Shown one piece after another: positions 1 through 64,000 of a DNA stretch of 64,000 bases; position 1 is the first letter of the stretch; each line of letters begins with the position of its first letter. Source of the DNA: Phyto melanocephala (taxonomy: Eukaryota > Arthropoda > Insecta > Diptera > Rhinophoridae); the NCBI GenBank assembly GCA_941918925.1, contig OW799237.1, positions 56,901,997-56,965,996 of the forward strand. Direction: 5' to 3'. Position numbers and translations under genes: made by a program. The notes beneath the pieces are model-generated. The model saw only the letters and a program-made list of their open reading frames with translations. It was not told the DNA's origin and searched no databases.

Positions 1-54
1 GTTGTGAAGGGTATGGAAGATTCGGCACGGCCGAATATAGCACAGTTACTTAAA
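1..54 (+). repeat. Dispersed repeat family B, 3' tail
   Basis: The window opens inside the 3' end of a repeat that recurs at least seven more times here. The tail carries the hairpin ATTCGGC-ACG-GCCGAAT, then 'atagca' and a CTTACTTG-like end. It matches the tail of the copy ending near 2145. The 5' part lies outside the window. Confidence 0.75.
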
Positions 55-1454
55 GTAAAAGCAAAAAAAAACAAATCCAATGTCAAAAAAAATATTGTAA
101 ATGATTTTAGAGCTAGTTTTTTTCCTGAATTTAAATCATTAACGCTGATTTAGAAACTTAACTTTATATTAATTGAAATTTCTTTTTTTTTTAATTAACT
201 ATGTATGTGTGTACATATGTAGATATATGTAAGGTAAATCCAAAGAAAGGAAAGTTTTAAGAATTAAATAAAAATAAATCCAAAGTCAAGAAAATGATAA
301 ACGATTTCCCACTTTCTAAGAAGATTTTTACTATTTTGCAACTTAATTCTGCTGTTTCAAAGTAAAGTTTTAAAAAACATTCACTTATAAAAAAGTGGCA
401 ACCTTGATCCTATAAATAGAAACAAGAGTAAAAGATAAAAAAAATTTTGGAAAACTAAAACACAAAATTTGAATAAAAAAGAAAAGCCTCTCAAAATGAG
501 CAAATAATGTTTCTTTTATTGTGTGCTGAGGTGAATTTTAAACAAAAATACTTCTATGTGTGACCAGATTACCGGCGGCGCTGGAGCTCAGCTGAAGCTC
601 GACCGATGGGCTTAGATCTTGCCGGATGCCTGTCACATTACGTACACAATACAAAAATCATACCAGCTATAAGTTATTAAATAGAAAATGGGGAACCTAG
701 TTAAGGGAAACTACTCCCAATTTAACGTGCACGCACATTTATGAGCGTCTATAACTTTGCAACCACAATCGTAAAAATTAAACAAAATTTTGTTATTAAT
801 TTTTTTTATTTTGAGAATCACAAACATGTCAAAAAGGTTTTTTCCAAACTATTTTCTAGAAGAAGAACATAACCTACTCAATTTGATGTATATCAAAAAA
901 AAAAAAACTAAAATTTTGTGAAAATGAGCGAGATTACTTAATTGTGAATAAGTTCGAAAGGAATCAATCGATTTTTATGATCGATATCTTATTTTGTTGC
1001 TATTGCATGTGGCTTTGCGATAAAGAAACAAATCTTTCGTTTTCGATTTTTCATGAGTTTTTGAAAACAAAAAAAATTGCTATTTTACCGTAAAAAATAT
1101 ATTTTTTGCTTTAGTTTTTTGCTATAACTCCGAAACTACTGATCCGATTGAAAAGCAATATATAAACGGATTAAATCTAAATCTATGTAAATCTAAATTT
1201 TTCCAAGTTTATTTTAATAACATTGGACTAACCTTTTTTGAATTATCATTAATTATGTGGAGAAACGTCTAAAAAAAATATTTAATTTTACTTTAAAATG
1301 TTTTTGAATTGAAAAACTTAACCATTTTTGCACTTAGGTAGGCATGATGCATCAAATCTATATAGTGGTTGTTAAAGCCCTTTTTTGCTGTTGATCTGTA
1401 AACGATTCACTATACTGAGCACTTTCAGCTTCTTACTTTATTGTTTATGTTTCA
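55..1454. other. AT-rich stretch without a recognisable gene
   Basis: I see no coding potential or intact repeat ends here. There is a short GC-richer island around 570-640 and long A or T runs elsewhere. It is probably old, decayed repeat DNA. Confidence 0.5.
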
Positions 1455-2145
1455 TTATACCCTTCACACAGTGAAAAAGGGTATATATAGGTTTGTCATT
1501 CCGTGTGAAATTTCTACAATTTTCATTTCCGGCCCCATAAAGTATATTTTTTCTGAAAGCTTATGAATAGGGGAGTCGATTAAGCTCTGTCAGTCTGTCC
1601 GTGTGTATGTTGAAATCAACTTTTTGATCGCCTGGACCCGGGTGAGGTATTAAAATATCAGAAATATTCGAAAGTAGATCGGTATTGAAAATCAGGAACA
1701 TCGGTACATAAACAACTGAGATATGAGCAAAAAACCTCGACCACCTCGATTTTTTTTTCACAAAAACAACATACATACATACAAACAAACAAATTTTTTT
1801 TTTAATTTTTTTTTTTATATTTTTTTTCTAATTTTTTTTATATTTTTTATTTTATATATTATTTGTATTTTTATTATTATTTCTTTTTTAATCTTTTTTT
1901 TGTTTTTAAATTTTTTTTTTTTGTTTTATATTTATTTTTTATATTAATTTTTTTTTTAAATTTTTTTTTTAACATACATACATACGTAAATTAATAATTT
2001 TACAATGGGATGTTTTTATATAATACATATGTATGTACGTATTTCATATTAGATGAATGGTGATACAAACTACTGTTATTGCATGACTACACGTTGTGAA
2101 GGGTATATAAGATTCGGCACGGCCGAATATAGCGCCCTTACTTGT
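1455..2145 (+). repeat. Dispersed repeat family B, full-length copy
   Basis: It starts with the short palindrome TTATACCCTTCACACAGTG, which folds onto GTGAAAAAGGGTATA. It runs through a conserved block ('tttgtcattccg', 'aagcttatgaatagg') and a T-rich stretch near 1790-1980. It ends in the same ATTCGGC/GCCGAAT hairpin followed by CTTACTTG. A 5' palindrome with a 3' hairpin suggests a non-autonomous rolling-circle or foldback-type element, but the superfamily is not established. Short open frames inside it are low-complexity artefacts. Confidence 0.75.
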
Positions 2146-2458
2146 TTTATTAGCACGTTGTTTTTTTCATTACTTTAAAGGAGTTTTTTATACACATATA
2201 TTGTTCTGTATAATATTGATATTCCGCTTTTGCTTGGTGCACATTACCAGTGATGATGTTTTAACTACATATTTAAAGACATTTCTTTTTTTAATAATTT
2301 TCTGCTGCAAGTGCTGCCATTTTTGTCGGAATATAAATTAAATGCAGAACATATAATTAGATATTAATGTAAAATCAAGCATGGGAGACTTTAATAATGG
2401 TATTATGACAATACTATAAAATGTACTTGGTAAAAGTTTTACATAAATAATTTAATTA

Positions 2459-2661
2459 ATAAAGGGTGCCCCGGTGGACTAGTCAGTAGTGTGCTAGTTT
2501 GGGGGTTGCGGGTTCGATTCCCGCCAGAAACACTGGACTTGTCTGCTTTTCTTCTCTCTTTTCTAATCTATTCTTACTTTTCTATTCAGGTATCACAAAG
2601 GGATTAATATAATGAACCCAAGAGAGCTGCACAACAGCTGCCTGTTCTACCTAACCTAACC
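2459..2661 (+). mobile_element. tRNA-derived SINE with target-site duplication
   Basis: A 5' tRNA-like head contains an A-box-like TGGACTAGTCAG and a perfect B box GGTTCGATTCC, the internal RNA polymerase III promoter. The 3' end is CTACCTAACCTAACC. The element is bracketed by an 11-bp direct repeat TAATTTAATTA (2448-2458 and 2662-2672), as expected for target-primed insertion. The CCTAACCTAAC tail resembles the 3' end of the LOA-like retrotransposon near 51055, suggesting that an element of that kind supplied the machinery. Confidence 0.78.
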
Positions 2662-2944
2662 TAATTTAATTACATATGCCTATAATTAGCTTATAATTAT
2701 TTAGGCATAAAATACAAAATGAATTTTAGGCTAACAAAATATTCGTATTTTCTTTTTGGCGTTGCCGAACTGTACAGACCTTATTAATGGGCTTTGACAC
2801 AAATCATATTGAACTGCTAAGCGACTGAACTATTGAACTAAAACAGCGACCTAGTAGCTGCTGAAGTAGAAAGAGCGCTAACCTTAAGAAGCTGATAAAC
2901 CAACTCTAAAAATATTACAATTATTTCAAAAATATTTAATATCA

Positions 2945-3830
2945 GCCACACTAGAATTTTGTGGGAAACTGGTCTCCAGGATTATGTTCAATGTCTTACG
3001 GACTCCATGGTCACAGAGATCAGTTTTGATAGGATACCTCCACTAATAATTCCGGATAGGGATTATTGGGTAGAATCCGACGGACTATATGAGGGGAGGT
3101 CTTACATAATTTACTGGTGACTGTAGTGTGTTCCAAGTGGCTGGCTAGGAGGTTACTCTATACATTGACTCTCAGGCGGCGCTCAGGGCCTTGAAGGGAC
3201 ATTATGTCAAATCTAGGCTGGACATGGTAAGGCCTCCGATAGGTTACTATTTTGGGCGTATTATGGCGTGGGTATCCGACAGGACTAATACGGCGTGGAG
3301 GAACAGGAGGGACTGCAAAGTGTCAAGGGCTTTATGGCCCAAGTTGAACTCAGCGGACTGTCCGTCCGGATTATTGAAGATGTGTGAGGATGAGGAGGAG
3401 CTAGAGGGTGTGGATCACATTGTCTTTCACTGCCCGAGGCTACAGAATCACAGGTTTGTGGTTAGGTAGACGATTCCACGATGAGTTGGGTGATGTTTCG
3501 GAGTACAAACTGGGTAATATCATCGGATTCATCATGGGGTCGGATGGCTGGTGAACATGCAATGAGGCTCGGAGGGAATCTGTATTTCTTTCTTCTATTA
3601 TATTTCCCTCTAACTATTTCTTATTTTCATTTACTATATCTTCAGCAACACTCTCTCTCCCCTTTTTTTCTAATCAATTCTCTATCATTCTTTTATAAAG
3701 CGAAACACAATGGACCATATGGGTCTCCGAGTGTGGGTGTTAGAAGTGCCTTTTGCTTCCTGCATCCTCCTTTCTTCCTCATGCATAGGTGTTTACCTCT
3801 ATCAATTGTTGTAGTTTTTATAAATTTGTT
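2945..3830 (+). pseudogene. LOA-like non-LTR retrotransposon, 3' remnant
   Basis: This is the decayed 3' end of a retrotransposon of the RNase H-bearing LOA/I-like group. An open stretch at 3160-3469 reads an RNase H piece (IDSQAALRALKG), then DRTNTAWRN and CKVSRALWP, then a C-terminal zinc-finger-like block (MCEDEEELEGVDHIVFHCP). The same blocks occur in order in the RT frame at 23477-25790 (DRTNTAW shared; CKVARLTWP). The catalytic RT is absent, and stops interrupt the frame before 3160 and after 3469. The 3' untranslated part appears to run to about 3830. Confidence 0.7.
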
Positions 3831-4159
3831 GTAATTTGTGTTTGCTTTTAAACTATAGCTAAATTTTTAACTAAAGGGTGGGTCATCTAACGTGTGTGAA
3901 GTTAAATATGCCGAGTTAAATATGTTTTGACGTAAGAACATATTTAACTTAGAAGTTAAATATGTTATGACGTAACGACATATTTAACTCAAAAGTTAAA
4001 TATGTTTCAACGTAACGATGTTATAAACAAAAATAAGATATTCTAAATTCAAAAACATCAAATTATAAAAAAAAAATAATAACAAAAATAATTTTTTTTA
4101 TAAATTTTTTTGTATATACATACATATAGAAATGTATTTGTGAATTTTTTAAAAATTTT

Positions 4160-4990
4160 TGAAATTTGCACTATGAGAAAATCATTGAATCTCTGAGGGA
4201 TTTTGGACATATTTGGGCAAACCCTTCGAGGTCACTCATATAGACCATATTGAAAAGGAGGACAATTGTTTGCTCTAATTAACTGTATAACTCACAATTC
4301 TGAATTGTATTTGTGAAAAATTTTTGCAAAATTTTTTAATCTCTGAGGGATTTTGGACATATTTGGGCAAACCCTTCGAGGTCACTCATATAGACCATAT
4401 GGAAAAGGAGGACAATTGTTTGCTCTAATTAACTGTATAACTCACAATTCTGAATTGTATTTGTGAATTTTTTTAAAAATTTTTAAAATTTGCACTATGA
4501 GAAAATCATTGAATCTCTGAGGGATTTTTGACATATTTGGGCAAACCCTTCGAGGTTACTCATATAGACCATATTGAAAAGGAAGACAATTGTTTGCTCT
4601 AATTACCTGTATAACTCAACATTCTGAATTATATATGTGATTTTTTTTTTAAATTTTTAAAATTTGCACCATGAGAAAATCATTGAATCTCTGAGGGATT
4701 TTTGACATATTTGGGCAAACCCTTCAAGGTCACTCATATAGACCATATGGAAAAGGAAGACAATTGTTTGCTCTAATTACCTGTATAACTCAACATTCTG
4801 AATTATATATGTGATTTTTTTTTTTAAATTTTTAAAATTTGCACTATGAGAAAATCATTGAATCTCTGAGGGATTTTTGACATATTTGGGCAAACCCTTC
4901 GAGGTTACTCATATAGACCATATTGAAAAGGAAGACAATTGTTTGCTCTAATTACCTGTATAACTCAACATTCTGAATTGTGTGGACATA
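4160..4990 (+). repeat. Left arm array of the foldback element, about 5 units
   Basis: About five direct copies of a unit containing 'atctctgagggattttggac', 'ttgggcaaacccttcgagg' and 'catatagaccatat'. Spacing is about 174 bp except one short unit near 4320, which lacks part of the sequence. The array runs into a small hairpin near 4980-5010, where orientation reverses. Confidence 0.88.
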
Positions 4991-7870
4991 TTTGGGTTTG
5001 CCCAAATATGTCCAAAATCCCTCAGAGATTCAATGATTTTCTCATAGTGAAAATTTTAAAAATTTTTTAAAAAATTCACAAATACAATTCAGAATTGTGA
5101 GTTATACAGGTAATTAGAGCAAACAATTGTCTTCCTTTTCAATATGGTCTATATGAGTGACCTCGAAGGGTTTGCCCAAATATGTCAAAAATCCCTCAGA
5201 GATTCAATGATTTTCTCATAGTGCAAATTTTAAAAATTTAAAAAAAAAATCACATATATAATTCAGAATGTTGAGTTATACAGGTAATTAGAGCAAACAA
5301 TTGTCTTCCTTTTCAATATGGTCTATATGAGTAACCTCGAAGGGTTTGCCCAAATATGTCAAAAATCCCTCAGAGATTCAATGATTTTCTCATAGTGCAA
5401 ATTTTAAAAATTTTTAAAAAAATTCACAAATACAATTCAGAATTGTGAGTTATACAGGTAATTAGAGCAAACAATTGTCCTCCTTTTCCATATGGTCTAT
5501 ATGAGTGACCTCGAAGGGTTTGCCCAAATATGTCCAAAATCCCTCAGAGATTCAATGATTTTCTCATAGTGCAAATTTTAAAAATTTTTAAAAAAATTCA
5601 CAAATACAATTCAGAATGGTGAGTTATACAGGTAATTAGAGCAAACAATTGTCTTCCTTTTCAATATGGTCTATATGAGTGACCTCGAAGGGTTTGCCCA
5701 AATATGTCCAAAATCCCTCAGAGATTCAATGATTTTCTCATAGTGCAAATTTTAAAAATTTTTAAAAAAATTCACAAATACAATTCAGAATTGTGAGTTA
5801 TACAGGTAATTAGAGCAAACAATTGTCCTCCTTTTCCATATGGTCTATATGAGTGACCTCGAAGGGTTTGCCCAAATATGTCAAAAATCCCTCAGAGATT
5901 CAATGATTTTCTCATAGTGCAAATTTTAAAAATTTTTAAAAAAATTCACAAATACAATTCAGAATTGTGAGTTATACAGGTAATTAGAGCAAACAATTGT
6001 CCTCCTTTTCCATATGGTCTATATGAGTGACCTCGAAGGGTTTGCCCAAATATGTCCAAAATCCCTCAGATTCAATGATTTTCTCATAGTGCAAATTTTA
6101 AAAATTTTTAAAAAAATTCACAAATACAATTCAGAATGGTGAGTTATACAGGTAATTAGAGCAAACAATTGTCTTCCTTTTCAATATGGTCTATATGAGT
6201 GACCTCGAAGGGTTTGCCCAAATATGTCCAAAATCCCTCAGAGATTCAATGATTTTCTCATAGTGCAAATTTTAAAAATTTTTAAAAAAATTCACAAATA
6301 CAATTCAGAATTGTGAGTTATACAGGTAATTAGAGCAAACAATTGTCCTCCTTTTCCATATGGTCTATATGAGTGACCTCGAAGGGTTTGCCCAAATATG
6401 TCAAAAATCCCTCAGAGATTCAATGATTTTCTCATAGTGCAAATTTTAAAAATTTTTAAAAAAATTCACAAATACAATTCAGAATTGTGAGTTATACAGG
6501 TAATTAGAGCAAACAATTGTCCTCCTTTTCCATATGGTCTATATGAGTGACCTCGAAGGGTTTGCCCAAATATGTCCAAAATCCCTCAGATTCAATGATT
6601 TTCTCATAGTGCAAATTTTAAAAATTTTTAAAAAAATTCACAAATACAATTCAGAATGGTGAGTTATACAGGTAATTAGAGCAAACAATTGTCTTCCTTT
6701 TCAATATGGTCTATATGAGTGACCTCGAAGGGTTTGCCCAAATATGTCCAAAATCCCTCAGAGATTCAATGATTTTCTCATAGTGCAAATTTTAAAAATT
6801 TTTAAAAAAATTCACAAATACAATTCAGAATTGTGAGTTATACAGGTAATTAGAGCAAACAATTGTCCTCCTTTTCCATATGGTCTATATGAGTGACCTC
6901 GAAGGGTTTGCCCAAATATGTCAAAAATCCCTCAGAGATTCAATGATTTTCTCATAGTGCAAATTTTAAAAATTTTTACAAAAATTCACAAATACAATTC
7001 AGAATTGTGAGTTATACAGGTAATTTGAGCAAACAATTGTCCTCCTTTTCCATATGGTCTATATGAGTGACCTCGAAGGGTTTTCCCAAATATGTCAAAA
7101 ATCCCTCAGAGATTCAATGATTTTCTCATAGTGCAAATTTTAAAAATTTTTAAAAAAATTCACAAATACAATTCAGAATGGTGAGTTATACAGGTAATTA
7201 GAGCAAACAATTGTCTTCCTTTTCAATATGGTCTATATGAGTGATCTCGAAGGGTTTGCCCAAATATGTCAAAAATCCCTCAGAGATTCAATGATTTTCT
7301 CATAGTGCAAATTTTAAAAATTTTTAAAAAAATTCACAAATACAATTCAGAATGGTGAGTTATACAGGTAATTAGAGCAAACAATTGTCTTCCTTTTCCA
7401 TATGGTCTATATGAGTGACCTCGAAGGGTTTGCCCAAATATGTCAAAAATCCGTCAGAGATTCAATGATTTTCTCATAGTGCAAATTTTAAAAATTTTTA
7501 AAAAAATTCACAAATACAATTCAGAATGGTGAGTTATACAGGTAATTAGAGCAAACAATTGTCTTCCTTTTCCATATGGTCTATATGAGTGACCTCGAAG
7601 GGTTTGCCCAAATATGTCAAAAATCCCTCAGAGATTCAATGATTTTCTCATAGTGCAAATTTTAAAAATTTTTAAAAAAATTCACAAATACAATTTAGAA
7701 TGGTGAGTTATACAGGTAATTAGAGCAAACAATTGTCTTCCTTTTCAATATGGTCTATATGAGTGACCTCGAAGGGTTTGCCCAAATATGTCAAAAATCC
7801 CTCAGAGATTCAATGATTTTCTCATAGTGCAAATTTCAAAAATTTTTTAAAAAATTCACAAATACAATTC
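4991..7870 (-). repeat. Right arm array of the foldback element, about 16 units
   Basis: The same unit in reverse orientation. The motif CCTCGAAGGG recurs near 5161, 5335, 5509, 5683, 5857, 6031 and on to about 7767, a period of about 174 bp. A higher-order pattern is visible: variant marks such as 'ctcagattcaatg' (4 bp lost) recur near 6066 and 6586, about 520 bp or three units apart. The right arm is about three times longer than the left. Confidence 0.88.
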
Positions 7871-8345
7871 TATATTTATGTATGTATATACAAAAAAAAT
7901 TATAAAAAAAATTATTTTTGTTATTAATTTTTTTATTATTTGATGTTTTTGAATAAAGAATATCTTATTTTTGTTTATAACATCGTTACGTTGAAACATA
8001 TTTAACTTTTGAGTTAAATATGTCGTTACGTCATAACATATTTAACTTCTAAGTTAAATATGTTCTTACGTCAAAACATATTTAACTCGGCATATTTAAC
8101 TTCACACACATGGTCATCTATCGGTATAAATATGAACCAGTGATTCTTTCGAACCTAGCAATAATTATGTCATTCTATTCAGTAATTTATCTCTGCTGAA
8201 CGTAATGTATCGATTTACGCTTGAGCAACTTTGGGATTTATTGGAAATTTATTTCCAAACCACAGACAATCTCCTGTGTTCTATATTTGAAGGAAATTAA
8301 ATCACTTGGAATTGCCACTGCATTGTTTTTATAAACAACACTACA

Positions 8346-8716
8346 ATGACAATTCCGAGAGATTTAATTTCACTCGGAATTGTTTGGATACAATTTCATT
8401 TAATTCGATGTTGGAAACACATGGTTGTTTTGACCTACTCTTGCATTACGAGCTTTAACTCCCTTCCTATTATTCCGGTTTCGCCCATTTTCAATACCAA
8501 ACAAACCTTGTGTATAAGAAATGTTCTGGCAAAATTTGAGCCCCCTAGCTTTTTCGGTCCGAACTCTACCGTGCTTCTAACAAACGAACGGACATAGCAA
8601 GATCGTCATAAAATTAAATTCCGAAACAGAAAATATATACTTTATGGGGTCTAAAGTGGATATTTTGATGTGTTACAAACGGAATGACAAAATTTTTTTG
8701 GTGGTGGGTACAAAAA
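8346..8716 (-). repeat. Dispersed repeat family A, fragment
   Basis: It contains conserved family A blocks (in reverse): 'cccattttcaataccaaa', 'agatcgtcataaaat', 'atactttatggggtc' and the terminal 'tttggtggtgggta'. These match the full copy at 58538-60638. It is truncated on the left. The 225 bases between the foldback element and this copy show no feature. Confidence 0.7.
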
Positions 8717-8919
8717 ACAAAAGGCGTAAATGCCCTTAAATCATGAAACAAACAAGCAGCCCACCACTGGCTTACAAATGTCACGCAACAACGTATGACA
8801 ATTCAATTTTATACAGAATTGTACGTTAGAACTACGGTTAGTAAGCTTTTGCATTGCTTCTCATATGCCAAAAACAAACAGTTGATACATTTTGTTACAG
8901 ATGCGCTCCACTAATTTAG

Positions 8920-9005
8920 CTAGTTGTGCCCTGTTCTAGCCACCAGTTAGGTAGCTAACTTATCTTATCGCTACCTAACTGGTTGCTAGAGCAGGACAAA
9001 ACTAG
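8920..9005. repeat. Small hairpin (possible MITE)
   Basis: Two 36-base arms form a near-perfect inverted repeat: 'ctagttgtgccctgttctag' with continuation, and its complement at 8970-9005. A loop of about 14 bases separates them. There is no coding content, and no clear target duplication was found. Confidence 0.6.
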
Positions 9006-9866
9006 TGATAATAGAAAGATAGTAATAAATAAAAAGGGTTGCTGTTGGTAAATTTCGATCTAACTCGTTGTGGTAAGATAATATGAAGAAAGGAAACATA
9101 TTAGTTACCGAATTCAATTAACTTAAAAACCTGGGAGTTAAATAGATGATATTTACAACCAACACGTAATCACCGATCAAAGAGTGCTGATGATGAAATC
9201 CGTAGCTGGTTTCGAAGATGCATTCCACTCGGCTAGTGTCGGTAAAACATACTTTTCCAGATTATTCTTTCATTATCACATTAAGAAAAAAATTCTTTGC
9301 AAAAAATAAGAATGTTTTAAAAAATTGAATAAAATAATTAAATAAACTATTCTGTTAACGTAGCAGTCAATGAGTGAGAGATATGTTAAGTTACCATGTT
9401 ACTTAGGTAAAATGATCAGAACAGAGCTAACGTTACACACATAGCAGAGTTCCTAATGGCTCAAAATTAAACGCAATGTTTTGTAAGAAATTAAAGATAT
9501 ATACACGCCAGCTCATTTAAATAACAACAACAAATTTATATGTTACTGCGAATTTTTAATCAACCAACCAAAACAAAAAGGTGCAATCATTTTTTTTTAG
9601 ATATTTTGTTTTATTGTTTATTATTATTATAGATTTTTTATCAGTTTTTGTAATTTATTTTTTAGAGTTTGAAAAAAAATCTGCTGGAAAACTAAGAAGA
9701 AAAAATAGTCCATTTGTATAACAACGGCAACGAAAAGTTTGAAAACATAAAAGTTATTCACTAAATTAGATTTTATTGTTAAGAACTATTTGGTTTGAAT
9801 TATTCTCTAATGTTTATTTATTTTTTTATTTAAAGTTTGGTAACCTAGCATCTAGGCCATAATCGG
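9006..9866. other. No gene seen
   Basis: AT-rich sequence between the hairpin and a transposase remnant. I find no splice-supported coding frame or repeat boundary. The part next to 9867 may be the 3' flank of the Tc1-like element. Confidence 0.4.
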
Positions 9867-10851
9867 CTAGTGGGTGTTTCCTAAATGGTGCTTAATAACC
9901 TCAAATATGCGACTTGGAATGGAATCGTAGAGTGTTTTAAGGTAATCTGAAAAAATCTCGTCCCAAGCGGTCTTGATTGCATTGGTCACCGATGTAACAT
10001 CTTCATATTGTTTACCTCCTTCATAAATTTTCCGTGAAAGCCATCCCCAGACGTTTTCCACTATGTTTAAGTCTGGTGGTCAGTCTATCAGCTTCACATT
10101 TTGGTCACTTATCCAGGCTTTTATCGCTCTGGTATTGTGTATCGGAGCGTTGTCCTGTTGAAAAATCCAACGCAAAGGTCCAATAATGTTACTGCATTCC
10201 GGAAAGGCTCGTTCCAGAATGTTTTTATATTGTTCTGCGTTCAGTTTTGTCGTTTTAAATTGTACTTAGTTTAATCTGGCCATAGTATGATACGTCACCC
10301 CATACCATAATTCCACCAATGCGAATGTACCGACGGCTTAATATTACTTCCTCTTTTCTAATGTCATGGTATAGAAGTTATACCCTTCAGGACCATCCAG
10401 CTTAAACTTCTTTTCGTCAAAAAAGACAACCGTGTGCCATTCGGAATTCCACGTCATATGAACTTTAGCAAAATCCAATAGTTTTTGTTTGTGAATGGGT
10501 TTAAAAACTGTTTTTTTTTTCATTCATTCTCTGAATATGCGGAGCACCCACAATCAAGCGCCGAACAGTCGAAATACTAGCAAAAGCTTCGGCTTTCGGC
10601 GCTATTTTTGGTATGGACTCAGAGGAATTAGATACAATTCTTAAAAGTGCACGCTTTTCTTTTGACGATAAGATACTTTCTGGTCTTCGTTTCATGTTTT
10701 TCCCATAGGAATTCCGATTTTTGATGTAATTGAAAACAACAAGAGCACTTCTGCCGATTTTCTCTCCAATTTTTTCAAAGGACAACTTTTGTTCAAAATA
10801 GACATCAATTTTTCCAATTTCTTCCGATGTCAATGGCTTTCCTCGTCCCAT
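9867..10851 (-). pseudogene. Tc1/Tc3-like transposase, inactivated
   Basis: Encodes a broken DDE transposase of the Tc1/mariner superfamily. The N-terminal part (10851 down to 10501) carries helix-turn-helix DNA-binding sequence (KPLTSEEIGKID...FEKIGEKIGRSA). The middle shows the first catalytic Asp in VVFFDEKKFKLDGPEG, the second in QQDNAPIHN, and the third acidic residue in IVENVWGWL. A TGA stop replaces a Trp codon just before PPDLN, and the spacing from the second Asp to the Glu reads about three residues short of the usual 34. The frame also shifts after the N-terminal block. The copy is dead. It abuts a fragment of the 542-aa gene family only about 17 bases upstream, so its own 5' end appears lost. 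Confidence 0.78.
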
Positions 10852-10867
10852 TTTAAAAGAGTTATTA

Positions 10868-11190
10868 TTTTATGTAATAAATATTTCTTCTGACCATTTT
10901 CTTTTGTACAGCTTTTCTATGTGCAACATGCCTTTGTGAAATCGTTCGCCATGTTCATTTAATACTGCCTCAATATTTTCATGTATTCGTAAACATTATA
11001 AAAGCTTCATAGGCAGAAATAAGTTTTAAAATTATTTCTTTATACTTTGTTGCTCTTTTGTTTCCCAAAACACCGTGACATACATTTACAAAAGCCGCCC
11101 ATCCATTATTTAAATTTATTTTTAAGGTTGCGTCCTTCATAAGTTCTCGTATAGGTGGATTTATAAGAATTCTTTCTTTTTGTTTGGTTT
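10868..11190 (-). pseudogene. C-terminal fragment of the 542-aa transposon protein family
   Basis: Read on the minus strand, this matches the C-terminal third of the protein encoded at 17146-18840. The order is PPIRELMKD, then VCHGVLGNKRATKYKEII, then, after a one-base frame shift and stop, NEHGERFHKGMLHIEKLY and a stop codon. The corresponding residues of the intact protein are GPDIRRLMKD, VIENVLGNH and DEHGERFHQ. The intron found after 'KEG' in the intact copy is absent or eroded here (KERILINPP). It is a clear but decayed third copy. Confidence 0.75.
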
Positions 11191-12552
11191 CGCTGATTCA
11201 AAGGAATTTAAGGTATTTCAAAGCTTTAAGGTAATGTAATATGTTTATAAATTTATCACCACCTGTCCATTTTGAAAACTGAAAATATTTTACGTGTCAC
11301 CAATTTAATGTTAGTTTAACTTAAAGTTAACTTTACTTTTGTCTATAATAGCACGAAAAAGAATAAAAGATTTTTATTTGCAAGTCATTTATAAAAAAAA
11401 ATCCGTTTTTAGTGTAGAACTATGATTATGAGCCATTATCTTTAAACAAATATCAATATTTGATTATAAAATCAAATAAAGCTTTCTTCAAGGTTTCAGT
11501 TTTTTTCTTTTTTTTTTTTTTGTTTTGCCTTTTTTTTTTTGTTATTTTTCAAATCATTTTTTTTTTAGTAATTGTTCTGGATTTTAATTTTAAGAAGTCT
11601 ATTTAGTAATATTGTTCTTAAAAAAAAATTTTCTAATTTGGTTGAAAAGTTAAGAATACAAAAATAACCTGTGGTTAATTTGTCGTCACTTATTACTTTT
11701 TTTACTAACGATTTTTCGATTCACTAAATACTTTTTAACGATACTAGACATGTGTTACATTAAAGTGGCATCTTTGTCATAAAAGGTGTCTAAATAAATT
11801 CACCGCCAACACTATTCCCACAGGTAATCGCGACAAGCCAAGACTTAAACAAGTGGGTTTTGAGTTAGGTATAAAGTTTAACTTTTTTTCGATAAAAAAA
11901 ACAACAACAATTATTATCTTTTAAATAACAGTAACAACTGTCGTTAAAATATGTTACTGAATACCGAAATCGATAAAATTGTTGTTAACTTTTTTAACGA
12001 TACGATTACGGTTTAAAAAAGTGAACCGCCCTATTGATAAGGGTTTTGGTAACGTTTACGCATATATTTAAAAATTTGTTAATCAAAAAGTTTTTTTGCT
12101 AAAGTGCGCTTTAACTTATTGCAAAGAAATAAAACTAGAAATTTACTTGAGCCAATTTAAATCAATAAATATTGACTTAAGCAACAACACAAATAGAAAA
12201 CAAAATTAATTTTAAATAAGAAAATTGCACCAAAAATATATTAAGTGTACCACTAGACTTTCGATTGTAGCAAATTTGGTACAATTGTACCACAAATCAT
12301 AATTATGGTTCTTCTAGGCTTTTTTCTCCTGGAATTAAGCTTGCTATTCTTAGTTTTGAATCATTAAATTTAATTAATATTATATTTCAGATAACAGAAA
12401 AATATAACTTTAAAGTTCTGAACACTACTTATGAATTGGATGACCATTTTCTGATATCTTATCATTAGAGATTTAATAGTTGTTTCAATCACTGTTTTTT
12501 TAACTGTTTGACCGTCTATTTTTAAGCCCTTTCATATTGTGGGACACCTTTT
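11191..12552. other. AT-rich stretch, no gene seen
   Basis: Only poly-T tracts (11500-11570), scattered short repeats and no supported frame. It separates the transposase remnants from the satellite that follows. Confidence 0.45.
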
Positions 12553-13510
12553 TTGTGCTCTTCAATGTTCTTTTCTCAAAAACCCAATGCCTCTTCACTG
12601 GTCATAGTTCCGGAAAATTTGGGGGATTGGCCCCTTTGGTACAAAAACTATATTATTGTTTTGGTTCCACTTCCAAAATCCCTCACAGAAATTTCATATG
12701 AAAAAATATCAATTTTCAATAATTTTTTAAAAACTTCACAAAATCAATTCAGGAATTCCACATCCATAGTGTGGTAGTAATGGCCCTTGGCTATGCTTTC
12801 CATATAGTGGTATTGCGTGCCGTCTCCATATTTGCCCACAATGACCAAAATCCCTCACAGAAATTTCATATGAAAAAATATCAATTTTCAATAATTTTTT
12901 AAAAACTTCACAAAATCAATTCAGGAATTCCACTTCCATAATGTGGTAGTAATGGCCCTTGGCTATGCTTTCCATATAGTGGTATTGCGCGTCGTCTCCA
13001 TATTTGCCCACAATGACCAAAATCCCTCACAGAAATTTCATATGAAAAAATATCAATTTTCAAACATTTTTTTAAAAACTTCACAAAATCAATTCAGGAA
13101 TTTCACATCCATAGTGTGGTAGTAATGGCCCTTGGCTATGCTTTCCATATAGTGGTATTGCGCGTCGTCTCCATATTTGCCCACAATGACCAAAATCCCT
13201 CACAGAAATTTCATATGAAAAAATATCAATTTTCAATAATTTTTTAAAAACTTCACAAAATCAATTCAGGAATTCCACTTCCATAATGTGGTAGCAATGG
13301 CCCCTGGCTATACTTTCCATATAGTGGTGTTGCGTGCCGTCTCCATATTTGCCCACAATGACCAAAATCCCTCACAGAAATTTTATATGAAAAAAAAATT
13401 TTTTCAATAATTTTTTAAAAACTTCACAAAATCAATTCAGGAATTCCACTTCCATAGTGTGGTAGTAATGGCCTCTGGCTATACTTTCCACATAGTGGTA
13501 TTGTGTGCCA
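12553..13510. repeat. Satellite array, about 173-bp period, 5 units
   Basis: The block 'ccaaaatccctcacag' recurs near 12673, 12845, 13018, 13190 and 13363, giving a 172-173 bp period. Other shared marks are 'catatgaaaaaa', 'aacttcacaaaatcaattca' and 'ctttccatatagtggt'. Units differ by scattered substitutions. Open frames through it are not genes. Confidence 0.88.
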
Positions 13511-13981
13511 ACTTTGTATATTCGAAAAAACATAAATATTTTATTCAAAAATCACTCTTTATAAAGGTGTTATTATTTTCACCTAAAAAATGTTATATTA
13601 AATATTTTTAATCATTGGTTGCTTCAGAGGTGTGTTCTATAAATTCAGTTTTTTTTTTTTTTTTTTTGAATATTCCTATATAAAAATATCTTTAATTATA
13701 AAAAACAACTAAATTTAGAGTAATAACATTAGTTCTGTTAAGTAGTTAACATAGCTCTGTTAACTTATTAGGTTTGTGTCTAGGGTTTCAAATTTCAAAT
13801 TTATCTTCACACACATTATTCATTTAGTATATGTTCATGTATTTAAAATTCAACATTAAGGGAAAACGTGGCTGCCAGATTTTATGATTAAGGCGTTTAA
13901 ATGATTTAGTGCATGTTTTGTTATTTATTTTATGTATAAAAAATAGTAATGCTTTTTTAAAGTATTTTATTTATTATTATC
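13511..13981. other. No gene seen
   Basis: AT-rich sequence with a T run at 13651-13667 and no recognisable coding sequence. Confidence 0.4.
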
Positions 13982-14227
13982 ATATTGTTTTTATTTCTTC
14001 GAGCTAAAGATCACTTTTTTTATAAAAATTATTATTTTATTCCAATATTTCGCTACCACATTGGGTAGCTTCTTCAGGGAAAGTTTTTACAATTTATAAC
14101 AATTAACAATTAAAATATAAAAATTGTTCAAAAAATTTGTTTTTGTTTGTGGTAGCGAAATATCGGAATAAAATAATAATTTTTATAAAAAAAAGTGATC
14201 TTTAGCTCGAAGAAATAAAAACAATAT
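13982..14227. mobile_element. Foldback MITE, 246 bp
   Basis: Inverted arms of about 79 bp (13982-14060 and 14148-14227) contain 'cttcgagctaaagatcac' and 'atatttcgctaccaca' near-identically in opposite orientation. They enclose about 90 bp. There is no coding potential, and no obvious target duplication was resolved. Confidence 0.72.
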
Positions 14228-14843
14228 ATTAATAGAAAATGATCGCAGAAATTTACATAATATTTATTATTATCTATAAAATTTTAAATACATTAAATTA
14301 AAAATTAATTAAAGAGCGCACTCAGCCATTTAAAAAATTGTTCTTATGTGCATCTTTAGCATCATAGAATATAATTGTGTGTTTGTTGTAAAATTTGTTT
14401 TCAAAAATGTATAAATATATAAAAAGTAAATTCTGTGTCTAAGTCGCACAATGAAATAACGGACTGCGCTGCGTTGCCATTGGTCAATATTTTTGTAAAA
14501 ATGTTTACATATAAATAAAATTGACGTATACAAAAATTGTGATTCGTTAGCCTGTCGCATTCATTATATATTTTAATTAAAATTTTTTACGAAAATTTTT
14601 CTTGTAATAACTTTTAAATTCATTTTATTTCATAATGAATTTACATGTTTACTTAAATATACGATCATTGATTTTTTCCTAAACCATCTGGCAACGCTGC
14701 TTGAAATATTACTACGAATGACGAGTGCTGCGAGTAAACACTTGCGCACTCAGGCAATTATAACTCTAGGTCGGCGAAGGGCAGATGAGAACATTGAATA
14801 AAAAAGAGTAAATTAATTGTAGTATATTTACGAAACAATACAA
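14228..14843. other. No gene seen
   Basis: Non-coding by eye. The right edge carries the 8-bp TACAGAAC duplicated by insertion of the hAT-type element that begins at 14852. Confidence 0.4.
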
Positions 14844-15454
14844 TACAGAACCATAGCTGCCAGATTTGACGATTTATCGTCATTTTGACGATTTGACGAT
14901 TTATGCTATGTTTTTGACGATTTTCAAGAATTCAAGTTTGCAACATTTTTCATTACTTCTATATCAACCTTAAACTAAATAAAAATAATTTGTAACGGTT
15001 TTTTATGTTATTAATAATAGAACAGAGTGAAAGAGATACATCGATTACACTGTGCTAGTTGAAAAAACAGACAAGCCGGGCACCTAGCGTTTTAACATAA
15101 TTCGGGTACGCTGAATCCAGTGGCGCCCACGGTTTTTTAAGATTGGCTCTGGTTTTCGAGATATACCGTTATTTCGAAAATGGAGGAGGTTGCACAACAT
15201 ATGTTCGCGTAACTCAAAAACGCTTTAGCTTATTGAAAAAACTTAAAAAACCGAAATTCCGCAATAAAATTTCCTTTAAGAAAAGTCGTTTTAGAAACAT
15301 AATTTTTTTTTTGAAAAAAAAATTAATTTTTTTATAAAAATTTCGAAATTTTTATTTTTTTTAAATTCATAAAAAATTGAAAAATTCAGCTAGGCTTCTA
15401 ATTTTTTGCAGACATATAAAAAACAAAGCTGCAAACAAAACAAGCCATAAATAA

Positions 15455-16061
15455 CACTGCTCGACAAAAAATAATTTTTTTTCTTCCCGTTAATTAAAAC
15501 TATGTGGTCTATGTGGATTTTGATGCGCTGAACTCAAATCCGTAATCGGTTTTTTTCCATCAGATCGGTATTTTTTTTATGGGCGTGCCAAATTTTTTCC
15601 CCTAAATTAGGTTTCGGTTTTCAAAAGTAAAACACCAGAAGATGTGTTTTCTCTATCTCTTATCGTTTTGGAATTATTTAAAAATTAATGGAGATAAAAA
15701 AAATTTTTCGTGCCAAATTCGTAATATTTTTCAATTTAAAAATATAATTAAAAAAAATATAAAGCAAATATTCAACATTTTGCACTTTTTTCTGAGAACT
15801 ACTTATCTTAAAAATAAAAAAAGCCGCAAGCCATAAAAATCGGTTAAAAAATGTAGATTTTATTGTCAATTTACCGCAGGTACCCAATATTGTAATGCAA
15901 CCAGCCCTACAGCATTTCGTTAGGTGAGCAGGTAATGGAACTGAAGTACAACGGTATTTTGTATGGTTCTTAGAATTAAAAATTATAACATAGTATTTTT
16001 CAATTACCTGTGATTTCAAATTATTGGGTACCTGCGGTAAATTGACAATAAAATCTACACC
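15455..16061 (+). mobile_element. Inserted end fragment of the 39.8-44.8 kb element family
   Basis: It starts CACTGCTCGACAAAAAATAA after TAA and matches the reverse complement of the right end of the element at 39814-44763: shared 'cccgttaattaaaactatgt', 'tccatcagatcgg', 'aaaacaccagaagatgtg' and 'accgcaggtacccaatattg'. Near 16023-16061 a short inverted copy of 15852-15890 occurs, so the fragment ends in a small foldback. The insertion point lies inside the left arm of the host element, since the matching right arm is uninterrupted ('caagctataaacaatt'). Confidence 0.7.
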
Positions 16062-16148
16062 TGGAAAAGTTAGAAATATTATTCGTCCTGGGTTTTTTTT
16101 TACAAAACATGGTCATGAAGGTCTCGACTGGTACTTTGATTAAAACAA

Positions 16149-16169
16149 TCTATATATATAAAAGTGAAA

Positions 16170-16200
<31 letters not shown>

Positions 16201-17020
16201 CTATAGACTCTGAAACTGTAAAACCGATCGGGCTCAAACTTTGGTAAGTTGTTGTACACATACCGGGGAGTGTTTATGGATGAAAAAAAGTGGGCGGGGC
16301 CACGCCCATAAAAAATTAGTTATCAGTTTTAGCTACTTGCACTTGACCGATTTTTCTGAAACTTTGCACACATATCGAGCTGTCATGACTAAATAATTTC
16401 GTGATAAGAAAAGTGGGCGGGGCCACGCCCTTAAAAAAGTTTTAATTTTGAGGTACTTGCACTGGACCGATTTTTCTGAAACTTTGCACACATATTAAGC
16501 TGTCGTGACTTTATAATTTTGTGATTAAAAAAGTGGGCGGGGCCACGCCCATAAAAAAGGCTATTATTTTGAGGTACTTGCACCAGACTGATTTTTCTGA
16601 AACTTTGCACACATATTGAGCTGTCATGACTAAATAATTTCGTGATTAGAAAAGTGGGCAGTGCCACGCCCATAAAAAAAAGGTATAATTTTGAAGTACT
16701 TGCACTGGACCGATTATTCTGAAACTTTGCACACATATTGAGCTGTTATGACTTTACAATTTCGTGATAAGAAAAGTGGGCAGGGCCACGCCCATAAAAA
16801 CAATTTTGATTTTGAGGTACTTGCACTGGTCCGATTCTTCTGAAACTTTGCACACATATTGAGCTGTTATGACTTCACAATTTCGTGACTAGAAAAGTGG
16901 GCAATGCCACGCCCATAAAAAAATTATAATTTTTAGGTTTTTTCACTTGATATTCAATTAAAATTCAGAATGCATTTCGATTCATTAAGGGGCGTAGCAA
17001 CGCGCGCCGGGTTTGGCTAG
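16149..17020 (+). mobile_element. Non-autonomous Helitron, 872 bp
   Basis: It begins TCTATATATATAAAAGTG and ends in a GC-rich hairpin-like 'gcaacgcgcgccgggtttgg' followed by CTAG. It sits between A and T with no target duplication. TC...CTRR ends, a subterminal GC-rich stem and an A|T insertion site are the Helitron signature. A (TG)n microsatellite is at 16170-16197. The interior is a six-unit tandem array. No Rep/helicase protein is encoded, so an autonomous partner must have moved it. It landed just upstream of the promoter of the 542-aa gene. Confidence 0.82.
16280..16925. repeat. Tandem array inside the Helitron, about 121-bp period, 6 units
   Basis: The palindromic core GTGGGCGGGGCCACGCCC recurs near 16288, 16413, 16533, 16654, 16775 and 16896. 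Each copy is followed by 'gaggtacttgcact' and 'ctgaaactttgcacacat'. Repeats encode a meaningless repetitive peptide on the minus strand. Tandem satellite-like arrays inside Helitrons are known in insects. Confidence 0.85.
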
Positions 17021-17025
17021 TTACA

Positions 17026-17056
17026 GTATAAATAAGAGTTCCTCAACCCCTTCACT
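17026..17056 (+). promoter_or_regulatory. Core promoter: TATA box and initiator
   Basis: TATAAATA at 17027-17034 lies about 27 bases upstream of TTCACTG (around 17054), which resembles an arthropod initiator (TCA-type). The spacing fits a TATA-Inr promoter. The start codon of the 542-aa gene follows about 90 bases later. The Helitron ends only 6 bases upstream of the TATA box, so upstream sequence has been displaced. Confidence 0.5.
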
Positions 17057-17145
17057 GTCATATGGAAAGTGCTTGCGAAAGTGATTAGTGAATTTTAAAG
17101 CCTCTGACAGTCTTTTATCTAAACAGTTATATTGAAATATCTAAG

Positions 17146-18840
17146 ATGGAGGCGTGTAAAAAGTTTAATTACTTTTGTTATGTGTGTGGGAAATATAAAA
17201 ATATGCCAAGTCGCCGTAAAATCACTACTGAAACAAGTACCTTGTATGAATCATATTTTTCTTTAAGGGTTAAATATGGTAAGAGTTGGACACCATCAAT
17301 AGTGTGTACACACTGCATTTACCATTTAAATAAGTGGGAAAAAAATGGAGACGCCATGCCATTTGGTGTTCCAATGATTTGGAGAGATCCCATAGTTCAT
17401 GTTGAAGATGAGTGTTATGCGTGCATAAATTATACAGCGGGTATAAACAGAAGAAAAATGACTTATATGTCTTATACTGAAACAGCATATGCTCGATTTC
17501 CGCTGCCACATTCTGATGAAATTACTGTTCCGGGTAGCCATATACCAACAGAACATATTCCCTCAATAATTCATTCTGTTGAAGCGGATAGCCCAGCTTT
17601 TTCAATGTATCAACCGTCATGCATCACGGTTCCATGCAGTCACAATGAAATCACGCAAGATCGTCTGGATATAATGGTACGGCGTCTAAAATTATCTCAA
17701 AGACAGAGCATTCTCTTGGCAAAAGAGTTAAAACGAGCTAATATTTTAGCACCAGGTGTACAAACATACGGGGCTATCAATCGCCATAGACGATTTACGA
17801 CTTTTTTTAAATCTATTGAGAATAATTCTATTGCGTATTGTACTGACATCCGCGGATTGGTTTTAACAATGCAAAATGAATATAATCCTGGAGATTGGCG
17901 CTTATTCATTGATTCTTCCAAAAGTAGCTTAAAAGCAGTTTTGCTACATGTCACTAATTTAAAAAGTCCTATTCCGATAGCACTTAGCACAAATACTAAA
18001 GAGACATACGCATCAATGAAAAAAATAATACAGTTAATTAAATATGAAGACCACAAGTGGAAAATATGCGCAGATTTAAAAGTGGTAGCTCTTTTAAGAG
18101 GCATGCAATTGGGCTATACTAAAAATATGTACTTCATGTGCTTATGGAATACGCGTTTCGATGGCGACCAGTACAATACACGGGATTGGGCTTTACGAGA
18201 GGAAAGCAGATTGCATAGAAACAATGTTATTGAATTACCACTTGTGTCGATGGAAAAGATTTTGCTTCCTCCACTCCACATCAAACTGGGTATTGTAAAA
18301 AATTTTATAAAAGCATTGAGCCCAGATGGTGTTGCTTTTACCGAATTGCACCGAATTTTTCCACGATTAAGCGGCATGAAAGTAAAAGAAGGTATGAACT
18401 CTAACTACTTTATTAAATTAGATTTATATTTCATTTCATAATGTTTCTATTTTACAGGAATTCTTAATGGACCGGACATTCGCCGTCTTATGAAGGACCA
18501 TCAATTTGAGGTTGCATTGAATGATATCGAGCTATTGGCCTGGAATTGTGTGAAATCAGTAATAGAAAATGTATTAGGAAATCATCGGTCTGAAAACTGG
18601 CGAATTTTAATCAAAAATATGCTAACCGCATTTAAAAACTTAAACGTTAGAATGTCATTGAAAATACATTTTTTGCATTGCCATGCCGAAAAATTTAATG
18701 AACAATCACCAGCCGAGTCTGATGAACATGGCGAGAGATTTCACCAAGTAACAGCCAGGCTCGAACACTGGTATAGCAGCAAACAACTTGATTCGCTATT
18801 AGGGGATATTTGTTGGAATCTGCAGGAGGAAGAAGAATAA
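17146..18840 (+). CDS. Putative DDE-type transposase of uncharacterised family, 542 aa, one intron
   Basis: Exon 1 is 17146-18391 and exon 2 is 18458-18840, with a 66-base intron (GTATGA...TTTTACAG) that joins KVKEG to ILNGPD in frame. The N-terminus has Cys pairs CYVC (11,14), CTHC (54,57) and CYAC (90,93) with MPFGVPMIW between the last two, suggesting a zinc-binding DNA-recognition domain. Later come WRLFIDSSKSSLKAVLLH (Asp256), WKICADLKVV (Asp310), LLPPLHIKLG and DEHGERFHQ (Glu508, His511). The Asp-Asp spacing of 54 and the distant Glu would fit an RNase H-fold nuclease with an inserted domain; this is inference. I know the sequence as a widespread repetitive protein of arthropods and cnidarians with no settled name. 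The gene lies inside long inverted repeats, and the frame has no damage. Decayed relatives lie at 40497-43000 and 10868-11190, and all retain the key blocks that can be read. Confidence 0.78.
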
Positions 18841-19214
18841 ATTTCTAAATAAAAACTACTTAACAACAAAAAATTTTTAGTTTGGTTATATAAAAAATTC
18901 AAAAATTTCATCTTTTCTGAAAAAATCAAAAGTTGTAGACAGACTTTAATCACAAATAGCTTATTTTGCACCTGCGCAACTTTATTTTTCATTCCCATCA
19001 TTTGTTTCTAAGGCCTAGGATTCACTCCTAGGGGGATAAAATGTATGACCGACCTCCAATGTTTTTTGTTCTTAACATTTTCTTAAATTATACTTTCCCT
19101 TTATCACCATCCCTTAGGGGGGCCCCAATACAAATGTTGCGTTTTATGAAATTCTTAGATTAATTAAAATTTGTCGACTTTTGTGAATAAAATCAAAAGT
19201 TGCAAACATATTTT
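18841..19214. other. 3' untranslated region and interior of the transposon
   Basis: An AATAAA-like signal (aaataaaaac) occurs within about 10 bases of the stop codon. A small imperfect hairpin around 'cctaggattcactcctaggg' (19012-19034) follows. No further gene is seen before the right inverted repeat. Confidence 0.45.
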
Positions 19215-19838
19215 AATTGTTTATAGCTTGTTTTGTTTGCAGCTTTGTTTTTTATATGTCTGCAAAAAATTAGAAGCCTAGCTGAATTTTTCAATTTTTT
19301 ATGAATTTAAAAAAAAATTAAAAATTTCGAAATTTTTATAAAAAAATTAATTTTTTTTTCAAAAAAAAAAATTATGTTTCTAAAACGACTGCGAATGTTA
19401 GAAAGAGGTTTTACTTTTCTTAAAGGAAATTTTATTGCGGAATTTCGGTTTTTAAGTTTTTTCAATAAGCTAAAGCGTTTTTGAGTTACGCGAACATATG
19501 TTGTGCAACCTCCTCCATTTTCGAAATAACGGTATATCTCGAAAACCAGAGCCAATCTTAAAAAACCGTGGGCACCACTGGATTCAGCGTACCCGAATTA
19601 TGTTAAAACGCTAGGTGCCCAGCTTGTCACGAAAAAAAAGTGTCAATTTCATGCACAGTGTTATTATTTAATGTGTTTGTGTGGGTAATTTTTCCACTTT
19701 GTACATTTTTAACATAGTATATGCCACATTTTATCAACTGATACCTACAACATGAACAAATATAAATTTGGAAATGCGTTTAAAACAATTTTAGTTTTTT
19801 AAGTAAATTTATTTAAATTATTTAAGTGACAAATTAAT

Positions 19839-20136
19839 ATGCTTAAATACTTCAAAAAAATGGTAAGCTCTTTTTAATCATACAATCAAACATTATATTT
19901 TTAATAGAAAACCAAGATGATGAAAATTCTTGCAGCTCTTCCTCTGTAAGTAGAAATTTCATCCATTTTTTATACAAAACTTTGTAGTAGCTAAAATGAA
20001 ATTTTAATGGTGTTTTTTACAGGTAACGAACAAGAAGAGGAAAATTAAGGAAGACTGGTTTGCAGATTCAGAAATAAGTTTATGGGCTAAACGATGTAGT
20101 TTATTTTGGCGTTGTGCTCGTCTTACGCTTGCCTAA
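19839..20136 (+). pseudogene. Spliced-looking N-terminal remnant of the hAT-type element
   Basis: Three short exon-like blocks have consensus splice sites: 19839-19862 (donor GTAAGC), 19908-19945 (acceptor TTAATAG, donor GTAAGT) and 20023-20136 (acceptor TTTTTTACAG, stop TAA). Blocks 2 and 3 read ENQDDENSCSSSS then TNKKRKIKEDWFADSEISLW, acidic/Ser-rich then basic. The apparent ATG block joins out of frame with the rest, so either the true start is elsewhere or the gene is broken. It lies in the hAT-type element's own sequence and is too short for a transposase. Confidence 0.4.
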
Positions 20137-20999
20137 AGCTACCTTAATCGGTAGAAACTTTAGAAAGAAACGATTATAATTATTTATCAATTAGTCTGAA
20201 TTAGATGCAGCCGATTCATTATTTATTATTTTTTGTATTTATATACATATTAATATTTATTTTTCGAAATTAATTCTAAATTGTATTATATTTATTGTCA
20301 TGTTCTTAACTTAAAAGGGTCTAATATAACCATTGATCTCTCTGGATTTAAAAAGTTTGTTATGTTATGCATTAAATAAAAAATGTTTTGTTTTGAAAAA
20401 TGCGTTTTTTTATTTTGACGTTTTATGACGGCTTGAGTAAACTATTTGACGATTTTGCCGATTTTTTTCCCCAAATTGGACGATTTTGCCCCTATTTTAT
20501 CTGGCAGCTATGTACAGAACTCATATAAATGTCAATGTGTTTGCTTAAGGCTCGTATGTTGCAAACACAATTTCTTACGAGCCTGGCGAGTACATGCAAA
20601 AGCAATAGGATGTATTAACAACACCGCAACTCGTTTTAAGGCAAGTATCATAAAAACGGGTGCTCGTTGCAGTACTCTGTTACAAATCTATTGACCTATC
20701 TATTGAGTTTTATAACGTTTTAAATTTTAAATAGAAAAAGCCACTGTGCGGAATGAATTTTCGTACATTTTGATCTATAACTCCTTTCGTAATGTATAGA
20801 TTTAAGCAATTTTCCAAAAAAGTTTTTTTTTAGACAGGATATATAAGTACATATGAAATTTTATATCTCTACGTCAATGCGTTTAGACAAAATCGCATTT
20901 TATTCAATGTTGTAAGAACTTTTTTTTAACTACTCTTGCATTAAAAGCTATAACTATCTTTCTTATATACCGATTTAGCCCATTTTCAATACCAAAATA

Positions 21000-22293
21000 A
21001 AGAATGAGATCAGTGAAACCTTAACACACATTTTTAATTCCACCTTTCTTCATGCACAAAAAATATAACTGTTTATGATCAAGTTTGCATTTAAAAACTT
21101 GTCAAATTATGTGTACAAAATAATAGCATAATCGGATTATTAGTTTGTTTGAAAATGGATTCCGAAGAAAAAGTGCGTGAAAAAATAATAACAATTTTTT
21201 TAAAAAATCCCAGTCGTACTTACAAATCTATTGCAAATGAGATAAAGGTGTCACGACAAACAGTTTCGCGTGTGATAAAAGTGTATAACGAACGTCGTAG
21301 TATTAAGAGGAATGCTGGAAGTGGAGCTAAAAAATGTATAACTGACCCACAGTAAGCTTCAAAGATTGTTAGTCTTCTAAACCAAAATCCCAACCTCTCA
21401 AACCGTAAAGCCGCCTTAAAAGCAAACTGTTCCGATTTTTTTGTAAGGAAGGTTAAAAGATATGAAGGCCTTAAGTCCTACAAGGTTCAGAAAGTGCCAG
21501 ACAGAAATTCGAAGAAAAACTTGGATGCAAAAAGTCGTGCCAAAGAACTGCTTAGAAATTTTATCAACAAATATGAGTGTTGTATTATGGATGATGAGAC
21601 TTACGTTCTTGCCGACTTTTCTCAGCTCCCAGGGCGAAGTTATTATGTGGCCGATGGAAGAGGTAATGTCGATGACCAATTTAAGTTCCAAAAAAAGACA
21701 AAGTTTCCAAAGAAGTACTTAGTTTGGCAAGCTATATGCACGTGCGGAGAAAGAAGCAGTAAATTTATTACTACTGGGACTTTCAACACTGATATTTACA
21801 TCAAGGAGTGCTTGCAGAAGAGGTTGCTTCCATTTATACGAAAACACAATAAGTCAACATATTTTTGGCCCGACCTAGCGTCGTGTCATTATAGTAGCAG
21901 CAGAATGGTATGAAACAAATAATATAGTGGTAGTGCCAAAAGAAGCAAATCCACCTAATTGTCCAGAACTAAGGCCCATCGAACGTTACTGGGCTTTAGT
22001 CAAAAGAGTGCTGAAGGATACAAAACAAGTTGCTAATACTACTAAAATTTTTTTCCCAGAAATGGTCTTATTCCAGCAATAAAGTTACTAAGGATACCAT
22101 CAAAACCCTCATGGTCTCAATTCCGGAAAAGGTGGAACAGTTCATCAAAAAAAGCTGAATTTTTACAAAAAGCATTAATATTTTAATTTACTGTTATTTT
22201 ATTGTTAAACCACGCTATTTTCATTAAAATGGATTAATTCGTTTCAAAGTTATTGCATTTTATTCGTGTTAGGGTTTTATCGATCTCATTCTT
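21000..22293 (+). mobile_element. Tc1/mariner-like transposon, complete but inactive
   Basis: Terminal inverted repeats AAGAATGAGATC.../...GATCTCATTCTT are flanked by TA on both sides (20998-20999, 22294-22295), the standard Tc1/mariner target. The 1294-bp length fits a single-gene Tc1-type element. Its coding region is broken. Its target lay in family A sequence ('cccattttcaataccaaaa'). Confidence 0.85.
21149..22158 (+). pseudogene. Tc1-like transposase, inactivated by a stop and a frameshift
   Basis: The start is MKMDSEEKVREKIITIFLKN with a helix-turn-helix (YKSIANEIKVSRQTVSRVIK). A TAA follows DPQ at about 21353, after which the same frame resumes (ASKIVSLLNQNPNLSNRKAA). Catalytic residues are visible: first Asp in CCIMDDETYVLADF, second in YFWPDLASCHYS, Glu in NCPELRPIERYWAL, about 35 residues after the second Asp. 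A one-base shift occurs near 21900. The C-terminus ends KVEQFIKKS at 22158. The same TAA after DPQ is present in the second copy at 26194. Confidence 0.82.
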
Positions 22294-23468
22294 TATTATC
22301 CTCGACCTTTTTCGGTTCGTGATCTATCGTGCTTTCAACAGACAGACATACGGCCAAACATAGCTAGATCGTCATAAAATGAAACCAGGACTCAAAAATA
22401 TATCGCTCATTTGCTGCAAGACCGGCATAAATCAAAAAACGTGATTTTTGATGTAATAATGTAGAATTGTTCGTTATATCATACTTTATGTTGTGTAAAA
22501 AATTCATATGAATATATCTTATACACTCCGCTTGAGAAGAGAATATGCCATTATTTCATTTCATCTGTTTTAACTTTTTTTTATATGTAAGAGCGACATA
22601 TCTCAGTTGTGCAACTGTTGCCGTCGTGTTATGATCGTTTGGTTTTCTCAAACAGAGGCATATTTTGTGTTGTGGAGTTCTTCGTGAAAAGGTAATATTA
22701 TTTTTACTCTAGATTATTTCAAGTACACAGCGATAATTTGAGTTATGACTATGTTGTTGAAAAGTTGATTTAATTCAAACTTGGTATATTACAAAATATG
22801 ACGTTCTTGTTGATAAAAATACTATCGTCAACTTAAGTATTTCGTGTTATGACGTTATTACATATAAAAGAATGACTATTCAACAGTCAGCCTTTTACAT
22901 TATAACAAAATGTGTCATTGTTGAACATAGAACTATTTACAGTAACAATAAATAGCTTTCACTAACACAAAATATGACGCTATCGCTGATAAAAATTATA
23001 GCTATGTATGAATAAAACGCACGGTTACAATAATAAAAGTTGTTGTTTTGGCGTATTTTAAAATGTCAAACTAACAGCAGTAAATCCTCATCGTCAACTT
23101 CATCTTCGAGTTTAGCCCGATCATCATCTTTTTCGGAAGACTGTGACGACTTCATGCTTTATGTAACACACTGTTAGGGTTTGGGAACCGGGAATTCCCG
23201 CCCGGGAATGAACCACTTAGTATTCCCGGAAAAATTCCCGGGAAAACGGGAAATAAAAAATATGTAGTATATTAGGAAATATATTTAATTTAATTTTTAA
23301 TTTCTTATCTGTTTCGGTAAATTTAAAGAATATTTGAATAAAAAGTAAGGTTTTTAATTTGTTAGCATTTTTTTGTTTGTTAAGTATTTACAACTTTTTT
23401 CAAATACGACTAAAGAATGAGATCGATAAAACCCTAACACGAATAAAACGCAATAACTTTGAAACCAA

Positions 23469-26099
23469 TTAATCCAGACAACTGCGACAATGGTCGTTCG
23501 ATGGGAGTCCGAGCCGACTTGCATGTTTGCCTAACATCCAGTGACCCGTCAATACCGCCAGCAACCTCGATATGTCCCTCCGACTCCGACTGGTAAGTTG
23601 CAATGTACGTCGTGCATCAAAAGAGGGCCACGTAAGCCGTGCCACCTTACACGTGCTCAGCCCACGCCACCTGTTATCAGCCCTCCGGAGAAAGTGTCTG
23701 GAGATTCTGCTCTTAATAGTCCCCAACGGGATTGCAACTGCAATTGCATTAGAGATATCCAGAGCAGATCCTCCCCTGGCTAGCTCATCAGCACGCTCGT
23801 TACCATAGTGGCCCTTATGCGCAGGAATCCAAACTAGAGTAACGTCAGCCCGCTGACCAAGCCTTGACAGTTCCTTTCTACATTGGCCAACTAATTTAGA
23901 CGTAATAATGTATGACCTGAGTGACAAGAGTGCCGCCTGACTGTCGACAAATATTCCAATGCTCCCGTGGATATTCTTGTCATTCAGTATCCTACATGCT
24001 TCCCTGATAGCGAGTACTTCCGCCTGAAAAACGCTGCAATCATCCGGAAGACGGAAGGAGAGTTCAATCTCCGGTCCATCAGAGAAGACACCAGATCCAA
24101 CACCACATTCCATCCTCGAACCGTCAGTATAGATCCTGGTGTCAAAACTCCCCAAAAGGCGACCCCCATTCCACTCTCTCCTGGAGGGAATAAGAACCCT
24201 GAACGCCCCATCAAAATCCATATAGGGCGTAATGTAGTCAGAGGGTTGATTCACGCTCGAAGGCAGCGTGGCCAATATACTCGCATGGCCATACGTCCTC
24301 GACCTCCAACACCCAGTCGCATTAAGCCTCACCGCACTACTTGCGGATGTGGCCAATATATGAATATCTATGGGAACGAGATGCAACATAGTGTTCAGCG
24401 CCTCCGAAGGACTAGTTCGCATCGCTCCCGTTATCCCAATGCACGCCGATCTCTGTACTCTATACAACTGGTCCACAACATACTTACGCCCTGTTGCAGT
24501 CCACCATACCAGAGATCCATAAGTGAGAATCGGACGTACTACGGCCGTATACATCCATTTAATCATGTTGGGTGTAAGTGCCCATTTCCTACCAAACATC
24601 CCACGACACGTGTAGTAGGCCACCGTAGCCTTCTTCACCCTGTGCTGGACGTTCAGCTTCCATGACAACTTAGAGACCAGGATAATACCCAGATATTTCG
24701 CCCTATCCGATAGGGGAATTTCGCAGTTCCCCAACCTCGGTGGTCTGAAGCTTGGAATCTTGGCCTTTGTTGTGAACAGTACCAGTTCCGTTTTGCTTGG
24801 ATTTACTACTAGACCGCTGTCCGTGGCCCAGTTTCTTAGTAATCTCAAGGCGTCGGACATGATATCACTAATCACGTCCGGAAGCAATCCCGATACCAGT
24901 ATCACAACATCGTCCGCATAAGCCACGACCTTTATTAGGCTATTGTCCAGTTCAATAAGAATCTTGTTAACAACAATAAGCCAAAGCAGTGGAGAGATCA
25001 CACCGCCCTGAGGTGTACCTCTCTCCACTAGCCTTGACATAGTGGTGTTACCAAGATTAGCAATAACCACCCTTGTGCTCAGCATGGACACTAGCCAGTT
25101 GCTGATGTACTCCTCAACATCTAGACCAGTGAGGGCATGCTGAATCGCAAGGGTGGTTACGTTATTGAAGGCCCCTTCTATATCTAAGAAGGCTGCCATA
25201 GTATACTGCCCGAATTCGAGAGACCTCTCTATAGTCCCCACGACCTCATGTAGAGCCGTCTCGGTAGAGCGTCCCTTAAGATAGGCATGCTGACTTCCCG
25301 ACAAACGCGTCGTTCCCTCCAGTCGCCGCCTGATATGAGAGTCGATGAGTCGTTCCAGTGTTTTAAGCTGAAAAGATGAAAGGCTAATCGGACGAAAGTC
25401 TTTCGCACTATTATGACTTCTCCTTCCGATCTTCGGAATAAAAACGACCCTGACCCTTCTCCAATTCCCAGGAATATAATTTAGAGATAGGCAGAGCATG
25501 AAAATCCTCTGGAGCCAGGGAATAACATATCCCTTGGCACTCTGCAACATACGTGGCAGAATTCCATCAGGTCCAGGTGATTTATATGGGGAGAAACTAT
25601 CAATCGCCCACGAGATTCTCTCGTAAGAAAATATGTTCCCATCGACCACGGAATGGGTCCTATCCGCACTAACGATTCCCGTATCAACCTCCCTGCATCC
25701 CGGAAAGTGAGTGCTCATAAGGATATCAAGGGATTCAGCCGAAGATTCAGACCAGGAGTCATCTTCCCTTTTTATATAGGTCGGAGTTGACTTCTGCAAG
25801 CACTCCTTGATGTAAATATCAGTGTTGAAAGTCCCAGTAGTAATAAATTTACTGCTTCTTTCTCCGCACGTGCATATAGCTTGCCAAACTAAGTACTTCT
25901 TTGGAAACTTTGTCTTTTTTTGGAACTTAAATTGGTCATCGACATTACCTCTTCCATCGGCCACATAATAACTCATATTTGTTGATAAAATTTCTAAGCA
26001 GTTCTTTGGCACGACTTTTTGCATCCAAGTTTTTCTTCGAATTTCTGTCTGGCACTTTCTGAACCTTGTAGGACTTAAGGCCTTCATATCTTTTAACAT
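23469..26099 (-). CDS. 876-codon open frame fusing Tc1 transposase to LOA RT-RNase H
   Basis: An uninterrupted frame. The first 43 codons are Tc1 sequence in a non-transposase frame; the 62-base deletion then puts it in the transposase frame (YYVADGRGNVDDQFKFQKK to DIYIKECLQK). At the junction it continues in frame into RT: SPYKSPGPDGILP, FRPISLSSFQLKTLERLI, DIEGAFNNV, GTPQGGVISPLLW and the catalytic AYADDVV. Next comes RNase H (IYTDGSRMECGVGSG, FVDSQAALLSL, VWIPAHKGHYGNERADELA). The end NDHCRSCLD cuts off the C-terminal zinc finger, and the stop codon comes from Tc1. The 5' endonuclease and ORF1 are absent. The RT and RNase H catalytic residues I can see are intact. Whether it is expressed is unknown; the natural upstream start (26400) hits a stop at 26194, so translation would need an internal start. 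Confidence 0.75.
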   Translation of the reverse strand: MLKDMKALSPTRFRKCQTEIRRKTWMQKVVPKNCLEILSTNMSYYVADGRGNVDDQFKFQKKTKFPKKYLVWQAICTCGERSSKFITTGTFNTDIYIKECLQKSTPTYIKREDDSWSESSAESLDILMSTHFPGCREVDTGIVSADRTHSVVDGNIFSYERISWAIDSFSPYKSPGPDGILPRMLQSAKGYVIPWLQRIFMLCLSLNYIPGNWRRVRVVFIPKIGRRSHNSAKDFRPISLSSFQLKTLERLIDSHIRRRLEGTTRLSGSQHAYLKGRSTETALHEVVGTIERSLEFGQYTMAAFLDIEGAFNNVTTLAIQHALTGLDVEEYISNWLVSMLSTRVVIANLGNTTMSRLVERGTPQGGVISPLLWLIVVNKILIELDNSLIKVVAYADDVVILVSGLLPDVISDIMSDALRLLRNWATDSGLVVNPSKTELVLFTTKAKIPSFRPPRLGNCEIPLSDRAKYLGIILVSKLSWKLNVQHRVKKATVAYYTCRGMFGRKWALTPNMIKWMYTAVVRPILTYGSLVWWTATGRKYVVDQLYRVQRSACIGITGAMRTSPSEALNTMLHLVPIDIHILATSASSAVRLNATGCWRSRTYGHASILATLPSSVNQPSDYITPYMDFDGAFRVLIPSRREWNGGRLLGSFDTRIYTDGSRMECGVGSGVFSDGPEIELSFRLPDDCSVFQAEVLAIREACRILNDKNIHGSIGIFVDSQAALLSLRSYIITSKLVGQCRKELSRLGQRADVTLVWIPAHKGHYGNERADELARGGSALDISNAIAVAIPLGTIKSRISRHFLRRADNRWRGLSTCKVARLTWPSFDARRTLQLTSRSRRDISRLLAVLTGHWMLGKHASRLGLPSNDHCRSCLD

Positions 26100-26193
26100 T
26101 CCTTACAAAAAAATCGGAACAGTTTGCTTTTAAGGCGGCTTTACGGTTTGAGAGGTTGGGATTTTGGTTTAGAAGACTAACAATCTTTGAAGC

Positions 26194-26400
26194 TTACTGT
26201 GGGTCAGTTATACATTTTTTTGCTCCACTTCCAGCTTTCCTTTTAATACTACGACGTTCGTTATACACTTTTATCACACGCGAAACTGTTTGTCGTGACA
26301 CCTTTATCTCATTTGCAATAGATTTGTAAGTACGACTGGGATTTTTTACAAAAATTGTTATTATTTTTTCACGCACTTTTTCTTCGGAATCCATTTTCAA
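26194..26400 (-). pseudogene. N-terminal Tc1 transposase fragment of the chimeric element
   Basis: Reads MKMDSEEKVREKIITIFVKN through the helix-turn-helix to KKCITDPQ and the same TAA stop as the other copy. Differences from the 21149 copy are few (FVKN for FLKN, KRKAG for KRNAG). It could be a 68-aa DNA-binding peptide but more likely is the dead start of the gene. Confidence 0.75.
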
Positions 26401-28135
26401 ACAAACTAATAATCCGATTATGCTATTATTTTGTACACATAATTTGACAAGTTTTTAAATGCAAACTTGATCATAAACAGTTATATTTTTTGTGCATGAA
26501 GAAAGGTGGAATTAAAAATGTGTGTTAAGGTTTCACTGATCTCATTCTTTATATAAAATAAAAACAAACATCGTCGGTCAAAAATATTTCACGCCAAAGT
26601 TAACGACTTTCTGGAATTATTTTTAATAAGTGCTTATAAATTTCAAGTGAATTAATTATAAACATATGTACATAATTAAATGTTTTCTTGTATATAAATG
26701 TTTTTTATAACAACCGTAAAACCAGCAGTAGTTTCCGTGGTTCATTTTTATAAAAGTTTTTAAAAGTGGTCACAGATTTTGTAAGTATAATTTTTTTATT
26801 TATGATTGAATTTTCTAATAATACTTTTTTTTAAAATTCACTTTGCTTAGAAGCAAAATGTCTGAAAAGGTTAATGTTCAAGGGCGGTAGTACTAGTGGT
26901 CTCATACGGCACCTTCTTTTCGTTCATAAAATAAAATTTGAAAACGACTCTTCAACACCTGCACCAAATAAAAAAAAAATTTCACCATTAAAAGTTTTTT
27001 AGACACCCAAACATTACCAGAAATTTTTTCAAAGCAGCAGTCGATGGAATATCTATTCGAACAATTACACAAAGTTCTTTTATTCATCAAAGCTTTTTCA
27101 GTAAAAATATGACGTTACCAAAATGAAACTGATGTTAAAACATTGTAATAAAATATTACAACGCCGTTAAAAATACGATGGTAAAACAATATCGAGTCAA
27201 AGTTGCGACAATTTAAGGTTTGCTCTTGTATTAGACGAGTGGAGTAGTGTTGCCCAAAAAAGATATTTAAATTTCTGTTTACATGCCAATAATTATTTTT
27301 ATAATTTGGGTTAAGTTTATATTTCCGAAAGATGTAATGCTAACACAATAAGGACTCTAATCGAAAATAAACTACTACTAAAACAATGAATTATTAACCA
27401 AATCGTAATGTTAAAGTTAACAAACATTATTTATTTTAAAAGAAATATTATTTTCGGGAATCCCGGGAATTCCCGGGAAGACGATTTTTTAATTCCCGTT
27501 TCCCGGGAACATAAAAAGACCGGGAAATCCCAAACCCTACACACTGCCCAAAATTACCGCATCAAGAAAGTGATAGCAAGGATAGCAACGATGAAACATT
27601 TAATCCATTAGCCAATTCTACGACTGTATTCCACCCACTTTTAGAGAATTGTCCGCCTGACACCGCTAGTACAGTTGTGCAGCAAAGTGTTGATAGGACA
27701 TGGATTTCTTACGCAGATTTCTTCCTGTGGGGCTATGGTCTATGCCAACAAGCCATCGGCGATTGGTGAACTTCGTAAGAATATCGAACGTGAAATTGCA
27801 GCAGTATCGCCCGATTTATGCTTGAAAACCGTCGAAAATTGGGTTCAGCGTCTGGACTTCTGCAAGCGTGCCCGTGGTGGCCATGCAAAAGAAATCGAGT
27901 TCCATACATAATGGAATCGAACGTACTTTCACAGGAATAGAGAATTTCATTAATATCCAAAACCGTTTTTGTTTTATTTATAACGACTACGTAGACATGT
28001 GTAAAGAAAAAAATTAGCCGTTTTGCAATTACATTTATTTTAATATTTAATATTTTAAGTTCAAAAGACTCTTTCTATGAATTACATATATTTATTTTAT
28101 GTTTTCTTATGATATGCATAAGTACATAGTGCCAT

Positions 28136-28238
28136 ATTCATAAAAAATATTTTAGGTTTATGAAAGGTTTATTTGACAGATGTTGCACAGAAATTTATCA
28201 AATAAGCCTCCAATAAACCTAAAATATTTTTTATGAAT
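28136..28238. repeat. Hairpin MITE, 103 bp
   Basis: Inverted arms ATTCATAAAAAATATTTTAG and its complement CTAAAATATTTTTTATGAAT extend about 26 bases. About 50 bases lie between them. It is inside the inverted-repeat element 22403-28608. There is no coding content. Confidence 0.7.
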
Positions 28239-28782
28239 AGGGCAGATAATATGTATGTATATTTGAAGTTCAAAGGACTGAAAATAAAATTTATGAATAC
28301 GAACTTATTGTTTTTTTTTCAACAATAACGACACATTATAACTTTTGACACTCTATTGAATATATTTTTGCAACAATAACGTCATAATGCAAAAGGAGGG
28401 TTAGTTCTTATTCAGGAATAAAATAAATGGCTACTTGGTGTTGATTTTCCTTTGTGGATATGTTAAATATATTATACTGAATTAGTTTATTTAAAAATTA
28501 TAGGATTTCCTCTTTTCTGTGTAAAGGCGGAGTCAATTGAAAACTTTAAACGCGTTTTCTGCAAAATCGATTCTTTTGACTTATGCCGGTCTTGAAGCAA
28601 ATGAGCAATATACTTAATGGATATTTCGATGCGTTACAAACGGAATTAAAAAATTAATATACACCCTCCATTTTTTGGTGATGAGTATAAAAACCTAAAT
28701 GTTTTAAAATTAAAAGTTAAGCATTTTTTTATAATTTTAATTTTATGTATTACATTGAGACTAAATACATTCTTTCACTCAC

Positions 28783-29070
28783 CTGTGTGTCATTTAAAAT
28801 TTCCAAATGCTCTCCCTTACGGAAACTTAAATCTTCATCGGTACGAGCATCATAATCGTACAGAGCAACAAATATCTTTGCGTTTGCATTCGATGTTTCA
28901 TTCTCCGGTATCTGGGGTACAGGACGAATTTGTTCCGGCGGCTGACCAATCGGTAAAGTGATTTGAGGAACACCCGTTACGCCAACAGCTGCAGCGTCAT
29001 CAAGTGGAATACGTTGATCGACATGAGTCTTATCCATATCGGATTTTTCTGTGCGTAAACAGTTACCCAT
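28783..29070 (-). CDS. Src42A: Src42A tyrosine kinase, first coding exon (residues 1-96)
   Basis: Encodes the N-terminus of a Src-family non-receptor tyrosine kinase. MGNC gives the N-myristoylation Gly2 and a palmitoylation-type Cys4 for membrane anchoring. A unique region with [15 protein letters not shown] follows, then the start of the SH3 domain ([25 protein letters not shown] at 69-73) up to EILNDTQ. The exon ends at a strong donor, CAG|GTGAGTG, inside the SH3 domain. From memory this closely matches Drosophila Src42A. The rest of SH3, SH2 and the kinase domain should lie further along the minus strand. None is recognisable down to position 1, so the following intron is likely at least 28.7 kb and full of transposons. 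A frame read beyond the donor ([10 protein letters not shown]) is intron sequence. Confidence 0.93.
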
Positions 29071-29860
29071 GATTTAAATGTAAAAATAGCAGCAACGGCT
29101 GATAAAAACTTCTTTAGACAATAATAGTGGAAGAAAAAAAACTAAAAAGTAGCAGTCGTAATGAAATGTTTTTTTCTTCTAGATTATATTAAACATTAGA
29201 AAAATGCACTTTAATTGTAAATTAGAGATTAAGAACACAATGCTGTCTACCGTTTAAATCATTATAAAAGTACTAGGTTTATACATACATACAATTAGAA
29301 GCATTTGAAAGAGAATGTTTTCAACTTTTATCATATTTTCCTTCTTCAAATATATTGCTTTTTTTTTTTTTTTGTTTGCGACGATTTCAATGTTTTTATT
29401 ATTATTTTCAAAATATTTATGTTACTAATGATAAGATTTGATTATTGTTTTCCTACTAGGGAGTTGGCACTGTGTGGATTTTTTCTTCTTTCAGATACAA
29501 TTGATGATGTTTTCGGTATAAGTTCAATTGTTTAATTTTAGTTTCCATTTAGTTGTATTTTTTTTGTATATGCTTTGTAGATAAACAATTAAAGATTGTT
29601 GTTTTTCTATTTTATTTACTGCTTTAAATTTGAATTGATTTGCTACCAATTTCTATTTTTTTTATTTAATTTGATGTTATATTCCTTCTAATATAAGATT
29701 GTACATGTGCATACATAATTGCATTTCCTTATCTAATATTAAAAACAAAACATAAGAATACATCTACGGTAAAATACTTTTGATAGGTGGTATAATGAGA
29801 TTGAGAACAGCACAGATGCAATGATCATTGTTTTAACCTACCACAACTGTTAAATAGTTT
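29071..29860 (-). other. 5' flank of the Src42A coding exon
   Basis: Immediately upstream of the ATG (minus strand) lies short leader sequence preceded by a pyrimidine-rich stretch and possible acceptors ('tctaaag', 'tttatcag', 29080-29125). A non-coding upstream exon is therefore likely. Farther out the sequence is AT-rich with no visible feature. The promoter was not identified. Confidence 0.4.
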
Positions 29861-29864
29861 ACCA

Positions 29865-30146
29865 CATACACTACTCTTGCATTACGAGCTTTAACTTCCT
29901 TCCTATTATTCCGATTTAGCCCATTTTCAATACCATCGGTCCGACCTCTATCGTGCTTTCAACAGAAGGACGGACATAGCTAGATCGTCATAAAATGAAA
30001 CACCTATTCAGAATATATATACTTTATATAAACTTTATGGGATCTAAAATGGATAATTCGATGTGTTACAAACGACAAATGACAAAATGAATATATGTAC
30101 ATCCACCCCCCACCCCCTTTTTTTTGGTGTTGGGTATAATAATGGT
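29865..30146 (-). repeat. Dispersed repeat family A, fragment
   Basis: Contains 'cccattttcaatacca', 'agctagatcgtcataaaatg', 'ggataattcgatgtgttaca' and the terminal 'ttttttttggtgttgggtata' in reverse orientation. It is truncated on the left. Confidence 0.72.
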
Positions 30147-30238
30147 ATACATATGTATATAAAAATTTTAAGAAAACAATGCTAAGATGTGTAAAGATAT
30201 AAAAAAGTAATAACAGAAGCTAACATAAAACAAAATAA

Positions 30239-30837
30239 AATGTCATATTCAGAAGTAGTGGAAAACAAAACAATGATGCCAACATACAACAAACAAATAT
30301 CGTTAATAATTAAACCTAAAGAAAAACAAAATATTAAAAAAACAAAGGATGAATTAAATAAAAAGTTAATCCGGTCAATTTAAAAATAACTCATGTCGAA
30401 AATAGAAGAAACGGAACGTTAGTAGTAGTGAACAAAATGAGGACAAAAGATACGAACAGCTACAGAAATTGAAAGGAATGAGAGTTATGAAATTAAGTAG
30501 GATTCCCAGTCCAACGGAATATTATATAGATATTACAGACATTTCATTAAAATACTCCAAAGAATTTTTAGAAAAATAAAAAAGCAAAATCTGTTTATAA
30601 ATAATAGTAAAATAAAAATCAAAAAGACATTTTATTTTATAAAAAACAATACGAAATTAGTAAGTGCACAAAAAATAAATATTGGTTGTGAAAAATGCAG
30701 AGTATTTGATGGAACTAATGTAAGGAGGTGTTTTAAATGTAAAGAATATAATCATTTATCTAGTGAATGCAAGAATCAAGAGATATGCGTTGATTGTCAT
30801 GGAAATCATAAATCACAAGAATGTAATAACTACCAAT
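30239..30837 (+). pseudogene. Retrotransposon ORF1 (Gag-like) remnant with zinc knuckles
   Basis: A decayed ORF1 of a non-LTR retrotransposon. It opens MSYSEVVENKTMM and, after stops and shifts, ends with CCHC-type knuckles: CFKCKEYNHLSSEC and CVDCHGNHKSQEC. Such knuckles bind the element's RNA. No endonuclease or RT follows; a small foldback repeat lies downstream. Confidence 0.62.
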
Positions 30838-30969
30838 AACTAAATGTATTAACCAATAACTAAATGTATTAACCAAAAAATGGAATATGGGCTTAGATGA
30901 AAATCATAAAACATATGACAGTGTCCCATTTAAAAAAATAAAAAATGTTAAATAAGTATTGTTGACCTC

Positions 30970-31295
30970 TTTTTGTTGTTTTTATATTTTGTTGTAGATT
31001 TCTGTTTGGCTTTAGGCCATAAAAATTCATAAATTACTTATAAATAACTAAGATTGCTTTTCAACTCGATAAAAAATTATATCTAAAATATTTTTAAATA
31101 TCCCTGATGATGATCTACGAAGTAGGTCGAAATTATGTTAAAAAAATAAATAAAGATATTTAAAATCTTTTCTTTGAAAATAAAACAACAAAATTGAATT
31201 TTTATGACTTAAAGCAAAGAATATAAATCATGATTTATATTCTTTGCTTAAAGCCAAACAAAAATTTACAACAAATAAATAAAATTTAAGAAAAA
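30970..31295. repeat. Imperfect foldback with a perfect 38-bp palindrome
   Basis: The block around 30975-31030 ('gtttggctttaggccataaa') recurs inverted at 31190-31290. There it is split by the perfect palindrome 31212-31249, whose half is AAGCAAAGAATATAAATCA. There is no coding content. Confidence 0.65.
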
Positions 31296-31358
31296 CTAGA
31301 AACGGATTTTCCTTTAACAATTAACAAACACATATATTTTTAATATACAAATGTAAAG

Positions 31359-31884
31359 GGTCCGCCAAATAACTTTTTTTTTTAAAATGCTATAAAAAAG
31401 TGTAGCTTTGGCTGTGTGGCACGTAGCGCCGTCCTGTTGAAACCAAATGTTGCCAATATCCTACTCTTCAACATTTGTGAACAAGAATTTGTTCAACATG
31501 ACCATTGACTACGGCCACTCCTTGGTAAATTTTGAAGAAAATTGCCAATTATGCCTCTGGACAAAAATCCGCAGCAAACAGTGACTCGTTTTGGGTGTAT
31601 CGGCTTTTCAATGTATGCGTGCGGGTTTTCTGTGCCCCAAATGTGACAATTTTGCTTGTTACATACCCGCCAAGATCAAAATGAGCTTCATCTGAAAAGA
31701 TAATTTTTTTGGCAATATCGGCCAAAGTAATGTCGCAATATTTCCCAGCGTTGTTCGAGCGTATATACAATCATATTCGTTCAGCGGAAGGATAAAACTA
31801 ATTGTCTGTCAAATCAGACATGAGCTAAGTAAAACCATTTACGGAATTAGCACTAGTTGAAAAAAAAACGTTAGATGGCGGACC
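31359..31884 (-). mobile_element. Mariner-like deletion derivative
   Basis: The ends are GGTCCGCCAAATAAC and, reversed, GGTCCGCCATCTAACG. The minus strand encodes pieces of a mariner-like transposase: IIFSDEAHFDLGGYV (first catalytic Asp) and WFQQDGATCHTAKAT (second Asp). A frameshift and stops intervene, and the sequence drops straight into the terminal repeat, so the C-terminus is deleted. The family appears related to the DFFLWGY C-terminus at 27541-27911. It is non-autonomous. Confidence 0.72.
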
Positions 31885-32800
31885 ATTTATATGTTCCTCA
31901 GATCTGTGTATGGTATCAATCTTTTGGAAATATCCAGGAATGAATCGCTATTGAAATTCAGCACAATCGACCCATAACTTTTTGAGCTATGACCAAAAAA
32001 CCACGTTTTTTTCACAATTACAACAACAACATACATACCCAGCAAAAAAATCTATGAAAAAAAGTGAATTTGCAGGGGTTCGACTGGTGACGAAGTGATT
32101 AAATTTAGGTGAAAACACTAATGATTTTAACATTAGCGTGTTATTGGAGATCATATGTTTACATGAATATTTTAATGAACTGCACTCCGATCTAATAAGT
32201 GCATGGAACTCATGCATATTTGGTGACAAGTATCGGATATTTCATGTGTTTAATTTGTTTGTTTACATGAATTCTTTAAGATATTTTGCATGATGTTGCA
32301 TTTGTTTTCAAGCACATCATTTATGAGAAATTATTTTGCAGTTAGGAAGTCATTTAGAATGAATGCTTCTACATAATTGATTTAGAAGTCTTGAAAATGT
32401 AATTCGCTTTGTACTACTTCTAATTTTTTTTCCTGGGTATGTATATACTGGTTAGAGTAAACGTGGCATCGAATCCCAGCTGAGCCAAAAAAAAATTTTT
32501 TTATTTCATTTTATATATTATATATATTTTTATTATTCTTTTTTTAATTTTTTTTTATATTTTTTATTTATTTTTTTTTTAATTTATTTTTTTAAAATTT
32601 ATTTTTTTTATTGTTTTTTTTTATGTTAATATTTTTTTTTTATTATATTTTTTAATTTTTTTTATTGTTTTTTTTTTTTGTTGTTAATATTTTTTTTTTT
32701 TATTATATTTTTTTATTTTATTTTTTATTTGGAAACACATGCAAACTCAATTTATAATTTTGCAATGGGATGTTTATGAAGGGTGTGAAGAAAAATTCGT
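31885..32800 (+). repeat. Dispersed repeat family B, 5'-truncated copy with an insertion
   Basis: Family B blocks ('atcgctattgaaattcagca', 'ccataactttttgagctatg', 'gtggcatcgaatcccagctg') are followed by a long T/A-rich tract (32490-32730) and the tail 'tttgcaatgggatgtttatg'. A 400-bp element (32038-32437) interrupts it. Confidence 0.68.
32038..32437. mobile_element. Small inverted-repeat element CCCAGCAAAAAAAT
   Basis: The ends are CCCAGCAAAAAAAT and the complementary ATTTTTTTTCCTGGG. It interrupts a family B repeat whose halves otherwise join at 'acatacata'/'tatgtatata'. It is non-coding. Confidence 0.6.
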
Positions 32801-32999
32801 TAGTTAAATACGTCCTACACATATGTTAAGATACATTCCACATACTGTAAAAGTACTTTTTAAAATGACAAAAATACTTTTTTAAAAATAATTAAAAAAT
32901 AGCAAATAAAAAAAGAAAAAATATATATACATAAATATTTATATAATTTAAAAAAAATAAAAATTGAAAAAAATTGTTTCTGAATGTAGGTTTATATTA

Positions 33000-34560
33000 A
33001 AAACTTGAAAAAATCAAGGCACATATATGGGATTTTCAAGTGAAAAAATGTGGTCACCGGCAGAGTGGGAGTAGCCCATGATGAGTATATTCCATAAATA
33101 TATAGTATATGTCAGGATTAAGTCCTGGATTCGAGAAATTAATTTTTGAAAATATAAAAAAATAAGGCACATATATGGGATATTCAAGTGAATAAAGTGG
33201 TATTTGGAAAAGACATGAATCATGTCACCGGCAGAGTGGAAGTAGCCCATGATGAGTAGATTCCAGAAATATATAGTATATGTCAGGAGTCAATCCTGGA
33301 TTCGAGAAATTAATTTTTGAAAATATGGAAAATTAAGGCACATATATGGGATTTTCAAGTGAAGAAAAGTGGTATTTGGAAAAGACATGAATCAGGTCAC
33401 CGGCAGAGTGGAAGTAGCCCATGATGAGTAGATTCCAGAAATATATAGTATATGTCAGGATTCAATCCTGGATTCGAGAAATTAATTTTTGAAAATATGG
33501 AAAATTAAGGCACATATATGGGATTTTCAAGTGAAAAAAAGTGGTATTTGGAAAAGACATGAATCAGGTCACCGGCAGAGTGGAAGTAGCCCATGATGAG
33601 TAGATTCCAGAAATATATAGTATATGTCAGGATTCAATCCTGGATTCGAGAAATTAATTTTTGAAAATATGGAAAATTAAGGCACATATATGGGATTTTC
33701 AAGTGAAAAAAAGTGGTATTTGGAAAAGACATGAATCAGGTCACCGGCAGAGTGGAAGTAGCCCATGATGAGTAGATTCCAGAAATATATAGTATATGTC
33801 AGGATTCAATCCTGGATTCGAGAAATTAATTTTTGAAAATATGGAAAATTAAGGCACATATATGGGATTTTCAAGTGAAGAAAAGTGGTATTTGGAAAAG
33901 ACATGAATCAGGTCACCGGCAGAGTGGGAGTAGCCCATGATGAGTAGATTCCAGAAATATATAGTATATGTCAGGATTCAATCCTGGATTCGAGAAATTA
34001 ATTTTTGAAAATTTGAAAAATCAATGCACATATATGGGATTTTCAAGTGAAAAAAAGTGGTATTTGGAACAGACATGAATCAGGTCACCGGCAGAGTGGG
34101 AGTTGCCCATGATGTGTATATTCCATAAATATATAGTATATGTCAGGATTTAATCCTGGATTCGAGAAATTAATTTTTGAAAATATGGAAAATTAAGGCA
34201 CATATATGGGATTTTCAAGTGAAGAAAAATGGTATTTGGAAAAGACATGAATCAGGTCACCGGCAGAGTGGAAGTAGCTCATGATGAGTAGATTCCAGAA
34301 ATATATAGTATATGTCAGGATTCAATCCTGGATTCGAAAAATTAATTTTTGAAAATTTGAAAAATCAATGCACATATATGGGATTTTCAAGTGAAGAAAA
34401 GTGGTATTTGGAAAAGACATGAATCAGGTCACCGGCAGAGTGGGAGTAGCCCATGATGTGTAGATTCCAGAAATATATAGTACATGTCAGAACTTAATCC
34501 TGGATTTAATCAGGACCTGATTCATGTCTTTACCATATACCACTTTAAAAAAATTTAGAA
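33000..34560. repeat. Tandem array, about 172-bp period, 9 units
   Basis: 'caccggcagagtgg' recurs near 33053, 33225, 33397, 33570, 33741, 33915, 34086, 34258 and 34431. Units contain 'gcacatatatgggattttca', 'gtagcccatgatgagta' and 'aggattcaatcctggattcg'. The last 60 bases (34505-34550) carry a partial unit in reverse orientation ('gacctgattcatgtcttta'), so the array ends in a foldback. Flanking sequence to 34790 has no gene. Confidence 0.88.
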
Positions 34561-34790
34561 AAATACTAGGTAGAAATTAGGTAAATAACATTTAATGTCG
34601 AATAGTTTTTTTGTCCACTGTATAAATGTATACAATGGGTTGTTTTGGAATATTGGATTTTAGATACCCACCACTACTTTTGTGTACTTTTATAGCACAT
34701 TTTTTTTGTTATTAACAGTAATTGCTATGGAATAATCTATACCAAAATATGTATCACTTTCTTTGTATAACTTCGATTTGATATTAATTT

Positions 34791-35174
34791 ATGAGATTAA
34801 TAATAAAATGCAACAGAAATACGCCGATACAATTTATGCTTGATATGTTACAATGGCTTAATATTAGACAAAGACTGCAATTAAATACGTGCATGTTTAT
34901 CTACAAAATGAAGATAGGAAGTGATCCAGCATATTTAACACAACAGCGAAATTATATCAACGAAATCCACCCATACAATCTTAGAAACGCAAATGATTTT
35001 AGAATACATAGAGCCACTAGCAACGCAATGAAAAGATGTTTACTCTACAAAGGTCTACAAGTATTCAACCAGCTACCAAATGATGTAAAAAATGAGGGGA
35101 ATATTAATTGTTTTAAAAGAAAATGCATATATTATGTTAAAAACAATTTCTATCAGAGCCTTTATTTGAATTAG
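34791..35174 (+). pseudogene. Non-LTR retrotransposon RT, C-terminal end only
   Basis: An intact 127-codon frame matches the C-terminal tail of an insect Jockey/CR1-like reverse transcriptase: MRLIIKCNRNTPIQFMLDML, LNIRQRLQLNTCMFIYKM, HPYNLRNANDFRI and FNQLPNDVKNE. The catalytic palm is absent. This is a 5'-truncated copy; its stop is followed by about 45 bases and then a MITE. Confidence 0.68.
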
Positions 35175-35223
35175 CGAAAATTATTGTATAATGTTTTTAT
35201 AAAGTATTTAAAATACTACTTAA

Positions 35224-35536
35224 AGGCCATGACTGACTATCCTACAAAGTCGTGCGATTATGTCAAATAAAAATCTGATAGTTTTCTGTCCTACATAAAA
35301 AAATCGCAACAAAATGTGTTATTGGATGCCACACTGTCATACTTGCTTAGAAAAAGCAACTCTGATCGCACAGAAACTATTATTTTATGAAAATTTTCAA
35401 AAGATTATCAAATCGGACACACTTGTCAAAAAATCTGTCACACATGTACACTTTGTGTCCACACTATCACACTTTCTGAACACACATACAATTTTTGACA
35501 TATCGAACGACTAAATCTGATAGTCAGTCATGGCCT
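35224..35536. mobile_element. MITE with TAA duplication, 313 bp
   Basis: Terminal inverted repeats AGGCCATGACTGACTATC and its complement (right end 'gatagtcagtcatggcct'), flanked by TAA (35221-35223, 35537-35539). A 3-bp TAA duplication suggests a PIF/Harbinger-like origin. It is non-coding. Confidence 0.75.
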
Positions 35537-35689
35537 TAAATAAAGTAAATAATAATAAAAAAAAAAAAAAATTATTCAGTTTTGCAATGAAACATTATTT
35601 ATTTCTATATTAGAAATGATTCTACTGACTGTTTTTTTTTTCAACAATGTTGCATTTTTACAGATTCTGAAGGATAAATTTAATACCCA

Positions 35690-36716
35690 GAGCTAGTTAA
35701 AAAAACAATATTAGCTTTGTGTAGGCATTTCACGTCCCACTTTTAAAATTAAATAGTTATTGTTTGAATTCAACTCAGGTAATCCATTGAAGACTTTTTT
35801 TTAAATATTTTTTCATATAAAAATATTATGAAATTAAGATCAAGCGTTATATGGGAGGTGGGCGTGTCAAAGTAGTTTCTGCTGGCAAAATCAAATTCGA
35901 TATATAATTATAGAGTCCTTTATTATTTCAAAATCTTTGTTCATAGAAAAATATATTAATTTGAGATAATAGATAGATATATGGGAAATAGACGTTATAG
36001 TCGGCGTGACACCTAACTATTTTGGAATTATACCAATGTTGAAGAGAAATGTATGTATATATGCAAAATTTATTCATTAGAAGTACATCTAATTTTATCG
36101 GTTTTATGAGCTTTTAAATTTCATTAACATTAAATTATGTGAGAAGTGGTCATTGAAGTAGTCGTCTCAAAGTAGTTTCTGCTGATATAATTAACGAAAA
36201 TATTTCAATATATATAAATAAAGAAATATGAATTTGGGATAAAGCGTTATATTGGAGGTGAGTGATCATAGCAATTTTTGCACAATTTCAGAATCATACA
36301 ACTAAATTTGTCAGTTTTATTACGTTTTTAATTTTAAATATACCGAAAAATACACTATGCGATATTCATTTCGTTTATAATGTAAAGATTTGAAAAATTT
36401 TTAACGAGCTATATTTTTCACTGAGGAATTATACATTCGAAATTTCATCGCCATACGCCATTGCATTACATTTTATTATAACTATGATGTTAAAATTACA
36501 TGTTTTTTACCTACCCTTGCATTACAAGCTATAACTCAACAATACCTAACAAAGCATGTGTATAAAAAAAAATATTCTGGCATAATTTGAGCCGCTAATT
36601 TTTTCGCTGAGCTCTATCGTTTTTTCAACAGAACATTTGGAACAATGGATATTTCGATGTGTTACAAACGAAATGACCAATGAATATACTCACACCATTT
36701 TTTGAATTAGGGTATA
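35690..36716 (-). repeat. Dispersed repeat family A, long copy
   Basis: Reverse-orientation match to 58538-60638: 'ttatatgggaggtgggcgtg', 'ggtcattgaagtagtcgtct', 'gaaatttcatcgccatacgc' and 'ggatatttcgatgtgttaca', ending 'cattttttgaattagggtata'. It contains the internal sub-repeat seen in other copies. Confidence 0.68.
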
Positions 36717-36747
36717 CTTCGTCAAATTTAGCCTAGTGTGAAAATAT

Positions 36748-36865
36748 CTTTACATATTTGTTAGTAATATTTTAGATTTTAATTGTACAACAAACAATCC
36801 CATTTTCTTTACATATTTGTTAGTAATATTTTAGATTTTAATTGTACAACAAACAATCCCATTTT
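36748..36865 (+). repeat. Exact tandem duplication, 59 bp x 2
   Basis: The 59-base block beginning 'ctttacatatttgttagtaa' and containing 'tgtacaacaaacaatcccat' occurs twice in a row without visible differences. Confidence 0.9.
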
Positions 36866-38449
36866 CTGAAACAATAACGTGGGGTACGTTGGTTTCTGTT
36901 ATAACATAAGTAACAAAATGTATATACATATATGTATTAGTTCAATTTATTTTTGTAATAACTTATTCGTTTCTACACGAAAGAAAAAAATACAAAGCTT
37001 AAAAGGCAAAACTAGTTGTTGCTACAAAACTCAACTTTATTTCAACTCTATTATTTTGATAGAAATAGAAAAAGTAAAAGTAGCTAATCATTCACAATAA
37101 AGCGAGAGAGAATTCTTTTACACTCAAATCAATTTTTGGAACTACAATAAAAAAAAAACAATTTGAATGGTTTTTATTTTTTATTTATAATGGCTGTTAA
37201 ACATAATATTTGTATTTATAATTGTCAATAAAGTTTATGAAGCACCAACTATTAAATTTTATTAGGAAATTATTATAGGAAAAATTTGAGACGCAGGCTT
37301 TTTTTGAGAGGAATTGTATGCAAACATAATTATTTTATACACATGTACAAAATTATATCAATTTTTAACTTCAATTGTTAAGGGGTATTACTTTTGTAAA
37401 TTGCAAGCTGTTTATTTTCAACAATTGTTGATTTTTATTATTTATTTTTTTATTACTACTGAAACTTTGATTCACTTTCTTCAAACACTGACTCAAATTA
37501 CACTTTTTGCCTTTTTTCTTCTTTGATGTCGGTATTTTTTTATATACATACGTTGCTCCACCTCATAATTAGTCAAACACACAAAATATCACATACACGT
37601 ACGAACATAAGAAAAATATATTTAGTTGAAGTTAACATTACATTTGATTACAAATATAAACTTTATTAGTTAAAAAAAAAAAAAATTATTTTAATTATCC
37701 ACAATATTTTTGTTTCTGTTCAGAAATTCGTGTTAAAAATTTCAGGAGACACAACGCCACCAAAACAAAAAGACAACAAATTGTATTGTGGTGAAATTGA
37801 AATTAGTTTGCAGTGATGCCAAACTTATTTAAAGATTATTCGGAAATTAAGATTAAAAAAACATAAAAGCATTAAAAACCTCAAAAACTGATTAATAAAT
37901 ATTAGCTCTCATTATATTAATATTTTATTCGAACTTTATATACTAAATTTACTGTAAATAATTTTTATTTTGGCTTAAGTTCATTTATTCCATTATTTTA
38001 TTTCCTAAAACATTTTCTAAAGTAAATTAAATTGTTATATATTTATTATTAAATTGTGGAATATATTTTCGAAACTAGCCAAGATTTCATCATCAGCACT
38101 CTATCGGTATACTCATATGTAGTTTGAAATCAGTATTTATGTTATAATTCAGTGACACTAAATTTTTGGAATCATAGTTCATATTTATTTTTAAATATGT
38201 CTTTTTTCTTTTATCAATTGACATATTTCTACATGTTCATAATCATTTATATTAGTAATACATTTTTGTTATGCTTTCAATATCCAACCTTTGGCTAGAA
38301 AGTTGTATTTTTGTTTTTCATTAAGTCTATCAAGGTGATAGACACTGAACAGTGAATTCTTGAATGTCATAAACACCGTGTCATGTGTGTTATAATTGTA
38401 TATTAAAATTATTTAATTTACTTTAGAAATGTTTTAGGAAATTAAAACA
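36866..38449. other. AT-rich stretch, no gene seen
   Basis: No supported frame. Short open stretches (for example 36879-37100 and 37314-37526) lack recognisable motifs. A 23-bp family A tail ('ttttttggtggtgggtata') sits at 38453-38475. Confidence 0.45.
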
Positions 38450-38747
38450 CAACCATTTTTTGGTGGTGGGTATAAAAATAATATTATAAATTAGAAAACG
38501 TGTAAAATAATAAAATTTAAAGTGTTCATCTGTAGCGTTGCATTTAAAAGGCACACCCAAGGTACACTAACACAGGTGACGGTGCCAGCCTAGCTGATAA
38601 TTTTTTTGTGTGCCAATAATTGTTTTCATATATAAGAAAAGAGGGATAAAAAATTGCTCGTTTTTACGCTTTCACCTTAGGTAATTACACCTTGGGTACA
38701 CCCAATACTTATAAATAATCTCTTTTGTTAATCCAAAACTGTTGGGT

Positions 38748-39001
38748 CAAGGCGAATTTATTTATCAGGTGGTGTTGACAACGCAGCTGATCTACTTTTT
38801 TATTTGCAAAAATGATGATTGCATTGTCAAATATTATTTATGTTTACATAGATTACTCCTTCCCGCGCAAAAAAAAACACAAACAAAAACCATGTAGTTT
38901 TTGACACATCGACGTCGAAAGCAACAATAAAAAACCATGTTGTTTTTTTAATGTTGTATTTGTTGTAGAATTACCACCACCTGATAAATAAATTCGCCTT
39001 G
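38748..39001. mobile_element. hAT-type MITE with perfect ends and perfect 8-bp duplication
   Basis: 27-bp perfect terminal inverted repeats starting CAAGGCGAATTTATTTATCA; total 254 bp. Perfect 8-bp flanking repeats TGTTGGGT (38740-38747, 39002-39009). An 8-bp duplication indicates a hAT-type transposase. No ORF. The perfect ends suggest recent movement. Confidence 0.9.
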
Positions 39002-39009
39002 TGTTGGGT

Positions 39010-39813
39010 ATTCAATTAAGGGTGGTTAATTAAAAGAGATTAAATTAAAATCACTCAATAAATGATTATTATTGTAGCGAGTAGGGAAAAGAAATCGAAA
39101 TTAAGTATTACTTTAGAGTTGATAGTTCGGTGGTTAAGGAACAAGTAAAGTAAAACCTTTTATTAACAGTTTAAAAACTTCGGTTTTTGTGTAAAACCCG
39201 ATATTAAAGGCTAAAATGGAATTAAGAAATTTGTACTTATGTTACTTATGTACAAAACTTAAGCCCTTTCTCGTACTTTAAAACATAACTTCAAAATTCT
39301 TATTAATAAAATACTTTACAATATAAAGGTTAAGTTTAGATTTAGGTATTTAACATAATAAATTAGTAATAATTTTTACATATAATATTAAATGACGCAA
39401 TTATTAATAACGAGTAATAGCCTTTTTACACTTGATCACATCTTAGCGGAATGCGTGGAAGATGTTGAAAATGAAAAAAACTTGTTTACATTTGCAACAT
39501 CTCTCATCTGTCATAATATTTATTTTACATGTTTGCGCAACTAAAAATTAAAAAAAAAATGGAATTCAAAAATTCTTTAGTAATAAAGTAGTAATAGTAT
39601 TAATTATTGCACTTGGAAAGCAATTATTATTACAATATGCAGATTTCGTTAAATTTTGTTAGAGGATGAAGACAATTTAAATATCTTATTTTATACGACA
39701 TATTTCAAGTCCACTCGTTGTATGTATTTTTTTTTCACTTGTCATTTTTTTCTAGTGATGGTATGTATTTTTTTTATAGCAATATTTCTTTTTTTTAGCG
39801 AAGACTTAAATAA
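39010..39813. other. No gene seen
   Basis: AT-rich sequence with poly-A/T runs. It ends at the TAA (39811-39813) that flanks the next element. Confidence 0.4.
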
Positions 39814-41431
39814 CACTGCTTGACAAAAAATAATTTTTTGTCTTCCCGTTAATTAAAACTATGTGGACTATATGGATTTTGATGCACTGAACTCAAATCC
39901 GTTGTCGGTTTTTTTCCATCAGATCGGAATTTTTTTTATGAGCGTGGCAAATTTGATCCCCTAAATTAGTCAGGTACGGAGACATACTTCATCCTAACTC
40001 GAGAACCAGTCATCCAATTTTCAAAGATAAAGCACCAGAAGATGTGTAACAAAATTGTATTGTATTAGCACTTTTATCTGAAAGCTATCTTAAAAAAAAG
40101 CCATAATCCATAAAAATCGGTTAAAAAATGTAGATTTTATTTTCGATTTCCGCAGGTACCCAATATTGACCAAATATGTGTAATGCAGCAAACAACGTGA
40201 GAGTGGGCGCACTAAAGCGCCTTGCAGCAACAATTAATGGCAACTATTTACTTCTATCTATTTTCGTACAGCAAAAACAAATACAAGCAACAAATTTTCT
40301 AGATTGTAATTTTGTAGCAACGCCTCGCTTAAAGCACCCACCCTGTCGTCACCTGTAGACAACTTCAAATTACAATAAAAAATTAAAATATTAACAGCCT
40401 ATATATTTTTTTATTTATATAAAACACAAAATTTTAGTTAATAATTATAAATTTTTTTTTAGGAAACATTGTTAAAATAAAAAAGTAGCTTAAGTTGTCC
40501 ATGCTCTTTCTTCCACATCATTCAATGTCGTTCTAAAGACCTCGTCGTTCAAAAGCTGTCGTATTTGTGGACCTACAAGTATGCCTTCTTTTACTTTAGC
40601 ATCTAGCATTAGAAAGCCTTCACCGTCCTTGTTCATTGCTTTGACAAAATTTTTTCATTAGGCCTAGCTTTATATGAAGAGGAGGCAGAAGAGTTTGTTC
40701 TTTTTGATTTAAAGGCTCTTCTGCTACATTTTTTTCTCCTGGAAAAAAATTTACTTTTTTCAACCAAATTTTAACATTGTAGTGTTTTTCTTTTCCGCGG
40801 CTATCCCATTCACATAAGAAGCAATAAAACCAAGTATATCCACTTTGCAATCCATTTAACATTGCTACGACTTTCAAATCTGCACATATGTACGTTCCAT
40901 GAGTTTTGTGAATAGTTAATTTTTTGTACAATAGTTTTCTTTCATATTTCTTGCATACGCGAGTGGGACCGACGGAAATTTATTGCCATTTGAAGTAAAA
41001 CAGCTTTCAAACTTATCTTGGATGAATCAATAAAAAGCCGCCAATCCTCAGATTTATGAATGAAACACAGTGTTTTGTAAAGTTGTCGCAAAAGCCCATC
41101 AGCATTATCACAAAATACCAAACCTTCCTCTTTGCTGAAATAACTCAAAAAAGGTTGTTCTCTATTTGGAAAGTACGAGACGTTAACGTCCTTTTGCATA
41201 TTCATATCAGTTTAATTCGGAAAATAATGTTTACTTCCAAATGATTGCGATGAAACACCCATGCTGGCGTAAGTGGATTCAGTTGCTGCAGAAAGCCCAT
41301 TTTCTTCATCGTCTGTAGGAGGCAATGGAGGTAAAAATTTACTTGTAAGCTGGTAAACTGGTCATTTAACGCATGAAGTATTTGGATATATAACTTTAGT
41401 TCTTTTTTCGTAAACCCACGTGTTTTAGTAA

Positions 41432-42688
41432 AAGGCCTATTAGACACGCATACTTGTCTTAAGACATGTACGATGGCATACCAAGTCTCACTGTGTAATA
41501 GCATGTACGTCGAGTATGTTAGACATGTATGTTGGTTTTCAAAAATTTTTGAAAACCTGAGTCTGTCGCATACAAACATACTCGTCTAATAGCGTGTCTG
41601 TCATACTTCATACAAAAATTCATTCAAATTTTTGCCGCTGCTGTGTGCATATCGGAAATGCTATATTTGGCCGTACCGAATCTGATAATACCCTTCACCA
41701 TCATGTATAAAGGTATAATCCCGCATCGTAGCTTAACCTATATTTCATATTTTACGCCATTTTTCCTTATTATTTCCGACGCAATCCTTGATTTTGAATT
41801 TTTACGTTGTTATCTGTATTCAACTAGTCAAGCCCTTTCATTTGATACCCATCTTGGATTTTAAATTTTTGTAATAATTTACTGTATTCTACTGGTCAAG
41901 CCCTTTCATTTGATACCAATATTGAGGGGGTTCTAGAAGTTACATTTAAAAATACCAGATTTGACCCATTTATAAATTTATTGTTCGCATTTTGTAGTGG
42001 CGGCCAACATGAGTTTTAATTTTTTTTATAGTGCTTATATTGATTTTCGTTTGTAAATTTTTGGAATATATATTTTTTAAAAAAAATTTTTGCCTATAAC
42101 TTTACCGATTAAAACCCGATTTATCTAAAATGTTTCATGAACATCTCTCTAGGCATATTATATCTAAAAATAGTAACAAGGTACCTATAAATAATTCTAT
42201 GGCTGAAAAATTTTAATTTTGGTGGTAAAAATATGGGAAAAAACAGAGACAATCGCGTTTATTTGCTCATATCTCAGAAAGTTGTACGGCGATTTTCAAT
42301 AGCGATTCATTGCCGGATTGATACCTTACAAAGGTCTGAGGAACATTTGGTTGCTTCTAAAAGTTGATTTTAACCACCACACGGACAGACGGTCAGGGCT
42401 TAATCGACTCCTCTATTCATAAGCTTTCAGAATATATATACTTTTTGGGGTCGGAAATTAAAATTGTAGAAATTACAAACGGAATGACAAAGCTATATAT
42501 ACCCTTGTGCACCACAGGTAAAGGGTATAAAAATAGAACTATTGACAACTTTCCGCTTCATTGCCATGTTTTCGCTTCAAAATTTTCTGTGTAATGAAGT
42601 ATGCCGTCAGAGTTCGACAGTGTAATAGCTAAACCCAAAGTATGCCATACATATGTCTTAAGACAAGTATGTCTGTCTAATAGGCCTT
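41432..42688. mobile_element. Inverted-repeat element inserted in the transposase pseudogene
   Basis: The ends are AAGGCCTATTAGACA(C/G)... then 'gcatacttgtcttaagacat', with the reversed right end 'aataggcctt'. The flanks are TAA (41429-41431, 42689-42691). The arms match over about 50 bp. The interior holds a family B repeat (41660-42531) and remnants of a second inverted pair ('gtatgttggttttcaaaaat'). The insertion falls just after the DCYFC zinc-motif codons. It is non-coding. Confidence 0.75.
41660..42531 (-). repeat. Dispersed repeat family B, divergent copy
   Basis: Starts 'ggccgtaccgaatctgataataccctt' in degenerate form and ends 'gtgcaccacaggtaaagggtata'. It includes 'cacggacagacggtcagggc' and 'cataagctttcagaatatat'. 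It lies within the inverted-repeat element at 41432-42688. Confidence 0.7.
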
Positions 42689-43514
42689 TAAGGCAAAAGT
42701 AGCAATCATTTTTATGATTTTGTGATTCACTCCAAATCGCTGGCTTCATAAAAGGCAAAGACTTATGACTTCCTTTTAAACAATCTCTTAAAGACCTTGC
42801 ACAGCTACTACAACATATTTTCGGCAGTCAATTTTTATCTCTATCATCGATAGGAAACCAAAACAACGGCGATAATCATCTTTAATCTTGGAAGCTATTG
42901 TCTCCCGTTGAGAACTTAAAGTTAGATTGCCACATACGTAACAAAATTAATTTAGAGATTTGTTAACAAATCCTTGACATTTTGTAATATGAAAGCGTTT
43001 GTGGATTCTTTAATTGCTTTATTTCTTTACACAATAACAAAGTACACTATTAGATCTATTTACTGTTGCCGATTTTAACCGCACGATATTCAAATTAAAA
43101 GTGACTCACTTATTGTCCATCAGCTTCTATATATATAGTAAATACCAGAATTTACCAAAATACCGTTGTACTTTAGTTCCATTACCTGCTCACCTAACGA
43201 AATGCTATATCATATGTAAGGCTGGTTGCATTACAATATTGGGTACCTGCGGTAAATTGACAATAAAATCTAAACTTTTTAACCGATTTTTATGGTTTAT
43301 AACTTTTTTTATTTCTAACATAAGTAGCTCTCAGAAAAAAGTGCAAAATGTTGAATATTTGCTTCATATTTTTTCTAATTCCATTTTTAAATTGAAAAAA
43401 AATTCGAATTTTGCACGAACAAATTTTTTTTTCTCCATTAATTTCTGAATAATTCCAAAACGATAAGAGATAGAGAAAAATTCTATTCGACTAAAATAAA
43501 TACAATTTTGTTGC

Positions 43515-44196
43515 ACATCTTCTGGTGTTTTATTTTTAGATCGGATGACTGGTTCTCGAGTTAAGTTAGAGTTACATACCATCCGTTCATGCGTTGTTGC
43601 GTTTAATACTTTTTCACCTTTTTATACGTTTCTAAACTCAAGTTACACACAACTCTTATGTTTTAATCAGCTGTTGTGTTTATATTTTTATTAACTAAAA
43701 ACAATTTTGCCAAAATGGAAAGTAAAATTGACAATTTAAGGGAATTTATTTAGTTTATGTACATGATATTTTGTGCTACAAAAAGTTCAAAAATAACACA
43801 AGCATCAAAAAGCATCTCCTCCATTGCACTTGTTTTCTTTTAATAATAAACAAACACATCTTCTGGTGTTTTATTTTTAGATCGGATGACTGGTTCTCGA
43901 GTTAAGTTAGAGTTACATACCATCCGTTCATGCGTTGTTGCGTTTAATACTTTTTCACCTTTTTATACGTTTCTAAACTCAAGTTACACACAACTCTTAT
44001 GTTTTAATCAGCTGTTGTGTTTATATTTTTATTAACTAAAAACAATTTTGCCAAAATGGAAAGTAAAATTGACAATTTAAGGGAATTTATTTAGTTTATG
44101 TACATGATATTTTGTGCTACAAAAAGTTCAAAAATAACACAAGCATCAAAAAGCATCTCCTCCATTGCACTTGTTTTCTTTTAATAATAAACAAAC
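43515..44196 (+). repeat. Tandem duplication, 341 bp x 2, apparently identical
   Basis: The block starting 'acatcttctggtgttttatt' (43515) repeats at 43856, and I see no difference across the 341 bases, including 'catgcgttgttgcgtttaat' and 'ccaaaatggaaagtaaaatt'. It lies in the right end of the 39814-44763 element. It is recent, or an assembly artefact. Confidence 0.88.
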
Positions 44197-47100
44197 AGCA
44201 CATAATAGTTATCGATAAGTAGAATAAAAATTTTGGTAATGAAAAAATTGTGTTTAAAATTAGTTTTTTTGTATGTTTTTCTTAAAAGTAATTGTAAACT
44301 TTATTTCGAACGCTTTTTCTTTTATTAAAAACATTTTTTAATACAAAAAAATTGAAAAAATAAATCCAACACACAATCAGATTTATCAATAACATCGACA
44401 AAAAATATTATTTGTCATCCATGGCTATCAACAACCGCTGACATTTTTTCACCTTTTCTGCGACGGATACAAAAGTAGAAAGTAAACCTATTCTTTGCGT
44501 TTTGCCGTGTAACTTGTCACATACAATTACACTGATTCTACTTTTTGACAGATGCATAAAACGGAAACACGGATAGAACGCATGGTATGTAACTCCAGCT
44601 TTAGGATGAAATATGTCTCCATACCTGACTAATTTAGGGGAAAAAATTTGCCACGCCCATAAAAAAAATCATGATCTGATGGAAAAAACCGTCAACGGAT
44701 TTGAGTTTAGCGCATCAAATCCACATAGTTTTATTTAAGGGAGAATTTTGCTGCTGAGCAGTGTAATCGAAAGGTGTTCATCTGGCATCTCTGCCTAAAA
44801 ACGTAAACATCGTGTTATTTTTTGCTCTAAATTATTAAATTAATTTTATTTTTAAGAAAGTCGATACTAATACTGTTTTATGTTTTTCATTTCTGACAAT
44901 GCTGTCACAAAAAAGAAAGAAACATTGGGATAATTGCCCAAAATTCAAAGTAACTAAAGCATCAGAAATGCAAAGCAGTAATGCAAATAGATTTCATCTA
45001 CTTGCAAATGAAGAAGAGGAAGAACATGATACTCACAAGGAGGAAATACCACCAATTGTAGTGGATTCTGTCCATAGTTTTTCATCAGTTTTTGGACTAA
45101 TTGGATACAGGCATATGTTCAAAAGAATGTCCATTGGAACAAAAATAATATCAAGCTCAAGGATACTGTATAACGAGGCCTTAAATGTACTAAGAAATAC
45201 CAATTTTACACGCATGAAATAAAAGATGCAAAAACGTTTAAATTAGTGTTGTTTGGTCTTATTCAAACGAATACTAAGATAATTTGTGATGAATTTAACA
45301 TAAATCCGGTAAGTGTAATGGAAATCACCACGAAAAGATCAACCCCACGCAGATGATACGCTATAATATCTAATTGAATTTGATCATCAAGTGTCGAAGA
45401 GGGATATATCCAAAATAAGATATTTTGGTAATATTGCCGTTTTTGGAGAAGGCCACTCAAGGGCAGCAAAGGCCCAACTCAATGCACCAAATGCTCTATG
45501 TATGGTTACGGTGCTGGGAACTTTAACAGTGTAGTAGTGTGTGCAGCCTGTGCCTGTAATCACGAATTTGCAGATTGTCAATTAAAAAAAGCCGCTAATA
45601 GTGAGAACATTATCTACAACTGCTACAACTGTGCTAGGAAAAATTTTAAAAATGTAAAGCACAGAGCTGACGACCCCAAATGCCCGTGTCGTCAGGAATC
45701 CTGGAGATTCGTCAGCCAGAAATAAAGTACCACATAGGACTAATATGCTGAACTTCAACTCCGATAAAGTTAGTTTTCCGGTAAGGAACACCAATTTATA
45801 CACGTGACTCTGGTGCTAAAAGTAATGTACTGTACTCTGATGTAACAAAAAGTAAGACCCTTGTTAACAGAAATGAAGATGATATTTCTAATGAGAAATG
45901 GATACAAATATTTTCGATGCTGCCGATGCACTTTAAAGGTGCCAAAATAAGTACCACAAGCTACGAGTGCTGGGAATGATGCTTAAACATGCAATATATG
46001 TAAATCAACAGTTAGTCTCAGTGTTCATGTTATGCACTGGAATGCTCAAGGCATAACGACTGAGTCAGCAGCTTCACAGCTGGAAAAAATTTTATATGAC
46101 AAGGAAGTTGATATTCTCCTTATCAACATACGCACTGGAATTGTTTCCCAAACAATATTGCTGGTAATGAGCTTTATAGCCATAGCCTTTAATCAAACTA
46201 CTACATTTATTACTCAAATGCATTTACTCGTCTTGGACAAAATATAAATCCAGTACAGCCGTCTACAGTAGACATCTTTTTAACTAACTCTTGTCTTCCT
46301 TTTTCAACCTTGGAAACACATTCAAATATGTTGCAGTCGGACCATGTACCACCAACTTGCGTCATTTATGGAGAGGTACAGAATAGCATTTTGATGCTAC
46401 CCTTTTATAATCGAGCCGATTGGTCATCAATAACAAACTTCGTGGAAAGTGAAATAATATTACAAGAGATTGATCAAAATATTACAAACTCAAGTAATCT
46501 ACATTTAGCATTAAGTAAACTAATATCCATTGTAAAAGAAGCTACAAATAAAATACCAGCTGTTCATAGAAACCTCTTCCAACGGGAAATTTGAGAAATT
46601 AGTAAAATGCAAATTTCTCAGAGAAACAAATATAGACGCAAATATCAAAGACATAGGAATATAAATTTTTTAATGCAATTAAACTGTATTTGCAGCAGCT
46701 AAATAAGCTTATTTACTTTCACCTAAATAAAGACAGAAATGAATCTTGGTCGAAATTCATATCAAAGCTGCCTACCAGCTCTAAGAAGTTTTGGAAATTG
46801 ACAAAAACTTTAAAAGGCAAAAGCTCCACATTGTCAAATCTTCATTTAAATTGAACAATTTTAAATTCTGACGTCGAGAAGGCAAATACAATAGCTGACT
46901 TATTTGCTAGTTCATATACCATTACTTTTAACAATCCATCACCCGTGGACTCGGTTGTATCAAGATACATTAATGACCTCAATCAAACTCTTACCGATGA
47001 TACAAGTATTGAACTTACAAATTCGTTTGAGGTCAACTCGGTTGTCCCCTGCTTTAGATGGGATTAACAGCATAGTACTTAAAAATATGTCCGATTACTT

Positions 47101-47980
47101 TTTTGAAATCTTAAGTTAACTTTTTAACTTTTGTTTAAGCAATGGGTACTTTCCACTCGTTTTTAAAATGGCTAAGGTAATTCGAATCCACAAATCTGAA
47201 AAGGATCCTAAATTACGATCCAGCTATAGGCCAATAAGTATTCTAAGCCTATTAGATAAGGTGTTCGAGAAAATTATGCACACCAGAATTTAAGATTTTT
47301 TAAATTGCAATAATATCATAAATCAAGAATAATTTGGTTCAAGAACAATTTGATTTTCGAAAAGAGCACTCCACTGTACATCAACTTAAAAGAGTTGTAA
47401 ACTTTCTTGAATGTAATAAAAGTAATCGAAAAAGTACTGGACTCGATTTTCTTGATATCGAAAAAGCTTTTGACTCAATCTGGCATGATGGACTAGTGTA
47501 TAAATTAAATACGTTGCATTTTCCAAATTATCTACAAAAACGTATCAAAAGCTTTTTAGATAAACGTACGTTTGTTGTATCTGTCAATAACAATATTTCT
47601 AGTGAAAGGCAAATACCTGCGGACTTGCCGCAAGGATCAGTATTATCCCCACCACTATACTCGATATACATACATATACATATGTACATCTGATGTTACT
47701 CTAAGAAGAGACCATGATGCAGCTTTTTACGCGGATGGCAGCACCTTTATTTGTTGCGGTAAAGTGTCGGATGCGATAATTAGGACAATGTAAAATAATC
47801 TTAAATTAATTATTAAATACTATGACAAATAAAAAATAAAAGTCAATGACGATAAAACTCAAGCAATTATATTTCCATTCAACAAATCGCGAAAACGCTT
47901 TCCTACTAGATATTTATCGTCTGGGGGAATAATTATTCCGTTGAGGGACGAAATTAAATATTTTGGAGTTATCCTTGACA

Positions 47981-50900
47981 CAGTGATGGTATATCAGAAT
48001 TTCAGTCTTGTGCCAAAATTATAGCTAAAAAGTGCCAAACATCTTAAAAAGTGCCATAACAAACATGTCATGTCTACATATTTAAAAAAATTAAATTCAT
48101 TTATTCAGTTTTATTATTATATTTATAATTATATTTATTTGGTTGTTGGGTTTAAGCTGGTTTATATGCATTTCACTGGTGCTTATGCCAGATCATCAGT
48201 AAACCTTTACCCAAATTCTTGAAAAAGTTTAAAATTTTTATAAGTTATATTTTTAAATTCTCATTAACAAAATTAGAATTCAAAAATAAAACAAAAAACT
48301 ATAAAAAACTTTTTCAAAAACCCAACCAACAATTTTTTTAAATTTTGAATTTATTTTATTTTTCTAATCCCTTTAACATTTGGCTAACCGTTGGTTAACA
48401 CTAAATGTTTATAAGGGCAACCGAAAAATAAAATCTTTTATTAGAATTTAAAAATATAACTTATAAAAATTTTAAACTTTTTCAAGAAAAAACCGGAAAC
48501 CCTCGTTGACTCGAACGGGAAAAGGTCGGAGACGATGGAGGAGACGCTAGGAATACTGATAGAGGCACACTTCCAAACGGAAATGGCGGATGACGGAGAA
48601 GTTCCACAGCCCCATGACGGTAGTGCCACGACGGACATAATTATAACCGCAAAGATGGTCAGAGAGCCGATAAATAGCTTCTTGCCATATAAGGCACCAG
48701 GGCCGGACGGTATTTTTCCGGCTCTCCTACAAAGAAGCATTGACCTAATCGATATAAGGCTGGCGAATATTTTTACTACTTGCCTGAAATATGCGTATAC
48801 CCCTGTGGAATGGAGGGAGGCGAGAGTCGTTTTCATACCTAAGCCAGGGAAGGAAAATTACGCAAATCCTAAAGCTTATAGACCCATAAGCTTAACATCA
48901 TTCTTATTGAAAACCATGGAGCGTATCGTCGAAGGAATAATCAGAAGACGATTACCAGGCGATTCAATGAAATTTGGACAACACGCCTATATCAAGGGCA
49001 GATATACTGAGACTGCTCTTCAGGAAGTTGTTTATCATATAGAAAGATCCTTCGACCTGGGTGTGTATACCATGGGCGTATTCATAGACATAGAAGGAGC
49101 TTTCAATAACGTAATGACCTCGAGTCTTATCGATTTCTTGGAAAACTTAGGGTTAAGCCATGTCTTAATTGCATGGATAAGCAATATGTTAAGGAACAGA
49201 TGGATAAATTGTGAGGCAAATGGAGTAAGAAGAAGGGACAAAGTATGTCGAGGAACCCCGCAGGGAGGTATTTTATCTCCATTATTATGGGTAACTACCA
49301 TACATAGTCTACTGAGGATTCTATCGAACGAGGGATTCAAGCCTATCTGTTACGCAGATGATGTTGCGATACTGATCAGGGGGACGAATCCAAATTCTTT
49401 ATGTATGAGAGCAATGGAGGCTTTGAATATATCCTATAACTGGGCGAAGGAGCGAGGGCTCAATGTCAACCCGGAAAAGACTGAAATCTGTTTGTTTACG
49501 AGAAAGAGGAAGATACCGGTGCATAGCTATCCCATCTTTCGGAATAAGACAATTAAGATTGATAAGAAGGTCAAATACCTAGGAATAGTACTTAATTGGA
49601 GACTATCCTGGAAGGACCACATTGAATGTAAAGTGGAGAAAGCTCAAAGAATATGGGCCCTCTGCAGAAGAGTGATTGGCTCAAAATGGGGCTTAAGCCC
49701 AAGGATGACACATTGGCATCTGACATCCTTAGAGAAGAAGGTGAATATAAAACCTCTTCAAAAGATTCAGAGACAGTGCTGCATTAGTATTTGCGGCGTC
49801 ATGAGGACCACATCGACAATGGCCATTGAGAATATATTATCCATTTGGCCTATTGAGATACAGGTAAAATATGAAGCGGCCTTAGCTGCCACAAGATTAA
49901 TGGCAATATATGAGTGGCTTATAAGAGAACATAAGACCAGATACCAAAGAACAAAGGATATCTTACCGATGGGAAATATTACGGAATAAACATGTGATAA
50001 AATCCCGATGAGATATGAGAATATTAACTGCATCACCATTATACCGGAAGAGGGAGAATGGGATGAGATAATCAGGATGGGAAGCACCCACGGAATCGAT
50101 CTTTACACAGACGGTTCAAAGATTGGGGACCAAACTGGAATGGGCTTATACGACATAAGCCGAAATAGAAGCAAATACTTCCGTCTACCAGATCACAACA
50201 CTATTTTTCAGGCTGAGATCATGGCGATTACGGAAGGAATTAAATGGATAGAGGAAACGAATAGCGAAACTCCGATTCGTATCTTTACGGATAGCCAATC
50301 AGTGATTAAGACATTGAGAAAGGAGAAAGTTGAATCCCGGAACGTTTTGCAATGCAAGAGTGAGATAAACTCATATGCAAATTGTGAACATCTGGAGATA
50401 ATATGGATACCAAGCCATCACGGGCTGATCGGAAACAAGAAAGCCGACAAATTATCCAAAATGCGAGCTCTTCTGAGTACTATAACTTTGGAGAACGCCA
50501 AACCCCTTAAACGATTTAAGGATGAACTTAAACGTTGGGCAATGGAGGAACATGTCAGAAAATGGCAAAGCACTGATGTCGGTAAGGTGACAAGAACACT
50601 CTGGGGTGACCCAAATCTTGGGAAATCAAAGGAGATTCTGAGACTAAGTAGACCTACACTTAGGAAATTAACCGGTGTAATTACAGGTCATACGGAGTTG
50701 AGAACTCATCTAGCTCGCATGAGATTATCTGAGGAGACAACATGTAGAGCTCGCGAGGAAGAGGATGAGACTCTGGTACACTACCTCTGTCATTGTCCTG
50801 CGTTTGGGCATATTAAGCGCGAAAATTTTACAGTGGATACTATGCCGAACTTGGAATACCTGGGGAACTCGAACTGGAGATCCATAAGGCGTTACATTGA

Positions 50901-51178
50901 GGGGACTGGGTTCTTAAACTAGTCCGTTATTTATGGGAAATTATGTCTATGGTTTTTGCTTAAGAATTCCGTTTTCCATATGGAGCGCACAACATGCCAA
51001 CTGGGCATAAGTGCATACCTGTCATGGGTTTGGGCTTTTATACCCCTCCTTTTCAACCTAACCTAACGTATAAAATTCTAGTAAAACCTCGTTTACAAAA
51101 ATTGTATTTGTAACATTTGTTTGGGTAATTATTTTAAGGACACGATGTGGCACGATTGTGCCACTTTTGCCAACAGTG
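47981..51178. mobile_element. hAT-like element inserted in the Jockey copy, carrying a LOA retrotransposon
   Basis: The ends are CAGTGATGGTATA... and, reversed, CACTGTTGGCAAA..., imperfect inverted repeats with sub-terminal 'aagtgcca' motifs. The flanking octamers CCTTGACA (47973-47980) and CGTGGACA (51179-51186) match 6/8, consistent with an old 8-bp duplication. Joining the flanks restores the Jockey RT reading across the GVILD motif. Inside, 48218-48263 and 48437-48487 form an inverted repeat ('cttgaaaaagtttaaaattt'). The rest is a LOA-like retrotransposon (48490-51070). Confidence 0.65.
48535..50922 (+). CDS. LOA-like non-LTR retrotransposon RT and RNase H (one in-frame stop)
   Basis: A 5'-truncated ORF2: no endonuclease is seen and the copy begins near 48490. 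RT blocks: PYKAPGPDGIFPALLQ, YRPISLTSFLLKTMERIVEG, FIDIEGAFNNV, RGTPQGGILSPLLW and catalytic CYADDVAIL, then LGIVLNWRLSWKDHI. A single TAA at 49987-49989 interrupts the frame. It then continues in the same frame with RNase H (DLYTDGSKIGDQTGMG, FQAEIMAITEG, IFTDSQSVIKTL, IWIPSHHGLIGNKKADKLS) and a C-terminal zinc-finger-like block (CRAREEEDETLVHYLCHCPA). The stop at 50920-50922 is followed by a short 3' UTR ending 'caacctaacctaacg' (about 51055-51068). Order RT then RNase H with DIEGAFNN suggests the LOA clade. It is nearly intact and much younger than the Jockey copy around it. Confidence 0.82.
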
Positions 51179-51423
51179 CGTGGACAAAAAACTTTTATTT
51201 AAACAGCATGTTAATTACATTTGTGAGAAGGCAATTAAGTGTAGCCGTGCCTTATACCCCTTAATTAGCTAATATCTAAACTTAATATAAAGAACAATGT
51301 ACTTATCTAAAAAAATGTGTATTCGACCAATTCTGACCTAAGGTTGTCAAATCTGGTCCAAAAATGCTACTAAAACGCATACAAAAAAATTGCAAATCAT
51401 TCATAATAAAAACTCAAATAAAA

Positions 51424-52144
51424 CAAGTAACAGTGCTATATTCGGCCGTGCCGAATCTTATATACCCTTCACAACGTGTAGTCATGCAATAACAATTGCT
51501 TGTATCACCATTCATCCCATATAAAATACGTGCATACGTACACGTTAGAATAAATGTGGCATCGAATCCCAGCTGAGCCAAAAAAAATTTATTTTATTTT
51601 ATTTAATATATTATTTATATTTTATTATTTTTTATATTTTTTTTAAATTTTTTTTAAAAAATTTTTTTAGAAAAATTTTTAAAAAATTTTTTAAATTTTT
51701 TTGTAGTTTTTTTTATTATTTTTTTCTTATGTTTAATATTTTTTTTTTGTAATTTTTTTTGTTTGGTATGTTTTTTACATGTATGTATGTATGTATGTTG
51801 TTGTTGTAATTGTGAAAAAAACGAGGTTGTCGTGGTTTTTTGCTCATATCTCAGAAAGTTATGGGGCGATTGTGCTGAATTTCAATAGCGATTCATTCCT
51901 GGATATTTCCAAGAGATTGATACCATATACAGATCTGAGGAACATATAGTTGCTTCTAAAAGTTGATTTCAACCAACACACGGACAGACGGGCAGACGGA
52001 TAGACGGTCAGGGCTTAATCGACTCCTCTATTCATAAGCTTTCAGAAAATATATACTTTATGGGGTCGGAAATGAAAATTGTAGAAATTACAAACGGAAT
52101 GACAAAGCTATATATACCCTTGTGCACCACAGGTGAAGGGTATA
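51424..52144 (-). repeat. Dispersed repeat family B, full-length copy
   Basis: From CAAGTAACAGTGCTATATTC and the GCCGTGC hairpin to the end palindrome CCCTTGTGCACCACAGGTGA/AGGGTATA. It includes the T/A-rich tract at 51590-51770 and 'gcatcgaatcccagctgagc'. Both termini are present. Confidence 0.78.
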
Positions 52145-52164
52145 CAAAAATTCAAATATGCTCT

Positions 52165-52408
52165 CAAATAGACGAATTTTGGCGTGCAAAGTATATAATC
52201 CGAAAGAAAGTGCATTTACGTTTATATCAATTTTAATGTTTAAATTGTTGAATTCTTTTGAAATACAGCATTTCATTGTGGACGTGGTTTCTGTTGTGGC
52301 ATCTATCAATGTAAATACCATTGTATGTTTAATGGAATGCAACTTTCCTCCCAGTAAAAAAATTGTGTTTTGTAGTAGGTATATCAATAGCATTTTGTAC
52401 ATTGTCAA
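52165..52408 (-). pseudogene. Fragment of a repetitive arthropod protein family of unknown function
   Basis: The minus-strand frame reads NTIFLLGGKLHSIKHTMVFT, DATTETTSTMKCCIS, KEFNNLNI and ALSFGLYTLHAKIRLFE. From memory this resembles a multi-copy protein common in Hydra and insect genomes (GKL...STMKCY.CG...FNNL...FGLSTLHAWIRFFE) with no known function. It has lost the second Cys of the presumed CxxC, and no flanking parts are seen. Probably transposon-derived. Confidence 0.45.
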
Positions 52409-52541
52409 TTTCTTCTTGGACTACATCCACAGTTTCTTAAACCATTCTGATGCAAATATTTATATATTACTTTTGTTATTACAATACAACAAGAAAAAGT
52501 CTTATATTAAAGTATTACTTAGTTATTTGGCATATTTATAG

Positions 52542-53127
52542 ATATGTAAGTATTATCGTAAATTTAAACAATAATAATAATTATTTAAAAAAGAATAATA
52601 ATAATAACTAACAATTTTTATTTATTGCAGGTGTAAACCAAGGGTTATTATTACGTATAATTTTTGATTTTAAAGGCATGCATTTTTCAAAAAAGTATTT
52701 AAGCTTGCAATCTAAAAAATTTAATTAGTCATCAACAGCAGATGTGCAAAAAATATAGTTCCAATTTGTTGAAAATAATTCAGTATTTAGACACTGACTG
52801 TTTATACCCTACAAGAACAATGACGGTCATTTGATGCATCATCTGATGGTCATTGCTGATGGATATATACTTCAGAAGTTTTTATCATTTTATTAAGGGC
52901 AATATGCAAAAACTGATGTAAACATTCGTGTACGTGTGATTTTGTTTCTCTCTTATACTTGTGGATTTCGTAAACTAGAAAAACATACATCTGAACTGCT
53001 CACTCCACAGTATTTTACTAATCAGTACCGATGTAAACATCGTCAGAGCTGACTAATCATTACTGATGTAAACATAAACGTTTTCTGTAAGAAGAGTAAA
53101 CTAGAAATTTTTTACATACATACATAT
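52542..53127. other. No gene seen
   Basis: AT-rich sequence 3' of the five-exon gene. It has short imperfect repeats of 'actgatgtaaaca' around 52910-53080. A further 3' exon of the neighbouring gene could hide here but was not found. Confidence 0.4.
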
Positions 53128-53952
53128 TTAATTTAAATTTAAGTTGCTTACTACTGCCATTGCGAAGTCCAGCGATTTTATTTTCTCCTCAATGCTATCA
53201 ACGTCTTCCAACGTTTTTAATGGCAGCATTAAGGCGACTTCATTAAGGGAATGGTCCACTATTTCTCCCGTCATGCGGCACACCGACTGCTCCACCTTCC
53301 TTATGGAAACCTTACATTCCATAAGGATTTTTAATTGAGCCATAAGCTCAGCTTTCGGAAAATGCTGTAAAAAGTTTGGAAGTGAATGAAAAAAGAAAAA
53401 GTGGAAACTATATATATGTACTTACATTTGTCTCACATCGCTCTAAGCTTCGCGATAAAGTCTCTTGATTAGTAACAAGAGCGGCTTTCCCGTTGCTCAA
53501 GAACCTCTGGTTTTCCAGTATTTTGTTTTGCTTTACCATATTAAAATACGATTAATGTAAAAAAGAAATTGATTGTATTTAAAAGTCATAACATTATACT
53601 TACATTCTCTTCGGCTCTTCTAAGCCGGTCTTTAAGGTCTTTCTGGCCTTCTAAAATGGACACCTGCCCTTTCAGTAATTTTTGTAAAATCGCAGGAATT
53701 CCTAAAATAAATAATGTTCGATTAAATACACCTTATTAAATTAATTTACCTTCGTTTTCATCTGGCTTTGGTAAGGAATATGTGGTCCTTGGCAATGCAA
53801 TTTGGTTTGCTAAAAATTATATTATGAATATAGTTTTACATTAATAATATATATATGTACATACATTTTTAAAAAAGTATTTATTTTTTCCTACCTTGTA
53901 TACACTGGAAAAGCTCAATGACTTCTTCAAAAACATTATCTGAGAGATCCAT
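53128..53952 (-). CDS. Five-exon gene, coiled-coil protein with DUF4806-like end, 185 aa
   Basis: Exons (minus): 53952-53895, 53809-53750, 53701-53604, 53530-53426 and 53364-53128. Introns are 60-90 bases with good donors (GTAGGA, GTAAAT, GTAAGT, GTAAGT) and acceptors; all phases join. The product starts MDLSDNVFEEVIELFQCIQA, then NQIALPRTTYSLPKPDENEG, then heptad-like helical sequence (IPAILQKLLKGQVSILEGQK, DLKDRLRRAEEN). It continues to LNEVALMLPLKTLEDVDSIE and EKIKSLDFAMAVVSNL. The PLKTLEDVDSIEEKIKS block resembles the start of the DUF4806 domain common in fly proteins. The family's usual remainder is missing; a possible donor GTAAGC at about 53149 suggests one more exon. The fourth acceptor (TAAAG) is weak. 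Function unknown. With no lesions, it is probably a host gene or a young transposon-borne gene. Confidence 0.62.
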
Positions 53953-54399
53953 GTACTATATTATTATTATGGTGTTTATTATTATAATTATATAATATAT
54001 ATATATATATATATTTATATCACACTTATTAATTATTCGCCTGTATAAAATAGCGTTGCCAATGCGACACATTTTTTATTAACAGTCTTGTATATAAAAA
54101 TCTCCAAAATTCCATAATATAAAAAATCAAAATATTTCCTTTAATTTATTTTAAAAAAGGAAAAAAAAACTAAAACTTTCGAAAAACATACTCTGATGAT
54201 CAAATACGCATATCAAAATGATGCCAAATTAAAATTAATTAAAAGAGAAAATATATCAACATATTAATCAAAATTTGTTACGAAAAACGCCCTATGGCAA
54301 CGCCGACAGCAAAAATTTAATACAAAATTGCTGCAAGTGTGTTAGTAAATTAGTTTTGTGTGGATTAGTTTCCATTAGCAATTTCATGTAGGGAAGTTA
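53953..54399. other. 5' flank of the five-exon gene
   Basis: Contains an (AT)n run at about 53990-54015 and AT-rich sequence; no promoter motif is convincing. Confidence 0.4.
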
Positions 54400-54850
54400 A
54401 GTTATTATGAATTTTAAAATCATAAGCTATAAACAATAGATCATGCCGTGAGAACATAGATGGTATAACTGGTCGAATAATAGAAGACGAGAGGTATTGT
54501 TAACAAAACAAAGATCAAGAAGGGTACTTGAAGTGGTCGTAAAATGAGTTGGTATTCTATTATTAACTAAAGTTAATGCAATAGAGCTCATGTCTTCTAC
54601 AAGGCTATTTTCACCAAAATATTTGAGTTAAAGTCACCCGTTCAGATTATATTTCTGTATGCAAGAGTACATATGCTCAGATTTTCTAAGAAAGACTCCA
54701 TATTAATACTTCTATGGGGTCTATATAAAGTTCCGATTAATATGTTTTCACTGTTGTTGCAAATTTCTAGTAAAATATATTTAAACTCTGAGCATTTATA
54801 TGACAAATTTTTAATCCAGACACATTCTTTAAAAGAATTTTGATCATGTT
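54400..54850 (-). pseudogene. Non-LTR retrotransposon endonuclease fragment
   Basis: Minus-strand pieces of an apurinic-type endonuclease (EEP fold): FKYILLEICNNSENILIGTL, YRPHRSINMESFLENL, TGDFNSNIL (catalytic GDFN), then, in another frame, IPTHFTTTSSTLLDLCFVNN and a degraded SDH region. Frameshifts and a stop before TGDFN show decay. No RT adjoins it. Confidence 0.62.
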
Positions 54851-55233
54851 AGTTAAATTTAATTCGTACTTTAAGGGGGTAAAAAAGGGTAAAGACGGGT
54901 AAAATCGGTAATCTTATATCTGCTAAACTAAACATGATACAAATTAAATTGAAAAAGTATTGTAATTTGCACAAAAAATAAGCTGACAGGTGTCTGGCCT
55001 TTTTTTTATAATTTGGTACTTTTTTGGTTCCCTATATAACTTACAAACACATAAAGATAGGAAAAAAATTTAAACTGTTTTAAGTAATCCGCGAAAAAAT
55101 ATTAATAGGAATTCGGCACTTTTTTCAAATTCGCATGTATAATGGGAAAAAATTGTCCCCTTTTTTTGTTACTTTTTTTAAAGGAAACTTTTCTAATATT
55201 ATTCAATGGGCAAAATTTTATCATTATTATTAT
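54851..55233. other. No gene seen
   Basis: AT-rich sequence with 'gggtaaaaaagggtaaagac' repeats at 54875-54905; no coding evidence. Confidence 0.4.
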
Positions 55234-55594
55234 TTATACCTTCACCTGTGGTGCACAAGGGTATATATAGCTTTGTCATTCCGTTTGTAATTTCTACAAT
55301 CTTCATTTCCGGCCCCATAAAGTATATATTTTCTGAAAGCTTATGAATAGAGGAGTCGATTTAGCCCTGACCGTCTGCCCGTGTGTTGGTTGAAATTCAG
55401 CACAATCGCCCCATAACTTTCTGAGATATGAGCAAAAAACCACGACCACCTCGTTTTTTTCATAATTACAACAACAACCTACATACATACTGGTTAAAGT
55501 AAACGTGGCATCGAATTCCAGCTGAGCCAAAAAAATTTTATTTTATTTAATATATTATTTATATTTTAATTTTTTTTTAAATTTTTTTATTTTT

Positions 55595-56690
55595 TTATAC
55601 CCTTCACACAGTGAAAAAGGGTATATATAGGTTTGTCATTCCGTGTGAAATTTCTACAATTTTCATTTCCGACCCCATAAAGTATATATTTTCTGAAAGC
55701 TTATGAATAGGGAAGTCGATTGAGCTCTGTCAGTCTGTCCGTGTGTATGTACTTTTGAAAGGCCCCCGACATCACCAAGACCCGCGAGAGGTATTAAAAT
55801 ATCAGAAATATTCGGGAGCAGATCGGTATTGAAAATCAGAAAAATCTGTACATAAACAACTAGATATGAGCAAAAAACCACGACCACCGCGTTTGTTTTT
55901 TACAACAACACACACCGGATGAACGTAGGTTCGAATCCCAGTTGAGGCAAAAAAAAAATTTTTTTTTTTTTATATTATATTTTTTTTTTAAACATACATA
56001 CATAAACTCAATTTATAATTTTACAATGGTACGGATAAAATCATTATAAAGAATAATGAAACATATTGTATGTATGTATGTACGCATTTATTTAAAGAAA
56101 ACAAAATGTTACCGCGGTTTCGCTGACAACGTAGTGTGCGTGGTAGAAATACTTATAAACAAATACGCATTCATACGTATTGTTAATACTTAAATAGTAA
56201 TTGTTTTTTATTTTTTATTCACCTCATACAGATTGCAATTACCTCTGTTTAAGTTACGAAATAATTCATAGGTTTGTAGTATAGTGGGTGCACCACTAAA
56301 CTATAAAGCTGGAGGTTCGCTGTTCGATACCACTTTCTTTATTGTTTGCTGAAATTTTGATTTTTTTTATTTTTTTTTACACATTTCAATGTACCATGGT
56401 CAATATGAGTAGTATATGAAATGTCATGAGTAGCAAAATACGATGCACTATGAAAAAAAACTAAACTAAATAAATATCTATTTTTATGTATTTTTCCCAT
56501 TGAGTACCTAGTATTTTTTAATTAAACTACATACGTAAATTTATTATTTTACAATGGGATGTTTTTATATATGTATGTATGTTTTTTAAGTATGTAGGTA
56601 TTTCATATGAGATGAATGGTGATACAAACTATTGTTATTGCATGACTACACGTTGTGAAGGGTACGGCCGAATATAGCACTCTTACTTAT
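55595..56690 (+). repeat. Dispersed repeat family B, nested copy
   Basis: TTATACCCTTCACACAGTG start, shared interior, and the tail 'gggtacggccgaatatagca' then CTCTTACTTA. About 500 bp of unrelated sequence lies within (56030-56535), including a tRNA-like stretch. Confidence 0.78.
56265..56345 (+). repeat. tRNA-like sequence (possible SINE head)
   Basis: An A-box-like TAGTATAGTGGG (56277-56288) lies about 35 bases before a B-box-like TGTTCGATACC. The sequence does not fold into a full cloverleaf by eye, and no acceptor stem was found, so it is not called as a tRNA gene. Confidence 0.4.
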
Positions 56691-56796
56691 TTTATTATTT
56701 TTTTTTTATTTGTAATATATTTTTTTTTTTGTAATTTTGTTTTTTTGGTATGTTTTTTACATGTATGTACGTATTTTATATGAGATGAATTGTGAT

Positions 56797-58052
56797 TAGG
56801 GTTTGGGATTTTCCGGACTTTTTGTATTCCCGGGAAACGGGAATTAAAAAATCGTCTTCCCGGGATTCCCGAAAATAATATTTCTTTTAAAATAAATAAT
56901 GTTTGTTAACTTTAACATCACGATTTGGTTAATAATTCATTGTTTTAGTAGTAGTTTATTTTCCATTAGAGTCCTTATTATGTCAGCATTACATCTTCCG
57001 AAAATATAAACTTAACCCAAATTATAAAAATAATTATTGCCATGTAAACAGATATCTTTTTTGGGCAACACTACTCCACTCGTCTAATACAAGAGAAAAC
57101 CTCAAACTGTCGCAAATTCGACTCGATATTGTTTTCACCATCGTATTTTTAACGGCGTTGGTAACGTCATATTTTTACTGAAAAAACTTTGTCAAAAGAA
57201 CTTTGTGTAATTGTTCGAATAGATATTCCATCGACTGCTGCCATTTTTGAAACAACTTCGGGTAATGTTTGAATGTCTAAAAAACTTTTAATGGTGGAGT
57301 TATATTTTTATTTGGTGCAAGTGTTGAAGAATCGTTTTGAAACTTTATTTTATGGACCAAAAGAAGGTGCCGTATGAGACCACTAGTACTACCGCCCTTG
57401 AATATTAACCTTTTCGGGAAAATATTACATTGTGCTGCGTTGTCTACTTTTTGAAAATAGTTCCAAACTTCAGACATTTTGCTTATAAACAAAGTGAATT
57501 TTAAAAAAAGTATTATTAGAAAAATTCAATCATAAATGAAAAAAATTATACTTACAAATTCTGTGACCACTTTTAAAAACAATTTGTACACACGATTATA
57601 TTTATAAAAATGAACCACGGAAACTACTGCTGGTTTTACAGTTGTTTTAAAAAAACATTTATATACAAGGAAACATTTAATTATGTACATATGTCTATAA
57701 TTAATTCACTTGAAATTTATAAGCACTTATTAAAAATAATTCCAGAAAGTCGTTAACTTTGGCGTGAAATATTTTTGACTGACGATGTTTGTTTTTATTT
57801 TACATAAATAGTCGTATTTGAAAAAAGTTGTAAATACTTAGCAAACAAAAAACGCTAACAAATTAAAAACCTTACTTTTTATTCAAATATTCTTTAAATT
57901 TACGAAAACAGATAAGAAATTAAAAATAAAATTAAATATATTTCCTAATATTCTACATATTTTTTATTTCCCGTTTTCCCGGGAATAAGAGCAAAATTTT
58001 TCCGGGAATATTAAGTGGTTCATTCCCGGGAATTCCCGGTTCCCAAACCCTA
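56797..58052 (-). mobile_element. hAT derivative (copy 2), complete, 1256 bp, perfect 8-bp duplication
   Basis: The ends are TAGGGTTTGGGA...TCCCAAACCCTA, followed inward by 'ttcccgggaa' motifs in both arms. Perfect duplication ATTGTGAT (56789-56796, 58053-58060). It aligns over its whole length with 23175-27539. It keeps only the N-terminal part of a hAT transposase, so it depends on another source of transposase. Confidence 0.9.
57060..57492 (-). pseudogene. hAT transposase N-terminus with BED zinc finger, truncated
   Basis: Begins MFISKMSEVWNYFQKVDNAA, then QCNIFPKRLIFKGGSTSGLI and RHLLLVHKI, a BED-type zinc finger that should bind the transposon ends. CxxC has become CNIF and HxxxH is degraded. 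The frame ends at 57277. Further along the strand, after breaks, are PEVVSKMAAVDGISIR-like sequence and VLDEWSSVAQKRY, the region of the first catalytic Asp. The C-terminal dimerisation and Glu regions are absent. Confidence 0.72.
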
Positions 58053-58140
58053 ATTGTGATACAAACAATTGTTATTGCATGACTACGCGTTGTGAAGGGT
58101 ATATAAGATTCGGCACGGCCGAATATAGCACTGTTACTTG

Positions 58141-58537
58141 TTGCCTAATAGAATATGGACAATTATTTTGGTGAAATTTTTGTAAAATTTTTTTGGAGAC
58201 AAAAATGGTGCCAAAAAGGGGAAAATTCCAAAAAATGTATGTAATTACTAATTGGACGGACAATTTTCACAAAATTTTTAATTGGAATTCCACCAGACAT
58301 AAAAAATTATGTAATTTAGTAAAAATTTTAAACACATTCATAACAGGGTAGAAAAGGGAAAAATCGGGAAAAGAGTTTGGTTCTTTTTAGAACATAATTA
58401 CTTTTATGCAAAAAAGAGTAGATTTACTGACTTTAAATCATGTGTATTAAAATATTTTGTTACATATGTAGATACTTGAACATTTTAAACTTTGAACTTG
58501 GACCAAAAATGTACTTTTTCGCATTTCTATGGTATTT
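58141..58537. other. No gene seen
   Basis: AT-rich sequence between two dispersed repeats; no supported frame. Confidence 0.4.
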
Positions 58538-60638
58538 TTATACCCGCCACCAAAAAAATGGTGGGGGTATATTCATTTTGTCATTCCGTTTGTAACACAT
58601 CGAAATATCCATTTTAGACCCCATAAAGTATATATATTCTGAATCAGGGTTTGATTTGATGACGATCTAAATTTTGCTCAAATTTTGCCAGAATCTTAAC
58701 TATAGACAAGGTTTGTTTGGTATTGAAAATGGGCTAAATCGGAATATTAGAAAGAGAGTTATAGCTCGAAAAGCAAGAGTAGGTCGAAAAAACCGTGTCC
58801 TTCGAACATCGAATAAAATGGAATTGTGACCAAACGCATTAACGTAGACTCATGAAACTCCGAATATATATTTCCTGAGTAAAAACAATATTTTTTCCCG
58901 AAAATTATCTAAATCTATGCATTAGGAAAGGAGTTATCGATCAAAATGTACGAAAATTTATACCGCACAGTGTATTTTTCGGTATATTTAAAAACAAAAA
59001 CGTCATAAAAGCAACAAAATTGGATGTACGACTCTGAAATTTTGCACACTTTGCTTTTTGGTGAGAACCTTTTTTGTAACGGAAAATCAATGTGCCACGC
59101 CCACCTCCCATATAACGTTTTACCTAAAATTCATATAATTTCTCTATTAATAAAGATTTTGGAATAACAAAGAGCTATATTCAAACACCGAAGTTGTACT
59201 CATTCGCAGAAATAACTTTGACACGCCTACTATAACGCCCACTTTTCACATTATCTACCGTTAATGAAATTTAAAAGCTCATAAAACCGCCAAAATTAGA
59301 TTATGATGATCAAATTTGCTACGTATATCCCCCTAGGTAATTTCATTACTGTGCCAGAAAATTAAGGTGCCACGCCAAATTTTACGCCCACCTCCTATAT
59401 AACGTTTTACCTAAAATTTATATAATTTCTCTATTAATAAAGATTTTGGAATGACAAAAGGCTATATTGAAACAACTAAGTTGTACTCATTCGCAAAAAC
59501 AAATTTGACACACCTACTATAACGCCCACTTTTCACGTTATCTACCGTTAATGAAATATAAAAGCTCATAAAACCGCCAAAATTAGAGGTATGATGATCA
59601 AATTTGCTACGTATTTCCTTCTTATCAATGTAATTGTTGTGCCAAAAAGTTAAGGTGACACTCCCACTTTAACGCCTACCTCATTATCATATAACGGTTT
59701 ATCTTAAATTCATGTAATTTCTCTATTGACAAAGTTTTTGGGAAAATAAAGGACTATATTGAAATATCTAAGTTGTGTTTATTAGCAGAAGCTTTATTGA
59801 CACGCCAACTTTAACGCCCACTTTCACTAAAAGACTAAATTTACGAAAACAATTTACTGTTATATTGAAGTTATTAAGGTTGGTTAAATTTTAAGGGCCG
59901 ATGTTGATTTTAAATAAAACACAAATTATTTAAGAAATTATTATCATTTATTTTTATAATGATAATATTTGTATGGTTCAATTATGTATTTAACAAAATA
60001 CGAACCAAATGGCCCCCCATCCTTGGCGCAACTCCTCTATCCGATGGTCCAAATTTCCAATGACAATGTTGAAGCTCAATTGTTAGGCATGATGATGAGT
60101 CGAGGTTGACTACTCTTTTGCCACACTATCGCAAACAACAGCAATAGTTCCCATTCAACGAACTAAGAAGGCATTAACAGATTTTTTAACATTTTATACA
60201 GACCTGTTTTGCAAAAATTTAAATATTTTTTACAATTCTCCCGATTGTGGACGAATTTGAACGATTATGTTGATCAAAAGAATTACGAAGTGCACAAAAT
60301 GCATTTTAATTTGAACGCCCATTTTTATAAAAAAAAAACCTGAATAACTTTAAAGCGTTGATCATTTTCGTATCTTTCCACGGAACAAATTGAGTAAGTT
60401 TGATATTGAGAAATGTTAAATGAAATGCAGAAAACAAATTTAAAGACTAGGTGTAGTTCACCTTCAACATGAGCCCTTAAAATTTAACTACCCTATACAA
60501 AGAAAGTGATACATATTTTATTATAAGGAGATTATTCCATAGCGATTAACAAAATAATAAATATTGTGCTTTAAATATACACAAAATTGGTGGTGGGTAT
60601 AAAAGATTCGGCACAGTCGAATATAGTGCTCTTACTTG
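58538..60638 (+). repeat. Dispersed repeat family A, full-length reference copy
   Basis: It starts with a palindrome (TTATACCCGCCACC/GGTGGGGGTATA) and ends 'ggtggtgggtataaaagatt', a hairpin (TTCGGCACAGTCGAA) and CTCTTACTTG. Inside is a roughly 295-bp sub-repeat ('cctcccatataacgttttac', 'aaagattttggaat', 'cacgcctactataacgccca') in about 2.5 copies (59095-59830). Terminal architecture parallels family B. No protein is encoded. Confidence 0.78.
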
Positions 60639-60644
60639 TTTGTA

Positions 60645-61400
60645 TATTCTACGTTTATAAAGGTAGAATTATAAAATATTGGACTATTGATTCCAGGTAA
60701 GACTAAAAATGTTATGGGCGACCAAAAAGGTACTTTTCTAAATTTAAATGGGACTTTTTGTATTTTCTACGTTTATGAAGGTAGGATTGTACAATCAAGG
60801 ACTTTTGATTCCAGGTGAGACTAAAAATGTTATGGGCGACCAAAAAGGTACTTTTTTGAATTCTTATGGTACTTTTTGTATTTTCTACGTTTGTGAAGAT
60901 AGGATTGTACAATCAAGGGCTGTTGATCCCAGGTAAGACTGAAAATGTTAAGGGCGACCACAAAGGTACTTTTTTGAATTTTTATGGTACTTTTTGTATT
61001 TTCTACGTTTATGAAGATAGGATTGTACAATCAAGGACTATTGATCCCAGGTGAGACTGAAAATGTTAAGGGCGACCACAAAGGTACTTTTTTGAATTTT
61101 TATGGTACTTTTAGTATTTTCAACGTTTGCGAAGCAAGAATTACGAAATTAGTAACTATTGATACAAGGTGAGACTGAAAATGTTATGGGCGACCAATAA
61201 GGTACTTTTTGAATTTTTATTGTACTTTTTTTCAACGTTTGCGAAGCAAGAATTACGAAATTAGTAACTATTGATACAAGGTGAGACTGAAAATGTTATG
61301 GGTGACCAATAAGGTACTTCTCTGAATTTAAATGGGACTTTTTGTATTTTCTACGTGTATAAAGCAAAATTTGTGAAATAAAGGATTATTGATTCAAGTT
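60645..61400 (+). repeat. Tandem array, 118-bp period, about 6 units
   Basis: 'gggcgaccaaaaaggtactt' or a variant recurs near 60715, 60833, 60951, 61069 and 61187, decaying near 61297. Units also contain 'tgtattttctacgtttatga' and 'gattgtacaatcaagg'. Overlapping frames on both strands here are repeat artefacts. Confidence 0.88.
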
Positions 61401-62197
61401 GAGAATAAAAATGATATTGGAGTCACAAAAAAAGCCTATTCGCAATTTGTTTGTTCTCTTTGTATTTTTACGTTTGTAAACATAGATTCTTAAAACTAGT
61501 GTTTTTTGATCCGAGGTCTAACTCCTAATATTATGAACGACCAAAAAATTACTTTTTCTCATTTTTTTTATATTTTGAATACATAGAATTCTGAATGTAG
61601 GTAATAATAAACCAAGTGAAAGTTTTTAGTGAAGGAAAAAATGTTACTTTATTATTTTTATTGTAAAATTTGCAAATTATGAATCTTAATTTTTGAAACT
61701 CAGTAGCATTGATCTTGCATTTAGTTAGGAAATATATGCCCGATATATCCTTACTCTAATTTTTATTTTTCTAAATAAATTGAATCAGACAAACAAATTT
61801 TCATAAATTGAACCAAAAATATTTAATAATTATTAATAGAACTTGAGTATTCAACAAATAGTAAGAACTGCGATATCGAAGTAGCGGGTTAAATGCTAGT
61901 CATTATATAAGATAGTTTTCTCAACAATGCAAGCGTATAGGAAGTAATACAGACGCACTACACATTTTCGTTACAGTATATAAAAGATAACGGAAGCAAA
62001 TACATTTTTATTGGTTTAGTTATAATTTTAAAAATAAGAAAATTACAAATAATACAATGTTGAACAGCAAAGTTTACGTTTTATGTGATAAAATTAGTTT
62101 CTTGAGAAGTATGCGGTCGAAAAAATTGGTTTTAGTTCGTTAATCCGTTTTGGTTCATCAAATTCGAAAGTTTTCGCATAAACGATTCCACAATGAA
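61401..62197. other. Decayed repeat edge and AT-rich sequence, no gene seen
   Basis: Diverged traces of the 118-bp unit ('gtatttttacgtttgtaaac' at about 61460) fade by 61560. Nothing recognisable follows up to the next family B copy. Confidence 0.4.
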
Positions 62198-63149
62198 CAA
62201 GTAAGAGCGCTATATTCGGCCGTGCCGAATCTTATATACCCTTCACACCGTGTAGTCATGCAATAACAGTAGTTTGTATCACCATTCCATATGATATACG
62301 TACAAACATATAAAAACCATACATATATAAAAACATCCACATTGTAAATTATAAATTTACGTATGTATGTTAAAAAAAAAATAAAAAAAAATTTAAAAAA
62401 AAATTTAAAAAAAAAAATTTAAAAAAATTAAAAAAAAAATTTAAAAAAAAAATTAAAAAAAAAAATTTTAAAAAATAATTAAAATATATATAATAAATAT
62501 GAAACAAAAAAAAATAAAAAAAAAATATTTAAAAAAAAAAAATTAAAAAAAAATAATAATAAAAATATAAATAATATATTAATTAAAAAATAAAAAAAAA
62601 AATAAAAAAAAAAAAAATTAAAAAAAAATAATAATAAAAATATAAATAATATATTAATTAAAAAATAAAAAAAAAAATAAAAAAAAAAAAAATTAAAAAA
62701 AAAAATTAAAAAAAAAATAAAAAAAAATTTTTATTTGGCTCAGCTGGGATTCAATTACACGTTTTCTCTAACCAGTATACACGTTTGTATGTTGTTGTTG
62801 TAATGTTGTTTTTGTGAAAAAAAAATTGAGGTGGTCGTGGGTTTTTGCTCATATCTCAGTTGTTTATGTACCGATGTTTCTGATTTTCAATACCGATCTA
62901 CTCCCGAATATTTCTGATATTTTAATACCTCACCCGAGTCCAAGCGATTTCGGGGGGCTTCAAAAAGTTGATTTCAACATACACACGGACAGACGGTCAG
63001 ACGGACAGACTGACAGGGCTTAATCGACTCCGCTATTCATAAGCTTTCAGAAAATATATACTTTATGGGGTCGGAAATCAAAATTGTAGAAATTTCACAC
63101 GGAATGACAAACCTATATATACCCTTTTTCACTGTGTGAAGGGTATAAT
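62198..63149 (-). repeat. Dispersed repeat family B, full-length copy
   Basis: Reversed copy: CAAGTAAGAGCGCTATATTC and the hairpin at the left, a 370-bp A-rich tract (62368-62735), 'ggctcagctgggattcaatt', and the palindromic end CCCTTTTTCACTGTGTGAAG/GGTATAAT at the right. It matches 1455-2145. Confidence 0.8.
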
Positions 63150-63235
63150 AAACGCTGCAGATAGTGCCTTATCTTATGATTATTAGTTGTAAGATTTTCA
63201 TTAATGTAAAATGGCATTGAGCTATTAAATCCAAT

Positions 63236-63700
63236 TCAAATCAGACGAAGACAGTCTTTATTTTCCCGAATATAATTTTTTACAGCTTTAAGAACATAGT
63301 TTCTATCATAAGGATTGTTAAATTTAATGATTACTGCAGCATCTGGCGTACCATTTTTTTTATTACTTATGTAGTTGTTGTTTTTGTTTATTTGTACACG
63401 GAAAATTTCTTTAACTTCAGGTGGATTAATTTTAATCGTCTCACAAATTAATCGATACATTTCGAAAAGATTTTCATTATTGCTACGCGGAATACCGTTT
63501 ATACGTAGGTCATGTGGCACTATTGAATTTTCCTGCGTTTGCACAAATTTTTTAAAACATTCTATTTCTGTTTTTAATTCGACATTTTCATCAGTGTGTG
63601 CTATTAATTTGTCCGAGGCTGTATTTTTATTTCCAGTACTGTTGTTTCAAGAGTTAATGTGCTGTTTTTACAAGCCGATTGAGTGATTGTCTTAGACGAT
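63236..63700 (-). pseudogene. Retrotransposon ORF1-like coiled-coil/RNA-binding fragment
   Basis: Minus strand: a helical stretch (ASDKLIAHTDENVELKTEIE) leads into VPHDLRINGIPRSNNENLFE, MYRLICETIKI and PPEVKEIFRVQ. It then reads GTPDAAVIIKFNNPYDRNYV and LKAVKNYIRE, ending CLRLI-stop. This is the pattern of the FP/ORF1-type domain found in insect non-LTR ORF1 proteins. No RT follows, and the upstream end is truncated. Confidence 0.5.
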
Positions 63701-63720
63701 TTATGTGTAATTTGTTTTTA

Positions 63721-63978
63721 TTACAATAACAAAATATATAAATAGGTCGACAATATCGTGGGGATGACAAGGTTGGATTTTGGCATTTTTTTTTTACCAT
63801 ATATTAGTCGAAGTGGAACGAAGCTGCTCTGAAAAATATATAAATTAAAGGCATCATTTTCCATTTTTTGCTTAAATTGTGCTTGATGTGAGCCATCGCA
63901 GCCCAATTTGTTAACTAGTAAGTAATCTACTAGCAGTATGATTAGGCAAATCTTGGAGATTTGCCATGTGGTACGCAT
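63721..63978 (-). CDS. Possible secreted-protein first exon, unrecognised
   Basis: The frame starts MRTTWQISKICLIILLVDYL followed by LVNKLGCDGS: a charged N-terminus, a hydrophobic core and a small-residue stretch like a signal peptide. It continues HQAQFKQKMENDAF. I do not recognise the protein. The sequence after NLYIF includes TTTTCAG-like and low-complexity parts and may be non-coding. It could be a chance frame. Confidence 0.25.
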   Translation of the reverse strand: MRTTWQISKICLIILLVDYLLVNKLGCDGSHQAQFKQKMENDAFNLYIFQSSFVPLRLIYGKKKMPKSNLVIPTILSTYLYILLL

Positions 63979-64000
63979 GCTTAAATATCGGTCTTTTTTC

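What the first reader, a model, noticed from the sequence alone, without database searches (positions are those of the whole stretch)
15070..19628. Intact, possibly active DNA transposon encoding an uncharacterised spliced transposase-like protein
Seen: about 400-bp terminal inverted repeats enclose one undamaged two-exon gene (542 codons) with its own TATA box. Known: the protein resembles a widespread repetitive arthropod/cnidarian family without a settled name (recognised from memory). Inferred: Asp256, Asp310 and Glu508 lie in the three best-conserved blocks and could form a DDE triad, and the CxxC pairs could bind the inverted repeats. Undamaged coding beside two decayed relatives argues for recent mobility.
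Basis: partly seen in the sequence, partly recalled or inferred. Interest (0 to 1): 0.88.

Follow-up and report, generated by a model that had tools for sequence, protein, structure and literature searches.

The report
Chapaev3 transposon with offset ends
The finding is a jumping-gene family of a known animal group (Chapaev3), whose enzyme is predicted to fold like the RAG1 enzyme that cuts antibody genes; its two ends are built to spacings that differ by about one turn of the DNA helix, a layout reminiscent of the 12/23 signals of antibody-gene recombination.

Summary

Unexpected: the two ends differ. Heptamer to inner repeat is 15 bp at one end, 25 at the other. Two further Chapaev3 families in this genome (36-44% protein identity) have 12/22 and 24/34. 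A CTGAAY box lies 63 and 73 bp from the tips in one representative of each family. Among the first 100 listed ends per family, 88 of 91 facing pairs join a short and a long end. I found no description of this for Chapaev3 in the papers searched. Whether such pairing is required is untested.

The parts
15045..15047 (.). left copy of 3-bp target duplication TTA (preceded by A)
15048..15054 (+). left terminal heptamer CACTGTG (true left end of element)
   Evidence: the same 8 letters CACTGTGC at this end in 19 of 20 fetched copies, L017 changed
15055..15069 (+). 15-bp spacer of the short end
15070..15454 (+). left inner inverted repeat, starts GACAAGC
15111..15116 (+). CTGAAT box, 63 bp from the left tip
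15455..16148 (+). stretch that begins with a long end of the CACTGCT (A) family; parts match DNA at 39.8-44.7 kb
16149..17020 (+). nested Helitron-like insertion TC...CTAG between A and T, 872 bp, with internal tandem repeats
17027..17034 (+). TATAAATA box, shared with L009, L015, L027
17146..18391 (+). transposase exon 1 (zinc N-domain; D256 at 17911-17913; D310 at 18073-18075; Tyr329 at 18130-18132)
18392..18457 (+). 66-bp GT..AG intron
18458..18840 (+). transposase exon 2 (H(4)H; E505 at 18724-18726; E508 at 18733-18735; stop)
19217..19628 (-). right inner inverted repeat
19582..19587 (-). CTGAAT box, 73 bp from the right tip
19629..19653 (-). 25-bp spacer of the long end
19654..19660 (-). 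right terminal heptamer CACTGTG (minus strand)
   Evidence: GCACAGTG at this end in 19 of 20 fetched copies, L016 changed
19661..19663 (.). right copy of target duplication TTA (followed by T)
39814..44763 (.). second, decayed Chapaev3-type element, CACTGCT ends with TAA duplications; protein fragments at 40499-41166 (minus strand)

Best explanation
A young family of Chapaev3 cut-and-paste transposons. Shown: element ends, TWA-type duplications, empty sites, a spliced DDE transposase gene, a predicted RAG1-like fold, and ends of two spacings. Inferred: the transposase acts as a RAG1-like dimer, nicks 5' of CAC, probably leaves hairpins on the flanking DNA as RAG does, and inserts with a 3-bp stagger at A-TWA-T. 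It recognises the heptamer plus an inner box that sits one helical turn further in at one end, so a short and a long end are paired. This copy is probably a dead or weak enzyme source but may still be a substrate.
Against: No Repbase Chapaev3 reference sequence was in reach, so no tree with named members. A profile comparison with RAG1 by sequence found nothing (hhalign probability 0.6). The full-length model is of P0006 (54% identical), not of the window protein. 4 of 21 copies lack identical duplications. The window copy itself lacks one C(2)C cysteine. Cut chemistry, hairpins and short/long pairing are inferred, not tested.
Confidence: 0.93

Rival explanations
1. The one-turn offset is an inherited accident: an ancestral 10-bp difference between the ends carried along by descent, with no role in pairing.
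For: All copies of one family descend from short/long parents, so retention inside a family needs no selection. The inner repeats of families D, A and B look homologous, so the offset may go back to one event.
Against: Family proteins are 36-44% identical; D is as far from B (38%) as from a leech homologue (42%). The ends share 32-46% of letters without gaps, yet the box stays at 63/73, and the ungapped register of the three short ends from the tip is the best of 961, reached by 2 of 5000 shuffles (but for D against B short ends alone register 0 is only third best). In the 300 listed ends, 279 have one of two spacers per family, 17 are 1 bp off and 4 are 2 bp off.
Confidence: 0.35
2. An uncharacterised transposase superfamily without a name.
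For: No Pfam family reaches its cut-off in the window protein or in P0006; where the 120 listed homologues bear a name it is uncharacterized, hypothetical or unnamed.
Against: The tested Chapaev3 hallmarks are met by the family.
Confidence: 0.03
3. The window copy itself is an active autonomous element.
For: Open reading frame, kept splice sites and TATA box, only three private codon changes among 13 copies compared (1 silent, 2 not).
Against: Tyr at a zinc-ligand position that is Cys in 14 of 14 other gene-bearing copies and in 101 of 101 letters in A2; an 872-bp insertion just upstream of the TATA box.
Confidence: 0.12
4. A Transib or RAG-like transposon rather than Chapaev3.
For: RAG1 and HzTransib are among the best fold matches; CAC ends.
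Against: 3-bp A/T-rich duplications, not 5 bp (PMC7204232 passages); the Chapaev3 motifs and target context fit.
Confidence: 0.02

Closest known systems
Chapaev3 transposons (Garfield, Merrow, Conan; PMC4079192)
   Same: CAC/GTG ends, TWA duplication between A and T, C(2)C, LH, H(4)H motifs, protein of similar length (Garfield_BM 556 aa, here 542); two exons as in Merrow and Garfield
   Different: About 3.7 kb without the nested insert (Garfield_BM 2,289 bp), roughly 400-bp inner repeats, and an end offset that the passages and section read do not mention; no direct sequence comparison was possible
RAG1 / ProtoRAG (BbRAGL)
   Different: 3-bp instead of 5-bp duplications; offset of 10 bp; box at 63/73 rather than a nonamer; sequence similarity not detected
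Transib (HzTransib)
   Different: 5-bp duplications; most Transibs have symmetric ends (PMC8289069 passages)
ZAD domain of insect zinc-finger proteins

Membership tests
Chapaev3 | Termini 5'-CAC ... GTG-3' | tested here: met
   CACTGTG at both ends; 994 ends genome-wide with the inner motif, control 0
Chapaev3 | 3-bp TWA target duplication | tested here: met
   17 of 21 identical, 13 of the 17 TTA or TAA; family B 18 of 18 identical, 16 TWA; four empty sites read
Chapaev3 | Insertion between A and T | tested here: met
   5' A in 20 of 21, 3' T in 19 of 21; family B both in 16 of 18
Chapaev3 | C(2)C motif | tested here: met
   Met in the family (14 of 14 other gene-bearing copies) but not in the window copy, which has Tyr at the first position
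Chapaev3 | LH and H(4)H motifs | tested here: met
   PPLHIKLG and HFLHCH in the window protein; A2: LH 102 of 102, H489 87 of 88, H494 85 of 86 letters
Chapaev3 | DDE catalytic core | tested here: met
   D256/D310 columns 102 of 102 and 101 of 102, RAG1-like fold of P0006; which Glu is catalytic is not settled
Chapaev3 | Chapa zinc domain shared with the RAG1 N-terminus (PMC4411706) | tested here: inconclusive
   Best PDB sequence hit of profile A2 is the RAG1 N-terminal region but at E 0.7, and 2.2 with A4; RAG1_imp_bd in 1 of 36 members at E 0.54; by fold the domain matches ZAD
Chapaev3 | Clusters with named Chapaev3 transposases in a tree | not testable with these tools
   No named reference sequence was found in the tools
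Transib / RAG-like transposons | 5-bp target duplication | tested here: not met
   3-bp duplications
12/23-type pairing rule (works-like) | Only short/long end pairs are mobilised | tested here: inconclusive
   88 of 91 facing pairs among the first 100 listed ends per family are short/long; of the 3 exceptions 2 lack matching duplications and 1, with matching TTA, joins ends of two subfamilies; family B has one further long/long copy by fuzzy match, L045, of 23; no activity test
Helitron (nested insertion) | 5' TC, 3' CTRR, between A and T, no target duplication (recalled definition) | tested here: met
   TC...CTAG, 872 bp, between A and T against copies without it; the 3' hairpin was not tested; the longest listed open frame there is 104 aa, so non-autonomous

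The most novel reading that the evidence does not exclude
Chapaev3 transposons obey a 12/23-like rule of their own: a RAG1-fold transposase, apparently the only protein of its element, pairs one short and one long end, in which the inner recognition box lies 63 or 73 bp from the tip (one helical turn apart). Unequal paired ends, known from RSS, ProtoRAG and a few Transibs, would then be an old or recurrent property of the whole RAG1 superfamily that does not need RAG2. In addition, the N-terminal domain of these transposases has the ZAD fold of insect transcription factors.
Probability: 0.5. Interest if true: 0.82.

Novelty: new member of a known kind. Interest (0 to 1): 0.57.

Why it matters
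The element itself is a new family of a known group. Its end layout may matter more: where the 12/23 spacing rule of V(D)J recombination came from is open; ProtoRAG (27/31) and a few Transibs with unequal ends are the comparisons so far. A more distant relative with abundant, young, precisely offset ends makes a question testable: does a RAG1-type enzyme by itself prefer unequal ends? The ZAD-like N-domain suggests a tie between a transposase domain and a large insect transcription-factor family.

Tried and rejected
Relatives of the transposase in viral contigs and in bacterial/archaeal genomes: none, so the geometry could not be tested in a second species. RAG1 by sequence: no usable match. 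RAG1 N-terminal region: only E 0.7 and 2.2, not counted as proof. L031 (13-bp inverted repeat, a shared 10-mer offset by 11 bp): a possible further case; its genome-wide test did not complete, not counted. L033: no ends found. The 'A pair' at 1182/5254 in L061 is spurious by my reading, one end lying inside the D element and the other in the A element that D entered; not counted. A fold of the spliced protein was not sent, as it is not letter for letter in the DNA; homologue P0006 and the window's own N-terminal stretch were folded instead. Genome search for ZAD (PF07776): not completed.

Full report
What is there. In the window and 20 fetched copies (L009-L028) the similarity runs on for 22 bp on one side and 32 bp on the other to CACTGTG at both tips (changed letters in L017 on the left and L016 on the right), where a 3-bp duplication follows. 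The element is 15048-19660 with TTA on each side. Duplications are identical in 17 of 21 copies (L024 and L025 are one duplicated insertion; L017, L020, L026 and L027 do not match); A precedes in 20 of 21 and T follows in 19 of 21. Flanks of 41 insertions of three families were joined and compared with the held loci; 8 gave matches across the joint (L024 and L025 only to each other). Four were read: two of this family (L012, L061) and two of family B (L041, L053) have paralogous empty sites with a single copy of the duplication, one letter of it differing at the L012 site.

How common and how old. The 20-mer at the inner repeat start occurs 797 times in the 740-Mb genome, its reversed control never; heptamer plus inner motif occurs 994 times, control 0. 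Of 20 fetched copies 14 carry nearly the whole gene and L011 a part; of the 14, L021 and L027 show no indel or stop, like the window copy. Identity to the window over the gene is 98-99% in 12, 97% in L013 and 94% in L017. In 13 copies compared, private changes are 70 non-silent to 19 silent (3.68; 3.22 expected without selection) and shared variants 21 to 3, so I see no purifying selection on single copies; the window copy has only three private changes, so it looks young.

Damage in this copy. An 872-bp TC...CTAG insertion (16149-17020) between A and T, with internal tandem repeats, has Helitron hallmarks (recalled) and ends 6 bp before the TATA box; L009, L015 and L027, the three copies printed, lack it. 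Residue 329 is Tyr; 14 of 14 other gene-bearing copies and 101 of 101 letters in the homologue alignment have Cys there, the first Cys of the C(2)C motif. Loss of activity is therefore likely but not shown.

What it is. A search of 5.8 billion proteins gave 1590 relatives at E<=1e-3; the 120 listed are without a name or 'uncharacterized', 'hypothetical' or 'unnamed'. Passages and one section of PMC4079192 give Chapaev3 hallmarks: CAC/GTG ends, TWA duplications between A and T, motifs C(2)C, LH and H(4)H, and, in Merrow and Garfield, two exons (Garfield_BM 556 residues). The family here meets them. PMC4411706 passages place Chapaev3 in the Transib superfamily with RAG1 and give it a zinc 'Chapa' domain. 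The term Chapaev3 occurs in 4 papers of the library; I read passages of all four.

The unequal ends. Between heptamer and inner repeat the left end has 15 bp and the right 25. Of 22 held elements with both ends matched exactly, 19 are 15/25 and three (L059-L061) 15/24. In the first 100 of 994 ends listed genome-wide the spacers are 15 (41), 25 (40), 24 (12), 23 (4), 26 (2), 14 (1), although any value from 5 to 35 could match. Of 30 facing pairs under 12 kb among these, 27 are short/long. The other three were read: two have unmatched duplications; one has matching TTA but joins ends of two subfamilies, one of them truncated.

Two more Chapaev3 families in the genome do the same. Family B (CACTAGG): 251 ends; of the first 100, 51 have 22 bp and 49 have 12 bp; 42 of 42 facing pairs are short/long. 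In 26 fetched copies, 23 show both ends by fuzzy match: the gene runs long-to-short in 12, short-to-long in 10, and one, L045, is long/long. Family A (CACTGCT): 2307 ends; of the first 100, 24 bp (51), 34 bp (47), 33 bp (2); 19 of 19 facing pairs short/long, down to 387 bp long. In total 88 of 91 pairs. Family proteins are 36-44% identical; D is as far from B (38%) as from a leech homologue (42%). In one representative of each family (window, L029, L036) a CTGAAY box lies 63 bp from the short tip and 73 bp from the long tip; the decayed window relative (39814-44763) has 73 at its long end and a changed box at 53 at its short end. Compared in pairs without gaps, register 0 from the tip is best in five of six comparisons; for D and B short ends it is third. 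The three short ends together share 16 columns, the best of 961 registers, reached by 2 of 5000 shuffles.

Reading. Ten base pairs is about one helical turn; vertebrate signals differ by 11 (12/23) and ProtoRAG ends by 4 (27/31), where unequal ends work best (PMC8289069 passages); a few Transibs also have 12/23-like ends (PMC8355894 passages). The best reading is that the RAG1-fold dimer of Chapaev3 holds one short and one long end. Against it: within a family the layout is inherited anyway, and the three families may share one origin of the offset; other species could not be tested. I did not search the elements for a second protein such as RAG2. Searches (25 of 36 papers listed; 15 of 29 listed) showed no paper on unequal Chapaev ends; Repbase Reports, where Chapaev3 was described, is not known to be in the library.

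Verdict. A new family of a known group, correctly seen as a DDE transposon, not nameless, and this copy damaged. The end geometry and the ZAD-like domain are the parts worth a specialist's time.

Noticed in passing
window 16149-17020: Helitron-like non-autonomous insertion (TC...CTAG, between A and T) with several internal tandem copies of a roughly 120-bp unit, nested in the transposon.
   Followed up: partly
window 39814-44763: Second, decayed Chapaev3-type element with CACTGCT ends and TAA duplications; transposase fragments at 40499-41166, minus strand.
   Followed up: partly
window 15455 onward; also about 410 bp inside several D copies listed: A long end of the CACTGCT family lies inside the left arm of the CACTGTG family, so the family carries a piece of another Chapaev3 element.
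   Followed up: partly
window protein residues 1-135 (17146-17550): The N-terminal zinc domain of this Chapaev3 transposase has a predicted ZAD-like fold; possible common origin with the ZAD domain of insect zinc-finger proteins.
   Followed up: partly
L032, L034-L058 (family B): A young Chapaev3 family: 508-residue open frames in 22 of 26 fetched copies, and the gene lies in both orientations relative to the long and short ends (12 and 10), suggesting inversion between the inner repeats.
   Followed up: partly
L031 1212-3347: A 2136-bp Chapaev3 element with only 13-bp inverted repeats, in which a shared 10-mer is offset by 11 bp between the ends.
   Followed up: no
L010, L018, L019, L020, L026: Copies with the same ends whose interiors do not align with the window's gene, probably non-autonomous derivatives.
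   Followed up: no
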